Shown here piece by piece: positions 1 through 64,000 of a stretch of 64,000 nt of DNA. The translations under genes were made by a program, and so were the position numbers. This DNA comes from Rhodothermales bacterium (GTDB lineage: Bacteria > Bacteroidota > Rhodothermia > Rhodothermales > JANQRZ01), in assembly GCA_039944855.1 (NCBI GenBank), contig JBDUXZ010000005.1, forward strand, positions 186,001 through 250,000, written 5' to 3'. How positions within the stretch are numbered: position 1 is the stretch's first letter; the number at the start of each line of letters is the position of its first letter. The notes below the pieces were generated by a model, which had not been told where the DNA came from, did no database searches, and was given only the letters and a program-made list of their open reading frames with translations.

Positions 1-1787
1 AGCTGGCGAAGCTGGGCAGCGCGATCTTCGTCGGCGGCGGGCTCCAGGTCGGGATCACGATCGCGCTCATCACGGCGGCGCTCGTGGCATTCGGCGGGAC
101 GTGGCAGAGCGGGGTGTACACGGGCTGCCTCGTCGCGCTGAGCAGCACGGCGATCGTGCTCGGACTCCTCGCCGAGCGGGCGGAGTCGGACACGCCGTCG
201 GGCCAGCTCTCGCTCGCGCTCCTCATCTTCCAGGACCTCGCCATCGTCGTGATGGTGCTGCTCGTGCCGCTCCTCGCCGGGCAGGGCGGGACGACGGGCG
301 AGTTCCTGTGGGTCCTCGCGAAAGCGGCCCTCCTCATCGCCGCCGTGCTCGTGCTCGCGCGCCGCGGCGTGCCGTGGCTCCTCGACAAGATCGCGCGGAC
401 GCGGCGGCAGGAGCTGTTCCTCCTCACCGTCGTCGCCGTGTGCTTCGGGACGGCGGCGGTGTCGAGCCTCGCCGGGGTCAGCCTCGCGCTCGGGGCGTTC
501 CTCGCCGGGCTCGTCGTGAGCGAGAGCGAGTACAGCGAGCAGGCGCTCAGCGAAGTCCTTCCGCTGCGGACGATCTTCAACGCCGTGTTCTTCGTGTCGG
601 TGGGGATGCTGCTCGACCTCTCGTTCTTCCTCTCAAACCTGGGCCTCGTCCTCGCCGTCGCCGCCGTCGTCGTCGTCGTCAAGCTCGTGACGGCGTCGGC
701 GGGCGTGCTCGCCCTGGGCTACCCCGTGCGGATCGCGGCGGCGACGGGGCTGACGCTCGCGCAGATCGGGGAGTTCTCGTTCGTGCTGGAGCGGGCGGGC
801 CGCGCGGCGGGCCTCTCCCCCGCCGGGCTCGGCGATACGGGCGAGCAGGTGTTCATCGCGTCGACGGTCCTGCTAATGCTGCTGACGCCGCTCCTCATCC
901 AGACCGGCCCCCGTCTCGGCACCGCCCTCGCGCGGACGCCGCTCCGCCGCCTCGGGGCCTCCGTCGATCCCGTGGAGGAGGCCGCCGACGAGCCGGAGCT
1001 CGAAGACCACGTGATCGTCGTCGGCTACGGCCCGGCCGGCCGCCGCCTCGTCCAGGTGCTCCGCGACACAGGCATCCCGTTCGTCGTGCTCGAGATGAAC
1101 CCGGAGTCGGTGAAGACGATGAACGACGCGGGCGTCCGCGCCATCTACGGCGACGCGACGCGGCAGCACATCCTCGAACTCGCGGGCGTCGAGACAGCCA
1201 AGCTCGCCGTCGTCGTCATCAACGATCCGGCGGCGTCGCCGCGCATCATCCAGCTCGCGCGCTTCCTCAACCCCACGCTCCAGATCGTCGCCCGGACGCG
1301 GTTCCTCGCCGACATTGAGCGGCTCCACGAGGTCGGCGCGGACATCGTCGTGCCCGAGGAGATGGAGACGACGGTGCGGATCTTCTCGCACGTCCTCGGA
1401 TCGTACATGGTGCCGCCCGAGGAAATCGAGCGGAAGGCGCGCGCCCTCCGCGCCGAGGACTACGGCGTGCTGCGCGGGAGCATCCAGGAGGCGCACCTCA
1501 TGGTGTTGCAGGGCCTCGACGAGGAGGGGATGCACACGCGCGCCGTCGCCGTGCGGGCGGGGGCACCCGCCGCGGGCGAGACGCTCGAAGCCCTCGCCCT
1601 GCGCCGCGACCACAGCATCACCGTGCTCGCCGTTCGCCGGGGCGATCAGACGATCGCGAGCCCCGCCGGCAACTTCCGCGTCGAGGCCGGCGACCGCCTC
1701 ATCCTCGTCGGCCTCGCCGAGCACTTCGCCGCCTGCGCCGACCTCTTCCGCCCCCCCGTCGCCCGCCCCGCCGACGCCGAGACGTAA
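1..1787 (+). CDS. CPA2 family K+/H+ antiporter (Kef type), 5' truncated
   Basis: Monovalent cation:proton antiporter of the CPA2/Kef family in the inner membrane, exchanging K+ (or Na+) for H+. The reading frame is open to the left edge of the window, so the N-terminus is missing. The visible part has about nine hydrophobic segments of a Na+/H+ exchanger domain up to about base 930. A cytoplasmic TrkA-N Rossmann domain follows; its nucleotide-binding glycine motif (VVGYGPAGRR) is near base 1020 and an acidic residue (VLEMN) closes the second strand. A TrkA-C-like domain lies at about bases 1540-1740. The TrkA-N/TrkA-C tail is typical of antiporters gated by NAD(H) or nucleotides. Ion specificity cannot be read from the sequence. 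Family assignment is secure. Confidence 0.9.
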   Translation, partial: LAKLGSAIFVGGGLQVGITIALITAALVAFGGTWQSGVYTGCLVALSSTAIVLGLLAERAESDTPSGQLSLALLIFQDLAIVVMVLLVPLLAGQGGTTGEFLWVLAKAALLIAAVLVLARRGVPWLLDKIARTRRQELFLLTVVAVCFGTAAVSSLAGVSLALGAFLAGLVVSESEYSEQALSEVLPLRTIFNAVFFVSVGMLLDLSFFLSNLGLVLAVAAVVVVVKLVTASAGVLALGYPVRIAAATGLTLAQIGEFSFVLERAGRAAGLSPAGLGDTGEQVFIASTVLLMLLTPLLIQTGPRLGTALARTPLRRLGASVDPVEEAADEPELEDHVIVVGYGPAGRRLVQVLRDTGIPFVVLEMNPESVKTMNDAGVRAIYGDATRQHILELAGVETAKLAVVVINDPAASPRIIQLARFLNPTLQIVARTRFLADIERLHEVGADIVVPEEMETTVRIFSHVLGSYMVPPEEIERKARALRAEDYGVLRGSIQEAHLMVLQGLDEEGMHTRAVAVRAGAPAAGETLEALALRRDHSITVLAVRRGDQTIASPAGNFRVEAGDRLILVGLAEHFAACADLFRPPVARPADAET

Positions 1788-1844
1788 TCCCCCATCCCGT
1801 GACTCTGCCCCGCTCCTCTTCCTCCACCATCGCCTCACGGAAGT

Positions 1845-2276
1845 ATGAACTCTGACGAGTCCCGAGCGACCCCGTTCGCCCAGACGTACTTCCACGGAAC
1901 GAAGGCTGACCTCCGGGTTGGGGATCTGATTGAGGTCGGCTTCGCGTCGAACTTCGGCCAGAGGAACAACGCAGGGTACATCTTCTTGACCGCGACCCTC
2001 GACGCCGCGATCTGGGGGGCCGAACTCGCTTTCGGAGATGGGCGCGAGAGGATCTACCTAGTGGAGGCGACCGGCCCCGTTGAGGACGACCCCGACCTGA
2101 CGGACCGGAAGTTTCCCGGCAACCCCACGATGTCGTATCGGTCCACGCACTCGTTCAGGGTCATCGGAGAGGTCGGCGTGTGGCAGGGGCATCCGCCGGA
2201 GCAAGTCGAAGCGATGAAAGACGGCCTAAACAAGCTGAAAGAGCAAGGGGTCAAGTCGCTGAACGACGAGGCGTGA
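1845..2276 (+). CDS. arr: NAD(+)--rifampin ADP-ribosyltransferase (Arr)
   Basis: A 143-residue protein that matches the small Arr enzymes end to end. These transfer ADP-ribose from NAD+ to rifamycins and so inactivate them. Diagnostic blocks are YFHGTKADLRVGD near the N-terminus (the His of the active site), IFLTATLDAAIWGAELA, GRERIYLVEATGPVEDDPDLTD and KFPGNPTMSYRS. The three residues known as important in Arr (His, Tyr and Asp of these blocks) appear present. The length is typical. Third-position codon choice is less GC-rich than in the flanking genes (GTT, GAT, ATT and CTA are used), and the gene sits next to a transposon-like repeat, which suggests horizontal gain. The ATG at 1845 fits the family start. 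The gene is 57 bases after the antiporter. Confidence 0.93.
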   Translation: MNSDESRATPFAQTYFHGTKADLRVGDLIEVGFASNFGQRNNAGYIFLTATLDAAIWGAELAFGDGRERIYLVEATGPVEDDPDLTDRKFPGNPTMSYRSTHSFRVIGEVGVWQGHPPEQVEAMKDGLNKLKEQGVKSLNDEA

Positions 2277-2397
2277 TAGCTCCGGCGCGGCAGAACCTAC
2301 CGCTGCAGGCTGACAGCACGTACGAGCGTCCTTGCCTCTTTCGAGCGGCGGTGTCTACACTGCCTCGTCCTACCGACCAGTCAGCGCGCTGCGGCTG

Positions 2398-2625
2398 AGC
2401 GGTCCATGCTCTGTTGAGAAGCTCGAATGGGTGTCATCCTGAGCAGAGGCCGCAGGCCGGAGTCGAAGAACCCGTAGGGACTCGTCCCGAAGGCTCGGCG
2501 AAGCCCATCTTTCCGGGGAAACCCGCAACGGACTGTTGAAACCGTGCCCGCAGAGATCCCTCGGCTCCACTCCGTTCCGCTCGGGATGACAAAGTGGAGA
2601 GCTTCTCAACAGAGCAAGCGGTCCA
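2398..2625. mobile_element. MITE-like element with 18-bp inverted ends and 9-bp target duplication
   Basis: A 210-base non-coding element at 2407-2616. Its ends are perfect 18-base inverted repeats: TGCTCTGTTGAGAAGCTC at 2407-2424 and the reverse complement at 2599-2616. It is flanked by identical 9-base direct repeats AGCGGTCCA at 2398-2406 and 2617-2625, which look like a target-site duplication. An inner pair GTCATCCTGAGC / GCTCGGGATGAC lies inside the ends. There is no transposase, so any movement would need an enzyme supplied in trans. Two decayed relatives occur near 54.5 kb and 62.8 kb. Confidence 0.8.
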
Positions 2626-2656
2626 CAGTTCGTCGCGCGGCGGCGTGGCCGTTGGC

Positions 2657-2684
2657 GTAGGGGCGAGGCATGCCTCGCCCCTAC
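2657..2684. repeat. 28-bp perfect palindrome, GTAGGGGCGAGGC family
   Basis: GTAGGGGCGAGGCA followed by its exact reverse complement, giving a 14-bp perfect stem. Similar hairpins occur at 11653-11679, 11715-11740 and 33686-33713. If translated in the frame of the next gene it reads ...GARHASPL..., a repeat-derived peptide, so gene starts placed upstream of it are wrong. Confidence 0.85.
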
Positions 2685-2758
2685 CTCGGCCGGTGCGCGC
2701 CGAAGGGCACGAGCCGTCGGGCGCCTCGACGTATTTTGCGCACCATCCGGTCCCTTCC

Positions 2759-4600
2759 ATGCCCGACACGCCTCCTCCCCGCCCGCTCGACGACGACGCG
2801 CTCGACGCGGCGTTCGAGGCCGCCCGTTCCGGCGGGGGCGACGTCGGCCACGGCCCGCCGCCCGAGTCGCTCCCTCGTACCCTGCCCGAGGCGCGGCCGG
2901 TACAGCCCCCGCCCGATCCACCACCGATCAGCCCAGCCGTCCCGCCGTCCGGCTTCGAGGTGCTCGAAGAGGGGCCGCCGCCGAGCCTCGTCCGCCGCTT
3001 CCTCACGACGTGGCGCCACGCCATCGGGCTGATCTACGGTGCCGCGATCGCCGTCGCCCGCGACCGCGAGCAGTTCGACTTCGTCAAGGGGTTCCCGCTC
3101 TTCCTGATCCAGGTCGCCGCGTTCTTCCTCCGGCCGTTCGTGCGGAAGGACCTCCGCGCGCTCCCGCTCGAAGTCCAGCTCCGCCGCCGCCTCGAAATCC
3201 TCGGGCCGACGTACATCAAGCTCGGGCAGGTCCTCGCGCTCCGCACCGACATCTTCCCGCCGTTCATCACGGCGGAGCTCCAGCACCTCCTCGACCGCCT
3301 CCCCGTCGTCCCGTTCGCGCGCTACCGCGAGCTTGTCGCGGGGGGGCTCGGCCGCCCCATCGACACGATGTTCGCGTGGATCGACGAGCATCCGCTCGGC
3401 AGCGCGTCGATCGCGCAGATCCACCGGGCCCGGACCGTCGACGGCGACGACGTCATCATCAAAGTCGTCAAGCCGAACATCGGCGAGATCCTCAAACGGG
3501 ACGCCCGGCTGCTCGGCTTCTTCGGCTCGTTCCTCCAGCTCTTCTTCGCGAAGTACCAGCCGAAGCGGGTGATCGACGAGTTCACCGAGTACACGCTTCG
3601 CGAGGTCGACCTCCGGCGCGAGGCCGACAACGCGCGGCAGTTCGCGCTCAACTTCGCCGACCTCCCCGGCATTCGCTTCCCCCGCATCTACCCCGCCTTC
3701 AGCAGCCGGTCCGTGATGACGATGGAACGGTTCGACGGGCTGCGGCCGGACAGCACGGCGGCGCAGCGGCTCCCGCTCGAAGACCGCGAGGCCGTGATCG
3801 ACCTCGGCGCGGAGTCGATCATCCGGATGCTCTACCGCGACGGCTTTTTCCACGCCGACCTCCACCCCGGCAACCTCTTCATCCTGCGCGGCCCCCACGG
3901 CGAGCCGCAGCTCGGCTTCATCGACCTCGGGATGGTCGGCTACTTCGACGGCGAGCTGCGACGGACGCTGATGTACTACTACTACTCGCTCGTCACGGGC
4001 GACGCCGAGAACGCCGCGCGCTACCTCGCCTCCGTCGCCGAGCCCGGCCCCGGCGGAAACGTGGACGGCTTCCGCAAGGCCGTCGCCGAGGTGTGCCGCC
4101 GCTTCCAGCGCGCCGCGAACTTCAGCGACTACTCGCTCGGGCAGATGGTGATGGAGTCGGTCTCGCTCGGCGGCCGGTACCGCGTCTACTTCCCCGTCGA
4201 ACTCGTGCTCATGGTGAAGGCGCTGGTCACGTTCGAGGCCGTCGGCCACGCGCTCATCCCCGACTTCGACGTAGCGAAGCTCTCGCAGCGGCACGCGAAT
4301 AAGACGTTCGTCGAGAAGTTCAACCCGCTCGCCCTCGGGAAAGAGAGCCTGCGCGGACTGCCCGAGCTCGTGGACCTGATGGTGCACGCGCCGGTCTTGC
4401 TCTCCGACGCGATCCGGTTCGTCGAGCACCGCGTGAAGCGCCCGCCCCCGAACCCGCTCGACGGGGTGAAGAGCACCCTCCTCTCGGGGTTCTCCCTCCT
4501 GGGCGGATCGCTCGTCGCCGGACTCGGCGGGCCGTGGTGGCTGTGGGTCCCGCTCTTCGGCCTCGCCGTCGTGTTCGGGCTGGGGGCGCGGAGCCGGTGA
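2759..4600 (+). CDS. ABC1/UbiB (AarF) family atypical protein kinase
   Basis: A 613-residue UbiB/ABC1/ADCK-family protein. These atypical kinases support quinone biosynthesis and lipid homeostasis at the membrane. The family signatures are present: the KxGQ motif (YIKLGQVLALRTD, about residue 150), the QIHRA motif (SIAQIHRA, about 216), the catalytic-loop equivalent (HADLHPGN, about 364) and the metal-binding DLG (FIDLGMVGYF, about 387). The C-terminus carries two hydrophobic membrane segments (about 580-610). The ATG at 2759 was chosen because the frame upstream runs through the MITE and the palindromic repeat, whose translation is artefactual. The gene overlaps the next by GTGA, implying translational coupling to an acyltransferase, which fits a lipid or quinone role. 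The substrate is unknown. Confidence 0.9.
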   Translation: MPDTPPPRPLDDDALDAAFEAARSGGGDVGHGPPPESLPRTLPEARPVQPPPDPPPISPAVPPSGFEVLEEGPPPSLVRRFLTTWRHAIGLIYGAAIAVARDREQFDFVKGFPLFLIQVAAFFLRPFVRKDLRALPLEVQLRRRLEILGPTYIKLGQVLALRTDIFPPFITAELQHLLDRLPVVPFARYRELVAGGLGRPIDTMFAWIDEHPLGSASIAQIHRARTVDGDDVIIKVVKPNIGEILKRDARLLGFFGSFLQLFFAKYQPKRVIDEFTEYTLREVDLRREADNARQFALNFADLPGIRFPRIYPAFSSRSVMTMERFDGLRPDSTAAQRLPLEDREAVIDLGAESIIRMLYRDGFFHADLHPGNLFILRGPHGEPQLGFIDLGMVGYFDGELRRTLMYYYYSLVTGDAENAARYLASVAEPGPGGNVDGFRKAVAEVCRRFQRAANFSDYSLGQMVMESVSLGGRYRVYFPVELVLMVKALVTFEAVGHALIPDFDVAKLSQRHANKTFVEKFNPLALGKESLRGLPELVDLMVHAPVLLSDAIRFVEHRVKRPPPNPLDGVKSTLLSGFSLLGGSLVAGLGGPWWLWVPLFGLAVVFGLGARSR

Positions 4601-5844
4601 AGCCCGCCCCGTCCTACGTCCGCGACCTCCCGCCGACCGTCGGCACAGGACCGCCCTTCGCCCCCGGCACGGCGACGTGGGAGCCCTACGACGCGCCGTT
4701 CCACCACGCCGTCACGGCGGCGTACGAGCCCGTCATCGACCATTACTTCCGCGCCCACGTTGTCGGGGCCGAGCACCTCCCGACCGAAGGACCGGCCCTC
4801 CTCGCGGCGAACCACAGCGGCAGTGGCTTCCCCCACGACGCGATGGTGCTCGACACGCTCCTCTGGCGGCGCGACGGCCGGCCCGGCCCCGAGCGGAAGC
4901 TCCGCACCCTCTTCGAGCGCGAGATCTCGCTCGCGTGGTGGACCCGCTTCCTCGGACTCGACGACTTCTGGCGGCGCTGCGGCGGCGTCGACACCACGGT
5001 CACGAACATGGACCGGCTGCTCGCGCGCGGCACCCGCGCCCTCTACTTCCCAGAGGGCGCCGACGGAATCGCGAAGGGATTCGATCAACGCTACCGACTC
5101 CAACCGTTTTCGCCCGCGTTCGTGAAGCTCGCGGCCCGGCACGATGCGCCCGTCGTCCCGGTCCACGTCGTCGGCGCGGAGTGGGCGGCACCGTTCGGGT
5201 ACACGACGCGGCGCGCGAACCGCTTCGTGCAGCGGTGGCTCCACGTCCCGTTCTTCCCGTTCCCGGTGATCCTCCTCGGCCTCGTCCCGGTGTTGTGGTA
5301 CTTCGCACTCCCGTGCAAGCTGCGGTACGTCGTCACCGAGCCCGTCGATGTGCGGAGCTGGCTGCGCGACGCCGGGGCGGCGGACCCGAGCCGCCCGACA
5401 CGGTCCGAGGCCGAGGCCGTGGCCGAGCGGCTGCGCGAGCAGATGCAGGCGGAGCTCGACCGGCAGGTCGCCGTGCACGGCCGCGCGCCGTTCGACGTGC
5501 GGAGCCTCGGTCCCTCGCTCTGGCGGCAGCGCCGCCGCCTCTTACGGCTTCTCCCGACGGGCTGGCCTGGTCCGTTCCTCCGGCTCGAACGCGATCTGAA
5601 AGAAGGGGCTTCTTCACGCCGCCGGTTCCGCGATTGGGACCTGTTCGCGTGGTACGTCCCCGTGCTCGGTTGGCCGCTGCTCGCGCTCTTGCGCCGCCTG
5701 CGTCGCCCGCCGTGCGGGTTCCGTGGTCTCGCGCGCCGCGCGGCCCGGCTGCAACAGGGCGAGTTCCGGTGGTCGCTCAAAGACCTCCCGCTCCCGCCCC
5801 TCGAGGCGTCCCCTCCGCTCCCCATCTCTTCCGCTACACCATGA
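4597..5844 (+). CDS. PlsC-like glycerolipid acyltransferase
   Basis: A 415-residue acyltransferase of the PlsC/LPLAT superfamily, expected to acylate a glycerolipid or other lipid acceptor at the inner membrane. The motif I block reads AANHSGSGFPHD (about residues 69-80). This is a variant spacing, not the canonical HX4D, as in bacterial families with NHSG...P.D. The FPEG block (about 151, YFPEGADGIAKGF) is motif III, followed by a PVVPVHVVG strand. A hydrophobic segment (about 215-235) could be membrane-associated. The GTG start at 4597 overlaps the previous stop (GTGA), and the stop overlaps the next start (ATGA), so the three genes are one coupled operon. The acceptor substrate cannot be predicted. 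Confidence 0.82.
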   Translation: MKPAPSYVRDLPPTVGTGPPFAPGTATWEPYDAPFHHAVTAAYEPVIDHYFRAHVVGAEHLPTEGPALLAANHSGSGFPHDAMVLDTLLWRRDGRPGPERKLRTLFEREISLAWWTRFLGLDDFWRRCGGVDTTVTNMDRLLARGTRALYFPEGADGIAKGFDQRYRLQPFSPAFVKLAARHDAPVVPVHVVGAEWAAPFGYTTRRANRFVQRWLHVPFFPFPVILLGLVPVLWYFALPCKLRYVVTEPVDVRSWLRDAGAADPSRPTRSEAEAVAERLREQMQAELDRQVAVHGRAPFDVRSLGPSLWRQRRRLLRLLPTGWPGPFLRLERDLKEGASSRRRFRDWDLFAWYVPVLGWPLLALLRRLRRPPCGFRGLARRAARLQQGEFRWSLKDLPLPPLEASPPLPISSATP

Positions 5845-6902
5845 CTCCGACCTCCTCCGCCGGCCCGATCCGCGTGGGCCTCCTCGGCTATGGCCTCGCC
5901 GGGTCGGCGTTCCACGCCCCCCTCATCGCCGCGACGCCGGGGATGGACCTCGCCGCCGTCGTCACCGGCAACGCCGAGCGCGCGCAGCAGGCCCGCGACC
6001 GCTACCCCGGCGCACTGATCGTCCCGTCGGCCGAACGACTCTGGGAGCGGGCCGACGATCTCGACCTCGTCGTGCTCGCGACGCCGAACCGGACGCACGT
6101 CCCGCTCACGCTCGCCGCTTTCGATGCCGGGCTCGGTGTCGTCGTCGACAAGCCACTTACGCCGACGGTCGACGACGGCCGCCACCTCATCGCCGAAGCC
6201 GAGCGGCGAAACCTCTTGCTCACCGTCTTCCACAATCGGCGGTGGGATGGCGACTTCCTCACGCTGCAACGGCTGCTGCGCGAGGGTGCGCTCGGCGACG
6301 TGCAGCGGTTCGAGTCGCGGTTCGAGAAGTGGCGGCCGGTCCCGAAGCCGGGGTGGAGGCAGCAGGCCGCGCCGGAGGAGGCGGGCGGCCTGCTCTTCGA
6401 CCTCGGCGCGCACCTCATCGACCAGGCGCTCGTGCTCTTCGGCCCGGTCCGCGACGTCTACGCCGAGCTCGACGCCCGCCGCGGCGACGTGGACGACGAC
6501 GTGTTCGTCGCGCTCACGCACACATCCGGCGTCCGCTCGCACCTCTGGATGAGCGCCGTCGCCGCCGACCTCGGCCCCCGGATGCGCGCGCTCGGCAGCC
6601 GCGCGGCGTACACGAAATACGACCTCGACGTGCAGGAGGACCGGCTGCGCGCGGGTGCCACACCCGACGAGCCCGGCTTCAGCGACGAGCCGGAGGAGCA
6701 GTGGGGGTACATCCGCAGCGGCGACGAGGCCGAGTCCGTCGCCACCGAACCCGGCGACTACCTCGCGTTCTACGCCGGCGTCCGCGACGCGCTGCGCACC
6801 GGCTCGCCGCTGCCCGTCGATCCCGAAGACGCCGTCCGGGGGCTCGCCGTCATCGAAGCGGCACGGCGGTCGAGCGAGACGCGGAGCGTCGTGACCCTGT
6901 GA
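5841..6902 (+). CDS. Gfo/Idh/MocA family oxidoreductase
   Basis: A 353-residue NAD(P)-dependent oxidoreductase of the Gfo/Idh/MocA family. The N-terminal Rossmann fold has the dinucleotide motif GLLGYGLAGSAFH (about residues 13-25). The sugar-dehydrogenase lysine lies in VVDKPLT (about 102-108) and the catalytic-region block DLGAHLIDQALVLFG at about 190. The overall pattern (GYGLAGSAFHAPLI, FHNRRWDGDF) is closest to the YdgJ/IolW inositol- or sugar-dehydrogenase subgroup. The start overlaps the acyltransferase stop by ATGA. The substrate is probably a sugar or cyclitol, but that is family inference. The gene runs tail to tail with the metalloprotease, leaving 3 bases between stops. Confidence 0.88.
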   Translation: MTPTSSAGPIRVGLLGYGLAGSAFHAPLIAATPGMDLAAVVTGNAERAQQARDRYPGALIVPSAERLWERADDLDLVVLATPNRTHVPLTLAAFDAGLGVVVDKPLTPTVDDGRHLIAEAERRNLLLTVFHNRRWDGDFLTLQRLLREGALGDVQRFESRFEKWRPVPKPGWRQQAAPEEAGGLLFDLGAHLIDQALVLFGPVRDVYAELDARRGDVDDDVFVALTHTSGVRSHLWMSAVAADLGPRMRALGSRAAYTKYDLDVQEDRLRAGATPDEPGFSDEPEEQWGYIRSGDEAESVATEPGDYLAFYAGVRDALRTGSPLPVDPEDAVRGLAVIEAARRSSETRSVVTL

Positions 6903-6905
6903 CCC

Positions 6906-8504
6906 TCACCGAATCCGCGTCACCGTCCGCGTGACCCCGAACGTCTCGCCGACGGCGCGGACGAAGTAGACCCCGGCGGCGAGGCCTTGCCCATCCCACC
7001 GGAGGTCGAGTGCGCCCGTGGGCGACGACACCACGGTCCCGTCGAACAGCTGCGCCACCCGCCGGCCCAGCGTGTCGTAGACGTCCACCCGCACGTCCTG
7101 CGCATCCGCCACGATCACCTCGACCGTAGCCACGTCCGCGAAGGGGTTGGGGTACACGGCGAGGGCGAACGCCCCGTCGAGGACCGAGACGACGAGCGGC
7201 TGGCTCACGACCTCGGTGCCGTCGGCTCGCGTGAGACGGAGGCGGAAGGCGTACACGCCCTGCTCCAACCCCGGCACGCGCACGGTGTACGCCGCCGACC
7301 CCGACGGGTCGAGCGGGGCGATCGCCACATCGACGGGCTCGAAGCGGCCATCCGCCCCTTCTTGCTCCAGCACGGCCGTGACGAACTCGCTGTCGAGACC
7401 GAGGCGGAACGTCAGCACCACGTCACCCTCCGTTACGCGGGCGGTGAAGCTGCTGAGCCCGCCCTCGAGCAGCGCCCGGCAGTCGGGGCCGAGCGGCCAC
7501 CCGATGTCGCGGAAGATGGCGCACGTGAACGGGCCCGGACTGAAGATGGCCTCGGCGCGCGCGAGGAACGGCGTCATCAGCGAGTTTGCGTCGCCCGCCG
7601 GCGACACCGCTTCGTCGAGGTGGGAGAAGCTGGAGCCGGGCTCGAAGTTCGACGGGGCGAAGAGGTCGATGGGAACGGCCGCGTTCGACGGAGTGGCGCT
7701 CGGCCCGTCGAAGAAGACGGCATCGCTGCGGAGCACGGTGCCGAGGGCGAGCGACGGGTTCGGATACACGTTGGTGTCGAGGAGCGATACGCCGGTGGCG
7801 TCCTCCGCGAAGCGATCGAAGATGAGGGGCCGCAGCGCATCGGACCCGAACCCCCAGCACCCCTCCCCCACACTGACCTCGCCGAGCAACGCGGGGCAGG
7901 CGCCGTCCTCCCCGTCCGTCACCACGGAGAACGAGCCGAAGAACCCGAGCCCGTGCCCGAGCTCGTGCAGCACGACGGTAGCGAAGTCGTACCTCCCGCG
8001 CGGGGTGCTGCCATCTGTCCCGAAGTACCAGTCGACGTCGCTGTTAAACGTCGCCGTGATGTCGACGCCGGGGCAGACCTCGGCGCCGAGCGGGTTGAGG
8101 TCTTCACCGAGGATGGCTTCGGCGAGCGCCACGGCGTACCACGTATTCGGGACCGGAAGCTCGGGCCCTGCCTCGACACACGCGGGGCCCGTCGCGGCCA
8201 GCGTCTGCGCTTCGAGCGACGAGAAAACGGCGCGCACGCGGATCGGGATGGGCGATTCGATGTGGGTCGCCCAGATGCCGGCGGCGAAGGCAAACGCCGC
8301 CTCCGCCGCGGGCGGGAAGCCGGAGAGGTCGAGGTCGAACTGCGCCCGAGCCGTCCCACGTAGCGCGCTCGCGGCGGGCGGCGCGACGAAGGTGAATGCG
8401 TCGTAATCGGCGGCGTAGAGCGTGTCGGCCGGCGGCGCGATGCGCTGAGCCAGCGCCGCATTCCCCAGCGTGAGGGCCAGCCATACGAGGAGGAATCGGG
8501 GCAT
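6906..8504 (-). CDS. Secreted zinc metalloprotease with type IX sorting domain
   Basis: A 532-residue secreted protein. A signal peptide covers residues 1-20 (MPRFLLVWLALTLGNAALAQ). The zinc site is HELGHGLGFFG, with the two His and the Glu at 180, 184 and 181. A downstream FSHLDE...NSLMTP...DIGWP block is typical of Bacteroidota metalloproteases of this type. The third metal ligand is not obvious from the motif alone. The last 80 residues form a type A T9SS C-terminal domain: VYPNPF near the start of the domain, YDTLGRRV in the middle and GVYFVR near the end. The protein should be exported through the T9SS and processed by PorU, which is encoded nearby. The ATG at 8504 was chosen because it begins the signal peptide. 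Confidence 0.85.
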   Translation of the reverse strand: MPRFLLVWLALTLGNAALAQRIAPPADTLYAADYDAFTFVAPPAASALRGTARAQFDLDLSGFPPAAEAAFAFAAGIWATHIESPIPIRVRAVFSSLEAQTLAATGPACVEAGPELPVPNTWYAVALAEAILGEDLNPLGAEVCPGVDITATFNSDVDWYFGTDGSTPRGRYDFATVVLHELGHGLGFFGSFSVVTDGEDGACPALLGEVSVGEGCWGFGSDALRPLIFDRFAEDATGVSLLDTNVYPNPSLALGTVLRSDAVFFDGPSATPSNAAVPIDLFAPSNFEPGSSFSHLDEAVSPAGDANSLMTPFLARAEAIFSPGPFTCAIFRDIGWPLGPDCRALLEGGLSSFTARVTEGDVVLTFRLGLDSEFVTAVLEQEGADGRFEPVDVAIAPLDPSGSAAYTVRVPGLEQGVYAFRLRLTRADGTEVVSQPLVVSVLDGAFALAVYPNPFADVATVEVIVADAQDVRVDVYDTLGRRVAQLFDGTVVSSPTGALDLRWDGQGLAAGVYFVRAVGETFGVTRTVTRIR

Positions 8505-8548
8505 CGGGGACTTCGTGTCGTGCAGCGGCTCGATGGGACTCGACGCGC

Positions 8549-10060
8549 TCAGAGCCGACCGAGCGCGGCCTTCGCGCGCTGCTGGAGCGCCTTGTTGTAC
8601 TCGTACGGCTGCTCGTTGGCGAGGGCGCGCTCGTAGGCCGACCGTGCCGCCGCCGTGTTGCCCATCGCTTCGTGGACTTCGCCGGTGTAAAACAGGGACC
8701 ACGGCCCCCACTTCGCGAGGTCGTCGCCGGGGCGGTTGATGGCGAACTCGTAGTGGCGGAGCGCTTCGTCCCACTCCTTCAGCACCTGATAGGCCCGGCC
8801 GCTGCGGTACGCCGCCTCGGCCCGCTCGATGGGCGGCGCCTGCTGATCGCCGAGGACGGGCTGCACGGCCTTCACCGCTTCGCGGTAGCGCCCGCCGTCG
8901 AAGGCGTTGCGGCCGAGGAGGAGCGCCCGCTCCCGAGGCGTGAGCGGGGCCTCGATCCGCTCCTTCGCCTCCCGCAGCGCGGCGGCATCGCTGTCGTAGT
9001 CCTCGCGCGTGCGGACACGCTCGTAGGCCCGAATCGCGCCGGCTCGATCGCCCGTCATGTCGAGCGAAAGTCCGACGTGGAGGTACGCCTGCGCGAGCAG
9101 GGCTTGGCCCGGGAACGTCTTCACGTAGCGCTGGAAGTAGCGCGCCGCTTCGGCGAACTCGTTCTGCCGGAAGAGGGCTTCACCGAGGAAGTAGTCGACG
9201 TAGGGCATCGTGAACGTCCCCGGCGTCTGGAGCTGCCGCGCGGCGTTGCGCAGCGCCGTCTCCGCGCCCGTCGCGTCGCGCTGCGTGAGGAGCGCGAAGC
9301 CGTGGATGTAGCTCACGAGCGGGCTCGTCGGATGCCGCCGCCGCATCGCCACGACGTACTCCATCCCGCCCTTCTTCGAGTCGTTGACGAGGAGGTCGGT
9401 GAGGGCGAAGATCATCGAGGCCTCGTCGCGGTAATACGCGCTCCGGGCGGCCGACGCCTCCATCTCGGCCAGCCCCTCCTGCACCGTCCCGCCGAACCCC
9501 ATCAGCTTCAGCATCCAGCGGAAGTTCTTCGGCACGAGCCCGACCGCCGTGTGGCACAGCCCCATCCCCCACGACGACTCGAAGAAGGCGGGGTGCTCCG
9601 TCACGTTCTTCTCGAAGTGGTTGTACGCCTGCCGGAGCGCGAACGCGGCGCGGGCATACTCCGTCTTCTTCGCGTGGATCACGGCGCGGTGCAGCTCGGT
9701 CTCGGCGCGGAAATGCGTCCGCCACGGCGACTCCGGCATCGATTCCAGAGTGGCGAGCAGGGCATCGCTCCGCTCGAAAAACCGGTCGTAGAGCGCATCC
9801 TGCTCCAGGATCATCGCCCGCCACAACGCCACTTTCGAGAGGTGGAGGAGCGCCGCCGGCCGCCCCGAGGGCTGCGCGCCGAGCCGCTCGAACGTCGCCT
9901 CCGCCGCGTCGAGTTGGAAAGCGATCATCTGCGTCCGGCCGCGGTCGAGGAGGGCCACCGCTTCGGGCTCGCGCACGAGCATCGGCCCCGGATCGGTGGC
10001 GGCGAAGGCCGCAGGCAGGGCCAGCCAGAAGGCGAAGAGAGCGAGCAGGCGGAGCCGCAT
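8549..10060 (-). CDS. Periplasmic tetratricopeptide-repeat protein
   Basis: A 503-residue protein with a signal peptide (MRLRLLALFAFWLALPAAFA) and repeated helical pairs of TPR character across most of its length. Clear ones are near residues 265-330 (YFLGEALFRQNEFAEAARYFQRYVKTFP) and 405-470 (AEAAYRSGRAYQVLKEWDEALRHYEFAI). No catalytic domain is visible. TPR proteins of this kind scaffold protein contacts in the periplasm. It lies 44 bases upstream of the T9SS metalloprotease on the same strand, so co-transcription is likely, but the partner is unknown. Confidence 0.8.
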   Translation of the reverse strand: MRLRLLALFAFWLALPAAFAATDPGPMLVREPEAVALLDRGRTQMIAFQLDAAEATFERLGAQPSGRPAALLHLSKVALWRAMILEQDALYDRFFERSDALLATLESMPESPWRTHFRAETELHRAVIHAKKTEYARAAFALRQAYNHFEKNVTEHPAFFESSWGMGLCHTAVGLVPKNFRWMLKLMGFGGTVQEGLAEMEASAARSAYYRDEASMIFALTDLLVNDSKKGGMEYVVAMRRRHPTSPLVSYIHGFALLTQRDATGAETALRNAARQLQTPGTFTMPYVDYFLGEALFRQNEFAEAARYFQRYVKTFPGQALLAQAYLHVGLSLDMTGDRAGAIRAYERVRTREDYDSDAAALREAKERIEAPLTPRERALLLGRNAFDGGRYREAVKAVQPVLGDQQAPPIERAEAAYRSGRAYQVLKEWDEALRHYEFAINRPGDDLAKWGPWSLFYTGEVHEAMGNTAAARSAYERALANEQPYEYNKALQQRAKAALGRL

Positions 10061-10179
10061 CGGAGAGGGAAAAGAATGGAGGTGCGCGGAGAGGGGTAAC
10101 GTATCGGCGCGTGAGATCGCGCTTTCAATCGAACACGTTCACTTCAATAATCGGGCGACGCTCGGTGGGGCGTTCCCGT

Positions 10180-11514
10180 TCAGGCTTCGGCCGTGACGCG
10201 GATGTGATCGGGCGCGGGGTCGAGGTTGGGCGGGCCGAGCTGGCCTTCGGACGCGGCGATCATCGTCGCCACCGTCGCGTCGCCCGTGATGTTCGTCACG
10301 GTGCGGAGCATGTCGAGGATGCGGTCCACGCCGAGGATGAGGGCTATGCCGGCGACGGGGACCTCGACGGACTGGAGGATGATCACGAGCATGATGATGC
10401 CCGCGCCCGGCACCGCCGCCGTCCCGATCGACGCGAGCACGGCCGTGAGGACGATCGTGAGCTGGGCGGCGAGCGGGAGGTCGAGCCCGATAGCCTGGGC
10501 GATGAACACGGCAGCGACGGCCTGGTAGAGCGCCGTCCCGTCCATGTTGATCGTCGCCCCGAGCGGGAGCACGAACGACGAGATCTCCTCGCTCACGCCG
10601 AGCTTCTCCTCGCACCGTTCCATCGTTACCGGCAGCGTCGCCCCGCTCGACGAGGTCGAGAACGCGACGAGTTGGGCCGGGCCGATCCCACGATAGAACG
10701 TCCCGAGCGACATCGGGGTGAAAGACTTCAGGAGCAACGCATACGTCACGAGCATGTGGATCGCGAGCCCGAGCACGACGGCGAGGCAGTAGTAGCCGAG
10801 CGCGCCGACGAGCTCGACGATCCGGTTGATGTCGTCGCCCGCTACCTGCGTGATCGTCCCGGCGAGGAGCGCGAACACGCCGATCGGCGCCATCAGCATG
10901 ATGACGTCGACGAGCCGAATGATGAGGTCGTTGAGCCCCTCGACCACGTCGAGCACCGGCTTGGCCTTCTCGCGCGGGATCTGGATCAGCCCGATGCCGA
11001 TGAAGAGGGCGACGAACACGACCTGGAGCATATTCCCGTTGTCGGAGAACGCCGCGAAGACGTTGCCCGGCACGATGTCGACGAGGAACTGGAGCGGGCC
11101 GCGGGACTGCGCCGCCGCCGCCGCCGCCTCGCGCGAGGCGAGGTCGCCGGAGTACGCCGCGCCGAGCTCGGCCTGGAGCGCGTCGGGAATCGCAGCGCCA
11201 GGCTGGAGGAGGTTCACGATCACGAGCCCGATCGTCACCGCGACGGCCGTCGTGCCGAGGTAGATCAGGATCGTCTTCCCGCCGATGCGCGAGAGCTTGC
11301 GGAGGTCGCTCAGCGACGCGACGCCGAGGACAAGCGAGGCGAGAACGAGCGGGACGGCGATGAGCTTGAGCGCGTTGAGGAAGATCGTCCCGAACGGCGC
11401 GATCCAATCGCTCGTGAACTGCCCCCACCCGTTCGCCGCCGCGATCACGCCGTAGATCAGGCCGAGGACGAGGCCGAGGATGATCTGCCAGTGGAGCTGT
11501 TTGTACCAGGGCAT
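10180..11514 (-). CDS. Dicarboxylate/amino acid:cation symporter (DAACS)
   Basis: A 444-residue inner-membrane transporter of the DAACS (GltP/DctA/SdcS) family, which imports glutamate, aspartate or C4-dicarboxylates with Na+ or H+. Family hallmarks are the serine-rich re-entrant loop (AFSTSSSGATLPVTMER), the NMDGT cation/substrate motif (LGATINMDGTALY) and a second hairpin rich in small residues (AAVPGAGIIML). Eight membrane helices plus two hairpins can be traced. The ATG at 11514 (MPWYKQLHWQIILGLVLG) places the first helix correctly; upstream in-frame sequence is not conserved in character. The substrate within the family is not assignable. Confidence 0.93.
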   Translation of the reverse strand: MPWYKQLHWQIILGLVLGLIYGVIAAANGWGQFTSDWIAPFGTIFLNALKLIAVPLVLASLVLGVASLSDLRKLSRIGGKTILIYLGTTAVAVTIGLVIVNLLQPGAAIPDALQAELGAAYSGDLASREAAAAAAQSRGPLQFLVDIVPGNVFAAFSDNGNMLQVVFVALFIGIGLIQIPREKAKPVLDVVEGLNDLIIRLVDVIMLMAPIGVFALLAGTITQVAGDDINRIVELVGALGYYCLAVVLGLAIHMLVTYALLLKSFTPMSLGTFYRGIGPAQLVAFSTSSSGATLPVTMERCEEKLGVSEEISSFVLPLGATINMDGTALYQAVAAVFIAQAIGLDLPLAAQLTIVLTAVLASIGTAAVPGAGIIMLVIILQSVEVPVAGIALILGVDRILDMLRTVTNITGDATVATMIAASEGQLGPPNLDPAPDHIRVTAEA

Positions 11515-11652
11515 GCGCGCGGAGGTTAGGGAGGAAGGCCGCGAGAAAGTACGCACAGCGGACAGAGAGCAGAGGGCAGAATGCAACGGGCAGACGACGG
11601 TGGACCGTGGACAGGGGACAGAAGACAACGGACACCTTCACCACGGGCACCC

Positions 11653-11740
11653 GTAGGGGCAGACCCCTGTGTCTGCCCGGCCGAGGAATGGTCCCCCGTT
11701 CTCCCACGGCGTCCGTAGGGGCGAGGCGTGCCTCGCCCGT
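11653..11740. repeat. Two GTAGGGGC-type hairpin repeats
   Basis: Two separate imperfect hairpins: 11653-11679 (stem GGGCAGAC / GTCTGCCC) and 11715-11740 (stem GGGCGAGGC / GCCTCGCCC). Both begin with GTAGGGGC, like the palindromes at 2657 and 33686. They lie in the gap between two minus-strand genes and may also slow or end transcription. Confidence 0.7.
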
Positions 11741-11768
11741 GGCGAGCGCAGGCACAACGACGGGCGGC

Positions 11769-13241
11769 TTACCGCAGGGCGATGAACGCGGCCGGGAGCA
11801 ACGCCCCGGTGAGCGTGCAAGCGAGGTTCACCCTGTCGTTCGTGAGCCAGCGCCAACCCCGAACGAGGGCGTTCGAGTCCGATCGCTCCGTGAGCTGTCC
11901 GCTCGCGTCGCGGTAGAGCGCCTGCGCCGTCGCCCCGAGCAAACTGTCGACGAGCGCCGCTGCCATCCCGCCACCGACGATGACGAGCGCCGCCGCCGCC
12001 ACCCCGACGCCGTCGAGCCGGACGCCGCCGACGGGCAGCACGCTCAGAAACACGACCGTGGCGCCAGCGAGCGCGCCGAGCGTACCCGCGAGCGACACGC
12101 CGCCCGACGTGCCCGGCGGGACGCGCCGCCCACTCCAGATCAACCGCGTCGGCCCCTGCGCGAGCGTGCCGATCTCCGTTCCCCACGTGTCGGCCGCGGC
12201 GGCGGCGAACGCCCCGACGTAGCCCCAATAGAGCGCGTCGACGGGGACGAACACGTACGCGATGAGGAGCGCCCACGCGACGCCGCCGTTCGCGTACACC
12301 TGTCCCGCGTCGCGTCGGCTGCCCTTCTCCGCGAGCTTCTCCGCCTGCGCCTTCCGTCGCCGCCCGAGCTTCGAGAGCAGGCTCGACAGCACGAAGAACG
12401 TGACGCCCGGCACGGCCCACGCCGGCCCGAGCACGACGACGGAGAACGCGAGACCCGCCGTCGCGAGTGCCCCGGATCGATCGAGGAAGCCCACGGCGTA
12501 GGCCGCTCCGCTGAACGCGACGGCGACAACGACGGCAGCGACCAGCAGCCCCGCCGCTTCGGGCTCCCCGTGCAGCATCGTCAGCGGGACCACGGCCGCG
12601 ACGACGATGAAGAAGTTGTCCCACCCCCGGCTCGCGAGCGCCTCGGCCCCGGTCGTGAGTGACGCGACGACGAACGCCGCCGCCAGGCTCCCGGCGACCG
12701 TCAGCCCGTGCCCGCCGAGTACGGCGAGGGCACCCATCGTCACGGCGAAGGCGGAGAGGAAAAACGCGAGCGACCCCGCCACCGACTTCTCGTTCGATCC
12801 GACGACGAACCGGCCGGGCCGCCGCAGCCCCATCCCCACGGCCGACGCGAGCGGGTCGGAGAGCGCGAGGATGAGGAACGCCGTCTGCAAGATGTATACG
12901 CGGCCGGCGTCGAGCGTCCAGCACGTCACGAGCGCGAAGAGGAGCGCGAGCGGGAACGTGACCGTCCCCCAGCTCCGCCGCTGAATGCCGTGCATCCCCG
13001 GAAACACGCGCCGCGGGATCGCCCACAGGTTGACGACAACGAACAGGCCCGCCAGCACGTACACCCCCGTCGGCTGAGAGAACCACAGCGGGCAGAGCGC
13101 GACGAGCACACCCGTCGCGGCGTGGACGAAGCGCCGCGACGCCTCGGGCGGCAACCCCGCCCTCGCCCGGAGCGCCTCGCCCATCGCCACCGCCACCAGC
13201 AACCCGGAGCCGAACAGGGCGAACGCGAGGGAATCGGACAT
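11769..13241 (-). CDS. Fused dolichol/phytol kinase-like + DUF92 membrane protein
   Basis: A 490-residue polytopic membrane protein with two parts. Residues 1 to about 200 resemble the dolichol/phytol kinase (VTE5/SEC59) and CTP-transferase superfamily: RRFVHAATGVLV, WGTVTFPLALL, ALSDPLASAVG and GSNEKSVAGSLAFF. Residues about 220-490 are a DUF92 domain (GWDNFFIV, RDAGQVYANGGVAW, AADTWGTEIG, SGGVSLAGTLGALAG, DSLLGATAQ). Plant and cyanobacterial DUF92 proteins include VTE6, a phytyl-phosphate kinase, so the fusion could perform two successive phosphorylations of an isoprenoid alcohol. That activity is inference. The ATG at 13241 was preferred because the 18 in-frame codons upstream run into repeats. 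Confidence 0.82.
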   Translation of the reverse strand: MSDSLAFALFGSGLLVAVAMGEALRARAGLPPEASRRFVHAATGVLVALCPLWFSQPTGVYVLAGLFVVVNLWAIPRRVFPGMHGIQRRSWGTVTFPLALLFALVTCWTLDAGRVYILQTAFLILALSDPLASAVGMGLRRPGRFVVGSNEKSVAGSLAFFLSAFAVTMGALAVLGGHGLTVAGSLAAAFVVASLTTGAEALASRGWDNFFIVVAAVVPLTMLHGEPEAAGLLVAAVVVAVAFSGAAYAVGFLDRSGALATAGLAFSVVVLGPAWAVPGVTFFVLSSLLSKLGRRRKAQAEKLAEKGSRRDAGQVYANGGVAWALLIAYVFVPVDALYWGYVGAFAAAAADTWGTEIGTLAQGPTRLIWSGRRVPPGTSGGVSLAGTLGALAGATVVFLSVLPVGGVRLDGVGVAAAALVIVGGGMAAALVDSLLGATAQALYRDASGQLTERSDSNALVRGWRWLTNDRVNLACTLTGALLPAAFIALR

Positions 13242-13281
13242 GGAGTGCAGAATGACTTGGAGTTGTACCCTCCACACCGCC

Positions 13282-13425
13282 CGGCGATGAATCACCGGGC
13301 TTACGGCAGAAGCCCCTCTGGGGCTGTCCTGTGCACCGCTGTAGAGGGCGCTTCAGCGTCCTTACGCTCGTGAGCCCGGCGGTTCACCGTCGGGCGGGGC
13401 CGGCGGTTCACCGTCGGGCGGGGCC
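13282..13425. repeat. Intergenic repeats including a 24-bp tandem duplication
   Basis: A stretch of intergenic repeats. GGCGATGAATCACCGGGC heads a block followed by AGCCCCTCTGGGGCT (a hairpin). Two exact tandem copies of a 24-base unit, GGCGGTTCACCGTCGGGC plus GGGGCC, lie at 13378-13401 and 13402-13425. No gene is supported here. Confidence 0.7.
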
Positions 13426-13437
13426 GGCCCAAAGAAC

Positions 13438-13472
13438 GAGGGTGCCGGTAGCAGGAAACTACCGGCACCCTC
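13438..13472 (-). terminator. Terminator after porV
   Basis: A 14-bp perfect stem (13438-13451 with 13459-13472) and a 7-base loop. On the minus strand it is followed by GTTCTTT. It lies 24 bases after the porV stop and should end the porU-porV transcript. Confidence 0.75.
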
Positions 13473-13496
13473 CCGTATCGCGCATCGAAAAGTACG

Positions 13497-14663
13497 CTAC
13501 CGCAGCACGTTCAGCAGCAGCGAGAACCGGAGCGTGTTGGCGAGCGGCGACTCGTCCTCGAGGGGATAGATGTACGAGAAGTCCACGCCGATGAGGTTGT
13601 ACCGGATGCCCGCGCCGAAGGTGAGGAACTTCCGGTTGCCGTTGTACGGGTCCTCGTAGAAGAAGCCCGTGCGGAAGGCGAACAGGTCGTTGTACCAGTA
13701 CTCCATCCCGGTCCCGATCGTGATCTGCCGGAGCACGCCGACCTCCTCGAACGTCGTCGGGTCGTCGGGGTCCACGGGGTCCTGGCCGCTCGCGACGCGG
13801 ATGCTCTTCCACGACGAGAAGATGGCCTCGGCGAACGACTTCGCACCCGTGCTGTCGAAGTCCACGAGCGTCTTGTTGAAGTCGACGGCGAAGTTCAGCT
13901 TGTTGAACTCGTCGAGCTGCGCGCTGACGGCGCCGCCGAAGCGGAGGTTCGTCGGGATCGGGTCGTTGCGGCCGCTGTCGCCGACCGTGTAACCGATGGC
14001 GGGGCCCATGTTGGCGAGGTTGAACCCGAGCTTCGTCGTGAGCGGGACGCTGCCGAGCTCGACGGGCTTGAAGGTGTAGAGCGCGCCGAGGTCGACACCG
14101 ACCGACACGCCCGCCTTCGTCTGCGTCTCCCCGACCGACCGGCCGCCGGAGAGGTTCGAATAGATCAGCCGAACGCCGGTCCCGAGCGCGAGCCCGCGCG
14201 TCACCTGCCGTCCGTACGAGGCGCCGGTGGCGAGTTCGTAGGAGCGGAAAGTCCCGAGGTTCACGTTGTTCTCGTCGCGGTACTCCTGCTCGCCGAGGTT
14301 GAGGAAGGTGATGTGGGCCCCGAACGTCCCGATCCCTTCGAGCTGGTACTTGCCCGTGAGGTGCTCGTAGAAGAGGTCCGACGTGATGGCGGGGAGCCAC
14401 TGCGCGTGCGTCAGTGACACCTCGGCCCCCTCCTGCGCGGCGAGGCCGGCGGGGTTCCAGAAGATGGCGCTCGCGTTATCGGCGAGGGCGACGCCCGCGT
14501 TGCCCATCCCAGCCGCCCGGCTGTCGGGCTCGATCTGGAGGAACGGCACGGCCGTCGTATACACGATCTGCTGCGCCAGCGCGCTCCCGGCCCCGAGAAT
14601 CGGGGTCAGCAGGAGGGCGAGGAGGACGCGGCGCGCAGCGCCGGCGAGGAGAGGGGTAAGCAT
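13497..14663 (-). CDS. porV: Type IX secretion outer-membrane shuttle PorV
   Basis: A 388-residue outer-membrane beta-barrel of the PorV/LptO (FadL-like) family. PorV binds the C-terminal domain of T9SS cargo and carries it to the sortase PorU. The signal peptide ends near ALAQQ (residue 31). The conserved start of the mature protein (PFLQIEPDSRAAGMGNAGVALADNASAIFWNPAGLA) is the clearest PorV signature. Further hallmarks are EHLTGKYQ..GTFGAHITFLNLG and the terminal strands FGAGIRYNLIGVDFSYIYPL. It follows porU by 59 bases on the same strand, the usual porU-porV order in Bacteroidota. It is probably expressed from the porU promoter and ends at the hairpin at 13438-13472. Confidence 0.93.
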   Translation of the reverse strand: MLTPLLAGAARRVLLALLLTPILGAGSALAQQIVYTTAVPFLQIEPDSRAAGMGNAGVALADNASAIFWNPAGLAAQEGAEVSLTHAQWLPAITSDLFYEHLTGKYQLEGIGTFGAHITFLNLGEQEYRDENNVNLGTFRSYELATGASYGRQVTRGLALGTGVRLIYSNLSGGRSVGETQTKAGVSVGVDLGALYTFKPVELGSVPLTTKLGFNLANMGPAIGYTVGDSGRNDPIPTNLRFGGAVSAQLDEFNKLNFAVDFNKTLVDFDSTGAKSFAEAIFSSWKSIRVASGQDPVDPDDPTTFEEVGVLRQITIGTGMEYWYNDLFAFRTGFFYEDPYNGNRKFLTFGAGIRYNLIGVDFSYIYPLEDESPLANTLRFSLLLNVLR

Positions 14664-14722
14664 AAGGTCGAGTTCGGACTATGAAGGAAAGACGTCTCAG
14701 GTACGGGGCGTCGGTATGCGGG

Positions 14723-17700
14723 CTATCGGATCACGGCGAGGCGTTCGATGCGTTCGGAGACCTGCTTCTCGCCGTCGGGCCGCTCCACCTCCACGCGCAC
14801 CTTGTAGAGGTAGATCCCCGTGGCGAGGGTGTCGAAGTCTTCGTCCCGCCCGTCCCACGGGATCTGGACGGCGGAGCCGGTCAGCACGCCTCCCAACAGG
14901 GTCTCCTCCGCGTCGAGGGTGCGGACGGGCCGGCCGGAAAGGGTGTAGATGCGGAGCTGCACGCGGGCGACGGTGCCCGGCGGCTGGTTATGCTCGAAGA
15001 GGAACCGCGTCGGCCCATTCGTCGGGTTGGGATAGTTGTAGACGTTGCGGAGGACGAGCTCGCCGTCGGGCTCCACGTAGTAGTCGAGGGTGGCGCTGGC
15101 CGAGTTGTTCGCCACGTCCCACGCCCGGAGCGTGAGGGTGTGCGGGCCCGGCGTCTGCTCCGGCAGCTCGAATTCGACCGTGCCGCGCCGGAAGGAGTCG
15201 AGGTCGCCACGGTAGAAACGGCCGACGTCGATGGACTGTTGCTCGGCGCCGTCGACGGTCAGCAACAATTCGTGGCCGACGCCCGCGCCGACGGTGTTGA
15301 TCCCGTTCTCGTCGAAGAGCCGGGCGATGAGCACGGGCGTGGTGCCGACGAGGCCGCCGGGCACGAACGTCGTATCGTTCATGAAGAGGTTGACGCGCGG
15401 CCCCTCGCTGTCCTGCACCGGGTTTCCGGCGGTGCCTCCGATGAGGAACTGCTCGGTGAAGCCGAAGCCGTCCTCGCTGCCGGAGTCGGTGACGTAGGCC
15501 GAGACGCGGCCCCGATCGTTCGAGTACGAGATGTCGCGCGGGACGACGAACCGCGCCGTCCACGCGCCGTCGCGGACCGTGGCGCGGCCCCGGTAGATGA
15601 GGTCGCTGCGGACCTGGTAGCGGCCGTCGGTGTAGCTGATGGCCTCTTCGGGAATCAGCACCGTCCGCTCGGCATCGAACACGGCCACCTCGACCTCGCC
15701 GTTATAGCCCGTGTCGCGGAGCCCGTCGAAGCCGAGGACTTCTCCGGTGATCTCGGCCTGCTCCAGCGCCCGCAGCTCGGGAAGCATCCGCATGGCCGCC
15801 GTCGCGCCCGGCCGAACGTTGCGGGCGAATGTCGCCGGAGCGTCGCCCACGGCCGCCAGCGCGTCGCCTTTCCCGCCCTGCTGTTGCGCCGCGCTCGCGA
15901 GCCGATTCGCTCCGTCGCCCCGACCGACCTCTTCGCCGTTGATCGACGTGATGGCGACGGGGCGCTCCGGCAGTTGGATCCGCATCCCCGGGTCGCCGAG
16001 GTAGCTGAACTTGCGGTTGTTGCTCTGGAGCCCCTCGCTCGTGTTCTTCGTCAGGCGGTAGACGTCGCCGAGCCGGAGCGGCCGGCCGTCCTCGCCGCGC
16101 GCGAGGAGGAACTTGGCGAGCGCGACGTTGAGCCCGAGGTTGACGGACGTGGGGTTCGCGCTCGTGTAGACGAGTCGCGTCGTCGTGAAGACGCCCGCCG
16201 CGCCGCCGCCGGCGTTGAGGAGGAACAGTTCCGCCCCGCTCTGCTCGTCGACGACATCGTAGCGGCCGAACGAACACGTCGCGGTGATGACGATCGGCAG
16301 CCGGTCGGTGTTGTCGAGCAGCATGATGTCCTCCTTCACGAGCAGCTTTTCGTCGGCGAGGGCGCTGGAGCCGCCGTGGCCGCTGTAGTTCCAGACGAGC
16401 GTGCCCTCGTTGAACGAGCGGATGATATCCCGCTGCGCCTCGGGGTAGCGCGCGCCGAGGGCCGTCTGCACGCGGGGGTACGTCATCGCGTAGATCTTCT
16501 GCACGTTCATCGCGGGGTAGTTCGTCTTCACCGTGTCGGAAACGAGGTCCGCGTTCTGGAGGTGGAGATCGAGATCGCCCGCGTTCGGAAACTGGTCGTC
16601 GGCGACGAAGGTGTAGCGCGTGCGCCACTCGCCGCGCGTCGCCGCGCTCTCGTAACGCTTGATCTTCCGCACCATGTCGGCGGCCTCACTGGGCAGCCGG
16701 ACGGGCAGCCGCCCGATGCCGATATCGACGCGCTCGCGATTCGCCGTGCTGACGCTATAATTCCAAACGCCTTCGTCGTCGTCGAGCAGCCCGAAGTAGT
16801 CGTCGCTCGTGTACGACTCGATGCGGTTGAAGGAGTTGTCCGTCTGGTAGACCGGGACCCAGTTGTTCTGATCGCCGTTGGGCCGGATGCCACGGAAGTC
16901 ATAGTGGCCGTCGCCGAAGAGGAGGGCATAGCGGAGCGCGGGGTCGGTGCTCGGCCCCCGGTCATAGAGGAAGCGGAGGTAATCGCGCACGGCCCGCATG
17001 TCTACGAGCCCGCCGGAGAACTCGTTGTAGATCTGCTGCACGTCGACGACGAGCGGTTGCAAGCCGCCCTCCGCGCGATATGCCGCAAGCTCGTCGGCTG
17101 CCTCGCGGAACGGGGCGGCGACGACGATCACGTAGTCGGGGAAACCGCCGACGGCGTGGAGGTTCTGGTTCGGAACAGCTTCGCCGGCGGCGGGCCGACG
17201 GATCGCCGGACTCGCCGTCGTGAACGCCACGAGCTCACGGGGTTGATCGGCTTCGGCCACGTCGATCTGCACGCGGTACGTCCCGTCGGCCGCGCGGACA
17301 CCGAGGCGGCGGATCGCCTGCGGATCGGTCACGTCCCACACCTGCGGCTCGGCGGCGAAGCCGGAGAGCACGAACTCGAAGAGGCCCGCTTCGCCGCCCG
17401 GCGTCGCGAACCGGAGGTAATCGTCGGCGGCGCGGAGGGTTTGGGGGTAGAACGCCTCGACGTAGTCGATCCAGCCCTGCCCGCTGCTGCCGCCACCGGA
17501 GAGCGTCATCTCCATCCGGAGCGCGGCGCCCGCCGCGACGGTCTGGTCGAACACGTCCACGCGGTCGCGGGCGAGGATGTTGACCGCTCTCAACGAGAAC
17601 GGTCCGAACGTCTCCCCGCCGCTGCGCAGCGCGAGGCTGACCGTAGCGTTCGACCGCGTCGCGAGGCGCGCGCGGTACTGAACCGTGCCCGCCGCGATCC

Positions 17701-18868
17701 CCGGCGGCAGCGTGTCGAGCACGACGACGGTCGGGCGCGACGACACGACCTCCGCCCCCATCCAGTCCAGTCCGGAGCCGCCGCCGTCGCGGTCGATCAT
17801 CCCGTCCGGCAGGTCCTCTTCGCGGAAGGTGCGACCCGTGACTTCGGTGCGTACCGATGGCCCGGGCTGATCGGCAAAGCCGGGGTTGCCGACCCGCTGC
17901 GCCGACGGCGCATCGACCCGGATGAAGTACACGTTGCGCCTCGAAAACACGTTGATATAGTGCCGCCAACCGGGATCGCCACTGTCCGCTGCGGCCGAGT
18001 CCCACGTCCAACCCTGCGCCGCGGCGCCGTAGAAATAGACGGCGTCGCCCTCGTTGAATACCCCATCGCCGCCGCCAACGGCAAAGGAGGCGTTCTCGGC
18101 GAGGTCGGCGACGCGGGGTGCGCTGTTGAGCGCGGGGAGCGGAGCACCGCCGTTTCCGAAGACCACGACCCGGTCCGGATCAATCGCGTCCGGCGACAGC
18201 CCGAGGCTGGAGATGAACGCCCGGTCGATCCGGTACATCCCCTCCTTCGTGACGGGTACACGGAACCACGTCCCCGCCGCCAGCACGCTCTGCCCCACCG
18301 CGAGGTGCGGGTTATCGGAGCCGCCGGCGCGGCTCGCTGCGTTGCCCGCCAAGCGGCGAGCGGGCGCAGCGGCGTCGAACCGAACGGAGGCGACGATGCG
18401 GCGGTAGCGACGCACCGTCTGCCGCTCGGCGTCGTACTGGAGCATCCGCGCCACGAACGTCCCCGTCGGCTGACGCCGCTCCATGCCGAGGTGCGCCACC
18501 TCAGCGGCGGGCCCGGCGAAAGCCACCTCTGCATCGGCGGGCGGTGCATAGGGCACCTCGTCGTAGTCCGACGCCAGAATCTCAACGCGGGGGGAGGCAA
18601 GGGACGGCAGGGCTACGGACTCCGAGAGCGTCCCGTCCCCACGCACGGCGCGGAGCGCGAAGCTGTACGGGTCGTTGCCCGTCCTCGCTGCTTCAGCGAG
18701 CGGCGTCGGCCACGTCGCCGTGGCTTCGAACACGACGCCGGCGTCGGTGCGTTCGAGCACGCGGAGGGTCGGGGCCGTCGAGCCCGACCGGACGGCCTGT
18801 GCCTGTGCGGGGACGACGCCCGCGAACCAACTGACACAGAACGTAGCGATCCAGAATCGGAGCGTCAT
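14723..18868 (-). CDS. porU: Type IX secretion system sortase PorU
   Basis: A 1381-residue cell-surface C25 (gingipain-like) cysteine peptidase that removes the C-terminal sorting domain of T9SS cargo and attaches the cargo to lipopolysaccharide. A signal peptide (...FAGVVPAQAQA) precedes a long beta-rich N-terminal region. The C25 domain covers about residues 580-950, with YVIVVAAPFREAADELAAYR, YALLFGDGHYDFRG, SDDYFGLLDD and VDIGIGRLPVR. The catalytic His is in WNYSGHGG (about 830) and the catalytic Cys in TATCSFGRYD (about 862). The C-terminal 100 residues resemble a sorting domain themselves (YNYPNPTNGPTRF, LSGRPVRTL, ATGIYLYKV). Length is typical. A Bacteroidota-type promoter lies about 190 bases upstream, and porV follows. 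Confidence 0.95.
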   Translation of the reverse strand: MTLRFWIATFCVSWFAGVVPAQAQAVRSGSTAPTLRVLERTDAGVVFEATATWPTPLAEAARTGNDPYSFALRAVRGDGTLSESVALPSLASPRVEILASDYDEVPYAPPADAEVAFAGPAAEVAHLGMERRQPTGTFVARMLQYDAERQTVRRYRRIVASVRFDAAAPARRLAGNAASRAGGSDNPHLAVGQSVLAAGTWFRVPVTKEGMYRIDRAFISSLGLSPDAIDPDRVVVFGNGGAPLPALNSAPRVADLAENASFAVGGGDGVFNEGDAVYFYGAAAQGWTWDSAAADSGDPGWRHYINVFSRRNVYFIRVDAPSAQRVGNPGFADQPGPSVRTEVTGRTFREEDLPDGMIDRDGGGSGLDWMGAEVVSSRPTVVVLDTLPPGIAAGTVQYRARLATRSNATVSLALRSGGETFGPFSLRAVNILARDRVDVFDQTVAAGAALRMEMTLSGGGSSGQGWIDYVEAFYPQTLRAADDYLRFATPGGEAGLFEFVLSGFAAEPQVWDVTDPQAIRRLGVRAADGTYRVQIDVAEADQPRELVAFTTASPAIRRPAAGEAVPNQNLHAVGGFPDYVIVVAAPFREAADELAAYRAEGGLQPLVVDVQQIYNEFSGGLVDMRAVRDYLRFLYDRGPSTDPALRYALLFGDGHYDFRGIRPNGDQNNWVPVYQTDNSFNRIESYTSDDYFGLLDDDEGVWNYSVSTANRERVDIGIGRLPVRLPSEAADMVRKIKRYESAATRGEWRTRYTFVADDQFPNAGDLDLHLQNADLVSDTVKTNYPAMNVQKIYAMTYPRVQTALGARYPEAQRDIIRSFNEGTLVWNYSGHGGSSALADEKLLVKEDIMLLDNTDRLPIVITATCSFGRYDVVDEQSGAELFLLNAGGGAAGVFTTTRLVYTSANPTSVNLGLNVALAKFLLARGEDGRPLRLGDVYRLTKNTSEGLQSNNRKFSYLGDPGMRIQLPERPVAITSINGEEVGRGDGANRLASAAQQQGGKGDALAAVGDAPATFARNVRPGATAAMRMLPELRALEQAEITGEVLGFDGLRDTGYNGEVEVAVFDAERTVLIPEEAISYTDGRYQVRSDLIYRGRATVRDGAWTARFVVPRDISYSNDRGRVSAYVTDSGSEDGFGFTEQFLIGGTAGNPVQDSEGPRVNLFMNDTTFVPGGLVGTTPVLIARLFDENGINTVGAGVGHELLLTVDGAEQQSIDVGRFYRGDLDSFRRGTVEFELPEQTPGPHTLTLRAWDVANNSASATLDYYVEPDGELVLRNVYNYPNPTNGPTRFLFEHNQPPGTVARVQLRIYTLSGRPVRTLDAEETLLGGVLTGSAVQIPWDGRDEDFDTLATGIYLYKVRVEVERPDGEKQVSERIERLAVIR

Positions 18869-19053
18869 CGAGTGTTGCCTTTGCTAAAGTGAAACAGGGT
18901 GCGGGGCCCGTCGCCAGGTGGCGAGGAAGGGGATCGTCAGCAGAACAGAGCCGGGATCACCGACCCGCTGGAAGTAGCACCTGATTCGATAGGCAAACGT
19001 TGACGTCGAGGAAACCCGAAAGGGCTTTAGGATTGGCCTTCTGTGCGAGCTTG

Positions 19054-19084
19054 CAAATATAGTCCCATCCCGAGCCCCAGACAA
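19054..19084 (-). promoter_or_regulatory. Bacteroidota-type promoter of porU-porV
   Basis: On the minus strand TTG (19084-19082), a 20-base spacer and TATATTTG (19061-19054) match the Bacteroidota sigma-A pattern TTG...TAnnTTTG exactly. This would give a leader of roughly 180 bases before porU. Confidence 0.65.
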
Positions 19085-19153
19085 GGGCACGCCCGCGTCC
19101 CCATCGCTCCCCCGAGCCGCCCGTTCCGGCGTCGGGATCGGAGCCGGGAAGCG

Positions 19154-19189
19154 TGCGGGGCCGCACCCGAGAACGAGTGCGGCCCCGCA
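19154..19189 (-). terminator. Hairpin after the TPR-HTH gene
   Basis: A 13-bp perfect stem (19154-19166 with 19177-19189) 33 bases after the stop of the minus-strand TPR-HTH gene. There is no good U-run, so this is a weak terminator or simply a structured 3' end. The rest of the 18869-19221 gap holds the porU promoter and leader, and no gene. Confidence 0.5.
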
Positions 19190-19221
19190 ACGGGACGACA
19201 ACACGGGGCGCTCGGCGACGG

Positions 19222-20232
19222 CTACCCGTTGATGTTGCGGTGAATCGCCTGCCGGGTCAGCCCGATCCGCTCGCCGAGCTGGGAGCGGTTGTCGATGCCG
19301 GGGATGCCGACGAAGCCGTTGACGAGGCTCGTAAGGTATTCCTGTCGCAGCTTCGTGATCGGCACCGGCCCGAGGATCTTGGCGATGTCGAGGTCTTCGA
19401 GCTCGGTCTGGCAGGCGTGCATGTCGCGCTCCAAGTCCTCCCGAATCGAGTTCCAGACGGGCACCTTCGAGAAGACCACGCGGGCCTGCTCGTAGTACTC
19501 GAGGGCGAGGCCGTAGAACTGGAAGTCCCGGTGGTACACCCCGGCGAGCGCGTGCAGCACGAGGCCCTGCTCGCCGACGAGCTTGTTCCGGCAGGCCAGC
19601 TCGTACGCCTTCTGGAGGTCTTCCTCCCCCTCGGCCCGGCGTCCGGTGCGGATGAGCACGACGCCCTTGCCGAGCAGCGCCTTCGGGATGTACTCGACAT
19701 AGCCGTTGCGCCGGCTCAGGTTGTACACCCGGTTGTAGGTCTCGATGGCTTCTTCGGAATCGTTCGCCTCCGCCTGCGCGTCGGCGCCCTGCAGGAGGGC
19801 CGCGATCTCCCACGAGCGAACGCCGAGCCGCCGAGCCTCCTCACGGACCCGGTCGAAGTACTGCTCGGCCGCGACGTCGGAGTGGAGCCGGTGCCGCATC
19901 AGCCAACCGAGCCGGTAGTCCAGCACGACGGTTTGGTACGCGTCGTGGGGCTCGATGAAGGCGAGTTCGGTCTTAACGCGCTCGATGGGGGCGTCGCGCA
20001 GACAGCGCACCGCCTGGAGTTGGACGTGCGTTCGCCCGACTGCGTCGAGGCCGCCTTCCTTTAGCAGTTCGTTGAATTCGAGGAACGCGTCATAGACCCG
20101 CGCTTCCTCGATTGAGCGGAGGGCGTGGTTCCATCGGTCCAGGTGGGCTTTCGAGAGGACGCCAGCGAGGTGCTCGCCAGCCAACTCGATGTGCTCGCGC
20201 TCGTGCGCGGGGACCATGGGGATTGAGGGCAT
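19222..20232 (-). CDS. TPR-repeat protein with C-terminal helix-turn-helix
   Basis: A 336-residue cytoplasmic protein with no signal peptide or membrane segment. The body (about residues 95-280) is made of helical repeats of TPR type (EIAALLQGADAQAEANDSEEAIETYNRVY, ALLGKGVVLIRTGRRAEGEEDLQKAYELA). The last 25 residues (RSQLGERIGLTRQAIHRNING) look like a helix-turn-helix of the Fis or XRE class. This suggests a transcription regulator whose TPR array senses a partner protein or peptide, as in RRNPP-type regulators but with the DNA-binding part at the opposite end. No ligand or target is known. The stop is placed directly after the HTH. The gene stands alone between porU and a HisKA-domain gene. 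Confidence 0.65.
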   Translation of the reverse strand: MPSIPMVPAHEREHIELAGEHLAGVLSKAHLDRWNHALRSIEEARVYDAFLEFNELLKEGGLDAVGRTHVQLQAVRCLRDAPIERVKTELAFIEPHDAYQTVVLDYRLGWLMRHRLHSDVAAEQYFDRVREEARRLGVRSWEIAALLQGADAQAEANDSEEAIETYNRVYNLSRRNGYVEYIPKALLGKGVVLIRTGRRAEGEEDLQKAYELACRNKLVGEQGLVLHALAGVYHRDFQFYGLALEYYEQARVVFSKVPVWNSIREDLERDMHACQTELEDLDIAKILGPVPITKLRQEYLTSLVNGFVGIPGIDNRSQLGERIGLTRQAIHRNING

Positions 20233-20404
20233 ATCAGTGGGCTCGCTTGGGGATGGTCAACAAGCAGCCTCAGACGTGCGGCGAGTGCGCGCTCGGGGGC
20301 GCGCCACGTAGGAGGGTGTACCCAGATAATCGGACTCCGCCCTCCCCCTCTTAAGCCGCGCGGTGGAAATTGCCCACTCCGCACAGCCCGTCTCCTACCC
20401 TCGA

Positions 20405-20725
20405 TTACGCCCCGTCTCCGCCGAACCCCTCGGCGCGGGCTGCGTCGTTCAGCGCGTTGAGCCGCTGCACCATATCTGCCAACCGCTGGCTCGCTTCTTC
20501 GATGTCCTGGATCGGCTTGGCCACGTCCGGGTCGAGGTCGAGCGCACGCGCGAGTTCCAGCAGCAGTTGCGCGTTCCCGGAGATGACGGCGAGCGGGTTG
20601 TTGATGTCGTGGGTGACGCGGGTGAGCGCCACCTGAAGCTCGACGCGAGGTCCGGCATCACCGTCTTTCTTGATCGGGCGAAGGCCGTCCGAACGCCCAT
20701 CCAAATGCGGAAGCAATTCGTTCAT
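20405..20725 (-). CDS. Stand-alone HisKA (dimerization/phosphoacceptor) domain protein
   Basis: A 106-residue protein consisting almost only of a histidine-kinase dimerization/phosphoacceptor domain. The H-box reads RVTHDINNPLAVISGNAQLLLE with the His at residue 39, followed by a second helix (DIEEASQRLADMVQRLNAL). There is no ATPase domain before the stop, nor downstream in any frame. It could act as a phosphotransfer protein (compare Spo0B or ChpT in principle), as a domain that pairs with a separate ATPase, or as an inhibitor. The ATG at 20725 begins MNELLPHLDG; the longer in-frame extension upstream has no domain character and was rejected. Confidence 0.7.
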   Translation of the reverse strand: MNELLPHLDGRSDGLRPIKKDGDAGPRVELQVALTRVTHDINNPLAVISGNAQLLLELARALDLDPDVAKPIQDIEEASQRLADMVQRLNALNDAARAEGFGGDGA

Positions 20726-21202
20726 TGAGCAGGGCAGGTGGTGGGGACGGACGTTTCGCTCCGAGCGGCCAAGCGAGTGAGCCGATGCGTCCGCATGTGG
20801 TGGAGAACGAATGTAAGCGGTTACAACTTTCTCGTTTGCAAAATTTCGATGCCATCCCCGGAAGTCGCCAGGCGACCGCACCGAAGCAACTGCATACGTC
20901 AAGTTCGGCGCGAGCTACCCGCCGACCCGCAACGACACGGAGTGGAGTCTGCCGCTATCGAGGATGGGTGAGCCCCTTTCTGAATCACAGCGTCCACGGC
21001 ATTCCTGCCGCGAGCGCGAACCCGTTACCGAACTACTCCCCGTGCTGTAGAAGCGGGAGATTTCGAACGCCCCGACGCGGTCGCGATGTCCGAACCGGTC
21101 GAGGGCCCGTGCGTGGGTGCCGATCGTCAAAGGCTGTGCCACCTCCCCGACGACAGGTACCGTCCCGCAATTACACGAAGCAGGAAGTAATGTACCCCTA
21201 AC
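20726..21202. other. 477-base intergenic stretch, no gene seen
   Basis: Between the MBL hydrolase stop and the HisKA protein start. Composition is more AT-rich around 20815-20855, where a minus-strand promoter for the HisKA gene could lie, but no consensus element is convincing. No repeat, RNA gene or supported reading frame was found. Confidence 0.5.
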
Positions 21203-22051
21203 TTACAGCAACGTCGGGGCCTCGTCCACCGTGCGGAACCCCCGTTCGCCGTGCTCGATCCGCGCCGTCGCCGTTTCCGTGTCGTGCTCGAAGAAGACGG
21301 TCCATCCCTCGCGCGCCGCCTGAGCGAGGATCGGCTCCTTCTCGGCCAGGGTATCGAGCGGGGCCACGTCGTACGCCATCACCCAGAGCAAGGGGACGTG
21401 GGCCGCGGTGGGAAGCAGGTCGGCCGCGTAGAGCAGCGTGCGATCAGAGCCAACGATTTTGAGGAGCTGCTGCCCCCGCGTGTGCCCGTTGACGACGAGC
21501 GCTTCGACGCCCGGCAGCACCTCACCCGGCCCGTCGACGAGTTGGAGTTGGCCCGACGCTTCGAGCGGGTCGAGGTTCTCGCTTAGGAACGAGGCCCCTT
21601 CGCGCGGGCTCGTGTGCGCCCACTCCCAGTGAGACCGCTGAACGTGGAACCGCGCGTTCGGAAACGCAACGCGGAGTTGGCCGTCGCCGTCGCGCACCGT
21701 CGAGCCACCGCAGTGATCGAAGTGGAGGTGCGTGAGGACGACGTCGGTCACCTCGTCCGCGCCGAAGCCTGCCGCCCGCAGCGAACGGTGCAGTTCGGAC
21801 GATTCCACGTCGACGGCGTAGATGTCGGAGAACTTAGCGTCGTACTTGTCGCCGAGCCCGTTGTCGATCAGGACGAGCCGGCCGTCGCCTTCGAGCAGGA
21901 GGCACCGCATGGCGAGGGGGATCCGGTTCCGCCCGTCGGGCGCGATGCGGCGCTCCCACAGCGGTTTTGGGATGATCCCGAACATCGCCCCGCCGTCGAG
22001 GCCGAGACGGCCGGCGTGGATCTCGTGGAGGGTATACGGACCGATCTTCAT
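21203..22051 (-). CDS. MBL-fold metallo-hydrolase
   Basis: A 282-residue metallo-beta-lactamase-fold hydrolase, probably cytoplasmic. The metal site THLHFDHCGG places His108, His110, Asp112 and His113. Further ligands are likely in NGHTRGQ (about 210) and YAADLLPT (about 230, Asp), with FFEHD near 256. The overall pattern is that of the broad MBL branch that includes AHL lactonase- and glyoxalase II-like enzymes, but the substrate is not predictable. It follows the LON-domain gene by 46 bases on the same strand, so the two are probably an operon. Confidence 0.85.
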   Translation of the reverse strand: MKIGPYTLHEIHAGRLGLDGGAMFGIIPKPLWERRIAPDGRNRIPLAMRCLLLEGDGRLVLIDNGLGDKYDAKFSDIYAVDVESSELHRSLRAAGFGADEVTDVVLTHLHFDHCGGSTVRDGDGQLRVAFPNARFHVQRSHWEWAHTSPREGASFLSENLDPLEASGQLQLVDGPGEVLPGVEALVVNGHTRGQQLLKIVGSDRTLLYAADLLPTAAHVPLLWVMAYDVAPLDTLAEKEPILAQAAREGWTVFFEHDTETATARIEHGERGFRTVDEAPTLL

Positions 22052-22097
22052 GCGGGCACTAGATTGGGCGACGGAACGGAGGGCGAGGGACGACGGA

Positions 22098-22739
22098 CTA
22101 CTCGTGCTCCTCGTTTTTGAAATGCCCGTTCGACTGCACCTTCCGGCGGCGCTCGCGGGCCTCGCGGACTTCGGGGATGATCTGCTCGAGGTACGTGGAG
22201 AGGTAGCGCAGCCGCTCCTCTTCGGTCGATAGCTCCAGCACTTCTTGCTTGCGGACGAGGTCGAGCCCTGCGTTCTGCGCGACCACGTACGAGATCCGCT
22301 TCGGGCCTTCGTAGATCGCCGGCCGGATCGTCTCGCCGGCCAGCTCCAGCAACTTCATGTGGAGGGTGATCACCCGCTCCCGCTCGGTCCGGTCCACGAG
22401 CCCTTCCATCGGCTCATAGGGTGCGACCTGAGCGGTGAGGTAGAGCCGTTCCTGCATCACCTCTTCGATGCGGAAGCGCTCCACGCCCGTCGCCACGATG
22501 TCCATCCGGCCGTCCTCGTAGCGCTCGAGCACGCGCTCGATCCGCGCCGTGCAGCCGACCCGCGCCAGCTCGTCGTCGTCCTGCATCCAGACGATGCCGA
22601 AGGGGCCGTCGGTCTCGAGGCAGTAGCGCATCATCTCGCGGTAGCGCTCTTCGAAGATGTGGAGGGGGAGCGACTCGCCGGGGTACAATACGAGGCCGAG
22701 CGGGAAGAGGGGTAACGGTTCGGACGACGGGATGGGCAT
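22098..22739 (-). CDS. LON substrate-binding domain protein
   Basis: A 213-residue protein with the N-terminal LON (substrate-binding) domain alone. FPLGLVLYPGESLPLHIFEERYREMM is the strong signature at residues 11-36, followed by FGIVWMQDDDELARVGCTARIERV and MDIVATGVERFRI. There is no AAA+ or protease domain, so this is not Lon protease. Such solo LON proteins are widespread and their function is not settled; a link to protein quality control is inferred. The C-terminal tail is charged and helical (EVREARERRRKV). The ATG at 22739 begins the domain directly; in-frame codons upstream lack conserved character. Confidence 0.85.
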   Translation of the reverse strand: MPIPSSEPLPLFPLGLVLYPGESLPLHIFEERYREMMRYCLETDGPFGIVWMQDDDELARVGCTARIERVLERYEDGRMDIVATGVERFRIEEVMQERLYLTAQVAPYEPMEGLVDRTERERVITLHMKLLELAGETIRPAIYEGPKRISYVVAQNAGLDLVRKQEVLELSTEEERLRYLSTYLEQIIPEVREARERRRKVQSNGHFKNEEHE

Positions 22740-22994
22740 AGCTCTCAGCAACGATGGAAGTCGGGCCCGCAAGAACGCTCGGGCCGCGCCGAAGTGCCGC
22801 GCAACCCCTTCGACGTTCGCGTTCGGAACGACGCGGTCGGCACGTGCAAACACGGAGCGGCGGCGCCTGGCGTCGCGCATCACAGAAAGTACGCGAGCCC
22901 GCACCGATCTTCCACCGCCGCGCCCACAAGGCCACCGCGCTGTCTCGGTGCGGCGGCTATCTTTACGCTCCACGCCCTCTCCTCCCCTGCCCGT

Positions 22995-24350
22995 ATGCCC
23001 CGGCTCTCGGCCCTCTTGCTCCTCGCCCTCCTCTCCACCCCGGCGAGCGCGCAGTCCGTCGGAGCGAGCCCGTTCGCATTCGGCTCGGCGGACAACCCGA
23101 CCGAAGTGATCACCCGGACGGCGCGAGGTACCGCGCTCCGCGTCGACGCGTTCGGCGGCCCGTCGTACATCGGCGTGCGGTGGCGCACCGGGTTCGGGAT
23201 CGACGCCGACGCTGCGTCGGGGCCGCTTTCCCTCGGCCTGAGCGGGCGGCTTCGCATCGGCGACAGCGGACTCTACGACGACGACGTCGACGAGACGTAC
23301 GACCTCCTCCGCGTCCTCCGCTACGCCCGGTTCGAACCGGCGACGGGCGTCCCGGTCTATGCCCGCGTCGGCCCGATTGCGAACACCACGCTGGGGACCG
23401 GCCACCTCGTCCACTCCTTCCAGACCACGACGGCGTGGGACGAGCGGACCGTCGGGGCCGAGGTCGGCGTCCAACTCCCGGCGGTCCGCCTCGTCGGGTT
23501 CGCGGACGACGTCCGGCTCGGTGGCGTCGTCGGGGGGCGGGCTACCGTCGCGCCGTTCGGCGGGTCCCTCCGCCCTCGGCTTCGCTCGCTCGAGGTCGGC
23601 GCGACGGCGGTGACCGACCTCGGCCTCCCCGCCGAACTCGCGACGACGGCCCTCAGCCTCGATGCCCGGTTCGACTACCTCCGCGTCGGCGACTTCGCCC
23701 TCTCCCCGTTCGTCAGCTACGCCCGGTTCCTGGAGTACGGCGATAGCTTCGGCGCGGGCGCCGAGTTCGCCAGCACCGAGTTGATCGGGCTCGGGCGCGT
23801 CCGCGCCACGCTCGGCGTCTTCCGCAGCGGGTCAGAGTTCGTGCCGGGCTATTTCAACGCGTTCTATTCCGTCAGCAACCCGGAAGCGCGGATCTGGAAC
23901 GCCGACGCCTTCTACCGCGACGTGGCCGACGAGACCGTAGGGACGCCGCTCGCCGAGGCGCAGGGCGGCACCTCCGTGTACTTTGGGCTCCGCGCCCTCG
24001 TCTTCCGGGCGTTCGAGCTCGCCACGTACGTCCGCCGCGATTACAGCGACGACCCGCTGAGCGAGGCCGGGCTCCGACTCGTCGTCTCCCCCAATGGCGG
24101 AGACCCGCTCCGACTCGTCTTCGACGTGCAGCGGCAGGGTCGGACTTCGTTCGGGTCCCTCTTCGGCGACTTCCGCGACCAGAACACCCTCACCTTCCAC
24201 CTCGACTACGCCGTCACCGGACCCGCGTGGATCTTCATCCGTTCGCGCTACGGCTTCACCCGCGTCGCAGACGGCCCCGACGGCACGGAGCGATACCTCG
24301 TCGAGCGCCGCTTCGAGCCCTTCGTCGGCGTTCGGCTGCTCCTGCAATAG
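22995..24350 (+). CDS. Outer-membrane beta-barrel protein of unknown function
   Basis: A 451-residue protein with a signal peptide (MPRLSALLLLALLSTPASAQ). The rest is dominated by alternating hydrophobic/polar strands with many aromatic residues and short turns (for example GLRALVFRAFELATYVRRDYSD and HLDYAVTGPAWIFIRSRYGFTRV), as expected for an outer-membrane barrel of 14-18 strands. No family was recognised. The ATG at 22995 was chosen because it begins the signal peptide. It is divergent from the LON gene and convergent with the hybrid sensor kinase, 4 bases separating the two stops. Confidence 0.7.
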   Translation: MPRLSALLLLALLSTPASAQSVGASPFAFGSADNPTEVITRTARGTALRVDAFGGPSYIGVRWRTGFGIDADAASGPLSLGLSGRLRIGDSGLYDDDVDETYDLLRVLRYARFEPATGVPVYARVGPIANTTLGTGHLVHSFQTTTAWDERTVGAEVGVQLPAVRLVGFADDVRLGGVVGGRATVAPFGGSLRPRLRSLEVGATAVTDLGLPAELATTALSLDARFDYLRVGDFALSPFVSYARFLEYGDSFGAGAEFASTELIGLGRVRATLGVFRSGSEFVPGYFNAFYSVSNPEARIWNADAFYRDVADETVGTPLAEAQGGTSVYFGLRALVFRAFELATYVRRDYSDDPLSEAGLRLVVSPNGGDPLRLVFDVQRQGRTSFGSLFGDFRDQNTLTFHLDYAVTGPAWIFIRSRYGFTRVADGPDGTERYLVERRFEPFVGVRLLLQ

Positions 24351-24354
24351 CGGA

Positions 24355-27300
24355 TCACCCGAGACCGCCTACGTTCTTCTCTTCCGCGAAGTGGCGGGCG
24401 TGGAGCAGGCTCTCCAAGAGTAACAGCAGCCGACGCTCGGTGAACGGCTTGCCGATGTATCCGGTGAAGCCCGCCGCGAGGTAGCGCTCGCGGTCGCCGG
24501 GCATCGTGAACCCGGTCACGGCGACGGCCGGAGTGTCGGCGTGACCCGGCACGAGGCGTAGCGCATCGAGCACAGGCTGCCCCGAGGGCAAGGATCCGAT
24601 GTGCCCGTCGATGAGGAACCCGTCGTACGCCGTACCCTGAACAGCGGCGACTGCTTCGGAGCCCCCCACGACCACGTCGACGTGGCACGTCGACTCGAGG
24701 ATGCCCCGGAGCCGGGGCTGCGGCCGGGCGCCGTCCTCCACGACGAGCAGGCGGGTGCGCTCCGGCAGCGTCGGCAGCGCGTCTCGGGACGTCCCCGCCC
24801 CTTCGATCTCTCGCTGGTCGTATCGCGGTATCGTGACCTGGAACGTCGTGCCGCCGCCCACGCGGCTCTCCACGTCGATGTCTCCGCCGAGCATGTGGAC
24901 GATCCGGCGCGTGATGGCGAGCCCGAGCCCACTCCCCTCGTGGGACCGCCCGTAGCCCGTGGACTGCTGATTGAACTCCTCGAAGAGGTCCGGCAGGAAC
25001 TCGTCGTGGATGCCGATTCCGGTATCGCGAACGGTGAGGAAGACCTCGTCGTCGCTCGCGTCGATGAGGACGGTGACGCCGCCTTCCTGCGTGAACTTGA
25101 TCGCGTTCCCGACGAGGTTTACGAGGATGCGCTCGAGGCTGGCCTGGTCCATGCGTGCCGGCAACGCGCTCGATTCGGGGAGCACGCGGAGGAAGAGTCC
25201 TTTCTCATCTGCGAGTGGTTCCAACGCGCGCACGGTCTCCTTCGCCTCCTCGATCACATCGAGGTCGCTCGGCTCCACGTCGATCACGTCGGCCTGGAGC
25301 CGAGCCATGTCGAGGAGCGCGTTCACGGTGTCGAGCAGCCGCTCGCCGCCACGCTTGATCATCGTGGCGAAGCTGTGCAGCTCGCCCTCGAGCTCGTCCT
25401 GGAGCACGTCGGCGAACCCGAGGATCGCCGTGAGCGGCGTCCGCAGCTCGTGCGACGTATTGGCGAGGAAGTCGTCCTTGAGCTTATCGGCCTGGTGGAG
25501 GCGCTCGTTGGCCTCGCGCAGCCGGGCGTTCGCCGTGTCGAGCCGGCGGTTGACGGCCTGCTCATGCAGGAGCATCTTGCGATGCTGGCGGATGCGGATG
25601 TTGCCCGACACCCAGATGACGACGAGCGCAATCACCACGTACAGGCTGTACGCCCACCACGTCCGATACCACGGCGGCAGCACTTCGAAGGCGAAGACGC
25701 CCTCTTCACTTACGACGCCCTGCGCATTCCGCGCTCGCACGCGGAACCGGTAGTCGTTCTCCGGGAGGTTCGTGTACTCCTTGCTCGTCTCCGACCTCCA
25801 GCCCGACCACCCCTCGTCGAACCCTTCGAGCCAGTACTGATACACCGTTTCTTCGGAGGCGTTGAACGTAGGCGCGCTAAACGTGAAGCGGAAGTTGTTG
25901 GATGCATGCCCCACTTCCGGTACCGCAAAGCGCTCGCTCATCGCCCCTGCAAAGAGAAGGCTATCATTGTCGGCCGTGACGCGGCGGACGAGGGCGGGAT
26001 AGGGCACGGTGTAGTCCTTCTGCTCACCGGCGTCGTAGCGGAGCAGCCCTTGCTCCCCCGCGATCCACGTCACATCGCGATCGGGTTCGGAGTAAAGGAT
26101 CTGGTTCGGGACCCCGCGGAAGTGAAGGACAGGCGGCGTCACGTCCTCGTAGCTGCCATCAGGCGTGTGGTTGAATACGCGGAGCTGCCCTTCTCGTACC
26201 ACCCAGAGCTTCCCTCTCCAATCGAAGTGGAGCAGGAACGGCGTCGCTCCGTCTGGTCGGACCGCTGCGTTGACCGCGTCCGCAGGAACGAAGCGTGGGC
26301 GCGCTCCAGCCAGGTCGATTCGATACACGCCGTCTAGCGAGAGGGTGAACAGGTTGCCTTCGCTCTGATACACCGTGACGGGGCCCGGCGGCAACCCCTC
26401 CTCTTCTCCGTAGCGTTGCATTCCGACGAGCTGCCCTTCGTCAAGCCAAGCGCGGGCGGCCCCGTTTGCGGAAGACCCCAACCAGAGACTCCCGTCTATC
26501 CCTTCCGTAGCGGAGCGCACTTCGCCGACCTCAACCCCGCCCACGTGCTCTGTCACTTCCCAGTCGCTCCCTCTCGCCTGCAAGAGCGCCAGGCCCGTCT
26601 TCATCCCTACGTAGACCAGACCGGGGCGAGACGCTGACAGGGACAACACGAAGGCACGCCCCGCCAACACGAGGCGGGGACGCTCGCCTCCGATCTCGTA
26701 GACCCCGTCGTTGGCCGCGACTAACACCTTTCCTCCGACCTCCACCACATCCCAGACCTGCGACGTAAAGTTGCCAACGGGCACGAACCGTGCGTACCGC
26801 CCCACAACGTCGCGCGTCGACGCGCCTGAGGATTCGAGACGAAACAAGCCCTGCGAGGTAGCGGCGTACACCTGGCCGTCGATGCGGTTGATATTGTAGA
26901 CCGCTCCAGGCAGGCCTGCCTGCTGGCCGAAGGAGGTCAGCGGCGATAGGACATCTACGCGCAGCAGCCCTGTATCGAGCGCCAGCCAGAGCCCTCCCTG
27001 CCGGTCAGCGTACGCATAGAGGACGAGTTCGTCTGACTCCAACCCCACATCCTGCCCCAGCACGCGGAGCACCCGACCTGCCCGGTCCATGAGCACGACC
27101 GTACCGCTAATCGTGGTCAGCGCGAAGACACTGTCGGACAACACGGCCCCGGCATAGACGCGCTCGCGACTTAGATACGCGTCGGCTGCGGTAGCGAACG
27201 GCTCGAAGCGTCCGTTGCGCCAAATCAGGAGCCCTTCGTTGCGCGTCACGAGTAGGGCCGTCTCCCCGAAAGGCAAGAGCGCATCGATACGCTCGTGAGC

Positions 27301-27915
27301 GAAGCGTTCGCCGCCGGGCACGAGAACGAGGTCTTCACCCTGAATCTCCATTAAGCCCACACCGTCCTGCCGAACGAAGTACGCCTCGCCCACCACGAAC
27401 GCCTTGTGAAAGCGCGTATCCGCCCGCCACGTATCCATGAGCGTGCCATCCCAGCGAAGGATTTGATCGTAGCTCTGGAAGTAGATCGCCTTCTCTGTTG
27501 CGAGCGTCGTCCAGACATCGCCAAAGCCGCGCCCCTCCTCCGGCACGTGGAATAGCAGGCTCTGATACGCGATCTGTCCTGCCGCATCCGGCGCGAGGAA
27601 CCCCACCTCCCCTACCCCCCCGACAAAGACCCGACCGGCAGAGTCTGTGGCGAGCGAGCGGGCGAACTGGCCGGGAAGAACTAGGCTTCGCCATGTGGCA
27701 CCGTCGTACTCGAGCAATCCTGACCGATTGGCGACGTAGATCACATCACGAACATCCTGCACGATGGACCAATTCTGAGCATGGGCTCCATACTCCTCGG
27801 GGGTGAACCGCTCCACGAAATACGGTCGCCCTCGCTCGGAGGGCAGGGCTTGTCCTGCCGCTCCGATGGGGAGCAGCAACAGAGTAAGACAACACAGCCG
27901 CAGCGCAGAGTTCAT
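24355..27915 (-). CDS. Hybrid two-component sensor: propeller, Y_Y_Y, HisKA, HATPase, REC
   Basis: A 1186-residue hybrid sensor kinase. A signal peptide (MNSALRLCCLTLLLLPIGAAG) is followed by a large periplasmic sensor of two-component-propeller blades up to about residue 690 and a Y_Y_Y domain (about 700-770, with YQYWLEGFDEGW and YTNLPENDYRFRV). One membrane helix (about 780-800) and a coiled linker follow. The HisKA H-box is FLANTSHELRTPLTAILGFADVL (about 850). HATPase motifs are NLVGNAIKFTQEGG, DTGIGI and GSGLGLAITRRIVHMLGG. A receiver domain closes the protein, with ED in LLVVEDG, the phosphoacceptor Asp in FLIDGHIG and Lys in IGKPF. It lacks the AraC output domain of classic HTCS proteins, so its output regulator is elsewhere. 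The sensed compound is unknown. Confidence 0.9.
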   Translation of the reverse strand: MNSALRLCCLTLLLLPIGAAGQALPSERGRPYFVERFTPEEYGAHAQNWSIVQDVRDVIYVANRSGLLEYDGATWRSLVLPGQFARSLATDSAGRVFVGGVGEVGFLAPDAAGQIAYQSLLFHVPEEGRGFGDVWTTLATEKAIYFQSYDQILRWDGTLMDTWRADTRFHKAFVVGEAYFVRQDGVGLMEIQGEDLVLVPGGERFAHERIDALLPFGETALLVTRNEGLLIWRNGRFEPFATAADAYLSRERVYAGAVLSDSVFALTTISGTVVLMDRAGRVLRVLGQDVGLESDELVLYAYADRQGGLWLALDTGLLRVDVLSPLTSFGQQAGLPGAVYNINRIDGQVYAATSQGLFRLESSGASTRDVVGRYARFVPVGNFTSQVWDVVEVGGKVLVAANDGVYEIGGERPRLVLAGRAFVLSLSASRPGLVYVGMKTGLALLQARGSDWEVTEHVGGVEVGEVRSATEGIDGSLWLGSSANGAARAWLDEGQLVGMQRYGEEEGLPPGPVTVYQSEGNLFTLSLDGVYRIDLAGARPRFVPADAVNAAVRPDGATPFLLHFDWRGKLWVVREGQLRVFNHTPDGSYEDVTPPVLHFRGVPNQILYSEPDRDVTWIAGEQGLLRYDAGEQKDYTVPYPALVRRVTADNDSLLFAGAMSERFAVPEVGHASNNFRFTFSAPTFNASEETVYQYWLEGFDEGWSGWRSETSKEYTNLPENDYRFRVRARNAQGVVSEEGVFAFEVLPPWYRTWWAYSLYVVIALVVIWVSGNIRIRQHRKMLLHEQAVNRRLDTANARLREANERLHQADKLKDDFLANTSHELRTPLTAILGFADVLQDELEGELHSFATMIKRGGERLLDTVNALLDMARLQADVIDVEPSDLDVIEEAKETVRALEPLADEKGLFLRVLPESSALPARMDQASLERILVNLVGNAIKFTQEGGVTVLIDASDDEVFLTVRDTGIGIHDEFLPDLFEEFNQQSTGYGRSHEGSGLGLAITRRIVHMLGGDIDVESRVGGGTTFQVTIPRYDQREIEGAGTSRDALPTLPERTRLLVVEDGARPQPRLRGILESTCHVDVVVGGSEAVAAVQGTAYDGFLIDGHIGSLPSGQPVLDALRLVPGHADTPAVAVTGFTMPGDRERYLAAGFTGYIGKPFTERRLLLLLESLLHARHFAEEKNVGGLG

Positions 27916-28086
27916 GGGTGCCGTATCAACCAAGAGCGGTATCGGCCGTGCGCTCACTGCCTTTAGAATCTCAAGCCAGATGTCCGGAAGATCCCGCTCT
28001 TGCCGTCCCCGTCAGGCCAGCTCTCGCGGGTGTCTAAGCCCCCCCAATACCCACCGCACGTGTGCTGATAGATTCACGCCTGACAC

Positions 28087-28117
28087 TTGCATATTACAAA
28101 AGCCGCAGTTATTATAG
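28087..28117 (+). promoter_or_regulatory. Possible promoter of the 40-residue peptide gene
   Basis: TTG at 28087-28089, a 20-base spacer and TATTATAG at 28110-28117, close to the Bacteroidota TTG-N20-TAnnTTTG pattern. It sits in a local AT-rich island, about 50 bases before the start codon. Confidence 0.4.
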
Positions 28118-28164
28118 ATCGTCCGTTTGCTAGTAGAGCCGCCACCCACTAGACACCCCGCCAC

Positions 28165-28287
28165 ATGAAACGCTTCCTCGCTGCCATCGCTCTCCTCCTC
28201 GTCATCAGCGGCCCGCTCGCGCAGACCGCCAGCGCCGAGAAAGGCCGTTCCGGGACCACGACCCCCGCCGGTGACATCCTCGATTGA
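28165..28287 (+). CDS. Small secreted peptide, 40 residues
   Basis: ATG AAA CGC ... GAT TGA encodes 40 residues. Residues 1-24 form a convincing signal peptide: MKR basic start, a hydrophobic core of LAAIALLLVISGPLA type, and a possible TASA cleavage site. A mature tail of about 16 polar residues (EKGRSGTTTPAGDILD) would remain. A likely promoter stands 48 bases upstream and a strong terminator begins 22 bases after the stop, so this is an independent transcription unit. No family was recognised. It could be a secreted peptide or, less likely, the relic of a longer gene. Confidence 0.6.
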   Translation: MKRFLAAIALLLVISGPLAQTASAEKGRSGTTTPAGDILD

Positions 28288-28308
28288 GCTGAGTCCGCAT
28301 CAAGCAGA

Positions 28309-28345
28309 AGCGCCGGCCTCCACGTGGAGGCCGGCGCTTTTTTCT
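28309..28345 (+). terminator. Strong intrinsic terminator
   Basis: A perfect 15-bp palindromic stem (28309-28323 with 28324-28338) centred on CCACGTGG, followed by a run of T (TTTTTCTTT pattern at 28338-28346). It ends the 40-residue peptide transcript and lies 18 bases before the convergent nadA stop. Confidence 0.85.
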
Positions 28346-28362
28346 TTACGGAGCGCTCGCGC

Positions 28363-29370
28363 TCAGCGGACGCCTTCGCTCATCGCAAGCATACGCTCGA
28401 TAGGCTGAAGCGCACGGAGCCGGATTGCCTCGTCCATGACGATCTCCGGCGCTTCGTGCTTGAGGCAGAGGTAAAGCTTCTCGAGGGTATTCAGCTTCAT
28501 GTGCGGGCAATCGTTGCAGGCGCAGCCGTTCGAGGGCGGCGCGGCGATGAACGTCTTCTCCGGGTTATCCTTCTGCATCTGGTGGAGGATGCCGGACTCC
28601 GTTGCCACGATGAAGGTGTCGGCCTCGCTCTCCGTCGCGAAGCGGCGGATGCCGCTCGTGGAGCCGATGTAGTCGGCATGCTGGAGGACGGCCTCTTCGC
28701 ACTCGGGGTGGGCGAGCACGGGGGCATCGGGGTGGCGAGCTTTGAGGCGGACGAGCTGCTGCTCGGAGAACACCTCGTGGACGATACAGCTCCCCTCCCA
28801 CAGCACCATGTCGCGGCCCGTCTCTTTGATGAGCCAGCGGCCGAGGTTGCGGTCGGGCGCGAAGATGATCTCCTGCTCGGGCGGGATCTGCCGGACGATG
28901 TGCTCGGCGTTCGACGACGTGCAGATAATGTCCGTCTGCGCTTTGATGTCGGCCGTGCAGTTGATGTACGAGATCACGATGTGATCCGGGTACTGCGCGC
29001 GGAAGGCGGCGAAGGCGGCGGGCGGGCACGAGTCGGCGAGGGAGCAGCCGGCGTTGAGGTCGGGGAGGATGACCTTCTTATCCGGGTTCAGAATCTTCGC
29101 GGTCTCCGCCATGAAGTGGACGCCGGCGAAGACGATGATGTCGGCGTCAGTCCGAGCGGCCTCGCGCGCGAGCCCGAGGGAGTCGCCGATGTAATCGGCG
29201 ATATCCTGAATGTCGGGCTCCTGGTAGTAATGCGCGAGGAGCACGGCGTTCTTCTCGCGCTTCAGCCGTTCGATCTCGTCGAACAGGTCGAGCGTCGGGT
29301 CGACGGCTTCACGGACGTAGCCGAAGTCGGTGAGGAGATCGGGGACGAGGAGGTCGAGGGTGTCGGTCAT
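28363..29370 (-). CDS. nadA: Quinolinate synthase NadA
   Basis: A 335-residue cytoplasmic [4Fe-4S] enzyme that condenses iminoaspartate with dihydroxyacetone phosphate to make quinolinate for NAD synthesis. Conserved blocks are [41 protein letters not shown] and [11 protein letters not shown]. The three cluster cysteines fit Cys109 ([11 protein letters not shown]), Cys195 (WEGSCIVHE) and one of the cysteines in CACNDCPHM (283-288). Length is normal. nadB and nadC are not in this window. It follows the LolD-like ATPase by 78 bases and may belong to the same transcript. Confidence 0.97.
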
Positions 29371-29448
29371 CGGACGCAGAGGAGTCAGCTAGAGGCAGCG
29401 GAAAATCGCGTGCCTCCCGTAAACGGTCGATACGGCGGCGAGTTCTGC

Positions 29449-30203
<755 letters not shown>

Positions 30204-30207
<4 letters not shown>

Positions 30208-31589
30208 TCCCCGTCCTCGCGCTCGATCCCGTACTTGTTCAGCTTGTTGTAGAGGTGCGAGCGCTGGATGCCGATGGCCTCGGCCGTCTGCGAGACGTTC
30301 CACCCGAACTCCTCCAGCTTCCGCTCGATGAACAGCTTCTCGGCCATGTCGCGGAAGTCGGCGAACTGGTCGTACTGGTTCAGCAGGCCGACGAGCGGGT
30401 CCTGGGCCGCACCGCCGGGGCGGACGTAGAGCTCGACGTCGTGCTCCGTGATCTGATCGCCGTCGGAGAGGATGAGGAGGCGCTCGACGACGTTGTTCAG
30501 CTCGCGGACGTTCCCGCGCCAGTCGTAGCGCTGGAGCCGGTCGAGCGCGGCGTCAGTGAAGGCTTTGGCGGAGACGCCGTTGCGGCGGGCGACGTGGGAG
30601 AGGATGAACCGGGCGATGAGCGTGATGTCGCTCTTGCGCTCGCGCAGCGGCGGGACGTGGATGAGGATGACCGAGAGCCGGTGGTAGAGGTCCTCGCGGA
30701 ACGTGCCCTCCCCCACTTCGGCCAGCAAATCCTTGTTCGTCGCCGCCACGACGCGGACGTTGACGTCGATGGAGCGGTCGCCGCCGACGCGGGTGATCTT
30801 GCTCTCTTGCAGGGCGCGGAGCACCTTCGCCTGCGCGCTCGGGCTCATGTCGCCGATCTCGTCGAGGAAGAGCGTGCCACCGTCGGCCTGCTCGAACTTC
30901 CCGATCCGCTGCTTCGTGGCCCCGGTGAAGGAGCCCTTCTCGTGGCCGAACAGCTCGCTCTCGATCAGCTCGCTCGGGATCGCGGCGCAGTTGACCTCGA
31001 CGAGCGGGCCGTCGGCGCGGTTCGAGCGGTGGTGGACCCACCGGGCGACGAGCTCTTTGCCCGTGCCGGGCTCGCCGGTGATGAGCACGCGGGCCTCCGT
31101 CGGCGCGACGCGCTCAATCGTCGACTTGATCCGGTCGATCGCGGCGCTCTCGCCGACGATCGGCGTGAGGTCCGACTGCTCGGCGTCGACGATCGTCTGC
31201 CGCATCCGCCGGTTCTCGGTCTTCAGCGAGCCGCGTTCGAGCGCGCCGCGCACGGAGACGAGGAGGCGGTTGAGGTCGGGCGGCTTCTCGATGAAGTCCG
31301 CCGCGCCGAGACGGGTGGCCTCGACGGCCGTCTCGACCGTGCCGTGCCCCGATATCATGATGATCGGGATGCCGACCTCGGCCTCGCCGAGCGCTTCGAG
31401 CACGTCGAGCCCGTCGCGCTTCGGCATCTTGATGTCGAGCAGCACGAGGTCGTGCCGCCCGCTCTTCGCCTGCTCGAACGCGTCGTCCCCGTCCACCGCC
31501 TCCTCGACCTCGTAGCCCTCGTATTCGAGGATGTCCCGGAGGGTGCGACGAATGCTGGGTTCGTCGTCGGCGATGAGGATGGTTGGCAT
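30204..31589 (-). CDS. Sigma-54-dependent NtrC-family response regulator
   Basis: A 461-residue activator with REC (1-120), AAA+ (about 140-375) and Fis-type HTH (about 415-458). The REC residues are intact: Asp8/Asp9, phosphoacceptor Asp52 and Lys102. The AAA+ domain has Walker A GEPGTGKE (172-179), Walker [10 protein letters not shown] and the sigma-54 contact loop as GSFTGA (219-224) rather than the usual GAFTGA. The HTH reads [26 protein letters not shown]. It would activate sigma-54 promoters after phosphorylation by an unlinked kinase. It is coupled by GTGA to the LolD-like gene and lies 77 bases after the YfgM-like gene. Confidence 0.94.
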
Positions 31590-31666
31590 GGGCAGAGGGG
31601 CAGGGATGCGAAGAGGGCGAGCGGGGGTACGAGCGGCGGGGCTATTGGTTCACGCCGCGCCCGTGG

Positions 31667-32380
31667 TCACTCCCCCGCCTGCGCCATCGCGGCGAGACGG
31701 GCGGTGTACGCCGGGACGTTCGCGGCCTGCGGGGCGTCCGGGTATTCCTCGACGATCTCCTCGTAGGCCGCGCGGGCGGCGTCGAAGTCGCCGGCCTGCT
31801 CGAAGTTGCGGGCGGCGTCGAGGTAGTAGCCCGGCGCGGTCGCCGCGCTCTCGTAGCTGCGGGCGGCGCGCTGGTAGAGACGGGCCGCGTCGGCGAAGTC
31901 GCCGGCTTGCTCGGCGATGGCGGCCTGCCCGGCAACCGCGCTGGCCCCGAGGATGTCCTCCCCACCGTCGTAGTCCTCGAAGTACGCACCGGCCTCTTCG
32001 TAGCGACCGAGTTCGAAGAGCGCGCTCGCGGCGTAGAACCGGGCGAGGTTGCCGCCGCCCGTGGAGCCGTACTCGTCGGCGATTTCCAGCAGGCCGGGCG
32101 CGTCGGCGGTGCCGTCGAGGGCCTCTTGGAACGACCCGCTCTCGTAGACCGGAAGGATCTCGCCGAGGGCGTCGTTGGCGACCTCGCCCTGGTTCACCAT
32201 GTAATAGGTGTAGCCGAGCACGCCGAAGATGATCACGACGATCCCGATGCCGGCGGCGATCAGCGCGCCCCGGTACTTCTCGGCCATCGTCATCGTCCGG
32301 GCGTACGCGGTGATAACTTTGTCCTCCCGGAGCTCTTGGCGGCGGCTGACCTGCTTGGGGGGCTTGAGCATCGAAGACAT
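31667..32380 (-). CDS. Membrane-anchored TPR protein, YfgM-like
   Basis: A 237-residue protein with a short cytoplasmic N-terminus (QELREDKVITAYART), one membrane helix (about 37-62, GALIAAGIGIVVIIFGVLGYTYYMV) and a periplasmic array of about four TPR-like repeats (FYAASALFELGRYEEAGAYFEDY, AIAEQAGDFADAARLYQRAARSY, NFEQAGDFDAARAAYEEIVEEYP). The arrangement matches YfgM-type ancillary SecYEG/periplasmic chaperone proteins. The ATG at 32380 was preferred because upstream codons lack character. It is the first of four co-directional genes ending with nadA. Confidence 0.75.
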   Translation of the reverse strand: MSSMLKPPKQVSRRQELREDKVITAYARTMTMAEKYRGALIAAGIGIVVIIFGVLGYTYYMVNQGEVANDALGEILPVYESGSFQEALDGTADAPGLLEIADEYGSTGGGNLARFYAASALFELGRYEEAGAYFEDYDGGEDILGASAVAGQAAIAEQAGDFADAARLYQRAARSYESAATAPGYYLDAARNFEQAGDFDAARAAYEEIVEEYPDAPQAANVPAYTARLAAMAQAGE

Positions 32381-32471
32381 AAGGGGGGCCTGTCGGGTTA
32401 GGGCTCGGGGAACGAGCGCAGCGGATTGCAAAGGGTTAGCCGCCCCAAACGGAGCGAGGCGCAGAAGATAG

Positions 32472-33659
<1,188 letters not shown>

Positions 33660-33685
33660 GCGCTGCGTCCCCTCCCTGAACGACT

Positions 33686-33713
33686 GTAGGGGCGGCGCGT
33701 GCGTCGCCCCTAC
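33686..33713. repeat. GTAGGGGCG-type hairpin between gap and pgk
   Basis: A 28-base near-palindrome with outer arms GTAGGGGCG and CGCCCCTAC. It belongs to the family seen at 2657-2684 and 11653-11740. It may partly uncouple gap from pgk expression. Confidence 0.75.
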
Positions 33714-33730
33714 TCATTTCCCCTCTCCCG

Positions 33731-34912
33731 ATGCCGAAACTCACCCTCGACGACCTCGACCTCCGCGGGCGCCGCGTACTCGTCCGCGTGGACTTCAATG
33801 TGCCCCTCGAAGACGGCACGATCACCGACGACACCCGCATCCGCGCCGCGCTCCCGACGATTCGCAAAATCACCGGCAGCGGTGCCACCGCGATCCTGAT
33901 GAGCCACTTCGGCCGCCCGAAGGGCGCGCCCGACCCGGCGTACTCCCTCGCCCCCGTCGCCGAGCACCTCCGCTCCCTCATCGACGCGCCCGTCGTGTTC
34001 TCCGAGGCCACGGTCGGGGACGAAGCCGCGCGCGCGATCGCCGACGCGCCGGACGGCGCGGTCGTCCTGCTCGAAAACACGCGGTTCCACGCGGGCGAGA
34101 CCCAGTGCGACGCCGACTTCTCCCGCCAGCTCGCCGCCCTCGGCGACGTGTACGTGAACGACGCCTTCGGCGCGGCGCACCGCGCCCACGCCTCGACGGT
34201 CGGCGTGACCGAGTTCGTGGAGCAGGCGGCGATGGGCTACCTGCTGCAACGCGAGGTCGAGATCCTCGGCGACGCGCTCGAAGACCCGGCGCGGCCGTTC
34301 GTCGCCGTGCTCGGCGGGGCGAAGGTGTCGGACAAAATCGGCGTGATCCGCGCGCTCCTCGGCAAAGTCGACCGCCTGCTGATCGGTGGCGCGATGAGCT
34401 ACACGTTCCTCAAAGGGCTCGGCCATGACGTCGGCAGTTCCAAAGTCGAGGACGACCGGACGGACGAGGCGTTCCGGCTCTACGACGGCGCCCGCGACCA
34501 GATCGTCCTCCCCACCGACCACGTCGTCGCCGACGCCTTCGACAACGACGCCGCGCGGCGCGTCGTCGAAGGCGAGATCGACGAGGGCATGGCGCTCGAC
34601 ATCGGGCCGAAGACGCGCGAGCAGTACCGCAGCATCCTGCTCAACGCGAAGACCGTGATCTGGAACGGGCCGATGGGCGTGTTCGAGATGCCGAACTTCG
34701 CCGCCGGCACGCTCGCCGTCGCCGACGCCATCGTCGAGGCTACGCGCGAGAACGACGCGCTGACGATCGTCGGCGGTGGGGATTCCGTCGCGGCCATCAC
34801 GCAGGCCGGCTACGCCGACGACGTGACGCACGTCTCGACCGGCGGCGGCGCCATGCTCGAATTCCTCGAAGGCGAGGCCCTGCCCGGCATCGCCGCGCTG
34901 AGCGACCGATAA
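33731..34912 (+). CDS. pgk: Phosphoglycerate kinase
   Basis: A 393-residue glycolytic kinase that makes ATP from 1,3-bisphosphoglycerate. Signatures are RVLVRVDFNVPLEDG at the N-terminus, MSHFGRPKG, LLENTRFHAGE, VAVLGGAKVSDKIGVI, the nucleotide site WNGPMGVFE and the C-terminal GGGDSVAAI and VSTGGGAMLEFLEG blocks. Length is normal. It is probably co-expressed with gap upstream; MscS follows after 29 bases. Confidence 0.98.
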   Translation: MPKLTLDDLDLRGRRVLVRVDFNVPLEDGTITDDTRIRAALPTIRKITGSGATAILMSHFGRPKGAPDPAYSLAPVAEHLRSLIDAPVVFSEATVGDEAARAIADAPDGAVVLLENTRFHAGETQCDADFSRQLAALGDVYVNDAFGAAHRAHASTVGVTEFVEQAAMGYLLQREVEILGDALEDPARPFVAVLGGAKVSDKIGVIRALLGKVDRLLIGGAMSYTFLKGLGHDVGSSKVEDDRTDEAFRLYDGARDQIVLPTDHVVADAFDNDAARRVVEGEIDEGMALDIGPKTREQYRSILLNAKTVIWNGPMGVFEMPNFAAGTLAVADAIVEATRENDALTIVGGGDSVAAITQAGYADDVTHVSTGGGAMLEFLEGEALPGIAALSDR

Positions 34913-34941
34913 CCCCTTCCCTTCTCCCCTTCCCCGTTTCT

Positions 34942-35901
34942 ATGCAAGCCGACACCACCGCTGTCATCACAGAATCCGACCCGCTGACGCTGACGGACCT
35001 GGCCGGGCTGGATTTCTGGCTGAGCATCGGAGCCTCGGTGCTCCGCGTCGCCGTCATCCTCGGCCTCGCCGTCTTCATCATTGGCCTCGTGCGGCGGCTG
35101 ATGCTGCGCTGGCGGGCGGAGCACGAAGCCCTGCCCGCGATTGACCCGCGCCGGCAGCGCGCGTTCACGGTCTCGAACCTCATCATGTCGGCGACGCGCT
35201 ACGTCGTGTGGACGTTCACGACGATCATGGTGCTCGCCGCGATCGGGCTCGACATCGGGCCGCTCATCGCCGGGGCCGGGATCGCCGGCCTCGCGGTCGG
35301 CTTCGGGGCGCAGACGCTCGTTAAAGACGTGATCGCCGGGCTCTTCCTCCTCTTCGACGACATCATTCACGTCGGCGACCTCATCACCTTCGGCTCGACG
35401 ACGGGGACGGTCGAGGCCATCAGCCTCCGGCTCGTGAAGGTGCGGAAGTTCGACGGCGAGCTCGTGATGATCCCGGCGGGTGAGCTGCGGACGTTCGGAA
35501 ACAAGAGCGTCGGCTACGCCCGTGTCATCGTCCCGATCGGCGTCTCGTACGAGCAGGATCTCGACGAAATCCTCGAGGTGCTGAACGAGGTGGCGCTGGA
35601 GTGGGCCGCCGTGCCGGAGAACAAAGAGACGATGCTCGAAGAGGTGCCGGTGGTCCAGGCCGTCACCGACCTCGGCGACTCGTCGGTCACGGCTCGGATC
35701 GTCGTGCAGGTGATTCCGGGCTCGCAATTCCCGGCCGAGCGGGACCTTCGTGCACGCATCAAGCGCCGCTTCGACGCGCAGGGTATCGAGATTCCGTTCC
35801 CGCGCCGGACCCTCTATCTCCGGCAAGAAACGGAGCTGCCCGCCCGCTCCATCAAGCAGACCGAGGCCTCGCCCGCCGAGAACGTGGACGACGCAGCGTA
35901 A
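34942..35901 (+). CDS. Small-conductance mechanosensitive channel (MscS family)
   Basis: A 319-residue inner-membrane channel that releases solutes on osmotic downshock. Three membrane helices lie in the first 150 residues; the third (LIAGAGIAGLAVGFGAQTLVKDVIAGLFLLFDD) is the Gly/Ala-rich pore helix typical of MscS. The beta domain begins at VGDLITFGSTTGTVEAISLRLVKVRKFDGELVMIPAGEL. The C-terminal alpha/beta vestibule follows, ending in a short charged tail. It lies 29 bases after pgk and 53 bases before the ABC ATPase. Confidence 0.93.
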   Translation: MQADTTAVITESDPLTLTDLAGLDFWLSIGASVLRVAVILGLAVFIIGLVRRLMLRWRAEHEALPAIDPRRQRAFTVSNLIMSATRYVVWTFTTIMVLAAIGLDIGPLIAGAGIAGLAVGFGAQTLVKDVIAGLFLLFDDIIHVGDLITFGSTTGTVEAISLRLVKVRKFDGELVMIPAGELRTFGNKSVGYARVIVPIGVSYEQDLDEILEVLNEVALEWAAVPENKETMLEEVPVVQAVTDLGDSSVTARIVVQVIPGSQFPAERDLRARIKRRFDAQGIEIPFPRRTLYLRQETELPARSIKQTEASPAENVDDAA

Positions 35902-35954
35902 CTCTGAGATTGGAAGGTCGTAGCGTTCCCGTCCCTCCTGCTCCCCGCTCGTCT

Positions 35955-36917
35955 ATGTCTGCCGCGATCTCCACGCTCGGCCTGCACAAAACCTACCGCA
36001 GCGTCTTCGGCGCGAGCATCGACGCGCTCCACCCGCTCGATCTGGAGGTGGAGCGGGGCGAGATCTTCGGCCTGCTTGGGCCGAACGGCGCGGGCAAAAC
36101 GACGCTCGTCAAACTGCTCCTCGGCGTCGCCCTTCCGAGCGGCGGCGAGGGCCGGCTCTTCGGCCGCTCGATCCGGGAGCCCGAGGCGCGGCGACCCGTC
36201 GGCTTCCTCCCCGAGAGCCACCGCTTCCCCGACTACCTCACGGCAGCCCAGGTGCTCGACACCTACGCCCGCGTCGCAAATGTGTCCGAAGCCGAGCGCG
36301 TCCGCCGTATTCCCGAACTGCTGGAGCGCGTCCGCATGGCGAAGTGGGCCGACACGCGCGTCCGCAAGTTCTCGAAAGGGATGATGCAGCGGCTCGGCCT
36401 CGCGCAAGCCCTCGTGAACACGCCCGACCTCCTCTTCCTCGACGAGCCCACCGACGGCGTCGACCCCGTCGGCCGCCGCGAGATTCGCGACCTCCTCCTC
36501 GATATCAGCCGCGAGGGCACGACGATCTTCCTCAACTCCCACCTGCTGAGCGAGGTCGAACAGATCTGCACGCGCGTCGCCATTTTGAAAGAGGGCCGCC
36601 TCGCCCGGCTCGGCACCGTCGAGGAGTTGACGACGCAGGACCGCGTCTACGAACTCCGCTGCACGCCGCTTCCCGATTCGCTCGATCCCGAATTCGTCCG
36701 CCTGTTTCGCCCGCTCGACGCGGCGGAGTCGCGCTCGCTCCCCGACGAGGCGCTGGCGTCATACCGCCTCGCCGTGCAGGACCGCGCCCACCTCAACGCC
36801 GTGCTCGACGCGCTGCGCGGGGCCGGGGTCGAAGTCGAGTCCGTGCAGCCGCTCCGGCAGAGCCTCGAAGCGTACTTCGTCGAGGTGGTGAGCGACGGCG
36901 AGGCCGTGCCCTCATGA
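35955..36917 (+). CDS. ABC transporter ATP-binding protein (ABC-2 export type)
   Basis: A 320-residue ATPase of the CcmA/NosF/DrrA group, which drives ABC-2-type exporters. Motifs are Walker A LLGPNGAGKTT, signature KFSKGMMQRLGLAQAL, Walker B LLFLDEPTDGVDP and the H-loop LNSHLLSEVEQ. The C-terminal 90 residues form the usual accessory domain. The ATG at 35955 gives the normal family N-terminus. The stop overlaps the permease start (ATGA), so the pair forms one transporter. Confidence 0.93.
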   Translation: MSAAISTLGLHKTYRSVFGASIDALHPLDLEVERGEIFGLLGPNGAGKTTLVKLLLGVALPSGGEGRLFGRSIREPEARRPVGFLPESHRFPDYLTAAQVLDTYARVANVSEAERVRRIPELLERVRMAKWADTRVRKFSKGMMQRLGLAQALVNTPDLLFLDEPTDGVDPVGRREIRDLLLDISREGTTIFLNSHLLSEVEQICTRVAILKEGRLARLGTVEELTTQDRVYELRCTPLPDSLDPEFVRLFRPLDAAESRSLPDEALASYRLAVQDRAHLNAVLDALRGAGVEVESVQPLRQSLEAYFVEVVSDGEAVPS

Positions 36918-37795
36918 CCGCCCTCATCCTCCTCACGATCCGCGAGCTGCGCGCCAAGCTCATCATCGTTGGCCTCTTCGCCGTGGCGACGTTCGTGTGG
37001 CTGATGCTGACGTTCGCGCTCAACCTCGACATCGTCGACGGGACGCTGGCCGGGATGCGGATCTTCGGACAGGAGACGGCGCTGGAGCAGCAGGTCGAAG
37101 TCGAGGACCCGGAGACGGGCGAGGTGCGGACCGAGACGCTGCGGCCGTTCGGCGAGAACCCGCTCGAAAACCTGGTGATCTCGGTGCAGCAGGGCGTGGC
37201 GGGGATCACGTTCTGGGTCGTCCTCCTGCTCGGGCTCTTCGCGACGGGCTCGCTCGTGGCGAGCATGATGGAACGCGGCCAGGTGGACCTCCTCCTCTCG
37301 AAGCCGGTCGCACGCTCAACGCTGCTCGGCGGGAGATTGCTCGGCGTGGGGGCCGTCGTCGCCGCACTCGTCGTCTACGTGCTCGGAGCTGTGTGGCTCG
37401 TGATCTCGATCAAGAGCGGGATCTGGAACGGCTCGTTCCTAATCGGCGTGGCCGTCGTGCTGACGATGTTCGCCGTGCTCTACGGCATCGTCACGCTCGT
37501 GAGTGTGTGGACGGAGAGCACGGCGCTCGCGATGATCGTCGCGCTCGGCCTCATCGTGGCCTCGCTTGTGCTCTCGGCACCGGACGAGGCTGTGCTGCAG
37601 ATCAACCGGCCGTGGCGAGAGATTTACGTTGGGCTTTATTACCTCTTCCCCAAGTTCCCCGCCGCGACGGCGATGACGTGGACGCTCGCCGGCGGCGAGC
37701 CCGTCGAGAATTGGGTGCCGTTCCTCACGTCGCTCGCTTTCGGCGCGGCGTGTTATGCGGGTGCCTTTGCCCTCTTCCAGCGAAAGGATTTCTAG
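36914..37795 (+). CDS. ABC-2 type permease
   Basis: A 293-residue membrane protein, the permease partner of the preceding ATPase. Six membrane helices can be traced: the first at residues about 15-38 (LIIVGLFAVATFVWLMLTFAL), a periplasmic loop with many acidic residues (about 50-85), then helices from about 95 onward. SMMERGQVDLLLSKPVARSTLLGGRLLG is the cytoplasmic coupling motif of this family (compare NosY-type permeases). Start and preceding stop overlap (ATGA). The exported substrate is unknown. Confidence 0.88.
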   Translation: MTALILLTIRELRAKLIIVGLFAVATFVWLMLTFALNLDIVDGTLAGMRIFGQETALEQQVEVEDPETGEVRTETLRPFGENPLENLVISVQQGVAGITFWVVLLLGLFATGSLVASMMERGQVDLLLSKPVARSTLLGGRLLGVGAVVAALVVYVLGAVWLVISIKSGIWNGSFLIGVAVVLTMFAVLYGIVTLVSVWTESTALAMIVALGLIVASLVLSAPDEAVLQINRPWREIYVGLYYLFPKFPAATAMTWTLAGGEPVENWVPFLTSLAFGAACYAGAFALFQRKDF

Positions 37796-37877
37796 GGCAG
37801 CGCAACCTCGCGGGACGTAGCGCCGAACAAGAAAGGAAATGCGCTCACGCGCTCTCCTCCCAGCATCCGGAATCCTC

Positions 37878-38843
37878 ATGCGCCGTCTCCTCCCCCTCTT
37901 CGCCATCGCCCTGTTCGTCGTGGGCTGTGAAAACGTGCAGGCCCCGGCCGAGCTCACCCTCCAGACGCGGAGCGCCCTCGACGTGCTGCCCGCCGACGCG
38001 AACGTCGTCGGCATGTTCAACGCCGAAGAGGCCCGCGACTCCAACGCCTTCGAGACCTTCACCGACGGCGGACTCTCGATGCGCCGGATGGGTGGCGAAG
38101 GCACCGCCCGCTTCGACGACTTCCTCGCCGCCACCGGCTTCGACCCCGACGAGGACCTCCACCGCATGTACTTCGCTGCCACCGGCGACCCCGGCGGCGA
38201 CAGCGCCCCCGCCTTCGTCGTCTACGCCGACTACGACCGCGACCGCCTCGACGAGTACGTCGGCAGCCAGCCCGACCTCGAACTCGAACGGACGACGTAC
38301 GCCGACGCTCCTGTCTACCTGACAGCGCAGCACGGCCGCGAGATGGCCTTCGCCCTCGTCAACGACGACATGATCGTCGGCGGCGACCGCGCTGAGGTCT
38401 ACGCCATGCTCGACCGCCTCGCGAGCGGCACGAAGGGGCTGAGCGCGGACGCCGCGATGATGGCCCTCATCCGCAACGCCAGCCATCCCGACGACATGTG
38501 GATCGCGATGCGCGACCTCCCCGGCGACAACGGGTCCGTCGGCGAGAGCACGTTCGGGCAGGCCGGACAGCTGATGCAAGACGTCGTGGTGTCCGCAGGG
38601 TTCGAGGACGACGGCGTCGCCTTCCAGGTCCGCGGCGTGACGCGCCCCGGCGCCAGCACGTCCGATGCGGCCGACCTCGTGCGTGGGGCCGTCTCCGCGA
38701 TGAAGATGTCGGCGAAGTCCGACCGCGCCGCGCTCGACGCGCTCGACCGTGTGGACGTCCGCGAGGTGCGTGACGGCGTGACGATCGAGGGGTTCGTCGA
38801 CCAGAAAGTCATTCGGTCGATGAAAGCCCACGACGACGCGTGA
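37878..38843 (+). CDS. Lipoprotein of unknown function
   Basis: A 321-residue predicted lipoprotein with signal MRRLLPLFAIALFVVG and lipobox Cys17 (FVVGCEN). The mature part starts with LPADANVVGMFNAEEARDSN and contains regular alternation of strands and helices (FVVYADYDRDRLDEYV, FALVNDDMIVGGDRAEVYAMLDRL), resembling proteins of the DUF3352 type that are built from repeated ferredoxin-like units. That match is tentative. The ATG at 37878 was chosen because the lipoprotein signal begins there; an in-frame ATG 39 bases upstream would disrupt it. It ends at a strong terminator. Confidence 0.7.
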   Translation: MRRLLPLFAIALFVVGCENVQAPAELTLQTRSALDVLPADANVVGMFNAEEARDSNAFETFTDGGLSMRRMGGEGTARFDDFLAATGFDPDEDLHRMYFAATGDPGGDSAPAFVVYADYDRDRLDEYVGSQPDLELERTTYADAPVYLTAQHGREMAFALVNDDMIVGGDRAEVYAMLDRLASGTKGLSADAAMMALIRNASHPDDMWIAMRDLPGDNGSVGESTFGQAGQLMQDVVVSAGFEDDGVAFQVRGVTRPGASTSDAADLVRGAVSAMKMSAKSDRAALDALDRVDVREVRDGVTIEGFVDQKVIRSMKAHDDA

Positions 38844-38868
38844 CCGCACGCTCGTTTCGCATGACGTT

Positions 38869-38900
38869 CCCCCGTCGGCTCCGGTCGGCGGGGGTTTTTC
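38869..38900 (+). terminator. Intrinsic terminator after the lipoprotein gene
   Basis: A 9-bp GC-rich stem (38869-38877 with 38886-38894, one G-U pair) and the run TTTTTC. It separates the lipoprotein gene from the dimethylargininase-like gene. Confidence 0.8.
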
Positions 38901-38965
38901 GTGGAGACCGGCGGTAGCACGGCGCCCCGTCGTAGATTCCGCGCCTCTCCCGAATCCGGCTCCCG

Positions 38966-39856
38966 ATGGTCTACACGACTCCCAACGACGACCTCCCCGC
39001 GCTCGACGCGCTCCCGACGATCCCGCGCCCGAACCGCGTCCTCCTCACGACGCCCGAGCACTTCCGCGTCGCCTACGTGATCAACCCCCACATGGAGGGC
39101 AACATCGGCTCCGTCGACGCGGCCGAAGCCCGACATCAGTGGGACCGGCTGCGCGCGGCGTACCGCCAGGCCGGCACCGAGGTGGCCGTGCTGGAAGGGG
39201 CGCCGGACCTCCCGGACATGGTGTTCTGCGCGAACCAGTCGCTGCCGTACCAGACACCGGGCGGCGAGCGCGGCGTCGTCATCAGCCGGATGCACGCGTC
39301 GCAGCGGAAGCCCGAGGTCGAGCACTACGCCGCCTTCTTCGCCGACCGGGGCTACGACGTGCAGCACCTCGACGCCGACCTCCCCGGCGACTTCGAGGGC
39401 ATGGGCGACGCGCTCTGGCACCCCGGCCGCTACCTCCTCTGGGGCGGCCACGGCTACCGCACCGACCTCGAAGTGTACGAGCGGTTGTCCAGCGCCCTCG
39501 GCTTCCCCGTCTGCGCCCTCCGCCTCACCGACCCCGACTTCTACCACCTTGACACCTGCCTCTGCCCGCTCGACGAGCAGACGGCCCTCGTCTATCCCGG
39601 CGCGTTCGACGACGACGGGCTCGCGCTGATCCACGCCTTCTTCCCCCGCGTGCTCGAAGCGCCGGAGGACGAGGCCCGTACGCTCTTCGCCTGCAACGCC
39701 CACTCGCCAGACGGCGAGCACGTCCTCATTCAGCGCGGCTGCACCGAGACCGTCGCCCAGCTCCGCGACGCCGGCTTCACCCCCGTCGAGGTAGAGACGG
39801 GCGAATTCCTCAAGTCCGGCGGCTCCGTGTTCTGCATGAAGCTGATGTATTGGTGA
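38966..39856 (+). CDS. Dimethylargininase/arginine deiminase-like amidinohydrolase
   Basis: A 296-residue protein of the amidinotransferase/DDAH superfamily, which hydrolyses or transfers guanidino groups. The substrate acid cluster is LPDMVFCANQ (Asp). The catalytic blocks are FEGMGDALW (about 143), FYHLDTCLCPL with the catalytic His near 193, and GGSVFCMKLMYW with the nucleophile Cys290 at the very C-terminus, as expected for the family. It is closest in pattern to the DDAH-like branch (dimethylarginine to citrulline), but arginine or another guanidine is possible. It stands between a terminator and the glycosyltransferase. Confidence 0.85.
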   Translation: MVYTTPNDDLPALDALPTIPRPNRVLLTTPEHFRVAYVINPHMEGNIGSVDAAEARHQWDRLRAAYRQAGTEVAVLEGAPDLPDMVFCANQSLPYQTPGGERGVVISRMHASQRKPEVEHYAAFFADRGYDVQHLDADLPGDFEGMGDALWHPGRYLLWGGHGYRTDLEVYERLSSALGFPVCALRLTDPDFYHLDTCLCPLDEQTALVYPGAFDDDGLALIHAFFPRVLEAPEDEARTLFACNAHSPDGEHVLIQRGCTETVAQLRDAGFTPVEVETGEFLKSGGSVFCMKLMYW

Positions 39857-39914
39857 GTCGGGCGTACGGAGCTGAGGGTCTGGCTCCTGACCCCCGACGC
39901 TCGCCCCCCGACTC

Positions 39915-40625
39915 TTGACTGTATCCATCATCATCCCTGCGCTGAACGAGGAGGCCGAGCTTCCCGCGACGCTGGCGAGCGCGGTCGCCCAACCCGGCCC
40001 AAAGGAGATCATCGTTGTTGACGGCGGCTCGGACGATGCGACGAAGGCGATTGCCGAGCGGCACGGGGCGCAGGTGGTATCCGCGGCGGCGCGGGGTCGA
40101 GCCCGGCAGATGAACGCGGGGGCCGCGCACGCCGAGGGCGACGTCCTCCTCTTCCTCCACGCCGACACCCGGCTCCCCGTCGGAGGCCTCGACCGGATTC
40201 GCGCCGCGCTCGCCGCACCGGAGACCGTCGCCGGCTGCTTCCGGCTCCGGTTCGACCGGGGCGGGTTCTGGCTCTGGCTCTGGACCCGGTCCGTGTGGAT
40301 GCGCTGGCCCCGGTGGGCCTTCGGCGACCGCGCGATCTTCGCCCGTCGCTCCGCCTTCGAAGCCGCTGGCGGCTTTCCCGACCAGCCCGTCTTCGAAGAC
40401 CTCGACTTCGTCCAGGCCGTACTCCCGCACGGCCGCTTCGTCTTTCTCGATGCGGTGGTGGTCACCTCGGCGCGGCGGTACGCGCACAGGGGTGCGCTCC
40501 GGCAGCAGCTCCGCAACTGGGCGCTGTGGAGCGCGTGGCTCCTCGGCGCTTCGCCGCATCGCATGGCCCGCTTTTACCCGACCCACACGAGGCAACCCGA
40601 GGACACTGCCGTCGCCCAGTCGTAA
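39915..40625 (+). CDS. TIGR04283-type family 2 glycosyltransferase
   Basis: A 236-residue GT-A fold glycosyltransferase. The N-terminal SIIIPALNEEAELPATL and IIVVDGGSDDAT blocks, GRARQMNAGAAHAEGDVLLFLHADTRLP with the metal-binding acid pair, and the later GGFPDQPVFEDLDFV block match the TIGR04283 group. Some members are linked to arsenosugar biosynthesis; no other such gene is near, so the role here is open. The start is a TTG at 39915; no in-frame ATG fits. No membrane helix is certain except a hydrophobic stretch near residues 115-125 (FWLWLWTRSVW). Confidence 0.82.
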   Translation: MTVSIIIPALNEEAELPATLASAVAQPGPKEIIVVDGGSDDATKAIAERHGAQVVSAAARGRARQMNAGAAHAEGDVLLFLHADTRLPVGGLDRIRAALAAPETVAGCFRLRFDRGGFWLWLWTRSVWMRWPRWAFGDRAIFARRSAFEAAGGFPDQPVFEDLDFVQAVLPHGRFVFLDAVVVTSARRYAHRGALRQQLRNWALWSAWLLGASPHRMARFYPTHTRQPEDTAVAQS

Positions 40626-40925
40626 CCCCTGTGAACAGGCTCCCGAAGGTCGTGCACCGCGGCGACTGATGTCCCCTGTGACCTGGCAGCCCCCGTTTTT
40701 ACGTTCTCGTAGGCGAGGATCGTGAGCCACCCGGGGCCGGTCCGTTTCGCCCACCGCCGTGCCCATCCGCCTTGCCTTGCTGGACTTCGGCCCCTACTTT
40801 CCCCGTGCAGGCCTTTGCCGCAGGGTGACCGCGCCCACTTCCAGGGACGATGTGCTGACTGACGACCACAACCGCGGAACGAACCGCGTCTCCCCCGACC
40901 GCGCCGCAGGCGCCGAGGCCCTGCC
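40626..40925. other. 300-base intergenic stretch, no gene seen
   Basis: It lies before the Ser/Thr kinase gene. No reading frame, repeat or RNA gene is convincing, and no clear TAnnTTTG promoter was found. It may carry the kinase promoter. Confidence 0.4.
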
Positions 40926-43070
<2,145 letters not shown>

Positions 43071-43090
43071 CCCCTTACCCCCCGACCGCC

Positions 43091-43993
43091 ATGCGCCTCG
43101 CCCTCGTGCTCGCCCTCTTCGTCTCGCTCGCCCTCCCCGCTGCCGCACAGCGCTGCGATACCGCCCTCGCCGAGGCCGACGAGCAATACCGCGCCGGCTA
43201 TTTCGACGACGTCATCGAGCGGCTGAGCGACTGCCTCGACGCGAATGCGTTCTCCTCCGAGGAGCGTCGCCGCGCGTACCGGCTTCTCGGGCTCAGCTAC
43301 ATCGGCAAAGACCGCGAGCTCGACGCCCGCGAGGCCGTCCGCTCCCTCCTCGAAGTCGCGCCCGACTACCAGCCCGACCCGGCCCTCGACCCGCCGCCTT
43401 TCGTGCAACTCGTCGAAGAGATGAACCGCCCCCGACCGACGCCCAGCGCTCCGGCCGCTTCGCCCGCCTCGACGGTGCGGCCTGTCTCGACCACGAGCGG
43501 ATTCATGGGGTCGCTCAGCGCCCTGGGCACAGGATACTCGGACTCCGACGACGACTCGGCCAACGGCGCGGGCGGGTATCTCACCCTCGGCTACGGATTC
43601 ACGCCTGCCATCGCCGTCGTCTTCCAGCTAGGTGGCGCCTCGTTTTCCGACTTCAGCGAAATCGGCGAAGCGACGCTCGGCAACGTCGGCGTGGGCGGGC
43701 GCTACCACTTCGGCGGCGGGCAGCGGAAGCTCGTCCCGTTCGTCGGCGCGGGCGCGTCGTTCCAGTCGCTCTCGCTGGACTTCGACGCCTCGCTCGGGGG
43801 CGGCTCCGACGAGTACAGCGGGGCCGGCGGCTCCCTGGAGGGCGGCCTCCTCTACTTCCTGAGCCCAGCGTTCGCGCTCGATGGAGGCGTCCAAGCCCTC
43901 TTCAGCTCACTCACCTCCGACGAATCCGACCGCAGCATCTCGACGACAGTAGTCCACTTCGGCGTGGGCGTGTCGTGGAGCCCCGGCCGATAG
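43091..43993 (+). CDS. TPR plus outer-membrane beta-barrel protein
   Basis: A 300-residue exported protein. The signal peptide is MRLALVLALFVSLALPAAAQ. Residues about 25-110 form a TPR-like helical domain (QYRAGYFDDVIERLSDCL, RAYRLLGLSYIGKDRELDAREAVRSLLEVAPDY). A Pro/Ala/Ser linker (113-135) leads to an eight-stranded OmpA/OmpW-like barrel (about 140-300; GGYLTLGYGFTPAIAVVFQLG, KLVPFVGAGASFQS, VVHFGVGVSWSPGR). It follows the PEGA kinase by 20 bases on the same strand, so the two probably act together across the envelope. The function is unknown. Confidence 0.8.
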   Translation: MRLALVLALFVSLALPAAAQRCDTALAEADEQYRAGYFDDVIERLSDCLDANAFSSEERRRAYRLLGLSYIGKDRELDAREAVRSLLEVAPDYQPDPALDPPPFVQLVEEMNRPRPTPSAPAASPASTVRPVSTTSGFMGSLSALGTGYSDSDDDSANGAGGYLTLGYGFTPAIAVVFQLGGASFSDFSEIGEATLGNVGVGGRYHFGGGQRKLVPFVGAGASFQSLSLDFDASLGGGSDEYSGAGGSLEGGLLYFLSPAFALDGGVQALFSSLTSDESDRSISTTVVHFGVGVSWSPGR

Positions 43994-43994
43994 C

Positions 43995-45878
43995 CTAGCC
44001 GAGGGCGCGGTCGAGATTATAGGCAGCGCTGATGAGGGCGAGGTGGGTGAACGCCTGCGGGTAGTTCCCCAGCGCCTCGCCGTGGTGGCCGGTCTCCTCG
44101 GCGTAGAGCCCGAGGTGGTTGGCGTACCCGAGCATCTGCTCGAACGTCAGCCGCGCGTGCTCCAGCCGCGCCGAGTCCGAGAGCCCCGCCCGCGTGAGCG
44201 CCTCGACGAGCCAGAACGTGCAGATGTTGAACGTGCCCTCCTCGCCCGGCAGCCCGTCCTCGGACTCGGTGAGGTTGTAGCGGTAGACGAGGCTGTTCGA
44301 GACGAGTCCGCCCTCGTCCGGCGAGCGCAGCGTGGCGTCGAGCGTGGAGAGCATGCGGGGGTCGACGGGCGAGACGAAGAACACGAGCGGCATCATGAGG
44401 TTCGCCGCGTCGAGCGCGTCGCCGCCGAAGGTCTGGACGAACGCCTGCCGCTCTTCGCTCCACCCCTCGGTCATGATCGCTTCGTAGATCGCATCGCGGA
44501 CGTCGAGCCAGCGGGCGCGGTCGGCGGGGAACGCGCGCTGGTCGGCGAGACGCAGCCCGCGATCCACGGCCACCCAGCACATCAGGTTCGAATACGTGAA
44601 GCGCTGCCGCCCGCCGCGCACCTCCCACACCCCCTCGTCGCGGAGTTGCCAGTTCTCGCACACCCAGTCGACGAAGGAGCGGACGCGGAGCCAGAGGTCG
44701 TACGAGATCGGCGCGCCGTACTTGTTGTAGAGGTAGACGGCGTCGAGGAGCTCGCCGTAGATGTCGAGCTGGAGTTGGTCGTAAGCCCCGTTCCCGATGC
44801 GGACGGGCCGGCTGCCGCGATAGCCGTCGAGGTGGTCGAGCGTCTCCTCGGTGAGCTTCTTCCGTCCGTCGATGCCGTACATGATCTGGAGCGGTCGGCC
44901 ATCCGCCCCCCCCTCTTTACACTCGTTCGCGAGGAAGCGCATGAACGCCTCGGCCTCCTCGGTGAAGCCGATGCGGAGGAAGGCGTAGAGGGTGAACGCG
45001 GCGTCGCGGATCCAGGTGTAGCGGTAGTCCCAGTTCCGCACGCCGCCGACGCCCTCGGGCAAGCTGCACGTCGGCGCGGCGACGATCGCCCCCGTCGGCT
45101 CATACGTGAGCAGCTTGAGCGCAAGGGCCGAGCGGTGGACGATCTCGCGCCAGCGCCCGGCGTAGGTGCACTGCCCGAGCCAGCGCCGCCAGAAATCGAC
45201 GGTCGCGCGGAAAGCCTCCTCGGCCTCGGCCTCTTCGAGGGCGTGGCCGCACTGCCCCCCCTCGGCGCTCTCGCGCAGCGTGAACGTGGCCGTCTCCCCC
45301 TCTGCTAGCCAGAAGTCCGCGACGACGCCGTCGCCGTCGCGCTCGAGTGGCACCTTCGAGGCGAGGCTGAGGTTGAGGTCGGGCGCGTCGAAGCACGCCC
45401 CGTTCCCGTTGAGCGAGAGGGCGTGTCCGGCGCGGGCGTAGTCGAACGCGGGCCGGCATTCCATCCGGAACCCAACCGTCCCGCGCACGGCCTTGACGGT
45501 GCGGACGATCTCGCGCCGCAGCCGGCTCTCCTCCCGCCCACCGACAGGCATGTAGTCCGTCACCTCGCCGACGCCCTCTTCGCTGAGGAAACGGGTGACG
45601 AGGATGTTCGTCTCGGGCCAGTAGAACTGCTTGCTCGTGACCTTGTCAGCGAGGAGTCGGATCTGCCAGAACCCGCCCTTCTCCGCGTCAAGAATGCGGC
45701 CGAACACGCTCGGCGCGTCGAAGCGGGGCATGCAGCACCAGTCGATCGAGCCGTCGAGCCCGACGAGGGCGACGGTGTGCATGTCGCCGATGAGCCCGTA
45801 GCTCTCGATGGGGTGGTAGCGGGCGCGCTCGCCGGTGCGGGCGTCAGTCGTCTCCGGTCGCTCGACGGGGGCAGGCAT
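43995..45878 (-). CDS. GH15-type glucoamylase/trehalase
   Basis: A 627-residue glycoside hydrolase of family 15. The N-terminal domain starts [40 protein letters not shown], the hallmark of bacterial GH15. The (alpha/alpha)6 catalytic domain includes [41 protein letters not shown] and the C-terminal block containing the catalytic acid region ([18 protein letters not shown]). Members cleave alpha-glucosides (starch or glycogen ends) or trehalose. No signal peptide is visible, so it is probably cytoplasmic. The ATG at 45878 was chosen because the upstream frame is not conserved. It lies 67 bases after the debranching gene. Confidence 0.88.
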
Positions 45879-45945
45879 GGGGCGGGAAGGTGTGGGAATA
45901 GGAGCGTGTGGAGGTCTCGAGTGGGGCGGAGAGAACGTCCGTACG

Positions 45946-47961
45946 TTATCTATGCCCCACATCCGCACGTAATGATAGGCCCGCGAGCGTCCACGTGCGT
46001 AACACCTCAGCGACACTCCACGCCTGCGCCGGGCATCCGCGCGGCGTGAACGGGGCGTCGCCGTCGTAGATCTCGCTGACGCTCCCGAGCCCGTGGTCGA
46101 GGAAGTCGCGGAGGAGCGGGCGGAGGAACGAGCGCGCGCGGTCGCCGTCGTCGTAGACCCGGAGGTGCGCCGTCACGAACGGCCCGATGAGCCAGCCCCA
46201 AACCGTACCCTGATGATACGCCCCGTCGCGGGCACGCTGATCGCCGCCGTAGCAGCCGATGTAGCCGCCCTCGAATGGGGCGAGGCTGCGGAGCCCGTGC
46301 GGCGTCAGCAGGTGCCGAGCGCAAGCATCCACGACGGCGCGCTGCTGCTCGGGTGCGAGCGGGCTGTGATGGAGCGAGACGGCGAAGAGCTGGTTCGGCC
46401 GGAGCGCGTCGTCATTCCCGTCCGGCCCGTCGAGCACGTCGAAGCAATAGCCGCGCTCGTCGTTCCAGAAACGGGCGAAGCTGGCCTCGGCGCGGTCGGC
46501 GGCCTCGTCGTACGGTGCGGGATCGCGGCTGAGGCGGCGGGCGAAGTCGGCCATGCTGCGAAGGGCGTTGTACCACAGCGCGTTGATCTCCACCGGCTTG
46601 CCGATGCGCGGCGTCACGACCCAATCGCCCACCTTCGCGTCCATCCACGTGAGCTGCACGCCCGGCTCGCCGGCGCGGATCAGGCCGTCCTCGGCCACAC
46701 GGATGCCATAGCGCGTGCCGCGCCGATGCCAGTCCACGACGTCTTCGAGCACGGGGAACAGGTCGCGCAGGAGCGCTTCGTCGTCCGTCGCCTCGACCGT
46801 CGCGCGGATCGCTTCGACGAACCACAGCGTCGCGTCGACGGTGTTGTACTCAGGCTCCTCGCCTGCGTCGGGGAAGCGGTTCGGGATCATCCCCCGGTCC
46901 ACGAACCGGGCGAACGTGCGGAGGACGCGGGCGGCGATGGCTGGGCGGCCCGTCGCCAGCAGCAGGCCCGGCAGCGCGATCATCGTGTCCCGCCCCCAAT
47001 CGCCGAACCACGGGTACCCGGCGATGATCGTCTTGCCGTCGGCGTCGGTGTCCGTCGGGCGGCGGACGACGAACTGGTCGGCGGCGAGCACGAGTTGGCG
47101 GAGGTCCGGCGACTCCTCGTCGAGCGTGGCTTCGTGCAACAATCCGGACTCGTAGTCCTGCCGCACGGCGTAGGCAGCACGGCCGTCGCGGGGCGCGGCC
47201 TCGTCGGTGGAGGCCACGATCGTAAACGAATCCCCCTCGTCGAGCGTCGCGCCGAAAGTGGCCACGAGGAACATGTCCTCGGCCGCGTCGAGCCCGCGGT
47301 AGGCCTCGACCTCCAGCCACACGTCACGGTACCACGCGGGCTCCAGCGTCGCCGTGTCGCCGTCGCTGAAGAGGAAGATCGGGGCCGCGCCGTGGAAGGC
47401 GTCGACGCACACGCCGCGGTCGACCGGGCGGACCGGCATCGGCTCGCCGCCGCCGTGCATCAGGCTGTGGTAGTCACGGTAGCTCGCGAGGGCGCGGGCG
47501 GAGAGCGTGAGCGGGCCGCTCGCCCGGACGAGGTCGTACCGGGTGTAGGTCGTGTTCGCGCCCGGCTGCATCCACACGCGTTTCTCGACGAGGGCGTCGG
47601 CGAGGGCGAAGGTCCAGACCGGCGTGGTCCCTTCGAGGTGGAACCGGTCGAGGTGGACGTAGCCGTCCGGGGCCATGACCCCGCTCGCCCAGCGGTTGGC
47701 GGCGAGGTTGAAGGCGTGCCCTTCGTAGGATGCCGTCTCGTCGAGCTTCGCCACCAAGAGCGTCCGCCCGAGCGGCGGGTCGAGCGCGGCGACGAGGAGG
47801 CCGTGATACCGCCTCGTGCGAAACCCGGCGACGGTCCCCATCCCGTACCCGCCGATCCCGTTCGTCACGAGCCACTCCTTCCCCCCCGCCACGGCGGGAT
47901 CGCTGCACGCGTCGCGCGTGAGGTCGACGGCCGGAGGAAACGCGGGGGAGTTCGTCTTCAT
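45946..47961 (-). CDS. Amylo-alpha-1,6-glucosidase (glycogen debranching, GH133-like)
   Basis: A 671-residue archaeal/bacterial-type glycogen debranching enzyme with GDE_N and GDE_C domains. The N-terminal block is [33 protein letters not shown]. The catalytic (alpha/alpha)6 domain includes [46 protein letters not shown] and [15 protein letters not shown]. It also contains [15 protein letters not shown]. It cleaves alpha-1,6 branch points of glycogen and works logically with the GH15 and GH63-like enzymes on either side. No signal peptide; cytoplasmic. The upstream gap to the GH63-like gene carries an inverted repeat. Confidence 0.92.
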
Positions 47962-48015
47962 CTGCTGTCAGTTTGAGGAGTGCCGGGCCTATGCCTGCCC
48001 CAACCCTCTCTACTC

Positions 48016-48086
48016 GTCATCCCCGCGCAGGCGGGGACCCACGGGAAAGCACCAGCCGGTGGGTCCCCGATCAAGTCGGGGATGAC
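48016..48086. repeat. GTCATCCCCG inverted repeat
   Basis: Outer arms GTCATCCCCG (48016-48025) and CGGGGATGAC (48077-48086) are perfectly inverted, with inner GGGGACCCA / TGGGTCCCC. It is a dispersed intergenic hairpin, unlike the MITE-like core in sequence but with similar ends. It lies between the GH63-like and debranching genes and could attenuate read-through. Confidence 0.75.
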
Positions 48087-48145
48087 TGTTGTTTTGGGGT
48101 TGGGATGTATCGGCAACGCAAAGAGGAGGGATTTCTACTCGAACG

Positions 48146-50860
48146 TCACGACGAAGCTTTCTGCTTTTTGGCCGCCGCCGCCGCGGCCCGGCCGTTCGTC
48201 GGGGCCATGCCGCCGCTCTGCTGGATCAGCTTGGCGACGAGCGCCGTCCACCCGGTCTGGTGGCTCGCGCCGAGACCCGCGCCGTTGTCGCCGTGGAAGT
48301 ACTCGTAGAAGAGGACGTGGTCGCGCCAGTGCTCGTCGTGCTGGAACAGGTCCTCGCCGCCGTAGACGGGCCGGCGGCCGTCGTCGTCGCGGAGGAAGAG
48401 GCGGACGAGCCGCCGTGAGAGGTCCGTCGCCACGTCGTCGAGCGGCATGAACTGGCCGGAGCCGACGGGGTGCTCCACCTTCAGGCTCTCGCCGTAGTAG
48501 TGGTCGTACTTCTGGAGCGACTCCACCATCAAGTGGTTGACGGGAAACCAGATCGGCCCGCGCCAATTCGAGTTGCCACCGAAGAGGCCCGTCGTCGACT
48601 CGGCGGGCTCGTAGGAGACGCTGTACGTCTCGCCCCCGATGTGGAGCGAGTAGGGGTCGGTTTCGTGCCGCTTCGAGAGGCCGCGCAGGCCGTAATCGGC
48701 GAGGAAGGCGTCGGGGTCGAGCATCCGGCGGAGCACGCGTTCGAGCTTGCTCCGGTCTACGAGCGAGAGGAGGAGCCGCCCGCCCTCGCCCGGCTCTGTG
48801 AGGGAGGCGATGGGCTCGATGAGGTCCGGCCGGTACTTGATGAACCAGTCCATCCGGCGGCGGAAGTGCGGCAATTTCTCCAGCACGTCCGGCTCCAGCG
48901 TCTCCACGGCGAAGAGGGGGATGAGCCCGACGAGCGAGTCCACCTTCATCGGGAACTGGCGGCCGTCGGGCAGGCTGAGGATGTCGTAGTAGAACCCCTC
49001 CTCCTCGTTCCACAGCCCGCGCCCGCCGCAGCCCCGGTTGATCGCGTTCGCAATCGCGATGAAGTGCTCGAAGAATTTCGTCGCCACGTCCTCGTACGCC
49101 GGCTCCGTCCGGGCGAGTTCGAGGGCGATCGCGAGCATGTTGAGGCAGTACATCCCCATCCACGCCGTGCCGTCGGCCTGCTCGATCCGGCCGCCGCCGG
49201 GGAGCGGCGCCGAGCGGTCGAACACGCCGATGTTGTCGAGCCCGAGGAAGCCGCCCTGGAAGATGTTGTTGCCGCCGTGGTCCTTCCGGTTCACCCACCA
49301 CGTGAAGTTGAGCAGGAGCTTGTGGAAGACCTTCTCGAGGAAGACGGTGTCCGCCTTGCCGCGGAGGTTGCGGTCGATCTTGTAGACGCGGAGCGCGGCC
49401 CACGCGTGGACGGGCGGGTTGACGTCGCCGAAGGCCCACTCGTAGGCGGGGATCTGCCCGTTCGGGTGCATGTACCACTCGCGCAGCATGAGGATGAGCT
49501 GCCGCTTCGCCCACTCCGGGTCGACCATCGCCGTGGGGATCATGTGGAAGGCGAGGTCCCACGCGGCGAACCACGGGTACTCCCACTTGTCCGGCATCGA
49601 GAGCACGTCGAGGTTGTAGAGGTGGCCCCAGTCCGCGTTGCGCGTCCGCGAGTCCGGCGGGGCGGGCTGCGCGGGGTCGCCTTTGAGCCAGAGCTCGACG
49701 CTGTAGTGGTAGAACTGCTTCGTCCAGAGGATGCCGGCGAAGGCCTGCCGCTGCACGCGCCGCTCGTCCTCAGAGAGCACCGGCGTCTGGAGCGTCGCGT
49801 GGAACGCGTCGGCCTCGTCGATCCGTTGCTTGAACGTTTTCTCGAACCCAGCGAAGGGGCGGCGCTGCTTCTTATTCGTGTAGCGGACGCGGACCTCGAA
49901 CGACGCGCCGGGCGCGACGACGGCACGCGCGTGCGCCGCCACCTTCGTCCCCTCGCCCTCGGGATTGACCGCCTCGCTGCGGCCCCCGACGATGGCCTCG
50001 TGAATCCCGTCTTTCACGTACGGCGAGGGGTTGCCCAGCCCGAACAGGCGCTCGGCGTTCGTCTCGTTCTCCGTGAACAGGAGGTCCACGTCCGCGCCGC
50101 CGTCGGCCTCGACGTACCACCACCGCTCGCCGAGGTGACGGTGCGCGCCGCGCACGGCCACGGCGCTCTTCGTCGACGCATCGCGGAGCGTCGGCTTCGA
50201 GCGGCCGCTCTCCCACGACCACGTGTTCCGGTACCAGAGGTGCGGGAGGAGGTGGATCGGCGCCGCCTCCGGCCCCCGGTTCGTCGCGACGATCCGGCAG
50301 AGGATGTCCTCCTCGTCCACCTTCGCGTACTCGACGTCGACGTCGAAGTAGCGGCCCGCTTCGAACGTGTCGCGGAGCGCGTCGATCAGTTCGAACTCGG
50401 GGTCGTCGCGCCCGCGCCGGCGGTTCTCGGCGATGAGCTCGCCGTACGGGAAGGCGACCTGCGGGTACTTGTAAAGCATCCGCATGTAGCTGTGCGTCGG
50501 CGTGCCGTCGAGGTAGAAGTAGTATTCCTTGACGTCCTCGCCGTGGTTGCCCTCGTTCCCCGTCAGCCCGTAGAGGCGCTCTTTGAGGATGGCATCACGC
50601 TCGTTCCACAGGGCAACGCCGAGGCACACGTTCTGGAACCGGTTGCAGAAGCCGCCGAGGGCGTCCTCGTTCCAGCGGTAGGCGCGGCTGCGGGCGTGGT
50701 CGTGCGGGAGGTATTCCCACGCCTCCCCGTGCGGGCTGTAGTCCTCGCGGACGGTGCCCCACGCGCGGTCGCTCACGTACGGCCCCCAGTTCTTCCAATC
50801 GGCGCGGCGGGCTTCGGAGTCAGCGAGGCGGCGGTGCTCGGCCGTATCGGGCAGCGGCAT
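48146..50860 (-). CDS. Large GH63/MGH1-like glucosidase
   Basis: A 904-residue glycoside hydrolase of the GH63/MGH1-like type, with an N-terminal beta-sandwich (about 1-400) and a C-terminal (alpha/alpha)6 barrel. Family blocks are [89 protein letters not shown] and [36 protein letters not shown] is near the C-terminus. No signal peptide. Substrate is an alpha-glucoside; the exact linkage is not predictable. The ATG at 50860 (MPLPDTAEH) is the natural family start. It is the first gene of the glycan-breakdown group. Confidence 0.88.
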
Positions 50861-51003
50861 ATCGGTGCAGGATAAGTGGGAAGGAGGCTGCGTCAGACCG
50901 ACGTGATTCAATATAAAGGCCTGCACCTTACCACTTTATACATCGCGCTGCCTAGTCGCTAGGGAGATCAACGGGGTAGAAGGCGACGTGCCAAATGGAT
51001 AGC

Positions 51004-51207
51004 GAGAGCGGCGAAGGGACCCACCACGATCCCCGCCGCTCTCTCTGCTGCTCGAATCGCGGCCCACGAGGCGACCCGAGCATGTAGATGACCGTCTGCC
51101 ATACGCTCGCCCTGTTGTCCGACGCGGCCCGCGCCCTCGCATTGCGTGCATCCCGCGACACGACCTAAAGAGCGGCGAGAGCCCCCACCACGAGACCCTC
51201 GCCGCTC
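51004..51207 (-). ncRNA. Twin hairpins with the same loop sequence
   Basis: Two hairpins 126 bases apart. The first pairs 51004-51013 with 51034-51043 plus inner GGGA/TCCC, with loop CCCACCACGA at 51020-51029. The second pairs 51170-51179 with 51198-51207 and has the same decamer at 51184-51193. The second lies 43 bases after the lipoprotein stop on the minus strand and is followed by CTTTAGG, so it may terminate that gene. The shared loop suggests a duplicated structured RNA element. No gene is supported in 50861-51250. Confidence 0.4.
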
Positions 51208-51250
51208 AGTCTACCCCCGGACCGAGGGGGTCTCGTAGGACTAATGGCAC

Positions 51251-51673
51251 TCAGTCCGTGCAAACGGGCTCAAAAGTGCGGTCCTCCTGACGTTCCATCA
51301 CGACCGTCCCCTCCTCCTCATCGTCGACGTATGTGAACGTCGCTCGCATCCGATCGGCGTCGAGCGGCTCGAGTGCGATCAGGGTTTCGGATTCGCCCAC
51401 GGCGATGCGGTAGTCGAGAGGCCCTAGCCGCTCTACGGTCCACGACTCGGATTCCCAACACGCTTCTTCGTCGTAGAACTCGGTCTCGCTCCAGACGGCT
51501 TCCCCGATCCGGAGGAAGTTCTCTTCTCCCGCGTCGGTGTACTTCCAGAGCCCGAGAACGTTGGTTTCCCCGTCAGTGTTGGGGTCCTCTTCGGAGCCCT
51601 CTGCGGAGTCGCATCCGGCGAGGGGCGCGAGCAGGGCGGTGAGAAGGAGGATCAGCGTGTAAGGAGTGCGCAT
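51251..51673 (-). CDS. Small lipoprotein, tandem paralogue A
   Basis: A 140-residue predicted lipoprotein: signal MRTPYTLILLLTALLAPLAG with Cys21 (LAGCDS), an acidic linker, then a lipocalin-like beta domain starting VLGLWKYTD. Two further cysteines occur, CWES in the middle and FEPVCTD at the end, which could form a disulfide. It shares the start (MRTP.TL), the VLGLW motif and the F.P.C.D ending with the next gene, and also about 40 bases of upstream sequence, showing a tandem duplication. The ATG at 51673 starts the signal peptide. The function is unknown. Confidence 0.75.
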   Translation of the reverse strand: MRTPYTLILLLTALLAPLAGCDSAEGSEEDPNTDGETNVLGLWKYTDAGEENFLRIGEAVWSETEFYDEEACWESESWTVERLGPLDYRIAVGESETLIALEPLDADRMRATFTYVDDEEEGTVVMERQEDRTFEPVCTD

Positions 51674-51737
51674 GGCGTTCGGTAATGGGATGAGCAGGAG
51701 AGCAGCGGCCATCAGGCGAGAGCGTTCGGCGTACGTC

Positions 51738-52205
51738 TTAGTCGCAGAGCGGGGTGAAGTCCGACCGCGTGCTGCGGCGGTAGCGCTGCTCACCCTGGCT
51801 GTCCTCGTCGTCGAATCCGATCACGAGGTCGTCCCCGTCGCGGTTGATCGTGATGGTCCGTACGAGCGTCTCGCCGTCCTCTTCTCCATCGCTGTAGCTC
51901 CATTCGTCGCCGTCGATGTTCATCACGTCGAGCCTGTCACGGTCGAAGCAGTCGACGAACGCGCCGTCAACCTCGAGTTCGTCTTCGACTAGGAAGTTCG
52001 TGATGAAACGTTCCTCGGCGATGTCGACCCAGAAAGTTCTGAGTGACTCGTTTCCTGCACTGTCGAGTTCAAGCTCCTGCCAGAGTCCGAGGACACTGGA
52101 GCCGTCGTTGCCACCACCATCACCATCGTCCGTGGTGGAGTCGCACCCGGCGAGGGGCATGAGCAGGGCGGCGAGAAGGATGAGCAGCGTGTGGGGGGTG
52201 CGCAT
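51738..52205 (-). CDS. Small lipoprotein, tandem paralogue B
   Basis: A 155-residue predicted lipoprotein: signal MRTPHTLLILLAALLMPLAG with Cys21 (LAGCDS), an Asp/Gly-rich linker (TTDDGDGGGNDGSS), then a beta-rich domain beginning VLGLWQELE and ending FTPLCD. Cys residues in VDCFD and PLCD sit at positions equivalent to those of paralogue A. The interior sequence has diverged strongly from A while both ends are kept. It is upstream of A on the same strand, 64 bases apart. No family was recognised. Confidence 0.75.
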   Translation of the reverse strand: MRTPHTLLILLAALLMPLAGCDSTTDDGDGGGNDGSSVLGLWQELELDSAGNESLRTFWVDIAEERFITNFLVEDELEVDGAFVDCFDRDRLDVMNIDGDEWSYSDGEEDGETLVRTITINRDGDDLVIGFDDEDSQGEQRYRRSTRSDFTPLCD

Positions 52206-52463
52206 GGCGTTCGGTATAGGATGAGCAGGAGGTCAGCGGCCGAAGGACTTCTCGGGTGAGCGTCGAACGGAGGGAAACTCGCGAAGCCCCGCGCGCTGCG
52301 CATGGGCAGAAAGTGCCCATTCTTTCTTGATCTGCTACGGCTCAGGGGGTATTCTCTCGATCTCACTCGGTAAGGCGTGTAGGCTATACGCTCGCATCGA
52401 CCCCGCTGCAAGGTCCTCGTGGGTCGGTATCCGTATCCGCCATTCGATAGCGTTTCGCACTCC

Positions 52464-53312
52464 ATGCCTCTCCACCACACCACGCTCGGCCGTGGCGCGC
52501 CCGGTCTCATCGCGCTCCACGGCGGGCTCGGCTGGGACCACGCCTCGCTCCGGCCCTGGCTCGACCCGCTCGCCGACCACGCGTCGCTCACCTACGCCGA
52601 CCTTGCGGGCTGCGGGCACTCGCCCGCGCCCGACGACTGGAGCACCGTCACGCACGCCACGTGGGCCGACGACGTGGAAGCGCTCCGCCGCCACCTCCAC
52701 GCCGAGCGCGGCGGGCACGACCCAGCCATCCTCTTCGGTCACTCGTACGGGGGCGTCATCGCGCTCGAAGTCGCTCGCCGGCATCCCGAGCACGTCGGCG
52801 GCCTCATCCTCTGCGGCACGGTCTCGACCGGCACCCACCTGGCGGCAGCGGCGGAACGCGCGTTCGCCCGCGCGGAGGGCCGCACGCACGAGGTGCTCGC
52901 CGCCGCGCTCAGCGGTCCGCCGCAGAGCGACGCCGAGTTCGCGGCCCTGTTTCCCGACCTCCTCCCGCTCTACGTCCACGACCCGACCGCGCACGACCTT
53001 CGGGCCTACGCCGAGCGCATGACGCTGCGGGCCGCGCCCCTCCGGCGCACGTTCTACGACCTCCTCGCCGGGTACGACGCGCGCGAGCAGTTGCATGCCG
53101 TCGGCGTCCCCACGCTCGTCCTCGCCGGCCGTCACGACTGGATCGCCCCGCCCGAGGAATCGGCCGCCGACTTTCTCGCCGGGCTCGCTGGAGCCGAGGG
53201 GCACGTGTTCGAGGCGAGCGGGCATTTCCCGTTCATGGAAGAGCCCGACGCCTTCGTCGCCGTCGTCCGCGACTGGCTGGCGGCGCACGTCCCCACGCAC
53301 GCCTCCGTCTGA
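52464..53312 (+). CDS. Alpha/beta hydrolase
   Basis: A 282-residue alpha/beta-hydrolase-fold protein, probably a cytoplasmic esterase or peptidase-like enzyme. The oxyanion block is LHGGLGWDHASLRPWL (about 18-33). The nucleophile elbow is FGHSYGG (Ser near 93). The catalytic Asp is in LVLAGRHDWIAPPEE (about 225) and the His in EASGHFPFMEEPDAF (about 255). The HGG..D..........L pattern resembles proline iminopeptidase-like hydrolases. The ATG at 52464 opens the fold correctly. The LuxR-type regulator follows after 7 bases. Confidence 0.85.
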   Translation: MPLHHTTLGRGAPGLIALHGGLGWDHASLRPWLDPLADHASLTYADLAGCGHSPAPDDWSTVTHATWADDVEALRRHLHAERGGHDPAILFGHSYGGVIALEVARRHPEHVGGLILCGTVSTGTHLAAAAERAFARAEGRTHEVLAAALSGPPQSDAEFAALFPDLLPLYVHDPTAHDLRAYAERMTLRAAPLRRTFYDLLAGYDAREQLHAVGVPTLVLAGRHDWIAPPEESAADFLAGLAGAEGHVFEASGHFPFMEEPDAFVAVVRDWLAAHVPTHASV

Positions 53313-53319
53313 GCCGCCC

Positions 53320-54417
53320 GTGTCCCTCACGCTCACCTCTCAGGATCAGAAGCGGATCGCGCGCGCCTCCCGCGTGATCGCCGCGCCGTTCGACTTCGAC
53401 ACGCCCGACGCGTGGATGGAGGCGGCGGCGACGAGCCTTCGCGAAGTCGTTGGGGCTTCCACGGCGAGCGTCAGCATCCCCTCCGACTCCGGGCTCCGGT
53501 TGATGTACCCCGATTTCTCCGACGAGGTCGCCGACCAGTACCGGAGCTTCTATCCCCTTCTGGAGCGCGTCGGGACGTTCCGGCGGTCGGCTCGGAGCGG
53601 CGTCCTTACGCGGCGCGAGATTTTCGGCCAGCATTACGAGGCGATGCAGCAGTCGGCTTACGTCCAGGAGTTTATGCACGGCATCAAGTGCTACGACTCG
53701 ATCACGATCGGTGTCCGGTGGAGCCCCCGAGGCACGACGCCGGGCGACGTCCTTCAGGTTTTGCTCAATACGGACGATCCGCAGCGCCCGTTCGACGCAG
53801 CACAGGCGGCGACGGCGCGGCTGCTCCACCCGGCGCTGGAGGCGGGGGTCTCGTCCTACCAACGCCTGCGGGCGGCGCACGCCCAACTCGGTGCGCTCAT
53901 CGACGCCAGCGGGGCGGCCTGCGCCGTGTTCTCGCTTGGCGGCCAGTTCCTCCACGGCACTCCGGCCCTCAACCGTACGCTCGCTCGGGAGCCCCACCGG
54001 GACCGCTTGATGGCGCAGGCTCGGCACCTCGCCCGTGCATTCACCCGCAACCGGGACTCCCTAGCCGTCGCACCGTCTGAGCCCGGCACGTTCGTCGGAG
54101 CGCGAGGCCCGTATCGCCTCGTACCTACGCGCGTCAAGCACCTCGGACCTCGCCCGTCGATTCTCCTCACCGTCACTCCACCGCGTGCCCGATCACCCCT
54201 TCCCACCGAGGGCGACGTACAGGAGCAGTTCGGCCTCACACCCCGGCAGGCCGAGGTCGCGCTTCTCCTAGCCGCCCGACACTCGAACAAGGAGATCGCG
54301 GCGGCGCTCGGCATCAGCATCCACACCGCACGACACCACGTCGAGCACGTGCTGAGCCGACTCGACGCGGCCCGCAGCGACGTGCCGGACGTCGTGGGCC
54401 GCATCGACGTGGCCTGA
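53320..54417 (+). CDS. LuxR-family transcriptional regulator
   Basis: A 365-residue regulator. The C-terminal HTH (about 300-350) reads FGLTPRQAEVALLLAARHSNKEIAAALGISIHTARHHVEHVLSRL, a clear LuxR/GerE domain. The N-terminal 280 residues have a GAF/PAS-like look (ATSLREVVGASTASVSIP near residue 30) but match no ligand-binding family I recognise. The GTG start at 53320 lies 7 bases after the hydrolase stop, suggesting co-transcription. A decayed MITE-like element begins directly after the stop. Its signal is unknown. Confidence 0.82.
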   Translation: MSLTLTSQDQKRIARASRVIAAPFDFDTPDAWMEAAATSLREVVGASTASVSIPSDSGLRLMYPDFSDEVADQYRSFYPLLERVGTFRRSARSGVLTRREIFGQHYEAMQQSAYVQEFMHGIKCYDSITIGVRWSPRGTTPGDVLQVLLNTDDPQRPFDAAQAATARLLHPALEAGVSSYQRLRAAHAQLGALIDASGAACAVFSLGGQFLHGTPALNRTLAREPHRDRLMAQARHLARAFTRNRDSLAVAPSEPGTFVGARGPYRLVPTRVKHLGPRPSILLTVTPPRARSPLPTEGDVQEQFGLTPRQAEVALLLAARHSNKEIAAALGISIHTARHHVEHVLSRLDAARSDVPDVVGRIDVA

Positions 54418-54578
54418 GCCTCATGCGTTCTGTTGCAACGCTTTCTTCTTCGTCATCCTGAGCTTGTCGAAGGATCTCTCCTCGGCACCGCATTGCTCAT
54501 CAGAGATCCCTCGACTGCGCTCGGGATGACAGTTTGAGGCGGCTCTGCTGAGCTTCTCAACAGGGAGCAAGCCTCCTG
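54417..54578. mobile_element. Decayed MITE-like element
   Basis: A relative of the element at 2407-2616. The right end carries GAGCTTCTCAACAGGGAGCA; the left end is degraded. Flanking direct repeats AGCCTCATG (54417-54425) and AGCCTCCTG (54570-54578) match at 8 of 9 bases. The core (54452-54530) begins GTCATCCTGAGC and ends CTCGGGATGAC, and is nearly identical over about 60 bases to the core at 62741-62829. The rest of the 54418-54724 gap holds no gene. Confidence 0.6.
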
Positions 54579-54724
54579 CTCATCGCTCCCGCTGCGCGAT
54601 TCGTTGGCTACCGCCGCCACACAGCACCTCAGGCGAGGTGCCAAGGGTTTGCGATTATCGGGAAGTGGGAACTAAGCCGTGCGCGGTTGCTTCTGCGCTG
54701 TCCCCACTGACCTCCTCCCCTCGC

Positions 54725-55906
54725 ATGGCCTCCCGCATCCTCCTCTTCACCGGCAAAGGCGGCGTCGGCAAGACGACGTGTGCCGCCGCGACGGCGCTCG
54801 AAGCCGCCCGCCGCGGCTACCGCACGCTCGTCATGTCGTCGGACCCGGCCCACTCCCTCGCCGACGCACTCGACCAGCGGCTGGGGCCCGAGCCCGTCGC
54901 CATCGCTGACAACCTGTGGGCGCAGGAGGTGGACCTCTACTACAGCATGCAGAAGTACTGGGCGAGTATGCGCGACCTCATGCTGAGCGTGTTCCGCTGG
55001 CAGGGCGTGGACCGCCTCGCCGCCGAGGAGATGGCCGCGCTGCCGGGCATGGGCGAGGCCTCCGCCCTCCTCTGGCTCGACTCCTTCTACCGCTCCGGCG
55101 ACTACGACCTCATCATCCTCGACTCGGCGCCGACGGGCGAGACGCTCACGCTCCTCACGCTGCCCCAAGTGGCGCAGTGGTGGGTGTCGAAGGCGTTCCC
55201 GTTCCAGAAGACGGCGTTCAAGCTCGGCGGCCTCGCCGTCCGCAAGACGACGGGCATCCCGCTCGACCGGGGCTACGCCGAGCTCGACCGCCTCTTCGGC
55301 GTGCTCGGCGAGATCCAGAAGGTGCTGCAGGACCCGACGATCTCGTCGACGCGGCTCGTGATGAACCCGGAGCGGATGGTGATCGCCGAGGCGCGGCGCG
55401 CCTACACGTATCTCCAACTCTACGGTTACGGCGTGGACGGCGTGATCGTCAACCGGATCATCCCCGAGGACGAGGCCGGGACGGTCCTCGCGAAGTACGT
55501 CGCGGCGCAGGCGGGCTACCTCGAAGAGATCGAGCACAGCTTCTCGCCGCTCCCCATCCTCCGCGTCCCGCACGTCGGGCAGGAGGTATTCGGGCTCGAC
55601 CTGCTGCGCGAGATCGGGGCCGGGCTCTATCCCGAGCGCGACCCGACCGACGTGTTCTACGCCGAACAGGCGTACCGGATGGAGGCCGAGGGCGATGATT
55701 ATCTCCTCTCCGTCCACCTCCCATTCCTGAACGAGGACGAGGTCACGGCCGAGAAGTTCGGCGACGAGCTCGTGGTGCAAGTCCGCAACCAGCGGCGGAG
55801 CTACGGGCTGCCGAACTTCCTCAGCTACTACCAGCTCGCCTCGGCGGCGCTCGACGATGGCTGGCTCCGCGCCCGCTTCGAGCCGAACCCGGCGGCGTCG
55901 GGTTAA
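54725..55906 (+). CDS. ArsA/GET3-type ATPase
   Basis: A 393-residue member of the ArsA/Get3 (anion-transporting) ATPase family of SIMIBI P-loop NTPases. The P-loop is FTGKGGVGKTTCAAATAL (about 7-24). Switch I is SSDPAHSLADALD and switch II is LIILDSAPTGETLTLL (about 130-146). VVNR-type A-loop residues (VDGVIVNRIIPED) follow. The C-terminal part ends in a small beta domain (LLSVHLPFLNEDEVTAEKFGDELVVQV), as in bacterial ArsA-like proteins fused to an HSP20-type domain. It has a single nucleotide-binding half. No arsR or arsB is nearby, so tail-anchored or other protein handling is as likely as arsenite export. The ATG at 54725 begins the P-loop domain. Confidence 0.87.
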   Translation: MASRILLFTGKGGVGKTTCAAATALEAARRGYRTLVMSSDPAHSLADALDQRLGPEPVAIADNLWAQEVDLYYSMQKYWASMRDLMLSVFRWQGVDRLAAEEMAALPGMGEASALLWLDSFYRSGDYDLIILDSAPTGETLTLLTLPQVAQWWVSKAFPFQKTAFKLGGLAVRKTTGIPLDRGYAELDRLFGVLGEIQKVLQDPTISSTRLVMNPERMVIAEARRAYTYLQLYGYGVDGVIVNRIIPEDEAGTVLAKYVAAQAGYLEEIEHSFSPLPILRVPHVGQEVFGLDLLREIGAGLYPERDPTDVFYAEQAYRMEAEGDDYLLSVHLPFLNEDEVTAEKFGDELVVQVRNQRRSYGLPNFLSYYQLASAALDDGWLRARFEPNPAASG

Positions 55907-55959
55907 CGCGGACGGCGCGGGGCCGATAACCGGGGCCGCCCCTCTCGCTCCCCGCCGCC

Positions 55960-56199
55960 ATGCCGTTCGAGCCCCGCCACCTCCGCGCCTGCCTCCGCCT
56001 CGTCGAGCCCGAGCGCGCCGCGTGGACCTTCGCCGACCTCCTCCGCACGCCCGACGGAGACGGCGATCCCGAGGCCTTCGACGCGCTCTGCGACACGTTC
56101 TGCACGCTCGTCGACGCCCCGTCCTGCGCCGTCACCGACCCCGACGACGAGGGGCGGATCTGGTTCGTCGCCCCGCGCGGTGCCGGTCAGTATTCCTGA
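55960..56199 (+). CDS. Hypothetical small protein
   Basis: A 79-residue frame with strongly GC-biased third positions like its neighbours. It is acidic, with three Cys (ALCDTFCTLVDAPSC) and no signal peptide. The stop overlaps the end of the convergent nuclease-like gene by 13 bases. No family was recognised, and it could be spurious. It lies 53 bases after the ArsA-like gene. Confidence 0.4.
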   Translation: MPFEPRHLRACLRLVEPERAAWTFADLLRTPDGDGDPEAFDALCDTFCTLVDAPSCAVTDPDDEGRIWFVAPRGAGQYS

Positions 56200-56549
56200 T
56201 AGCGGGCGTGCCCGTTTGCGACGAGGTGGTCGCTGATGTTGATCAGGCCCTCGTCGTGCTCGACCCACACCTCAGCGATGTAGCGGCCGTACTTGCCGAC
56301 TTTGTCTTTGAACGTCTGGATCAGCACCTCCTTATCGAGCACGAGCTCGCGGAGAACGTCGCGCGCGACGAGGCCCTCGGGCCGCTCGTCGCCGCGGACT
56401 TCGGGCGCGTTGATCCGCGAAAGGCGGAGCGTGATCCCGTTCAGCGTGACGTGCATCCCGAGGTCGACGCTGACGGTGATCGTGTCGGCGTCGTAGGCCT
56501 TCGTGCAGCGGGCGCGGTAGGTGTAGAGGTGGACGGCGTTGGGTTCCAT
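56187..56549 (-). CDS. Staphylococcal-nuclease-like (thermonuclease) protein
   Basis: A 120-residue SNase-fold protein. The active-site residues can be placed: Arg in RLSRINAPEVRG, Glu in DERPEG and Arg in VGKYGRYIAEVWV, with the Ca-binding Asp region DADTITVSVDLGM. It has no signal peptide, unlike secreted nucleases, so it would act inside the cell. It lies 45 bases after umuC on the same strand and may be part of the same damage-response operon. Small intracellular SNase-like proteins are common but poorly studied. Confidence 0.85.
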   Translation of the reverse strand: MEPNAVHLYTYRARCTKAYDADTITVSVDLGMHVTLNGITLRLSRINAPEVRGDERPEGLVARDVLRELVLDKEVLIQTFKDKVGKYGRYIAEVWVEHDEGLINISDHLVANGHARYQEY

Positions 56550-56594
56550 GGTTTTACCGGGTTGGACTCGGCGACAAGATAGGCCGCCCCGAGG

Positions 56595-57869
56595 TCAGAG
56601 CGCGGCGACGGGCAGTTCCTCCCACCGCGTCGTGTAGGCCGGCGAGACGAGCCCACGCCGCATCGCCCACGCCTGCTCGGTCCCGCAGCGCCCGAACGTG
56701 ACGGCTCCGCGTCCGTGCTTCCGGTTGACGGCGTCGACGGCGGCCATCAGCGCCTCATCTTCCGGGCGGTACGGGAGGAAGAGGTGGCCCTGCGCGGGGT
56801 TCGCGGGCGTGAGGTGAGCGAGAATGACGCCGGCTTTGTAGTACGCCCGGCCCGGCTCGTGCAATCGGTCGAGGCAGCGGAGCGCGGCTTTGAGCAGGGT
56901 CGGCGTGTGGTTCGAGGCGGGGAGCGAGACGGCGCAGGCTCCGGCGCGGTCGCGCCCGCCTTCCGGGGCACGACGGCTCGCGCTCGCCGAGGCCCCCGCG
57001 CAGAGGAACACCTGCAGCGCTCCGGCAGCGAGGCCTGCCGCGCGCAGCTTCTCCGCCGCCCGCGCCGTGTGCGTCGCCACGGCCTCCTCCAGCTCGCGCC
57101 GCTCCGTCACCGTCCGCCCGAACGACCGGCTCCGCGTCACACTCTGCCGCGGCGGCGGCGCCTCTTCGAGCGGGAGGCACGGGACGCCGCGCAGCTCCCA
57201 CACCGTCCGCAGCCCGACGACGCGGAGCGTCTTCCGCGCCCACACGTCCGGCACGTCGCGGAGGTGGCGCGCCGTGCGGACGCCGTGCGCCTCCAGCACC
57301 GGCCCCGTCCGCTTCCCCACGCCCCACACGTCGCGCACCGGGACCCGCTCCAAGAGGGCGTCGAGGTCGGAGCGGCCGACGAGCGAGAACACGGGCGTCC
57401 CGTCCTGCTTGCTCAGCCGTCCCGCCACCTTGCACAGCGTCTTCGTCGGCCCCACGCCGACGCGGACGGGGATGCCGGTCCAGCGCAGCACGCGGGCGTG
57501 GAGCTCCCGCGCGAGGTCGAGCACGGCGTCGGGCCGGAGGTCGGGCAGGCCGACGAACGCCTCGTCGATGGAGTAGACCTCCACGTCGGGTGTGAGCGTG
57601 CGGAGCGTCTCCATCACGCGGTGACTCATGTCGGCGTAGAGCGCGTAGTTACTCGAAAAGACACGGACGCCGGCTCGCGCGAAGGCCCGTCGGTGCTGGA
57701 AATACGGCGCGCCCATCGGCACGCCCATCGCCTTCACCTCCTCGCTTCGGGCGATCACGCAGCCGTCGTTGTTCGAGAGCACGACGACGGGCACGCCGCG
57801 CAGCGACGGCGCGAAGACGCGCTCGCACGAGACGTAGAAGTTGGCGCAGTCGACGAGGGCGAAGGGCAT
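56595..57869 (-). CDS. umuC: Y-family DNA polymerase UmuC
   Basis: A 424-residue translesion DNA polymerase V catalytic subunit. The palm motifs [17 protein letters not shown] (Asp7) and [11 protein letters not shown] (Asp102, Glu103) give the metal-binding acids. [27 protein letters not shown] is the UmuC signature. The HhH region ([23 protein letters not shown]) and the little-finger domain with a C-terminal tail are present. Length is normal. The ATG at 57869 starts the conserved sequence. umuD is 108 bases upstream on the same strand. No clear LexA box was found in the gap. Confidence 0.95.
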
Positions 57870-57977
57870 CGGGAACGGGGAAGGCGAGCCCGTTCATACC
57901 TCCCCGCTGGTGACGCCTTCTCTGTCACCCTCCACCCGGCCCTCGCCGCGACGCACGCTTCGGAGCCCCTGCGCGCG

Positions 57978-58427
57978 CTATTTGCAGGCGTGGACGACGT
58001 GCGTGACGACGCCCCAGATCACGAGCTCCTGCTCGCCCTCGACCGGGATCGGCGGGTAGAGATCGTTCTCGGAGACGAGGCAGACCCGCCCGTCGCGGAT
58101 GCGGATGCGCTTCACGGCTAGCTCTCCGTCGAGCACGGCCACGACGATCTTCCCGTCGCACGGCTCCACGGCGCGGTCCACGACCAGGATGTCGCCGTCG
58201 GTGATGTTCGCCCCCGTCATCGAGTCGCCTTCGACACGGACGAAGAACGTCGCAGCCGGGTGCTTCACGACGAGGTCGTTAAGGTCCAGCGTGCAATCGA
58301 CGTGGTCGTCGGCGGGCGAGGCGAAGCCGGCGGGGACGCGCGTGAGCAGCAGCGGGAGCGGGAGCGGCGGGCCGGGCGCGTACGGGATGACGTCGGCGGC
58401 GCGGAGGCCGAAGGGGCGGAGTTCCAT
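57978..58427 (-). CDS. umuD: UmuD-type S24 peptidase
   Basis: A 149-residue LexA/UmuD-family protein, which cleaves itself and then joins UmuC to form polymerase V. The cleavage site fits Ala33-Gly34 (RVPAGFASPADDHVD). The catalytic Ser is Ser69 (VRVEGDSMTGANI) and the Lys is Lys106 (GELAVKRIRI). There is no DNA-binding domain. The ATG at 58427 gives the usual MELRPF-type start; an ATG 27 bases upstream (MRPLTASPL) is also possible. It lies 86 bases after the B12-domain regulator on the same strand. Confidence 0.93.
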   Translation of the reverse strand: MELRPFGLRAADVIPYAPGPPLPLPLLLTRVPAGFASPADDHVDCTLDLNDLVVKHPAATFFVRVEGDSMTGANITDGDILVVDRAVEPCDGKIVVAVLDGELAVKRIRIRDGRVCLVSENDLYPPIPVEGEQELVIWGVVTHVVHACK

Positions 58428-58513
58428 CAGAGGGGAGGCGGTGAGGGGGCGCATAAGCTCCGCACTGGAGGCGAGAAGCGCAACGCCGCCGTCACAAACG
58501 GCCGCGGCGTGGG

Positions 58514-59503
58514 CTACGCCGCCCGGCGCTCGGCCATGATCTGCTCGGCCAGCGCGTTCAGCGCCAGCATCGACGGCAGCACGGTCAGCCCCGGAAGCGC
58601 GTCCGCCTTCGCCTCCCGCCCGCCCACCACGAAGCGCGCACCCGCCGCATTCAGTTCGGTCGCGAGCGCGGCGCTCGCGCGGCGGAGTTCCTCGTCCGGC
58701 GGGCTCGCCGACACGGAGAGCCACACGAGGTCAGCCCGGCGGCGGCGTGCCGCATCGGCGAGCACGTCGATCGGGGTATTGGGGCCTAGGTTCGTAACGT
58801 CGAACCCGAGGTCTTCGAGCACGGCCGCGGCCATCAGCGAGGGGACGGTGTAGGGGTCCCCTTCGAACGCGCCGCCCACGGCGACGGGCGCACCGTCCGG
58901 CGCGAGGGGCCGCAGCGTCCGGATCTGGTGGAGGATCTGCACGAACACGTCGACCGCCTCGTGCTCGATCCCGATGCCCGACGGGTCGACGCCGCCGCCG
59001 CCGTTCTCCCAGAGCATCCCCGCGTGGTGGAGCGCGCCCCGGAGCGGCCCGTCGCAGAGCGACGCGAGCGACGCGCCCCCTACGTACGCCGCCACGACGA
59101 GCGCACGCGCCCGCGCCGCCTCGCCCGCCACGAGCGCCTCGATGAGCCCCTCCGCCGTCACCGGCGCGGCCTCGATGTCCGGCAGCCCGACGAGTTCCGG
59201 CAGCCGGAGCGCCGCCGGATCGACGACGTGGAGGGCGCGCTCACGGATGAACCGGACGGCCTCCCGTTGTGAGACGCGCCGGTGCCCCCCCGCCGTCCGC
59301 GCCGCCTCGAGCTCCCCCGCGTCGATCCACCGCTTCATCGACGACTCGCTCACGCCGACGGCCGTGGCGAGCTCGCGTGGGGAAAAGGTGTGTTCACGCG
59401 CCGAGAGATGCGGGGAGGTCGAAGACAAGATTTTGGGGAGAATGAGAGACGGAGGGAGCGGGCAGGAACCAAACGGCAGCGCATCGCTTTTGTGGGAGGG
59501 CAA
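58514..59503 (-). CDS. MerR-type regulator with cobalamin-binding-like domain (CarH/LitR relative)
   Basis: A 329-residue regulator related to the light- and B12-sensing CarH/LitR proteins. A MerR-like HTH covers about 40-90 (FSPRELATAVGVSESSMKRWIDAGELEAARTAGGHRRVS). The B12-binding-2 helical domain (about 115-200) has Trp165 and Glu180-His181, the WxnEH capping motif with a longer spacer than usual. The Rossmann-like B12 domain (about 205-329) has GPNTP and VVGG motifs. The expected cobalt-ligating His of the ExHxxG motif is replaced: GDPYTVP puts Tyr218 there. This suggests a sensor that does not bind B12 in the usual way or does not need it. The start is uncertain; an in-frame TTG near 59427 would remove the poorly conserved first 25 residues. 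It is divergent from the fasciclin-SDR-photolyase genes. Confidence 0.82.
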   Translation of the reverse strand: MPSHKSDALPFGSCPLPPSLILPKILSSTSPHLSAREHTFSPRELATAVGVSESSMKRWIDAGELEAARTAGGHRRVSQREAVRFIRERALHVVDPAALRLPELVGLPDIEAAPVTAEGLIEALVAGEAARARALVVAAYVGGASLASLCDGPLRGALHHAGMLWENGGGGVDPSGIGIEHEAVDVFVQILHQIRTLRPLAPDGAPVAVGGAFEGDPYTVPSLMAAAVLEDLGFDVTNLGPNTPIDVLADAARRRRADLVWLSVSASPPDEELRRASAALATELNAAGARFVVGGREAKADALPGLTVLPSMLALNALAEQIMAERRAA

Positions 59504-59549
59504 AACGGACGCCGCCGCCGTGCGGATTCGAAGCGCTGGCCGTCACGTG

Positions 59550-59564
59550 AACGTTTTGCACGTT
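59550..59564. promoter_or_regulatory. Inverted-repeat operator candidate AACGT-N5-ACGTT
   Basis: AACGT (59550-59554), five bases, ACGTT (59560-59564) form a perfect 5-5-5 inverted repeat in the divergent promoter region. It overlaps the likely -35 element of the fasciclin gene, which suits a MerR-type repressor. That it is bound by the neighbouring regulator is inference. Confidence 0.45.
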
Positions 59565-59585
59565 AATGCAGTTTCACTCTATAGT
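59556..59585 (+). promoter_or_regulatory. Promoter of the fasciclin-SDR-photolyase genes
   Basis: TTGCAC at 59556-59561, an 18-base spacer and TATAGT at 59580-59585 form a sigma-70-like promoter, about 70 bases before the ATG of the fasciclin gene. A Bacteroidota-style reading (TTG, 21 bases, TATAGTAC) is possible but weaker. Confidence 0.5.
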
Positions 59586-59646
59586 ACGTACCATGGGGCG
59601 GCCCGATATCACCCCTTGAACGGCCACCCCATTTCCCAACACATTT

Positions 59647-59653
59647 AAGGAGG
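59647..59653 (+). promoter_or_regulatory. Strong Shine-Dalgarno site AAGGAGG
   Basis: AAGGAGG 7 bases before the ATG at 59661. It is the clearest ribosome-binding site in the window; most genes here have none as good. It points to strong translation of the fasciclin lipoprotein. Confidence 0.75.
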
Positions 59654-59660
59654 CATCACC

Positions 59661-60248
59661 ATGTTGTACACGCGCTTATTCACCCTGCTCTGCCTGTTCT
59701 CCCTCGTCGCCTTCGTCGGCTGCGCCGATACCGAGGCGCCGGAAGTCGACGCCGAGATGGGCGAGGAGGAGATGATGGAAGAGACGATGGAGATGAACAA
59801 CTCCATCCTTACCGTTGCCGAGGACGCCGGGCTGACCACGTTCCGCACCGCCGTCGCCCAGGCCAACCTCGACGAGACGCTCAACGGCCCCGGCCCGTTC
59901 ACCGTCTTCGCCCCGAGCGATGAGGCCTTCAACGCCCTGCCCGAAGGCACGCTCGAGTCGCTGATGGAGGAGGGCATGCGGAGCAAGCTCACCGACATCC
60001 TCACCTACCACGTCATCCCCAGCCAGGTGATGTCGGGCGAGCTCAGCGGCCAGATGACGGTGAACACCGTCCAGGGCCAGGCCCTCACGATCAACGCCGA
60101 AGGCGGCACCGTCACCCTGACCGACGCGATGGGTAACACGGCCACGGTCGTCTCGGCCGACAACGAGGCCGGCAACGGCGTCATCCACGTCATCAGCGGC
60201 GTCCTCATGCCCGCCGAAGGCGACATGACGGAAGAAGACGCGATGTAA
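59661..60248 (+). CDS. Fasciclin (FAS1) domain lipoprotein
   Basis: A 195-residue lipoprotein with signal MLYTRLFTLLCLFSLVAFVG and Cys21 (FVGCAD), a very acidic Met/Glu-rich linker (about 28-45), then one FAS1 domain (about 48-187): ILTVAEDAGLTTFRTAVAQANL, GPFTVFAPSDEAFNALP, LTDILTYHVIP and NGVIHVISGVLMP. FAS1 lipoproteins are often found in bacterial light- or oxidative-stress gene sets, where they are thought to act in adhesion or envelope protection. It has the best ribosome-binding site in the window and a strong terminator. The SDR gene follows after the terminator. Confidence 0.92.
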   Translation: MLYTRLFTLLCLFSLVAFVGCADTEAPEVDAEMGEEEMMEETMEMNNSILTVAEDAGLTTFRTAVAQANLDETLNGPGPFTVFAPSDEAFNALPEGTLESLMEEGMRSKLTDILTYHVIPSQVMSGELSGQMTVNTVQGQALTINAEGGTVTLTDAMGNTATVVSADNEAGNGVIHVISGVLMPAEGDMTEEDAM

Positions 60249-60291
60249 GGCGTCGGCCCGACCCGGAGCGCTCGCTCCACTTAGCACGTCG

Positions 60292-60332
60292 GCCCGGAGT
60301 CACTCGCGACGCGAGGGCTCCGGGCTTTTTTT
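60292..60332 (+). terminator. Strong intrinsic terminator after the fasciclin gene
   Basis: Outer stem GCCCGGAG/CTCCGGGC (60292-60299 with 60318-60325), with an inner hairpin and a run of seven T. It should make the fasciclin gene mostly its own transcript, so the SDR gene likely has another promoter or depends on read-through. Confidence 0.88.
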
Positions 60333-60375
60333 ACGGCTTCCACGCCGTCTCGCCTCCTCTCCTATCTCTCCCCTC

Positions 60376-61119
60376 ATGCCTGTCTACCTCATCCTCGGTG
60401 CTTCCGGCGGCATCGGCACCGCCCTCACCCACCGCCTCGCCGCCGACGGCGCCGACCTCGTGCTCGGCGCACGCAATGAAGCCCCGCTCCGCGCCCTCGC
60501 CGACGAGGTCGGCGCCACGGCGCACCCGCTCGACGCGACCTCGTACGAGGCGGTGCAGGGCATCGTCGACGCCGCCGTCGAGCAGCACGGCCGCATCGAC
60601 GGCGCCGTGAACCTTGTCGGGTCGATCCTGCTCAAGCCTGCCCACCTCACGAGCGTGGACGAGTTCGACACGGCGATCTCGCTCAACCTCAACACGGCGT
60701 TCTACCTCGTGAAGGCTGCCGCCCGCGCGATGCAGACGAACAAGGAGCCGGAGGGCGGCGCGATCGTGCTCATGTCGTCGGTGGCGGCGCGCCTCGGCCT
60801 CGCCAACCACGAGGCGATTGCGGCGGCGAAGGGCGGCGTATCCGGCCTCACGCTCGCGGCGGCGGCGAGCTACGCCCCGCGCAAGATCCGCGTCAACGCG
60901 ATCGCCCCCGGCCTCGTCCGCACCCCCCTCACCGAGCGGCTTACGAGCAGCGACGCCGCCGTCGACGCCTCGGCGAAGATGCACGCCCTCGGGCGGATCG
61001 GCGAGCCCGATGACCTCGTAGACGCCCTGCACTTCTTGCTCGACAGCAGCCGGAGCGGCTGGGTCACCGGGCAGACGCTGTCGGTGGACGGCGGCTTCGC
61101 GACGGTGCGGCCCCGCTAA
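60376..61119 (+). CDS. SDR-family protein lacking the catalytic tyrosine
   Basis: A 247-residue protein with the short-chain dehydrogenase fold. The cofactor motif GASGGIG (8-14) and NLVGS in the NNAG position are present, as is the conserved Ser (MSSVAAR, about 134-135). In the YxxxK motif the Lys is kept (Lys152), but the Tyr position is Ile148 (NHEAIAAAKGG). Without the Tyr it may be catalytically weak, use another mechanism, or be a binding protein. C-terminal NAIAPGLVRTPLT and SVDGGF blocks are standard. It stands 86 bases before the photolyase gene and is probably co-transcribed with it. Confidence 0.85.
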   Translation: MPVYLILGASGGIGTALTHRLAADGADLVLGARNEAPLRALADEVGATAHPLDATSYEAVQGIVDAAVEQHGRIDGAVNLVGSILLKPAHLTSVDEFDTAISLNLNTAFYLVKAAARAMQTNKEPEGGAIVLMSSVAARLGLANHEAIAAAKGGVSGLTLAAAASYAPRKIRVNAIAPGLVRTPLTERLTSSDAAVDASAKMHALGRIGEPDDLVDALHFLLDSSRSGWVTGQTLSVDGGFATVRPR

Positions 61120-61205
61120 AGCGACAAGTCCCGGCCGGCGCCGAGCGGGAACGGCGAGGCCGGCGTAGCGCTTACACCCCTCCCTTCTGCTCACTCTGTT
61201 CTCCG

Positions 61206-62654
61206 ATGCCCGGTCCCACGCTCGTCTGGTTCCACCGCGACCTCCGCCTCGCCGACCACCCGGCGCTCACGCGCGCCGTGGAGCGCGGGGAGCCCGTGGT
61301 CCCCGTGTTCATCTGGTCGCCGGAGGAAGAGGGCGATTGGCCGCCCGGCGGCGCGCACCGGTGGTGGCTCCACCGCTCGCTCGAAGCCCTCGCCGAGAGC
61401 CTCGACCGGAAGACCTCGCGGCTCGTCCTCCGCACCGGCTCCAGCCTCGACGCGCTCCGCAGATTGATCGATGCGACGGGCGCCGACGCCGTCTACTGGA
61501 ATACGCGCTACACGCCCGCCCGCCGCGAGCGGGACCGTGAGATCGCCGACGCGCTTCGGGAGGACGGCATCGAGGTCAAGACGTTCGCCTCGCGCCTCCT
61601 CCACAACCCCGAATCCGTCCGCACGACGAGCGACGGGCCGTACCACGTCTACACCCCGTTCCGCGCCAAATTCCTCGAAACCGTCGAGATCGGCGAGCCG
61701 CTCGACGTGCCGAGGATGGGGCAGCGGCTCGCGCCTGCGACGTGGCCCGAGAGCACGGATCTCAGCGACCTCGGCCTGCTGCCCGAGGCACAGGACGGCG
61801 TGGACTGGGCCGAGCAGATGGAGGCGGCATGGACGCCCGGCGAGCGCGGCGCCCACGAGCGCCTCCGCACCTTCCTCGGCGACGCCCTCATCGACTACGC
61901 CGACGCCCGCGACCGGCCCGCCGTCGACGGAAGTTCGAAGCTCTCGCCGCACCTCCACTGGGGCGAGATCAGCCCCCGGCAGGTCTGGCACCGCGCCCAG
62001 AACTGGGTCCGCAACGGTGCCATGCGCGACGCCGCCGACGCCTTCCTCAGCGAGATCATCTGGCGCGAGTTCTCCTACCACATCCTCTACCACTACCCGA
62101 CGCTCCCGAGCGAGCCGCTCAAAGACAAGTTCGCCGCCTTCCCGTGGAAGTCCGACGCCGACGCGCTCCACCGCTGGCAGCGCGGCCAGACCGGCTACCC
62201 CATCGTCGACGCCGGGATGCGGCAGCTGTGGGCGCTCGGGTGGATGCACAACCGAGTCCGCATGATCGTCGGCTCGTTCCTCACGAAAGACTTGCTGATC
62301 TCGTGGCAAGAGGGCGAGGCATGGTTCTGGGACACGCTCGTCGACGGCGACCTCGCCAACAACGCGATGAACTGGCAGTGGATCGGCGGGAGCGGGCCGG
62401 ACGCGCAGCCGTTCTTCCGCATCTTCAACCCCGTCAGCCAGGGCGAGAAGCACGACCCCGAGGGCGCCTACGTCCGCCGCTGGGTGCCGGAACTGAGCGA
62501 CCTCCCGAACAAGTACCTCCACCGTCCGTGGGACGCGCCCGCCGACGTGCTCGACGAGGCTGGGATCGTGCTCGGCGACACCTACCCCGAACCCATCGTG
62601 GATCACGCCGCCGCCCGCGACCGCGCCCTCGCGGCGTACAACGAAATCAAGTGA
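61206..62654 (+). CDS. phr: Deoxyribodipyrimidine photolyase (cryptochrome/photolyase family)
   Basis: A 482-residue FAD-dependent photolyase that repairs UV-induced cyclobutane pyrimidine dimers with blue light. The N-terminal antenna-binding domain begins LVWFHRDLRLADHPAL. The FAD-binding catalytic domain has SSKLSPHLHWGEISPRQVWH, LSEIIWREFSYHILYHYP, GYPIVDAGMRQLWALGWMHNRVRMIVGSFLTKDLLISW and DGDLANNAMNWQWIGGSGPDAQPFFRIFNP. The tryptophan electron-transfer chain positions look present. It fits class I CPD photolyase rather than cryptochrome-DASH. Length is normal. Its place beside a CarH-like regulator fits light control. Confidence 0.94.
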   Translation: MPGPTLVWFHRDLRLADHPALTRAVERGEPVVPVFIWSPEEEGDWPPGGAHRWWLHRSLEALAESLDRKTSRLVLRTGSSLDALRRLIDATGADAVYWNTRYTPARRERDREIADALREDGIEVKTFASRLLHNPESVRTTSDGPYHVYTPFRAKFLETVEIGEPLDVPRMGQRLAPATWPESTDLSDLGLLPEAQDGVDWAEQMEAAWTPGERGAHERLRTFLGDALIDYADARDRPAVDGSSKLSPHLHWGEISPRQVWHRAQNWVRNGAMRDAADAFLSEIIWREFSYHILYHYPTLPSEPLKDKFAAFPWKSDADALHRWQRGQTGYPIVDAGMRQLWALGWMHNRVRMIVGSFLTKDLLISWQEGEAWFWDTLVDGDLANNAMNWQWIGGSGPDAQPFFRIFNPVSQGEKHDPEGAYVRRWVPELSDLPNKYLHRPWDAPADVLDEAGIVLGDTYPEPIVDHAAARDRALAAYNEIK

Positions 62655-62708
62655 GGCAGGTTGTCCGTGGTCCTTAGTCCGTTGCACAGCCTTATATCGA
62701 AGAGCCAG

Positions 62709-62862
62709 TTGCTCTGTCTTAAAGCTATCTACTCTTCCGTGTCATCCTGAGCGCAGCGCAGCGAAGTCGAAGGATCTTTCGGGGCACCGCGTTGCTCATC
62801 AGAGATCCCTCGGCTGCGCTCGGGATGACACGGAGGAACGGAACCACTGAGCTTCACCCGAG
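62709..62862. mobile_element. Decayed MITE-like element
   Basis: The core at 62741-62829 starts GTCATCCTGAGCG and ends CTCGGGATGAC. It is almost identical to the 54452-54530 core over about 60 bases (GAAGGATCT...GGCACCGC.TTGCTCATCAG...). Degraded ends TTGCTCTGTC on the left and GAGCTTCACCCGAGC on the right resemble the ends of the intact copy at 2407. No target duplication is obvious. It is followed by short imperfect repeats of ACCACGGAC at 62869-62935. Confidence 0.55.
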
Positions 62863-62942
62863 CCCAACAACCACGGACCAACAACCAGCGACCACGGACC
62901 ACGAACCACGGACTAACAACCAGTGACTACGGACTAATCCTC

Positions 62943-64000
62943 ATGCCCAGCTTCACCCGCCGCCTCTCCGTCGACGTCTCCGCCGAGCGGCTCTTCGCGT
63001 GGCACGACCACCGGGGCGCATTCAACCGGCTCGTCCCGCCGTGGCAGCCCGTCCGCCTTGCCCGGTTCGACGGGATTCGGAGTGGCGACCGCGCCGTGCT
63101 CGAACTCGGACCCGGCCCGATCACCATTCGCTGGGTGGCCGAGCACCAGGATTTCATCGCGGAGCGGCAATTCCGCGACGTGCAGGTGAAGGGGCCGTTC
63201 GCGCGGTGGGAGCACACGCACCGCTTCGTGCCGAAGGACGCGGAGCGGTCGGTACTGGAGGACCACGTGACGTACGGGCTCCCGCTCGCCCCGCTCTCCG
63301 AATGGCTCGGCCGAGGGCCGGCGCAGAAGCAGATCGACCGGATGTTCGCGTACCGACACCGCGTGACGGGAGAGGACATCGCACGGCACGCGGCGTACGA
63401 TCTGCCCTCACAGACTATTGCAATAACGGGCTCGACAGGCTTGCTCGGCGAAACCCTCGTCGCCTTCCTCACGACGGGCGGCCACCGCGTCGTCCGCCTC
63501 GTCCGCTCCCGCAAAGAAGTCACCCGCTACGCCGACCGGAAGGACGAGCGCGCGGCGTACTGGAATGTCGAGCGCGGCGAGATCGACGAGGCCGCGTTCG
63601 ACGGCGTCGACACCGTGATCCACCTCGCGGGCGAGAGCGTCTACGGCCTCCGCTGGACGGACGAGAAAAAGCGCCGGATCGAGGAGAGCCGGACGCGGGG
63701 GACGCGGCTGCTGAGCGAGACGCTCGCCAAGCTCGACCACCCGCCGACGACGCTGCTCTCGGCCTCGGCGAGCGGGATCTACGGCGACCGGGGCGATACG
63801 CGGCTCGACGAGTCCGCCCCGCCCGGCGACGGCTTCCTCGCGGACGTGTGCGCCCAGTGGGAGGCCGCCACCGCGCCCGCCGCTGAGGCCGGTATCCGCG
63901 TCGTCAACCTCCGCATCGGGCTCGTGCTGACGCCGGCCGGCGGCCTGCTCAAAACCAGCCTCCCCGCGTTTTACCTCGGCCTCGGCGGGACGGCGGGCAG
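62943..64000 (+). CDS. SRPBCC + TIGR01777 epimerase fusion, 3' truncated
   Basis: The gene runs off the right edge; 352 codons are visible. Residues 1 to about 145 form an SRPBCC (START-like) domain (FTRRLSVDVSAERLFAWHDHRGAFNRLVPPW, RFVPKDAERSVLEDHVTYGLPLAPL). From about 157 an NAD(P)-binding epimerase domain begins with IAITGSTGLLGETLVAFL. VIHLAGESVYGLRWTDEKKRRIEESRTRGTRLLSETLA follows, a hallmark of TIGR01777 proteins, then LLSASASGIYGDRG. A DUF1731 tail is expected beyond the window. SRPBCC-TIGR01777 fusions are common near photolyase genes in bacteria. The ATG at 62943 starts the SRPBCC domain. Confidence 0.88.
   Translation, partial: MPSFTRRLSVDVSAERLFAWHDHRGAFNRLVPPWQPVRLARFDGIRSGDRAVLELGPGPITIRWVAEHQDFIAERQFRDVQVKGPFARWEHTHRFVPKDAERSVLEDHVTYGLPLAPLSEWLGRGPAQKQIDRMFAYRHRVTGEDIARHAAYDLPSQTIAITGSTGLLGETLVAFLTTGGHRVVRLVRSRKEVTRYADRKDERAAYWNVERGEIDEAAFDGVDTVIHLAGESVYGLRWTDEKKRRIEESRTRGTRLLSETLAKLDHPPTTLLSASASGIYGDRGDTRLDESAPPGDGFLADVCAQWEAATAPAAEAGIRVVNLRIGLVLTPAGGLLKTSLPAFYLGLGGTAG

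Follow-up and report, generated by a model that had tools for sequence, protein, structure and literature searches.

The 210-bp non-coding element at 2407-2616 of the window (the whole 64,000-nucleotide stretch of Rhodothermales DNA analysed here) is very probably a non-autonomous IS5-family (IS903-like) MITE, the partner of which is an insertion sequence of the type found in a related genus, and the interior of which is a captured hairpin. As a kind, such a MITE is ordinary and known, but the hairpin in its middle also occurs in elements with quite different ends. That the element is MITE-like had been proposed from the letters alone, and the proposal is supported by the many copies, by the 9-bp duplications and by the discovery of an insertion sequence that shares its ends. 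The element lies within the 50-1000 bp size range of bacterial MITEs (PMC4596501) and has no transposase gene, and it combines inverted ends and a fixed 9-bp duplication with dispersed copies and ends held in common with an insertion sequence.

The ends are perfect inverted repeats of 18 bp (18/18), separated by 174 bp of interior and bordered on the outside by identical 9-bp repeats (Table 1), exactly as the sequence-only reading had described them. It was also right that no transposase lies inside: none of the open reading frames of the window provides one within these 210 bp. The window contains two exact matches to the 18-mer, which are the element's own ends, and one with three mismatches (54550-54567); in shuffled windows, up to three mismatches being allowed, the mean was 0.04 matches and none reached three. 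With an Arr-like gene (1845-2276, + strand) on one side and an ABC1/UbiB-like kinase gene on the other (start codon ATG, position 2759, + strand), both identified by Pfam, the element is intergenic. The open reading frame directly upstream (143 aa) matches Pfam Arr-ms (rifampin ADP-ribosyltransferase) at 151.7 bits (7.1e-45), and no orthologue of the neighbouring ABC1 kinase was found in genomes G001 and G002 (the second of these belongs to the same GTDB family as the host, but to another genus).

Table 1. Coordinates in the window of the element, its parts and two further copies
Feature	Position	Strand	Remarks
Left 9-bp target-site duplication AGCGGTCCA	2398-2406	.	Sequence; 9/9 against the right copy
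Left terminal inverted repeat TGCTCTGTTGAGAAGCTC	2407-2424	+	Sequence; matches either end of the G002 insertion sequence at 17/18
Hairpin core GTCATCCTGAGC...GCTCGGGATGAC, dispersed palindromic repeat class	2433-2590	+	
Right terminal inverted repeat GAGCTTCTCAACAGAGCA, exact inverse of the left	2599-2616	-	Sequence
Right 9-bp target-site duplication AGCGGTCCA	2617-2625	.	Sequence; 9/9 against the left copy
Decayed second copy, core type II	54426-54569	+	Duplication AGCCTCATG/AGCCTCCTG at 54417-54425 and 54570-54578 (8/9)
Third copy, more decayed, core type II	62710-62864 (outer limits approximate)	+	Left end matches at about 13/18; deletion in the right end

A search of the genome for the 18-base end, which had been recommended as a check, proved productive. 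The host assembly (G000, which contains the window; 4.6 Mb in 41 contigs) gave 28 matches at up to two mismatches, against none for the reversed control, and has 14 two-ended copies on 10 contigs (141, 173, 178, 195 and 210 bp), with decayed copies besides. When 17 insertions were aligned (the 14 from G000 and three from sister genomes, one of which has its right border 1 bp short), mean flank identity was 0.73 at a duplication length of 9 bp, as against 0.25-0.32 at 6, 7, 8, 10, 11 and 12 bp. In G000 the duplication is 9/9 in four copies (the window copy and those of contigs C40, C2 and C20, the last at 257 kb) and 8/9 in three, and the copy at 608 kb of C5 has a perfect 8-bp repeat at its flanks; throughout the MITE family the duplication length is uniform at 9 bp. 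Few members of the family are preserved as well as the window copy. The idea that it was inserted recently survives in part: recent insertion is plausible, because ends and duplication are free of mutation, but with a closest sister copy of only 92% identity there was no fresh burst. Beyond these genomes, the exact 18-mer occurred three times in genome_contigs (257 Gb), in unrelated bacteria and against a chance estimate of about seven; viral_contigs gave no exact match, and the element found no counterpart in plasmids.

Where might a transposase for such a family be encoded? Among 60 related genomes, matches to the 18-mer with at most one mismatch were confined to the host's own genome and G002. 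In G002, positions 1307-2342 of contig C66 form a 1036-bp insertion sequence, the ends of which (TGCTCTGTTGAGAAGCTT and TGCTCTGTTGAGAAGCTA) are 17/18 identical to those of the MITE, so that another recommended check, the hunt for an insertion sequence sharing the ends, had a positive outcome. It is flanked on both sides by a perfect (9/9) duplication, ACGTCCCGA, and encodes an intact 315-aa DDE transposase frame with its stop codon within the right end. The transposase scores 60.8 bits against PF01609 (DDE_Tnp_1; cut-off 23), and its best NCBIfam model is NF033579, IS5_2 (E 3.7e-38), at 131.7 bits; since this falls below the curated equivalog cut-off of 140, it is better placed on an outlying branch of the IS5 family, as 'IS903-like', than as a firm member. 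Of the matches listed, the nearest plasmid-borne relatives show 28-38% identity, several of them carrying an IS5 family annotation. One of the latter, in Paludisphaera borealis (33% identical), has the ends TGCTCTGTAGAAAACC with a perfect 9-bp duplication, and the element of a Roseomonas relative has ends of the TGCTTTGTTGAAACCC type; in genome_contigs, no relatives of the G002 transposase were confirmed.

The G002 insertion sequence (at L066 1137-2577, contig C66) splits a tandem two-domain gene, the halves of which flank it and overlap by the duplicated codons. A homologue of the split gene in the window's own genome (C23:23733-24143) is uninterrupted across the junction, at 55-59% identity, and represents, at the protein level, an empty site for the G002 insertion sequence, not for the MITE of the window.

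Like the IS903 group of the IS5 family, the G002 element is about 1.05 kb long, makes 9-bp duplications, has an IS5-type DDE_Tnp_1 transposase and carries a TGTTGA-type end core. IS903-group ends are of the GGC type at the start, whereas those of the MITE and the G002 element start TGCTCTGTTGA; the IS5_2 score and the modest identity of the plasmid-borne relatives likewise set the G002 element apart. We nevertheless call it IS5-family and IS903-like because of the annotation, ends and 9-bp duplications of its relatives, together with the length and duplications of the IS903-group elements of Paracoccus (about 1050 bp, with 15-21-bp ends and 9-bp duplications; PMC3281130).

The suggestion that a full-length element may be present elsewhere in the same genome was not borne out in this assembly, and it is in the related genus of G002 that one is found. 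No match to the G002 transposase was obtained in G000, although the same query recovered G002 at 1.4e-213; the PF13737 profile found nothing in G000, but this negative carries no weight, the control genomes being likewise without any match. The host's own DDE_Tnp_1 transposases were considered as parents of the MITE and rejected: those tested have the ends GAGACTGTTTGGGGAA (with a TCA duplication) and, probably, GAAGCTGTTTGGG, and a third, at the starts of contigs C14 and C29, is without the MITE's ends. Both of these contigs (L062 and L061, respectively, 1-340) open in the same PF01609 transposase gene, ending TTGATTGTCCACACGACCTA, the break in the assembly here being due to a multi-copy insertion sequence. 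Since no contig terminates at any of the 28 end matches, a collapsed multi-copy parent of the MITE is unlikely; an unassembled single-copy parent with TGCTCTGTTGAGAAG ends is possible in this strain. As G000 has no autonomous copy, mobilization was either historical or dependent on an unassembled element.

Apart from the ends, the MITE and the G002 insertion sequence have in common only chance matches of 9-11 bases. The interior is instead a palindrome, GTCATCC[T/C]GAGC...GCTC[A/G]GGATGAC, which is dispersed in its own right: the core 12-mer has about 101 half-sites in the host genome, against one for the reversed control, and most of the cores sampled there, outside the end-based collection, are without IS5-type ends. 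In the phylum its occurrence is patchy: single genomes reach 153, 99, 47, 45, 33 and 30 half-sites, whereas most of 148 stay near background. A literature search with the hairpin string found no relevant paper.

Under IS5-type ends there are cores of type I (121 bp, plus longer forms) and of type II (79 bp), which in the C40 copy contains 4.3 repeats of a 23-bp unit. In G001 and G002 the same ends enclose a GTCATCTCGACC form of the core, and at L075 in G002 a quite different one, GTCATCCCGGACCCC...GCGGGGATGAC, with an 8/9 duplication (CTAACGTCT/CTAACGGCT). In the host genome, the GTCATCTCGACC core recurs within elements bearing the unrelated ends CTAGGTACACGACAAAA. These make up a second MITE-like family, at L132 (C5:327 kb), L147 (C33:0.3 kb) and L133 (C5:349 kb), in which L132 and L147 have perfect 9-bp duplications (GTCCCGACG and GGCCGCGAG, respectively) and L133 one of 7/9. 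A single copy of the same core kind, L145 (C24:103 kb), has the ends CGCCCTATTGCAAA/CGCTCTCTTGCAAA and a 7/9 duplication. Four further host loci (L041, L043, L049 and L052), in which the flanks GTAGTGCTCCAACCGTCCCA and CGTGACCGCCTCACC recur, were rejected as a second MITE family, being without clear inverted ends or duplication. We also draw attention to a submodule, AACCC..GAAGGCTCGGCGAAGCCC, that replaces G within GAAGGATCT at 2470-2506 of the window and in L049, L052, L053 and L099, among others; the cores that carry it have differing flanks and come from two genera, and this distribution suggests exchange between cores.

Because one end type holds several cores (at least three) and one core class occurs under unrelated ends (at least two securely defined types), ends and cores have been re-paired. 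The interior of the window element is no shrunken insertion sequence, but most likely a captured member of the dispersed GTCATCC...GGATGAC hairpin repeat.

The core arms and the ends differ in how well they are conserved. Among 11 type-I copies, divergence from the consensus was 0.8% in the 12-bp core arms, 8.3% in the IS5-type ends, 18% in the spacers and 11% in the middle (Fisher values overstate the significance, because type-I copies have common ancestry); when two copies with indels in their ends were excluded, the arms stood at 0.5% and the ends at 6.2%. The arms are thus about ten times less variable among copies than the transposon ends, and because the copies were mostly gathered through their ends, a procedure that should favour end conservation, the bias of collection works against this result. 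Constraint on the arms, gene conversion with the genome-wide pool and recent capture from a uniform source are each compatible with the pattern. While the modularity of the interior is documented, its cause is an inference; at somewhat less than even probability, the hairpin may be a conserved functional module, captured repeatedly by unrelated pairs of insertion sequence ends to give 'interchangeable-coat' MITEs.

Might the hairpin itself, as a REP- or BIME-like repeat, be the mobile or functional unit, and the IS5-type ends a secondary coat on some copies? The abundance of cores, most of them without such ends, speaks for this, as do the presence of the same core class in L132 and L147 with unrelated ends and duplications of their own, and the low divergence of the arms. 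Like REP/BIME-type palindromes, the cores are many, short, dispersed and not tied to one transposon family. Here, however, they sit in TIR-bounded units with duplications, and in the window family the duplications lie directly outside the IS5-type ends, so that the inserted unit was the IS5-type unit; moreover, neither a duplication nor a transposase is linked here to the core alone. We regard this explanation as unlikely. Still less probable, indeed very improbable, is a defective remnant, in which a full insertion sequence was internally deleted and the interior is what was left over: the near identity of the MITE ends to those of the G002 element would agree with it, but the lack of further similarity to that element and the membership of the interior in a separate dispersed repeat class do not. 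A chance palindrome or transcription terminator, for which there is only the strong fold (-104 kcal/mol, z -6.2, as expected of any element with nested inverted repeats), can be virtually dismissed in view of the multi-copy family with duplications, the location of the single terminator-like site with a T run outside the element (2715-2731), and the want of any Rfam match or terminator within it. An RNA function was rejected as well: besides having no Rfam match and no internal terminator, the element shows no promoter-like site, and covariation does not support the fold (term +1.32, with double changes at three pairs).

For MITEs of this make-up there is a precedent in Porphyromonas gingivalis, where BrickBuilt and MITE464/PgRS have IS5-type ends around a non-coding interior, and where several MITE types combine similar IS5-type ends with unrelated interiors (PMC4596501). 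BrickBuilt contains 23-nt tandem repeats, has irregular duplications and is accompanied by matching insertion sequences in the same genomes (PMC4596501). The repeats have a parallel in the 23-bp unit of the C40 copy, whereas the uniform 9-bp duplications, the end sequences and the location of the partner in another genus are unlike the P. gingivalis elements.

How would the MITE have moved? A full-length insertion sequence like that of G002, with the same 18-bp ends, would provide a DDE transposase in trans; this enzyme would bind the MITE ends, cut out or copy the 210-bp unit and join it to staggered target cuts, from which the 9-bp duplications would arise. Judged from the sequences, mobilization in trans by a G002-type element is the probable route. 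The core was presumably captured into the MITE, and the host genome probably lost, or never kept, the partner insertion sequence.

The IS5-type MITE family of this lineage gains a named autonomous partner from a related genus. The family also offers a test case for the origin of MITE interiors, in which the interior is not the leftover of a parent but a dispersed hairpin of separate identity that recurs beneath several unrelated transposon ends. Should the core arms prove to be so little diverged, something other than transposition would be maintaining them.

Follow-up and report, generated by a model that had tools for sequence, protein, structure and literature searches.

A clade of B12-domain regulators with tyrosine in place of the cobalt-ligating histidine of CarH

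The regulators closest to the one described here hold adenosylcobalamin (AdoCbl) with a histidine as cobalt ligand. In CtMerR of Chloracidobacterium thermophilum (structures 8jbs and 8jbt), this ligand is His204, and both binding and photolysis of AdoCbl have been measured (PMC11796333). In CarH, or class I LitR, of which TtCarH is the example used here, it is His177 of the ExHxxG motif; the TtCarH H177A mutant is reported not to bind B12 (PMC8221060), and the operators are tandem direct repeats of 11 bp, nAnnTnnACAn (PMC8156234). Other systems are alike in part. Class II LitR of Pseudomonas (PplR, PmlR) is reported to have the helix bundle only, without a Rossmann B12 domain, and to respond to LOV proteins; the genes induced by light under the LitR proteins of this genus include phrB, ufaM, folE and an SDR gene (PMC9758184). 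BldC, a protein of 68 residues devoid of a sensor domain, goes with 9-bp direct repeats arranged head to tail, with the consensus AATTXXXX(C) (PMC5859096). The SCHIC domain of AppA shares the fold of the B12-binding regulators but differs in its lower ligand: it carries heme, the histidine being shifted by two residues and the Trp cap lost (PMC9144470), so that this fold is able to change its cofactor.

The window, by which we mean the whole stretch of 64,000 nucleotides that was analysed, contains a genuine gene for a regulator with the following features. Clade counts refer to the 85-row clade described below.

58514–59503, minus strand: regulator open reading frame P0001, 329 residues with a TTG start; the true start is uncertain, relatives starting near residue 36
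59237–59386, minus strand: helix-turn-helix of BldC/MerR type, residues 40–89 (HTH_17, 31.3 bits, above the Pfam cut-off)
59000–59155, minus strand: four-helix bundle, B12-binding_2 (PF02607), residues 117–168 (25.5 bits, cut-off 23)
58601–58882, minus strand: Rossmann B12-binding domain (PF02310), residues 208–301 (43.1 bits, cut-off 32.1)
59009–59011, minus strand: cap Trp165 of the GxxW element (Trp in 81 of 85 clade members)
58988–59002, minus strand: cap-loop insertion of five residues (168–172), confined to the window protein by sequence comparison
58961–58966, minus strand: cap Glu180-His181 (Glu-His in 85 of 85 clade members)
58850–58852, minus strand: Tyr218 (codon TAC), aligned with the cobalt-ligand histidine
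58721–58723, minus strand: Trp261, specific to the clade (83 of 83 filled rows versus 0 of 39 His-type relatives, which have Cys, Ala, Leu, Val or Ile)

P0001 shares with CtMerR the helix-turn-helix head, the four-helix bundle, the Rossmann B12 domain and the GxxW, EH and GxxxP elements, and CtMerR (8jbs) was the nearest solved sequence (E 1.4e-25), with TtCarH behind (1.2e-6). An AF2 model built from 75 sequences (pLDDT 89.5, pTM 0.86; most of residues 1–33 below pLDDT 50) matched the CtMerR chain 8jbs_A with a Z score of 22.7 over 217 residues (rmsd 2.8 Å), photocobilin 8j2y with 22.8, CarH with 20.3 at best, and the heme-binding AppA SCHIC domain with 17.2 alone and 17.3 in a longer construct. 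The modelled structure is thus closest to cobalamin photoreceptors; the absence of a family from the match list was not taken as evidence. The helix-turn-helix part matched the BldC structures 6ama and 6amk. At the sequence level, P0001 missed the NCBIfam HTH_BldC cut-off (33.1 versus 77 bits), stayed below the cut-off of the MerR models (22.1 versus 28.2 bits) and fell far short of the NCBIfam CarH equivalog (34.5 versus 400 bits).

The initial annotation had called the protein a CarH-like sensor. This stands for the fold, the cap residues and the regulon, but not for the DNA-binding half, which is BldC-like and goes with 9-bp operators, nor for the nearest solved relative, CtMerR, nor for the equivalog score. 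Because the ligand histidine, this score and the operator period all fail, we do not class P0001 as a CarH. It belongs beside the CtMerR-like B12-domain regulators, as their Tyr-type sister, and its operator is BldC-like; in operation, on this evidence, it resembles a CarH-type photoregulator. Three further PF02310 matches lie in the genome of the window, in open frames of 332, 1299 and 1190 residues. From their lengths, and from reading one of them, these are probably a mutase-type domain, MetH and a mutase; taking them as such, no second B12-domain regulator was found in this genome.

At the ligand site, phmmer paired Tyr218 without a gap with CtMerR His204 and TtCarH His177 (GDPYTVP against EGDLHEIA and PGERHEIG, respectively), the match to the CarH histidine having been proposed from the sequence at first, and three alignment runs were free of gaps around the site. 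The distance from the cap histidine to the ligand site is 37 residues in both P0001 and CtMerR. The GxxW, EH and GxxxP elements of the published light signature are all present (G162MLW165, E180H181, G240PNTP244), and the GxxH element reads G215DPY218, the cobalt-ligating histidine of the CarH and class I LitR motif ExHxxG being replaced by tyrosine. A search with the published GxxH signature would therefore miss the entire Tyr family. The initial annotation had named another histidine at the cobalt position as the finding that would speak against it. Histidines occur in P0001 at positions 4, 32, 38, 74, 92, 159, 160, 181 and 192 only, the Rossmann part (about 199–329) and indeed all of residues 193–329 having none, so that an alternative histidine on the lower face is absent from this protein. 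Among 75 Tyr members, no conserved histidine column was found in the Rossmann part, the highest being 18 of 75 at residue 307. The two traits of AppA SCHIC are lacking as well: Trp165 is kept and no histidine lies near residue 218.

The cap residues Trp165 and Glu180-His181 are separated by 14 residues versus 9 in CarH, a difference seen from the outset and due to the five-residue insertion of the window protein. Among 82 clade members, 75 have a spacing of 9, one of 8, one of 10 and four of 15, and the window protein has 14; the longer spacing is thus local and minor. A separate, longer insertion in this loop, with a spacing of 15, occurs in L090–L093. At L097, two clade members are adjacent on the same strand, and the cap Trp position holds Trp in one and Tyr in the other. 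Two residues past the cap Trp (the residue 167 column), histidine is present in 51 of 75 Tyr members and Asn in the window protein; this histidine, one position off from TtCarH His132, is a possible candidate for an upper-face ligand.

Relatives were collected from whole genomes of the same order and phylum, and by a scan using helix-turn-helix patterns only. They were recovered by profile scans of genome contigs, a single-protein scan giving none. A relative at E 1e-12 or better was present in 77 of 395 genomes of the phylum; the pattern scan gave 226 relatives, of which the best 80 (79 loci), ranked by likeness to the Tyr protein, were kept. The 125 aligned rows have Tyr (76), His (48) or Phe (1) at the ligand site. 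A tree was built from 124 rows with the ligand-site column excluded; L035 (the same place as L069) was left out. L079 and L050 duplicate L007 and L021, respectively, and L163 is a stretch of 10 bases of no use.

In this tree, 85 rows form one clade (SH-aLRT 99), with Tyr in 75, His in nine and Phe in one, and all 39 rows outside it have His. The clade spans Planctomycetota, Acidobacteriota, Rhodothermota, Verrucomicrobiota and Gemmatimonadota, and includes rows labelled Myxococcota or Binatota. The replacement, which the initial annotation had proposed to survey among orthologues, thus appears from the alignment as a clade-wide trait, wider than first noted, and since tyrosine is conserved at the site across the clade, Tyr218 is not a chance change. 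At least eight state changes at the ligand site are required by the tree overall. In our own reading, in which many inner branches are weak, Tyr would have arisen once, with five returns to His (L121; L008–L010; L100; L118 with L070 and L081; L132) and one change to Phe. As Tyr to His is a one-base transition, its recurrence may be partly mutational.

Sampling of the Phycisphaerae, the class of L098, gave a match at E 1e-60 or better in 34 of 198 genomes. At 30 of its 39 places, the ligand site was examined and found to be Tyr (26), Gly (2), His (1) or Phe (1); because this sample was ranked by a mostly Tyr profile, and the main one by likeness to Tyr-type proteins, the Tyr shares in both are upper estimates. 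No description of tyrosine at the cobalt-ligand site was found in the PubMed Central open subset.

The pocket around the site is kept in some parts and remodelled in others. Within the clade, Gly162 is found in 84 rows, Trp165 in 81 and Glu180 with His181 in all 85; Gly240 and Pro244 of GxxxP (84 of 84 filled rows each) and the GG pair (83 of 83) are equally constant. Other positions set the clade apart from the His-type outgroup: Gly210 (85/85 versus 0/39), Asn238 (82/84 versus 0/39), Trp261 (83/83 versus 0/39), Asp216 (85/85 versus 8/39) and Pro221 (81/85 versus 5/39). P0001 differs from CtMerR by Tyr in place of His204, and by the clade-specific Gly210, Asn238 and Trp261 as well. Since the His-type members of the clade retain Trp261 and Asn238 (8 of 8 filled rows each), the remodelled pocket tracks the clade and not the choice between Tyr and His. 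Trp261 lies two residues ahead of the Ser in the tail-binding motif and, from its position on the strand alone, might fill the pocket of the dimethylbenzimidazole tail. L179 and L180, which have Gly at the ligand site, carry Tyr or Phe instead of Trp261; Phe at the site is found in L119 and L184. An ER cap in place of EH is found in 7 of 30 Phycisphaerae sequences (L187, L188 and L190–L194); as the ligand site of these is Tyr, they deviate from the B12 signature twice. Given these Phe, Gly and ER variants, neither ligand nor cap is absolute.

Between the regulator and the genes divergent from it lies a candidate operator:

59548–59564, minus strand: operator, a pair of 9-bp direct repeats, AACGTGCAAAACGTTCA, lying between the regulator and the fasciclin gene divergent from it
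59661–60248, plus strand: fasciclin-domain protein, divergent from the regulator, conserved neighbour
60376–61119, plus strand: short-chain dehydrogenase (SDR), conserved neighbour
61206–62654, plus strand: protein of the DNA photolyase/cryptochrome family, conserved neighbour

In the 400 bases upstream of the helix-turn-helix codon of 80 clade members, CGTNCA (N = T, C or G) occurred head to tail at a spacing of 9 bp in 44 pairs, versus 0.1 expected from shuffled sequences. Further peaks lay at 18 bp (10 pairs) and 27 bp (6 pairs), and no pair was found at 11 bp, the repeat length of CarH operators. In 69 of the 80 upstream regions, the motif AAWCGTTCA AAWCGTTCA scored above the 99th percentile of shuffled sequences; as it was fitted on these same 80 regions, fairer tests are provided by the spacing count and by the scans of the outgroup and of genomes. 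Upstream of the His-type outgroup proteins, which include those near CtMerR in the tree, the same pair passed this threshold in 13 of 37 cases. Like repeats, often with CGTGCA, were seen in the His-type L037, L041, L043, L046, L048, L053, L055, L057, L058 and L061. The 9-bp operator may therefore predate the Tyr clade. At the level of the motif, these repeats are of the AATTXXXX(C)-like BldC type. The LitR/PplR box was also considered; TGTACA was present in 3 of 80 clade upstreams and paired in none, so that the clade operator differs from it.

Three sites in the 4.6-Mb genome of the window agree with AACGTNCANAACGTNCA without mismatch. One is at the regulator itself; the second precedes the likely ATG of crtI, which encodes a phytoene desaturase (TIGR02734, 633.8 bits), by about 76 bp; and the third lies about 25 bp ahead of the likely ATG of a fasciclin-like gene. 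By its likeness to the fasciclin gene of the window, the latter, with the gene following it, is taken as a second fasciclin pair. Up to two mismatches gave 31 sites versus 13 for the reversed control, and only the perfect sites are therefore trusted. In 35 clade genomes, drawn from the 40 (of 79 loci) surveyed for AdoCbl enzymes, up to one mismatch gave 50 sites versus 1 for the reversed pattern. A crtI homologue (E 1e-60 or better) was present in 11 of these 35; an operator lay less than 100 bp upstream of it in two, G434 (L086) and G447 (L102), both Tyr-type, and no site was found within that distance in the other nine.

Around the 79 loci (from the best 80 of 226 relatives, many ending at contig ends), relatives of the window's fasciclin gene were found at 19 loci, of its photolyase gene at 17 and of its SDR gene at 10. 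At least one of the three was present at 37 loci, nearly always divergent from the regulator, and these 37 included four of the six His-type loci. Representatives of other neighbour clusters were GTP cyclohydrolase I, DUF2867/NmrA, DUF1731, amine oxidase, cyclopropane synthase (CMAS), DUF1365, DUF1295, fatty-acid desaturase and DUF4397; these other clusters come from longest-ORF picks, and antisense shadows at G+C-rich loci make their sizes too rough to quote. Same-order relatives, Tyr- and His-type alike, have operator and neighbours in common. The photolyase, SDR, GTP cyclohydrolase I, CMAS and amine oxidase neighbours resemble the published LitR light regulon, class II LitR having photolyase, SDR, folE, furan-fatty-acid/cyclopropane synthase and FAD oxidoreductase genes nearby. 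Regulation of carotenoid and photolyase genes from tandem direct repeats is likewise a trait of CarH.

The reading we favour, to which we give a probability of about one half, is that of a photoprotection-gene repressor relieved by light, which keeps AdoCbl with Tyr, not His, below the cobalt. In the dark, AdoCbl would be held between the four-helix bundle and the Rossmann domain, and the loaded protein would oligomerise head to tail on the 9-bp repeats, repressing its own gene, the divergent fasciclin-SDR-photolyase genes, crtI and the second fasciclin pair. Light would break the Co-C bond beneath the conserved Trp/Glu/His cap, the oligomer would loosen, and the target genes would switch on. 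In contrast to CarH, the lower axial position would be taken by Tyr218, within the clade-wide remodelled pocket, where it might ligate cobalt weakly or keep AdoCbl five-coordinate. Light sensing is suggested by the regulon and by the cap, and AdoCbl is probably made by these bacteria, since an adenosyltransferase is encoded in the genome of the window and in 37 of 40 clade genomes. Against this reading we count the reported H177A result for TtCarH, the possibility that Trp261 fills the tail pocket, the Phe, Gly and ER variants, the one-base step from Tyr to His, and an Asn in the window protein close to where TtCarH has His132. In the literature consulted for this analysis, no clade member was found to have been the subject of a light or B12 experiment.

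Since TtCarH H177A is reported to bind no B12, the clade would have found another hold on cobalamin, dropped it, or changed cofactor. Below or near the cobalt, other cobalamin proteins are reported to have Arg, Trp, Asn-water or Cys (PMC13331322) or Leu (PMC8828468); a search of the former, a review of lower-face residues, gave no mention of tyrosine below cobalt. Mmp10 was considered as a precedent and rejected, its Tyr115 being on an iron-sulfur cluster and Leu322 lying below the cobalt (PMC8828468). The initial annotation had offered B12 bound without the histidine, or another chromophore or ligand. Missing from these options were the most direct competitors: Tyr itself as the residue below the cobalt, and a repressor that works without B12, as class II LitR and CarA do.

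This B12-free repressor would have lost its cofactor, the domain serving as an oligomerisation module and light acting through a partner (LOV protein, cryptochrome/photolyase or singlet oxygen). It is a possibility we regard as rather doubtful. The histidine is required for B12 binding in CarH (PMC8221060), class II LitR runs a similar set (phrB, ufaM, folE) through LOV and without B12 (PMC9758184), and some relatives have Gly or Phe at the site, or ER caps. However, the PF02310 domain is intact at 43.1 bits, where class II LitR is described with the helix bundle only (PMC9758184); the constancy of EH, GG and GxxxP noted above exceeds what an empty module would seem to need; and none of the annotated recurrent neighbour families was a LOV protein.

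We think it unlikely that the protein is a sensor of heme, redox or light whose pocket binds a different tetrapyrrole or flat metal cofactor, most plausibly heme, axially ligated by Tyr or His. Heme is commonly ligated by tyrosine as well as by histidine, and the tail pocket could be closed by Trp261 together with Gly210, two residues that the clade's His-type members retain. The AppA SCHIC domain, matched at Z 17.2, is a precedent for heme in this fold, but its Trp cap is lost (PMC9144470) whereas that of the clade is kept, and the structural scores favour cobalamin photoreceptors. Finally, a misalignment, with another histidine reaching the cobalt from below, is very improbable and already largely refuted: the two-residue shift in AppA tells that shifts occur (PMC9144470), but the three runs were gapless around the site, and neither P0001 nor the 75 Tyr members offer such a histidine in the Rossmann part.

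The chances stand about level that a widespread family of light regulators has moved from a His-ligated AdoCbl to a tyrosine-based lower face, with several switches between Tyr and His and with a regulon still of the CarH type. Its members would be the first B12 photoreceptors in which tyrosine ligates the cobalt, or caps it in a five-coordinate state, or else would hold another tetrapyrrole with the tail pocket filled by Trp261. As the swap is common to a multi-phylum family beside light-protection genes, Tyr-type bacteria may perceive light through B12 anchored in a novel manner, or through something else. B12 binding by CarH depends on the lower ligand, a residue that nature has already substituted here. 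His- and Tyr-types share their operator motif and their neighbours, so that what the lower ligand does in B12 photochemistry is testable with natural pairs. Should the cofactor be something other than B12, the family would make up a light or redox sensor of a class new to bacteria; a Tyr-type CBD would also offer a green-light tool with a different behaviour.

Directly downstream of the regulator and co-oriented with it are umuD (ATG near 58427) and umuC (56595–58427, minus strand). As a conserved part of the system, umuDC was considered and rejected: a umuD or umuC match was present at none of the 79 clade loci, one weak umuD-like match (30 bits) being seen in L161. Locally, umuDC might be read through from the regulator.
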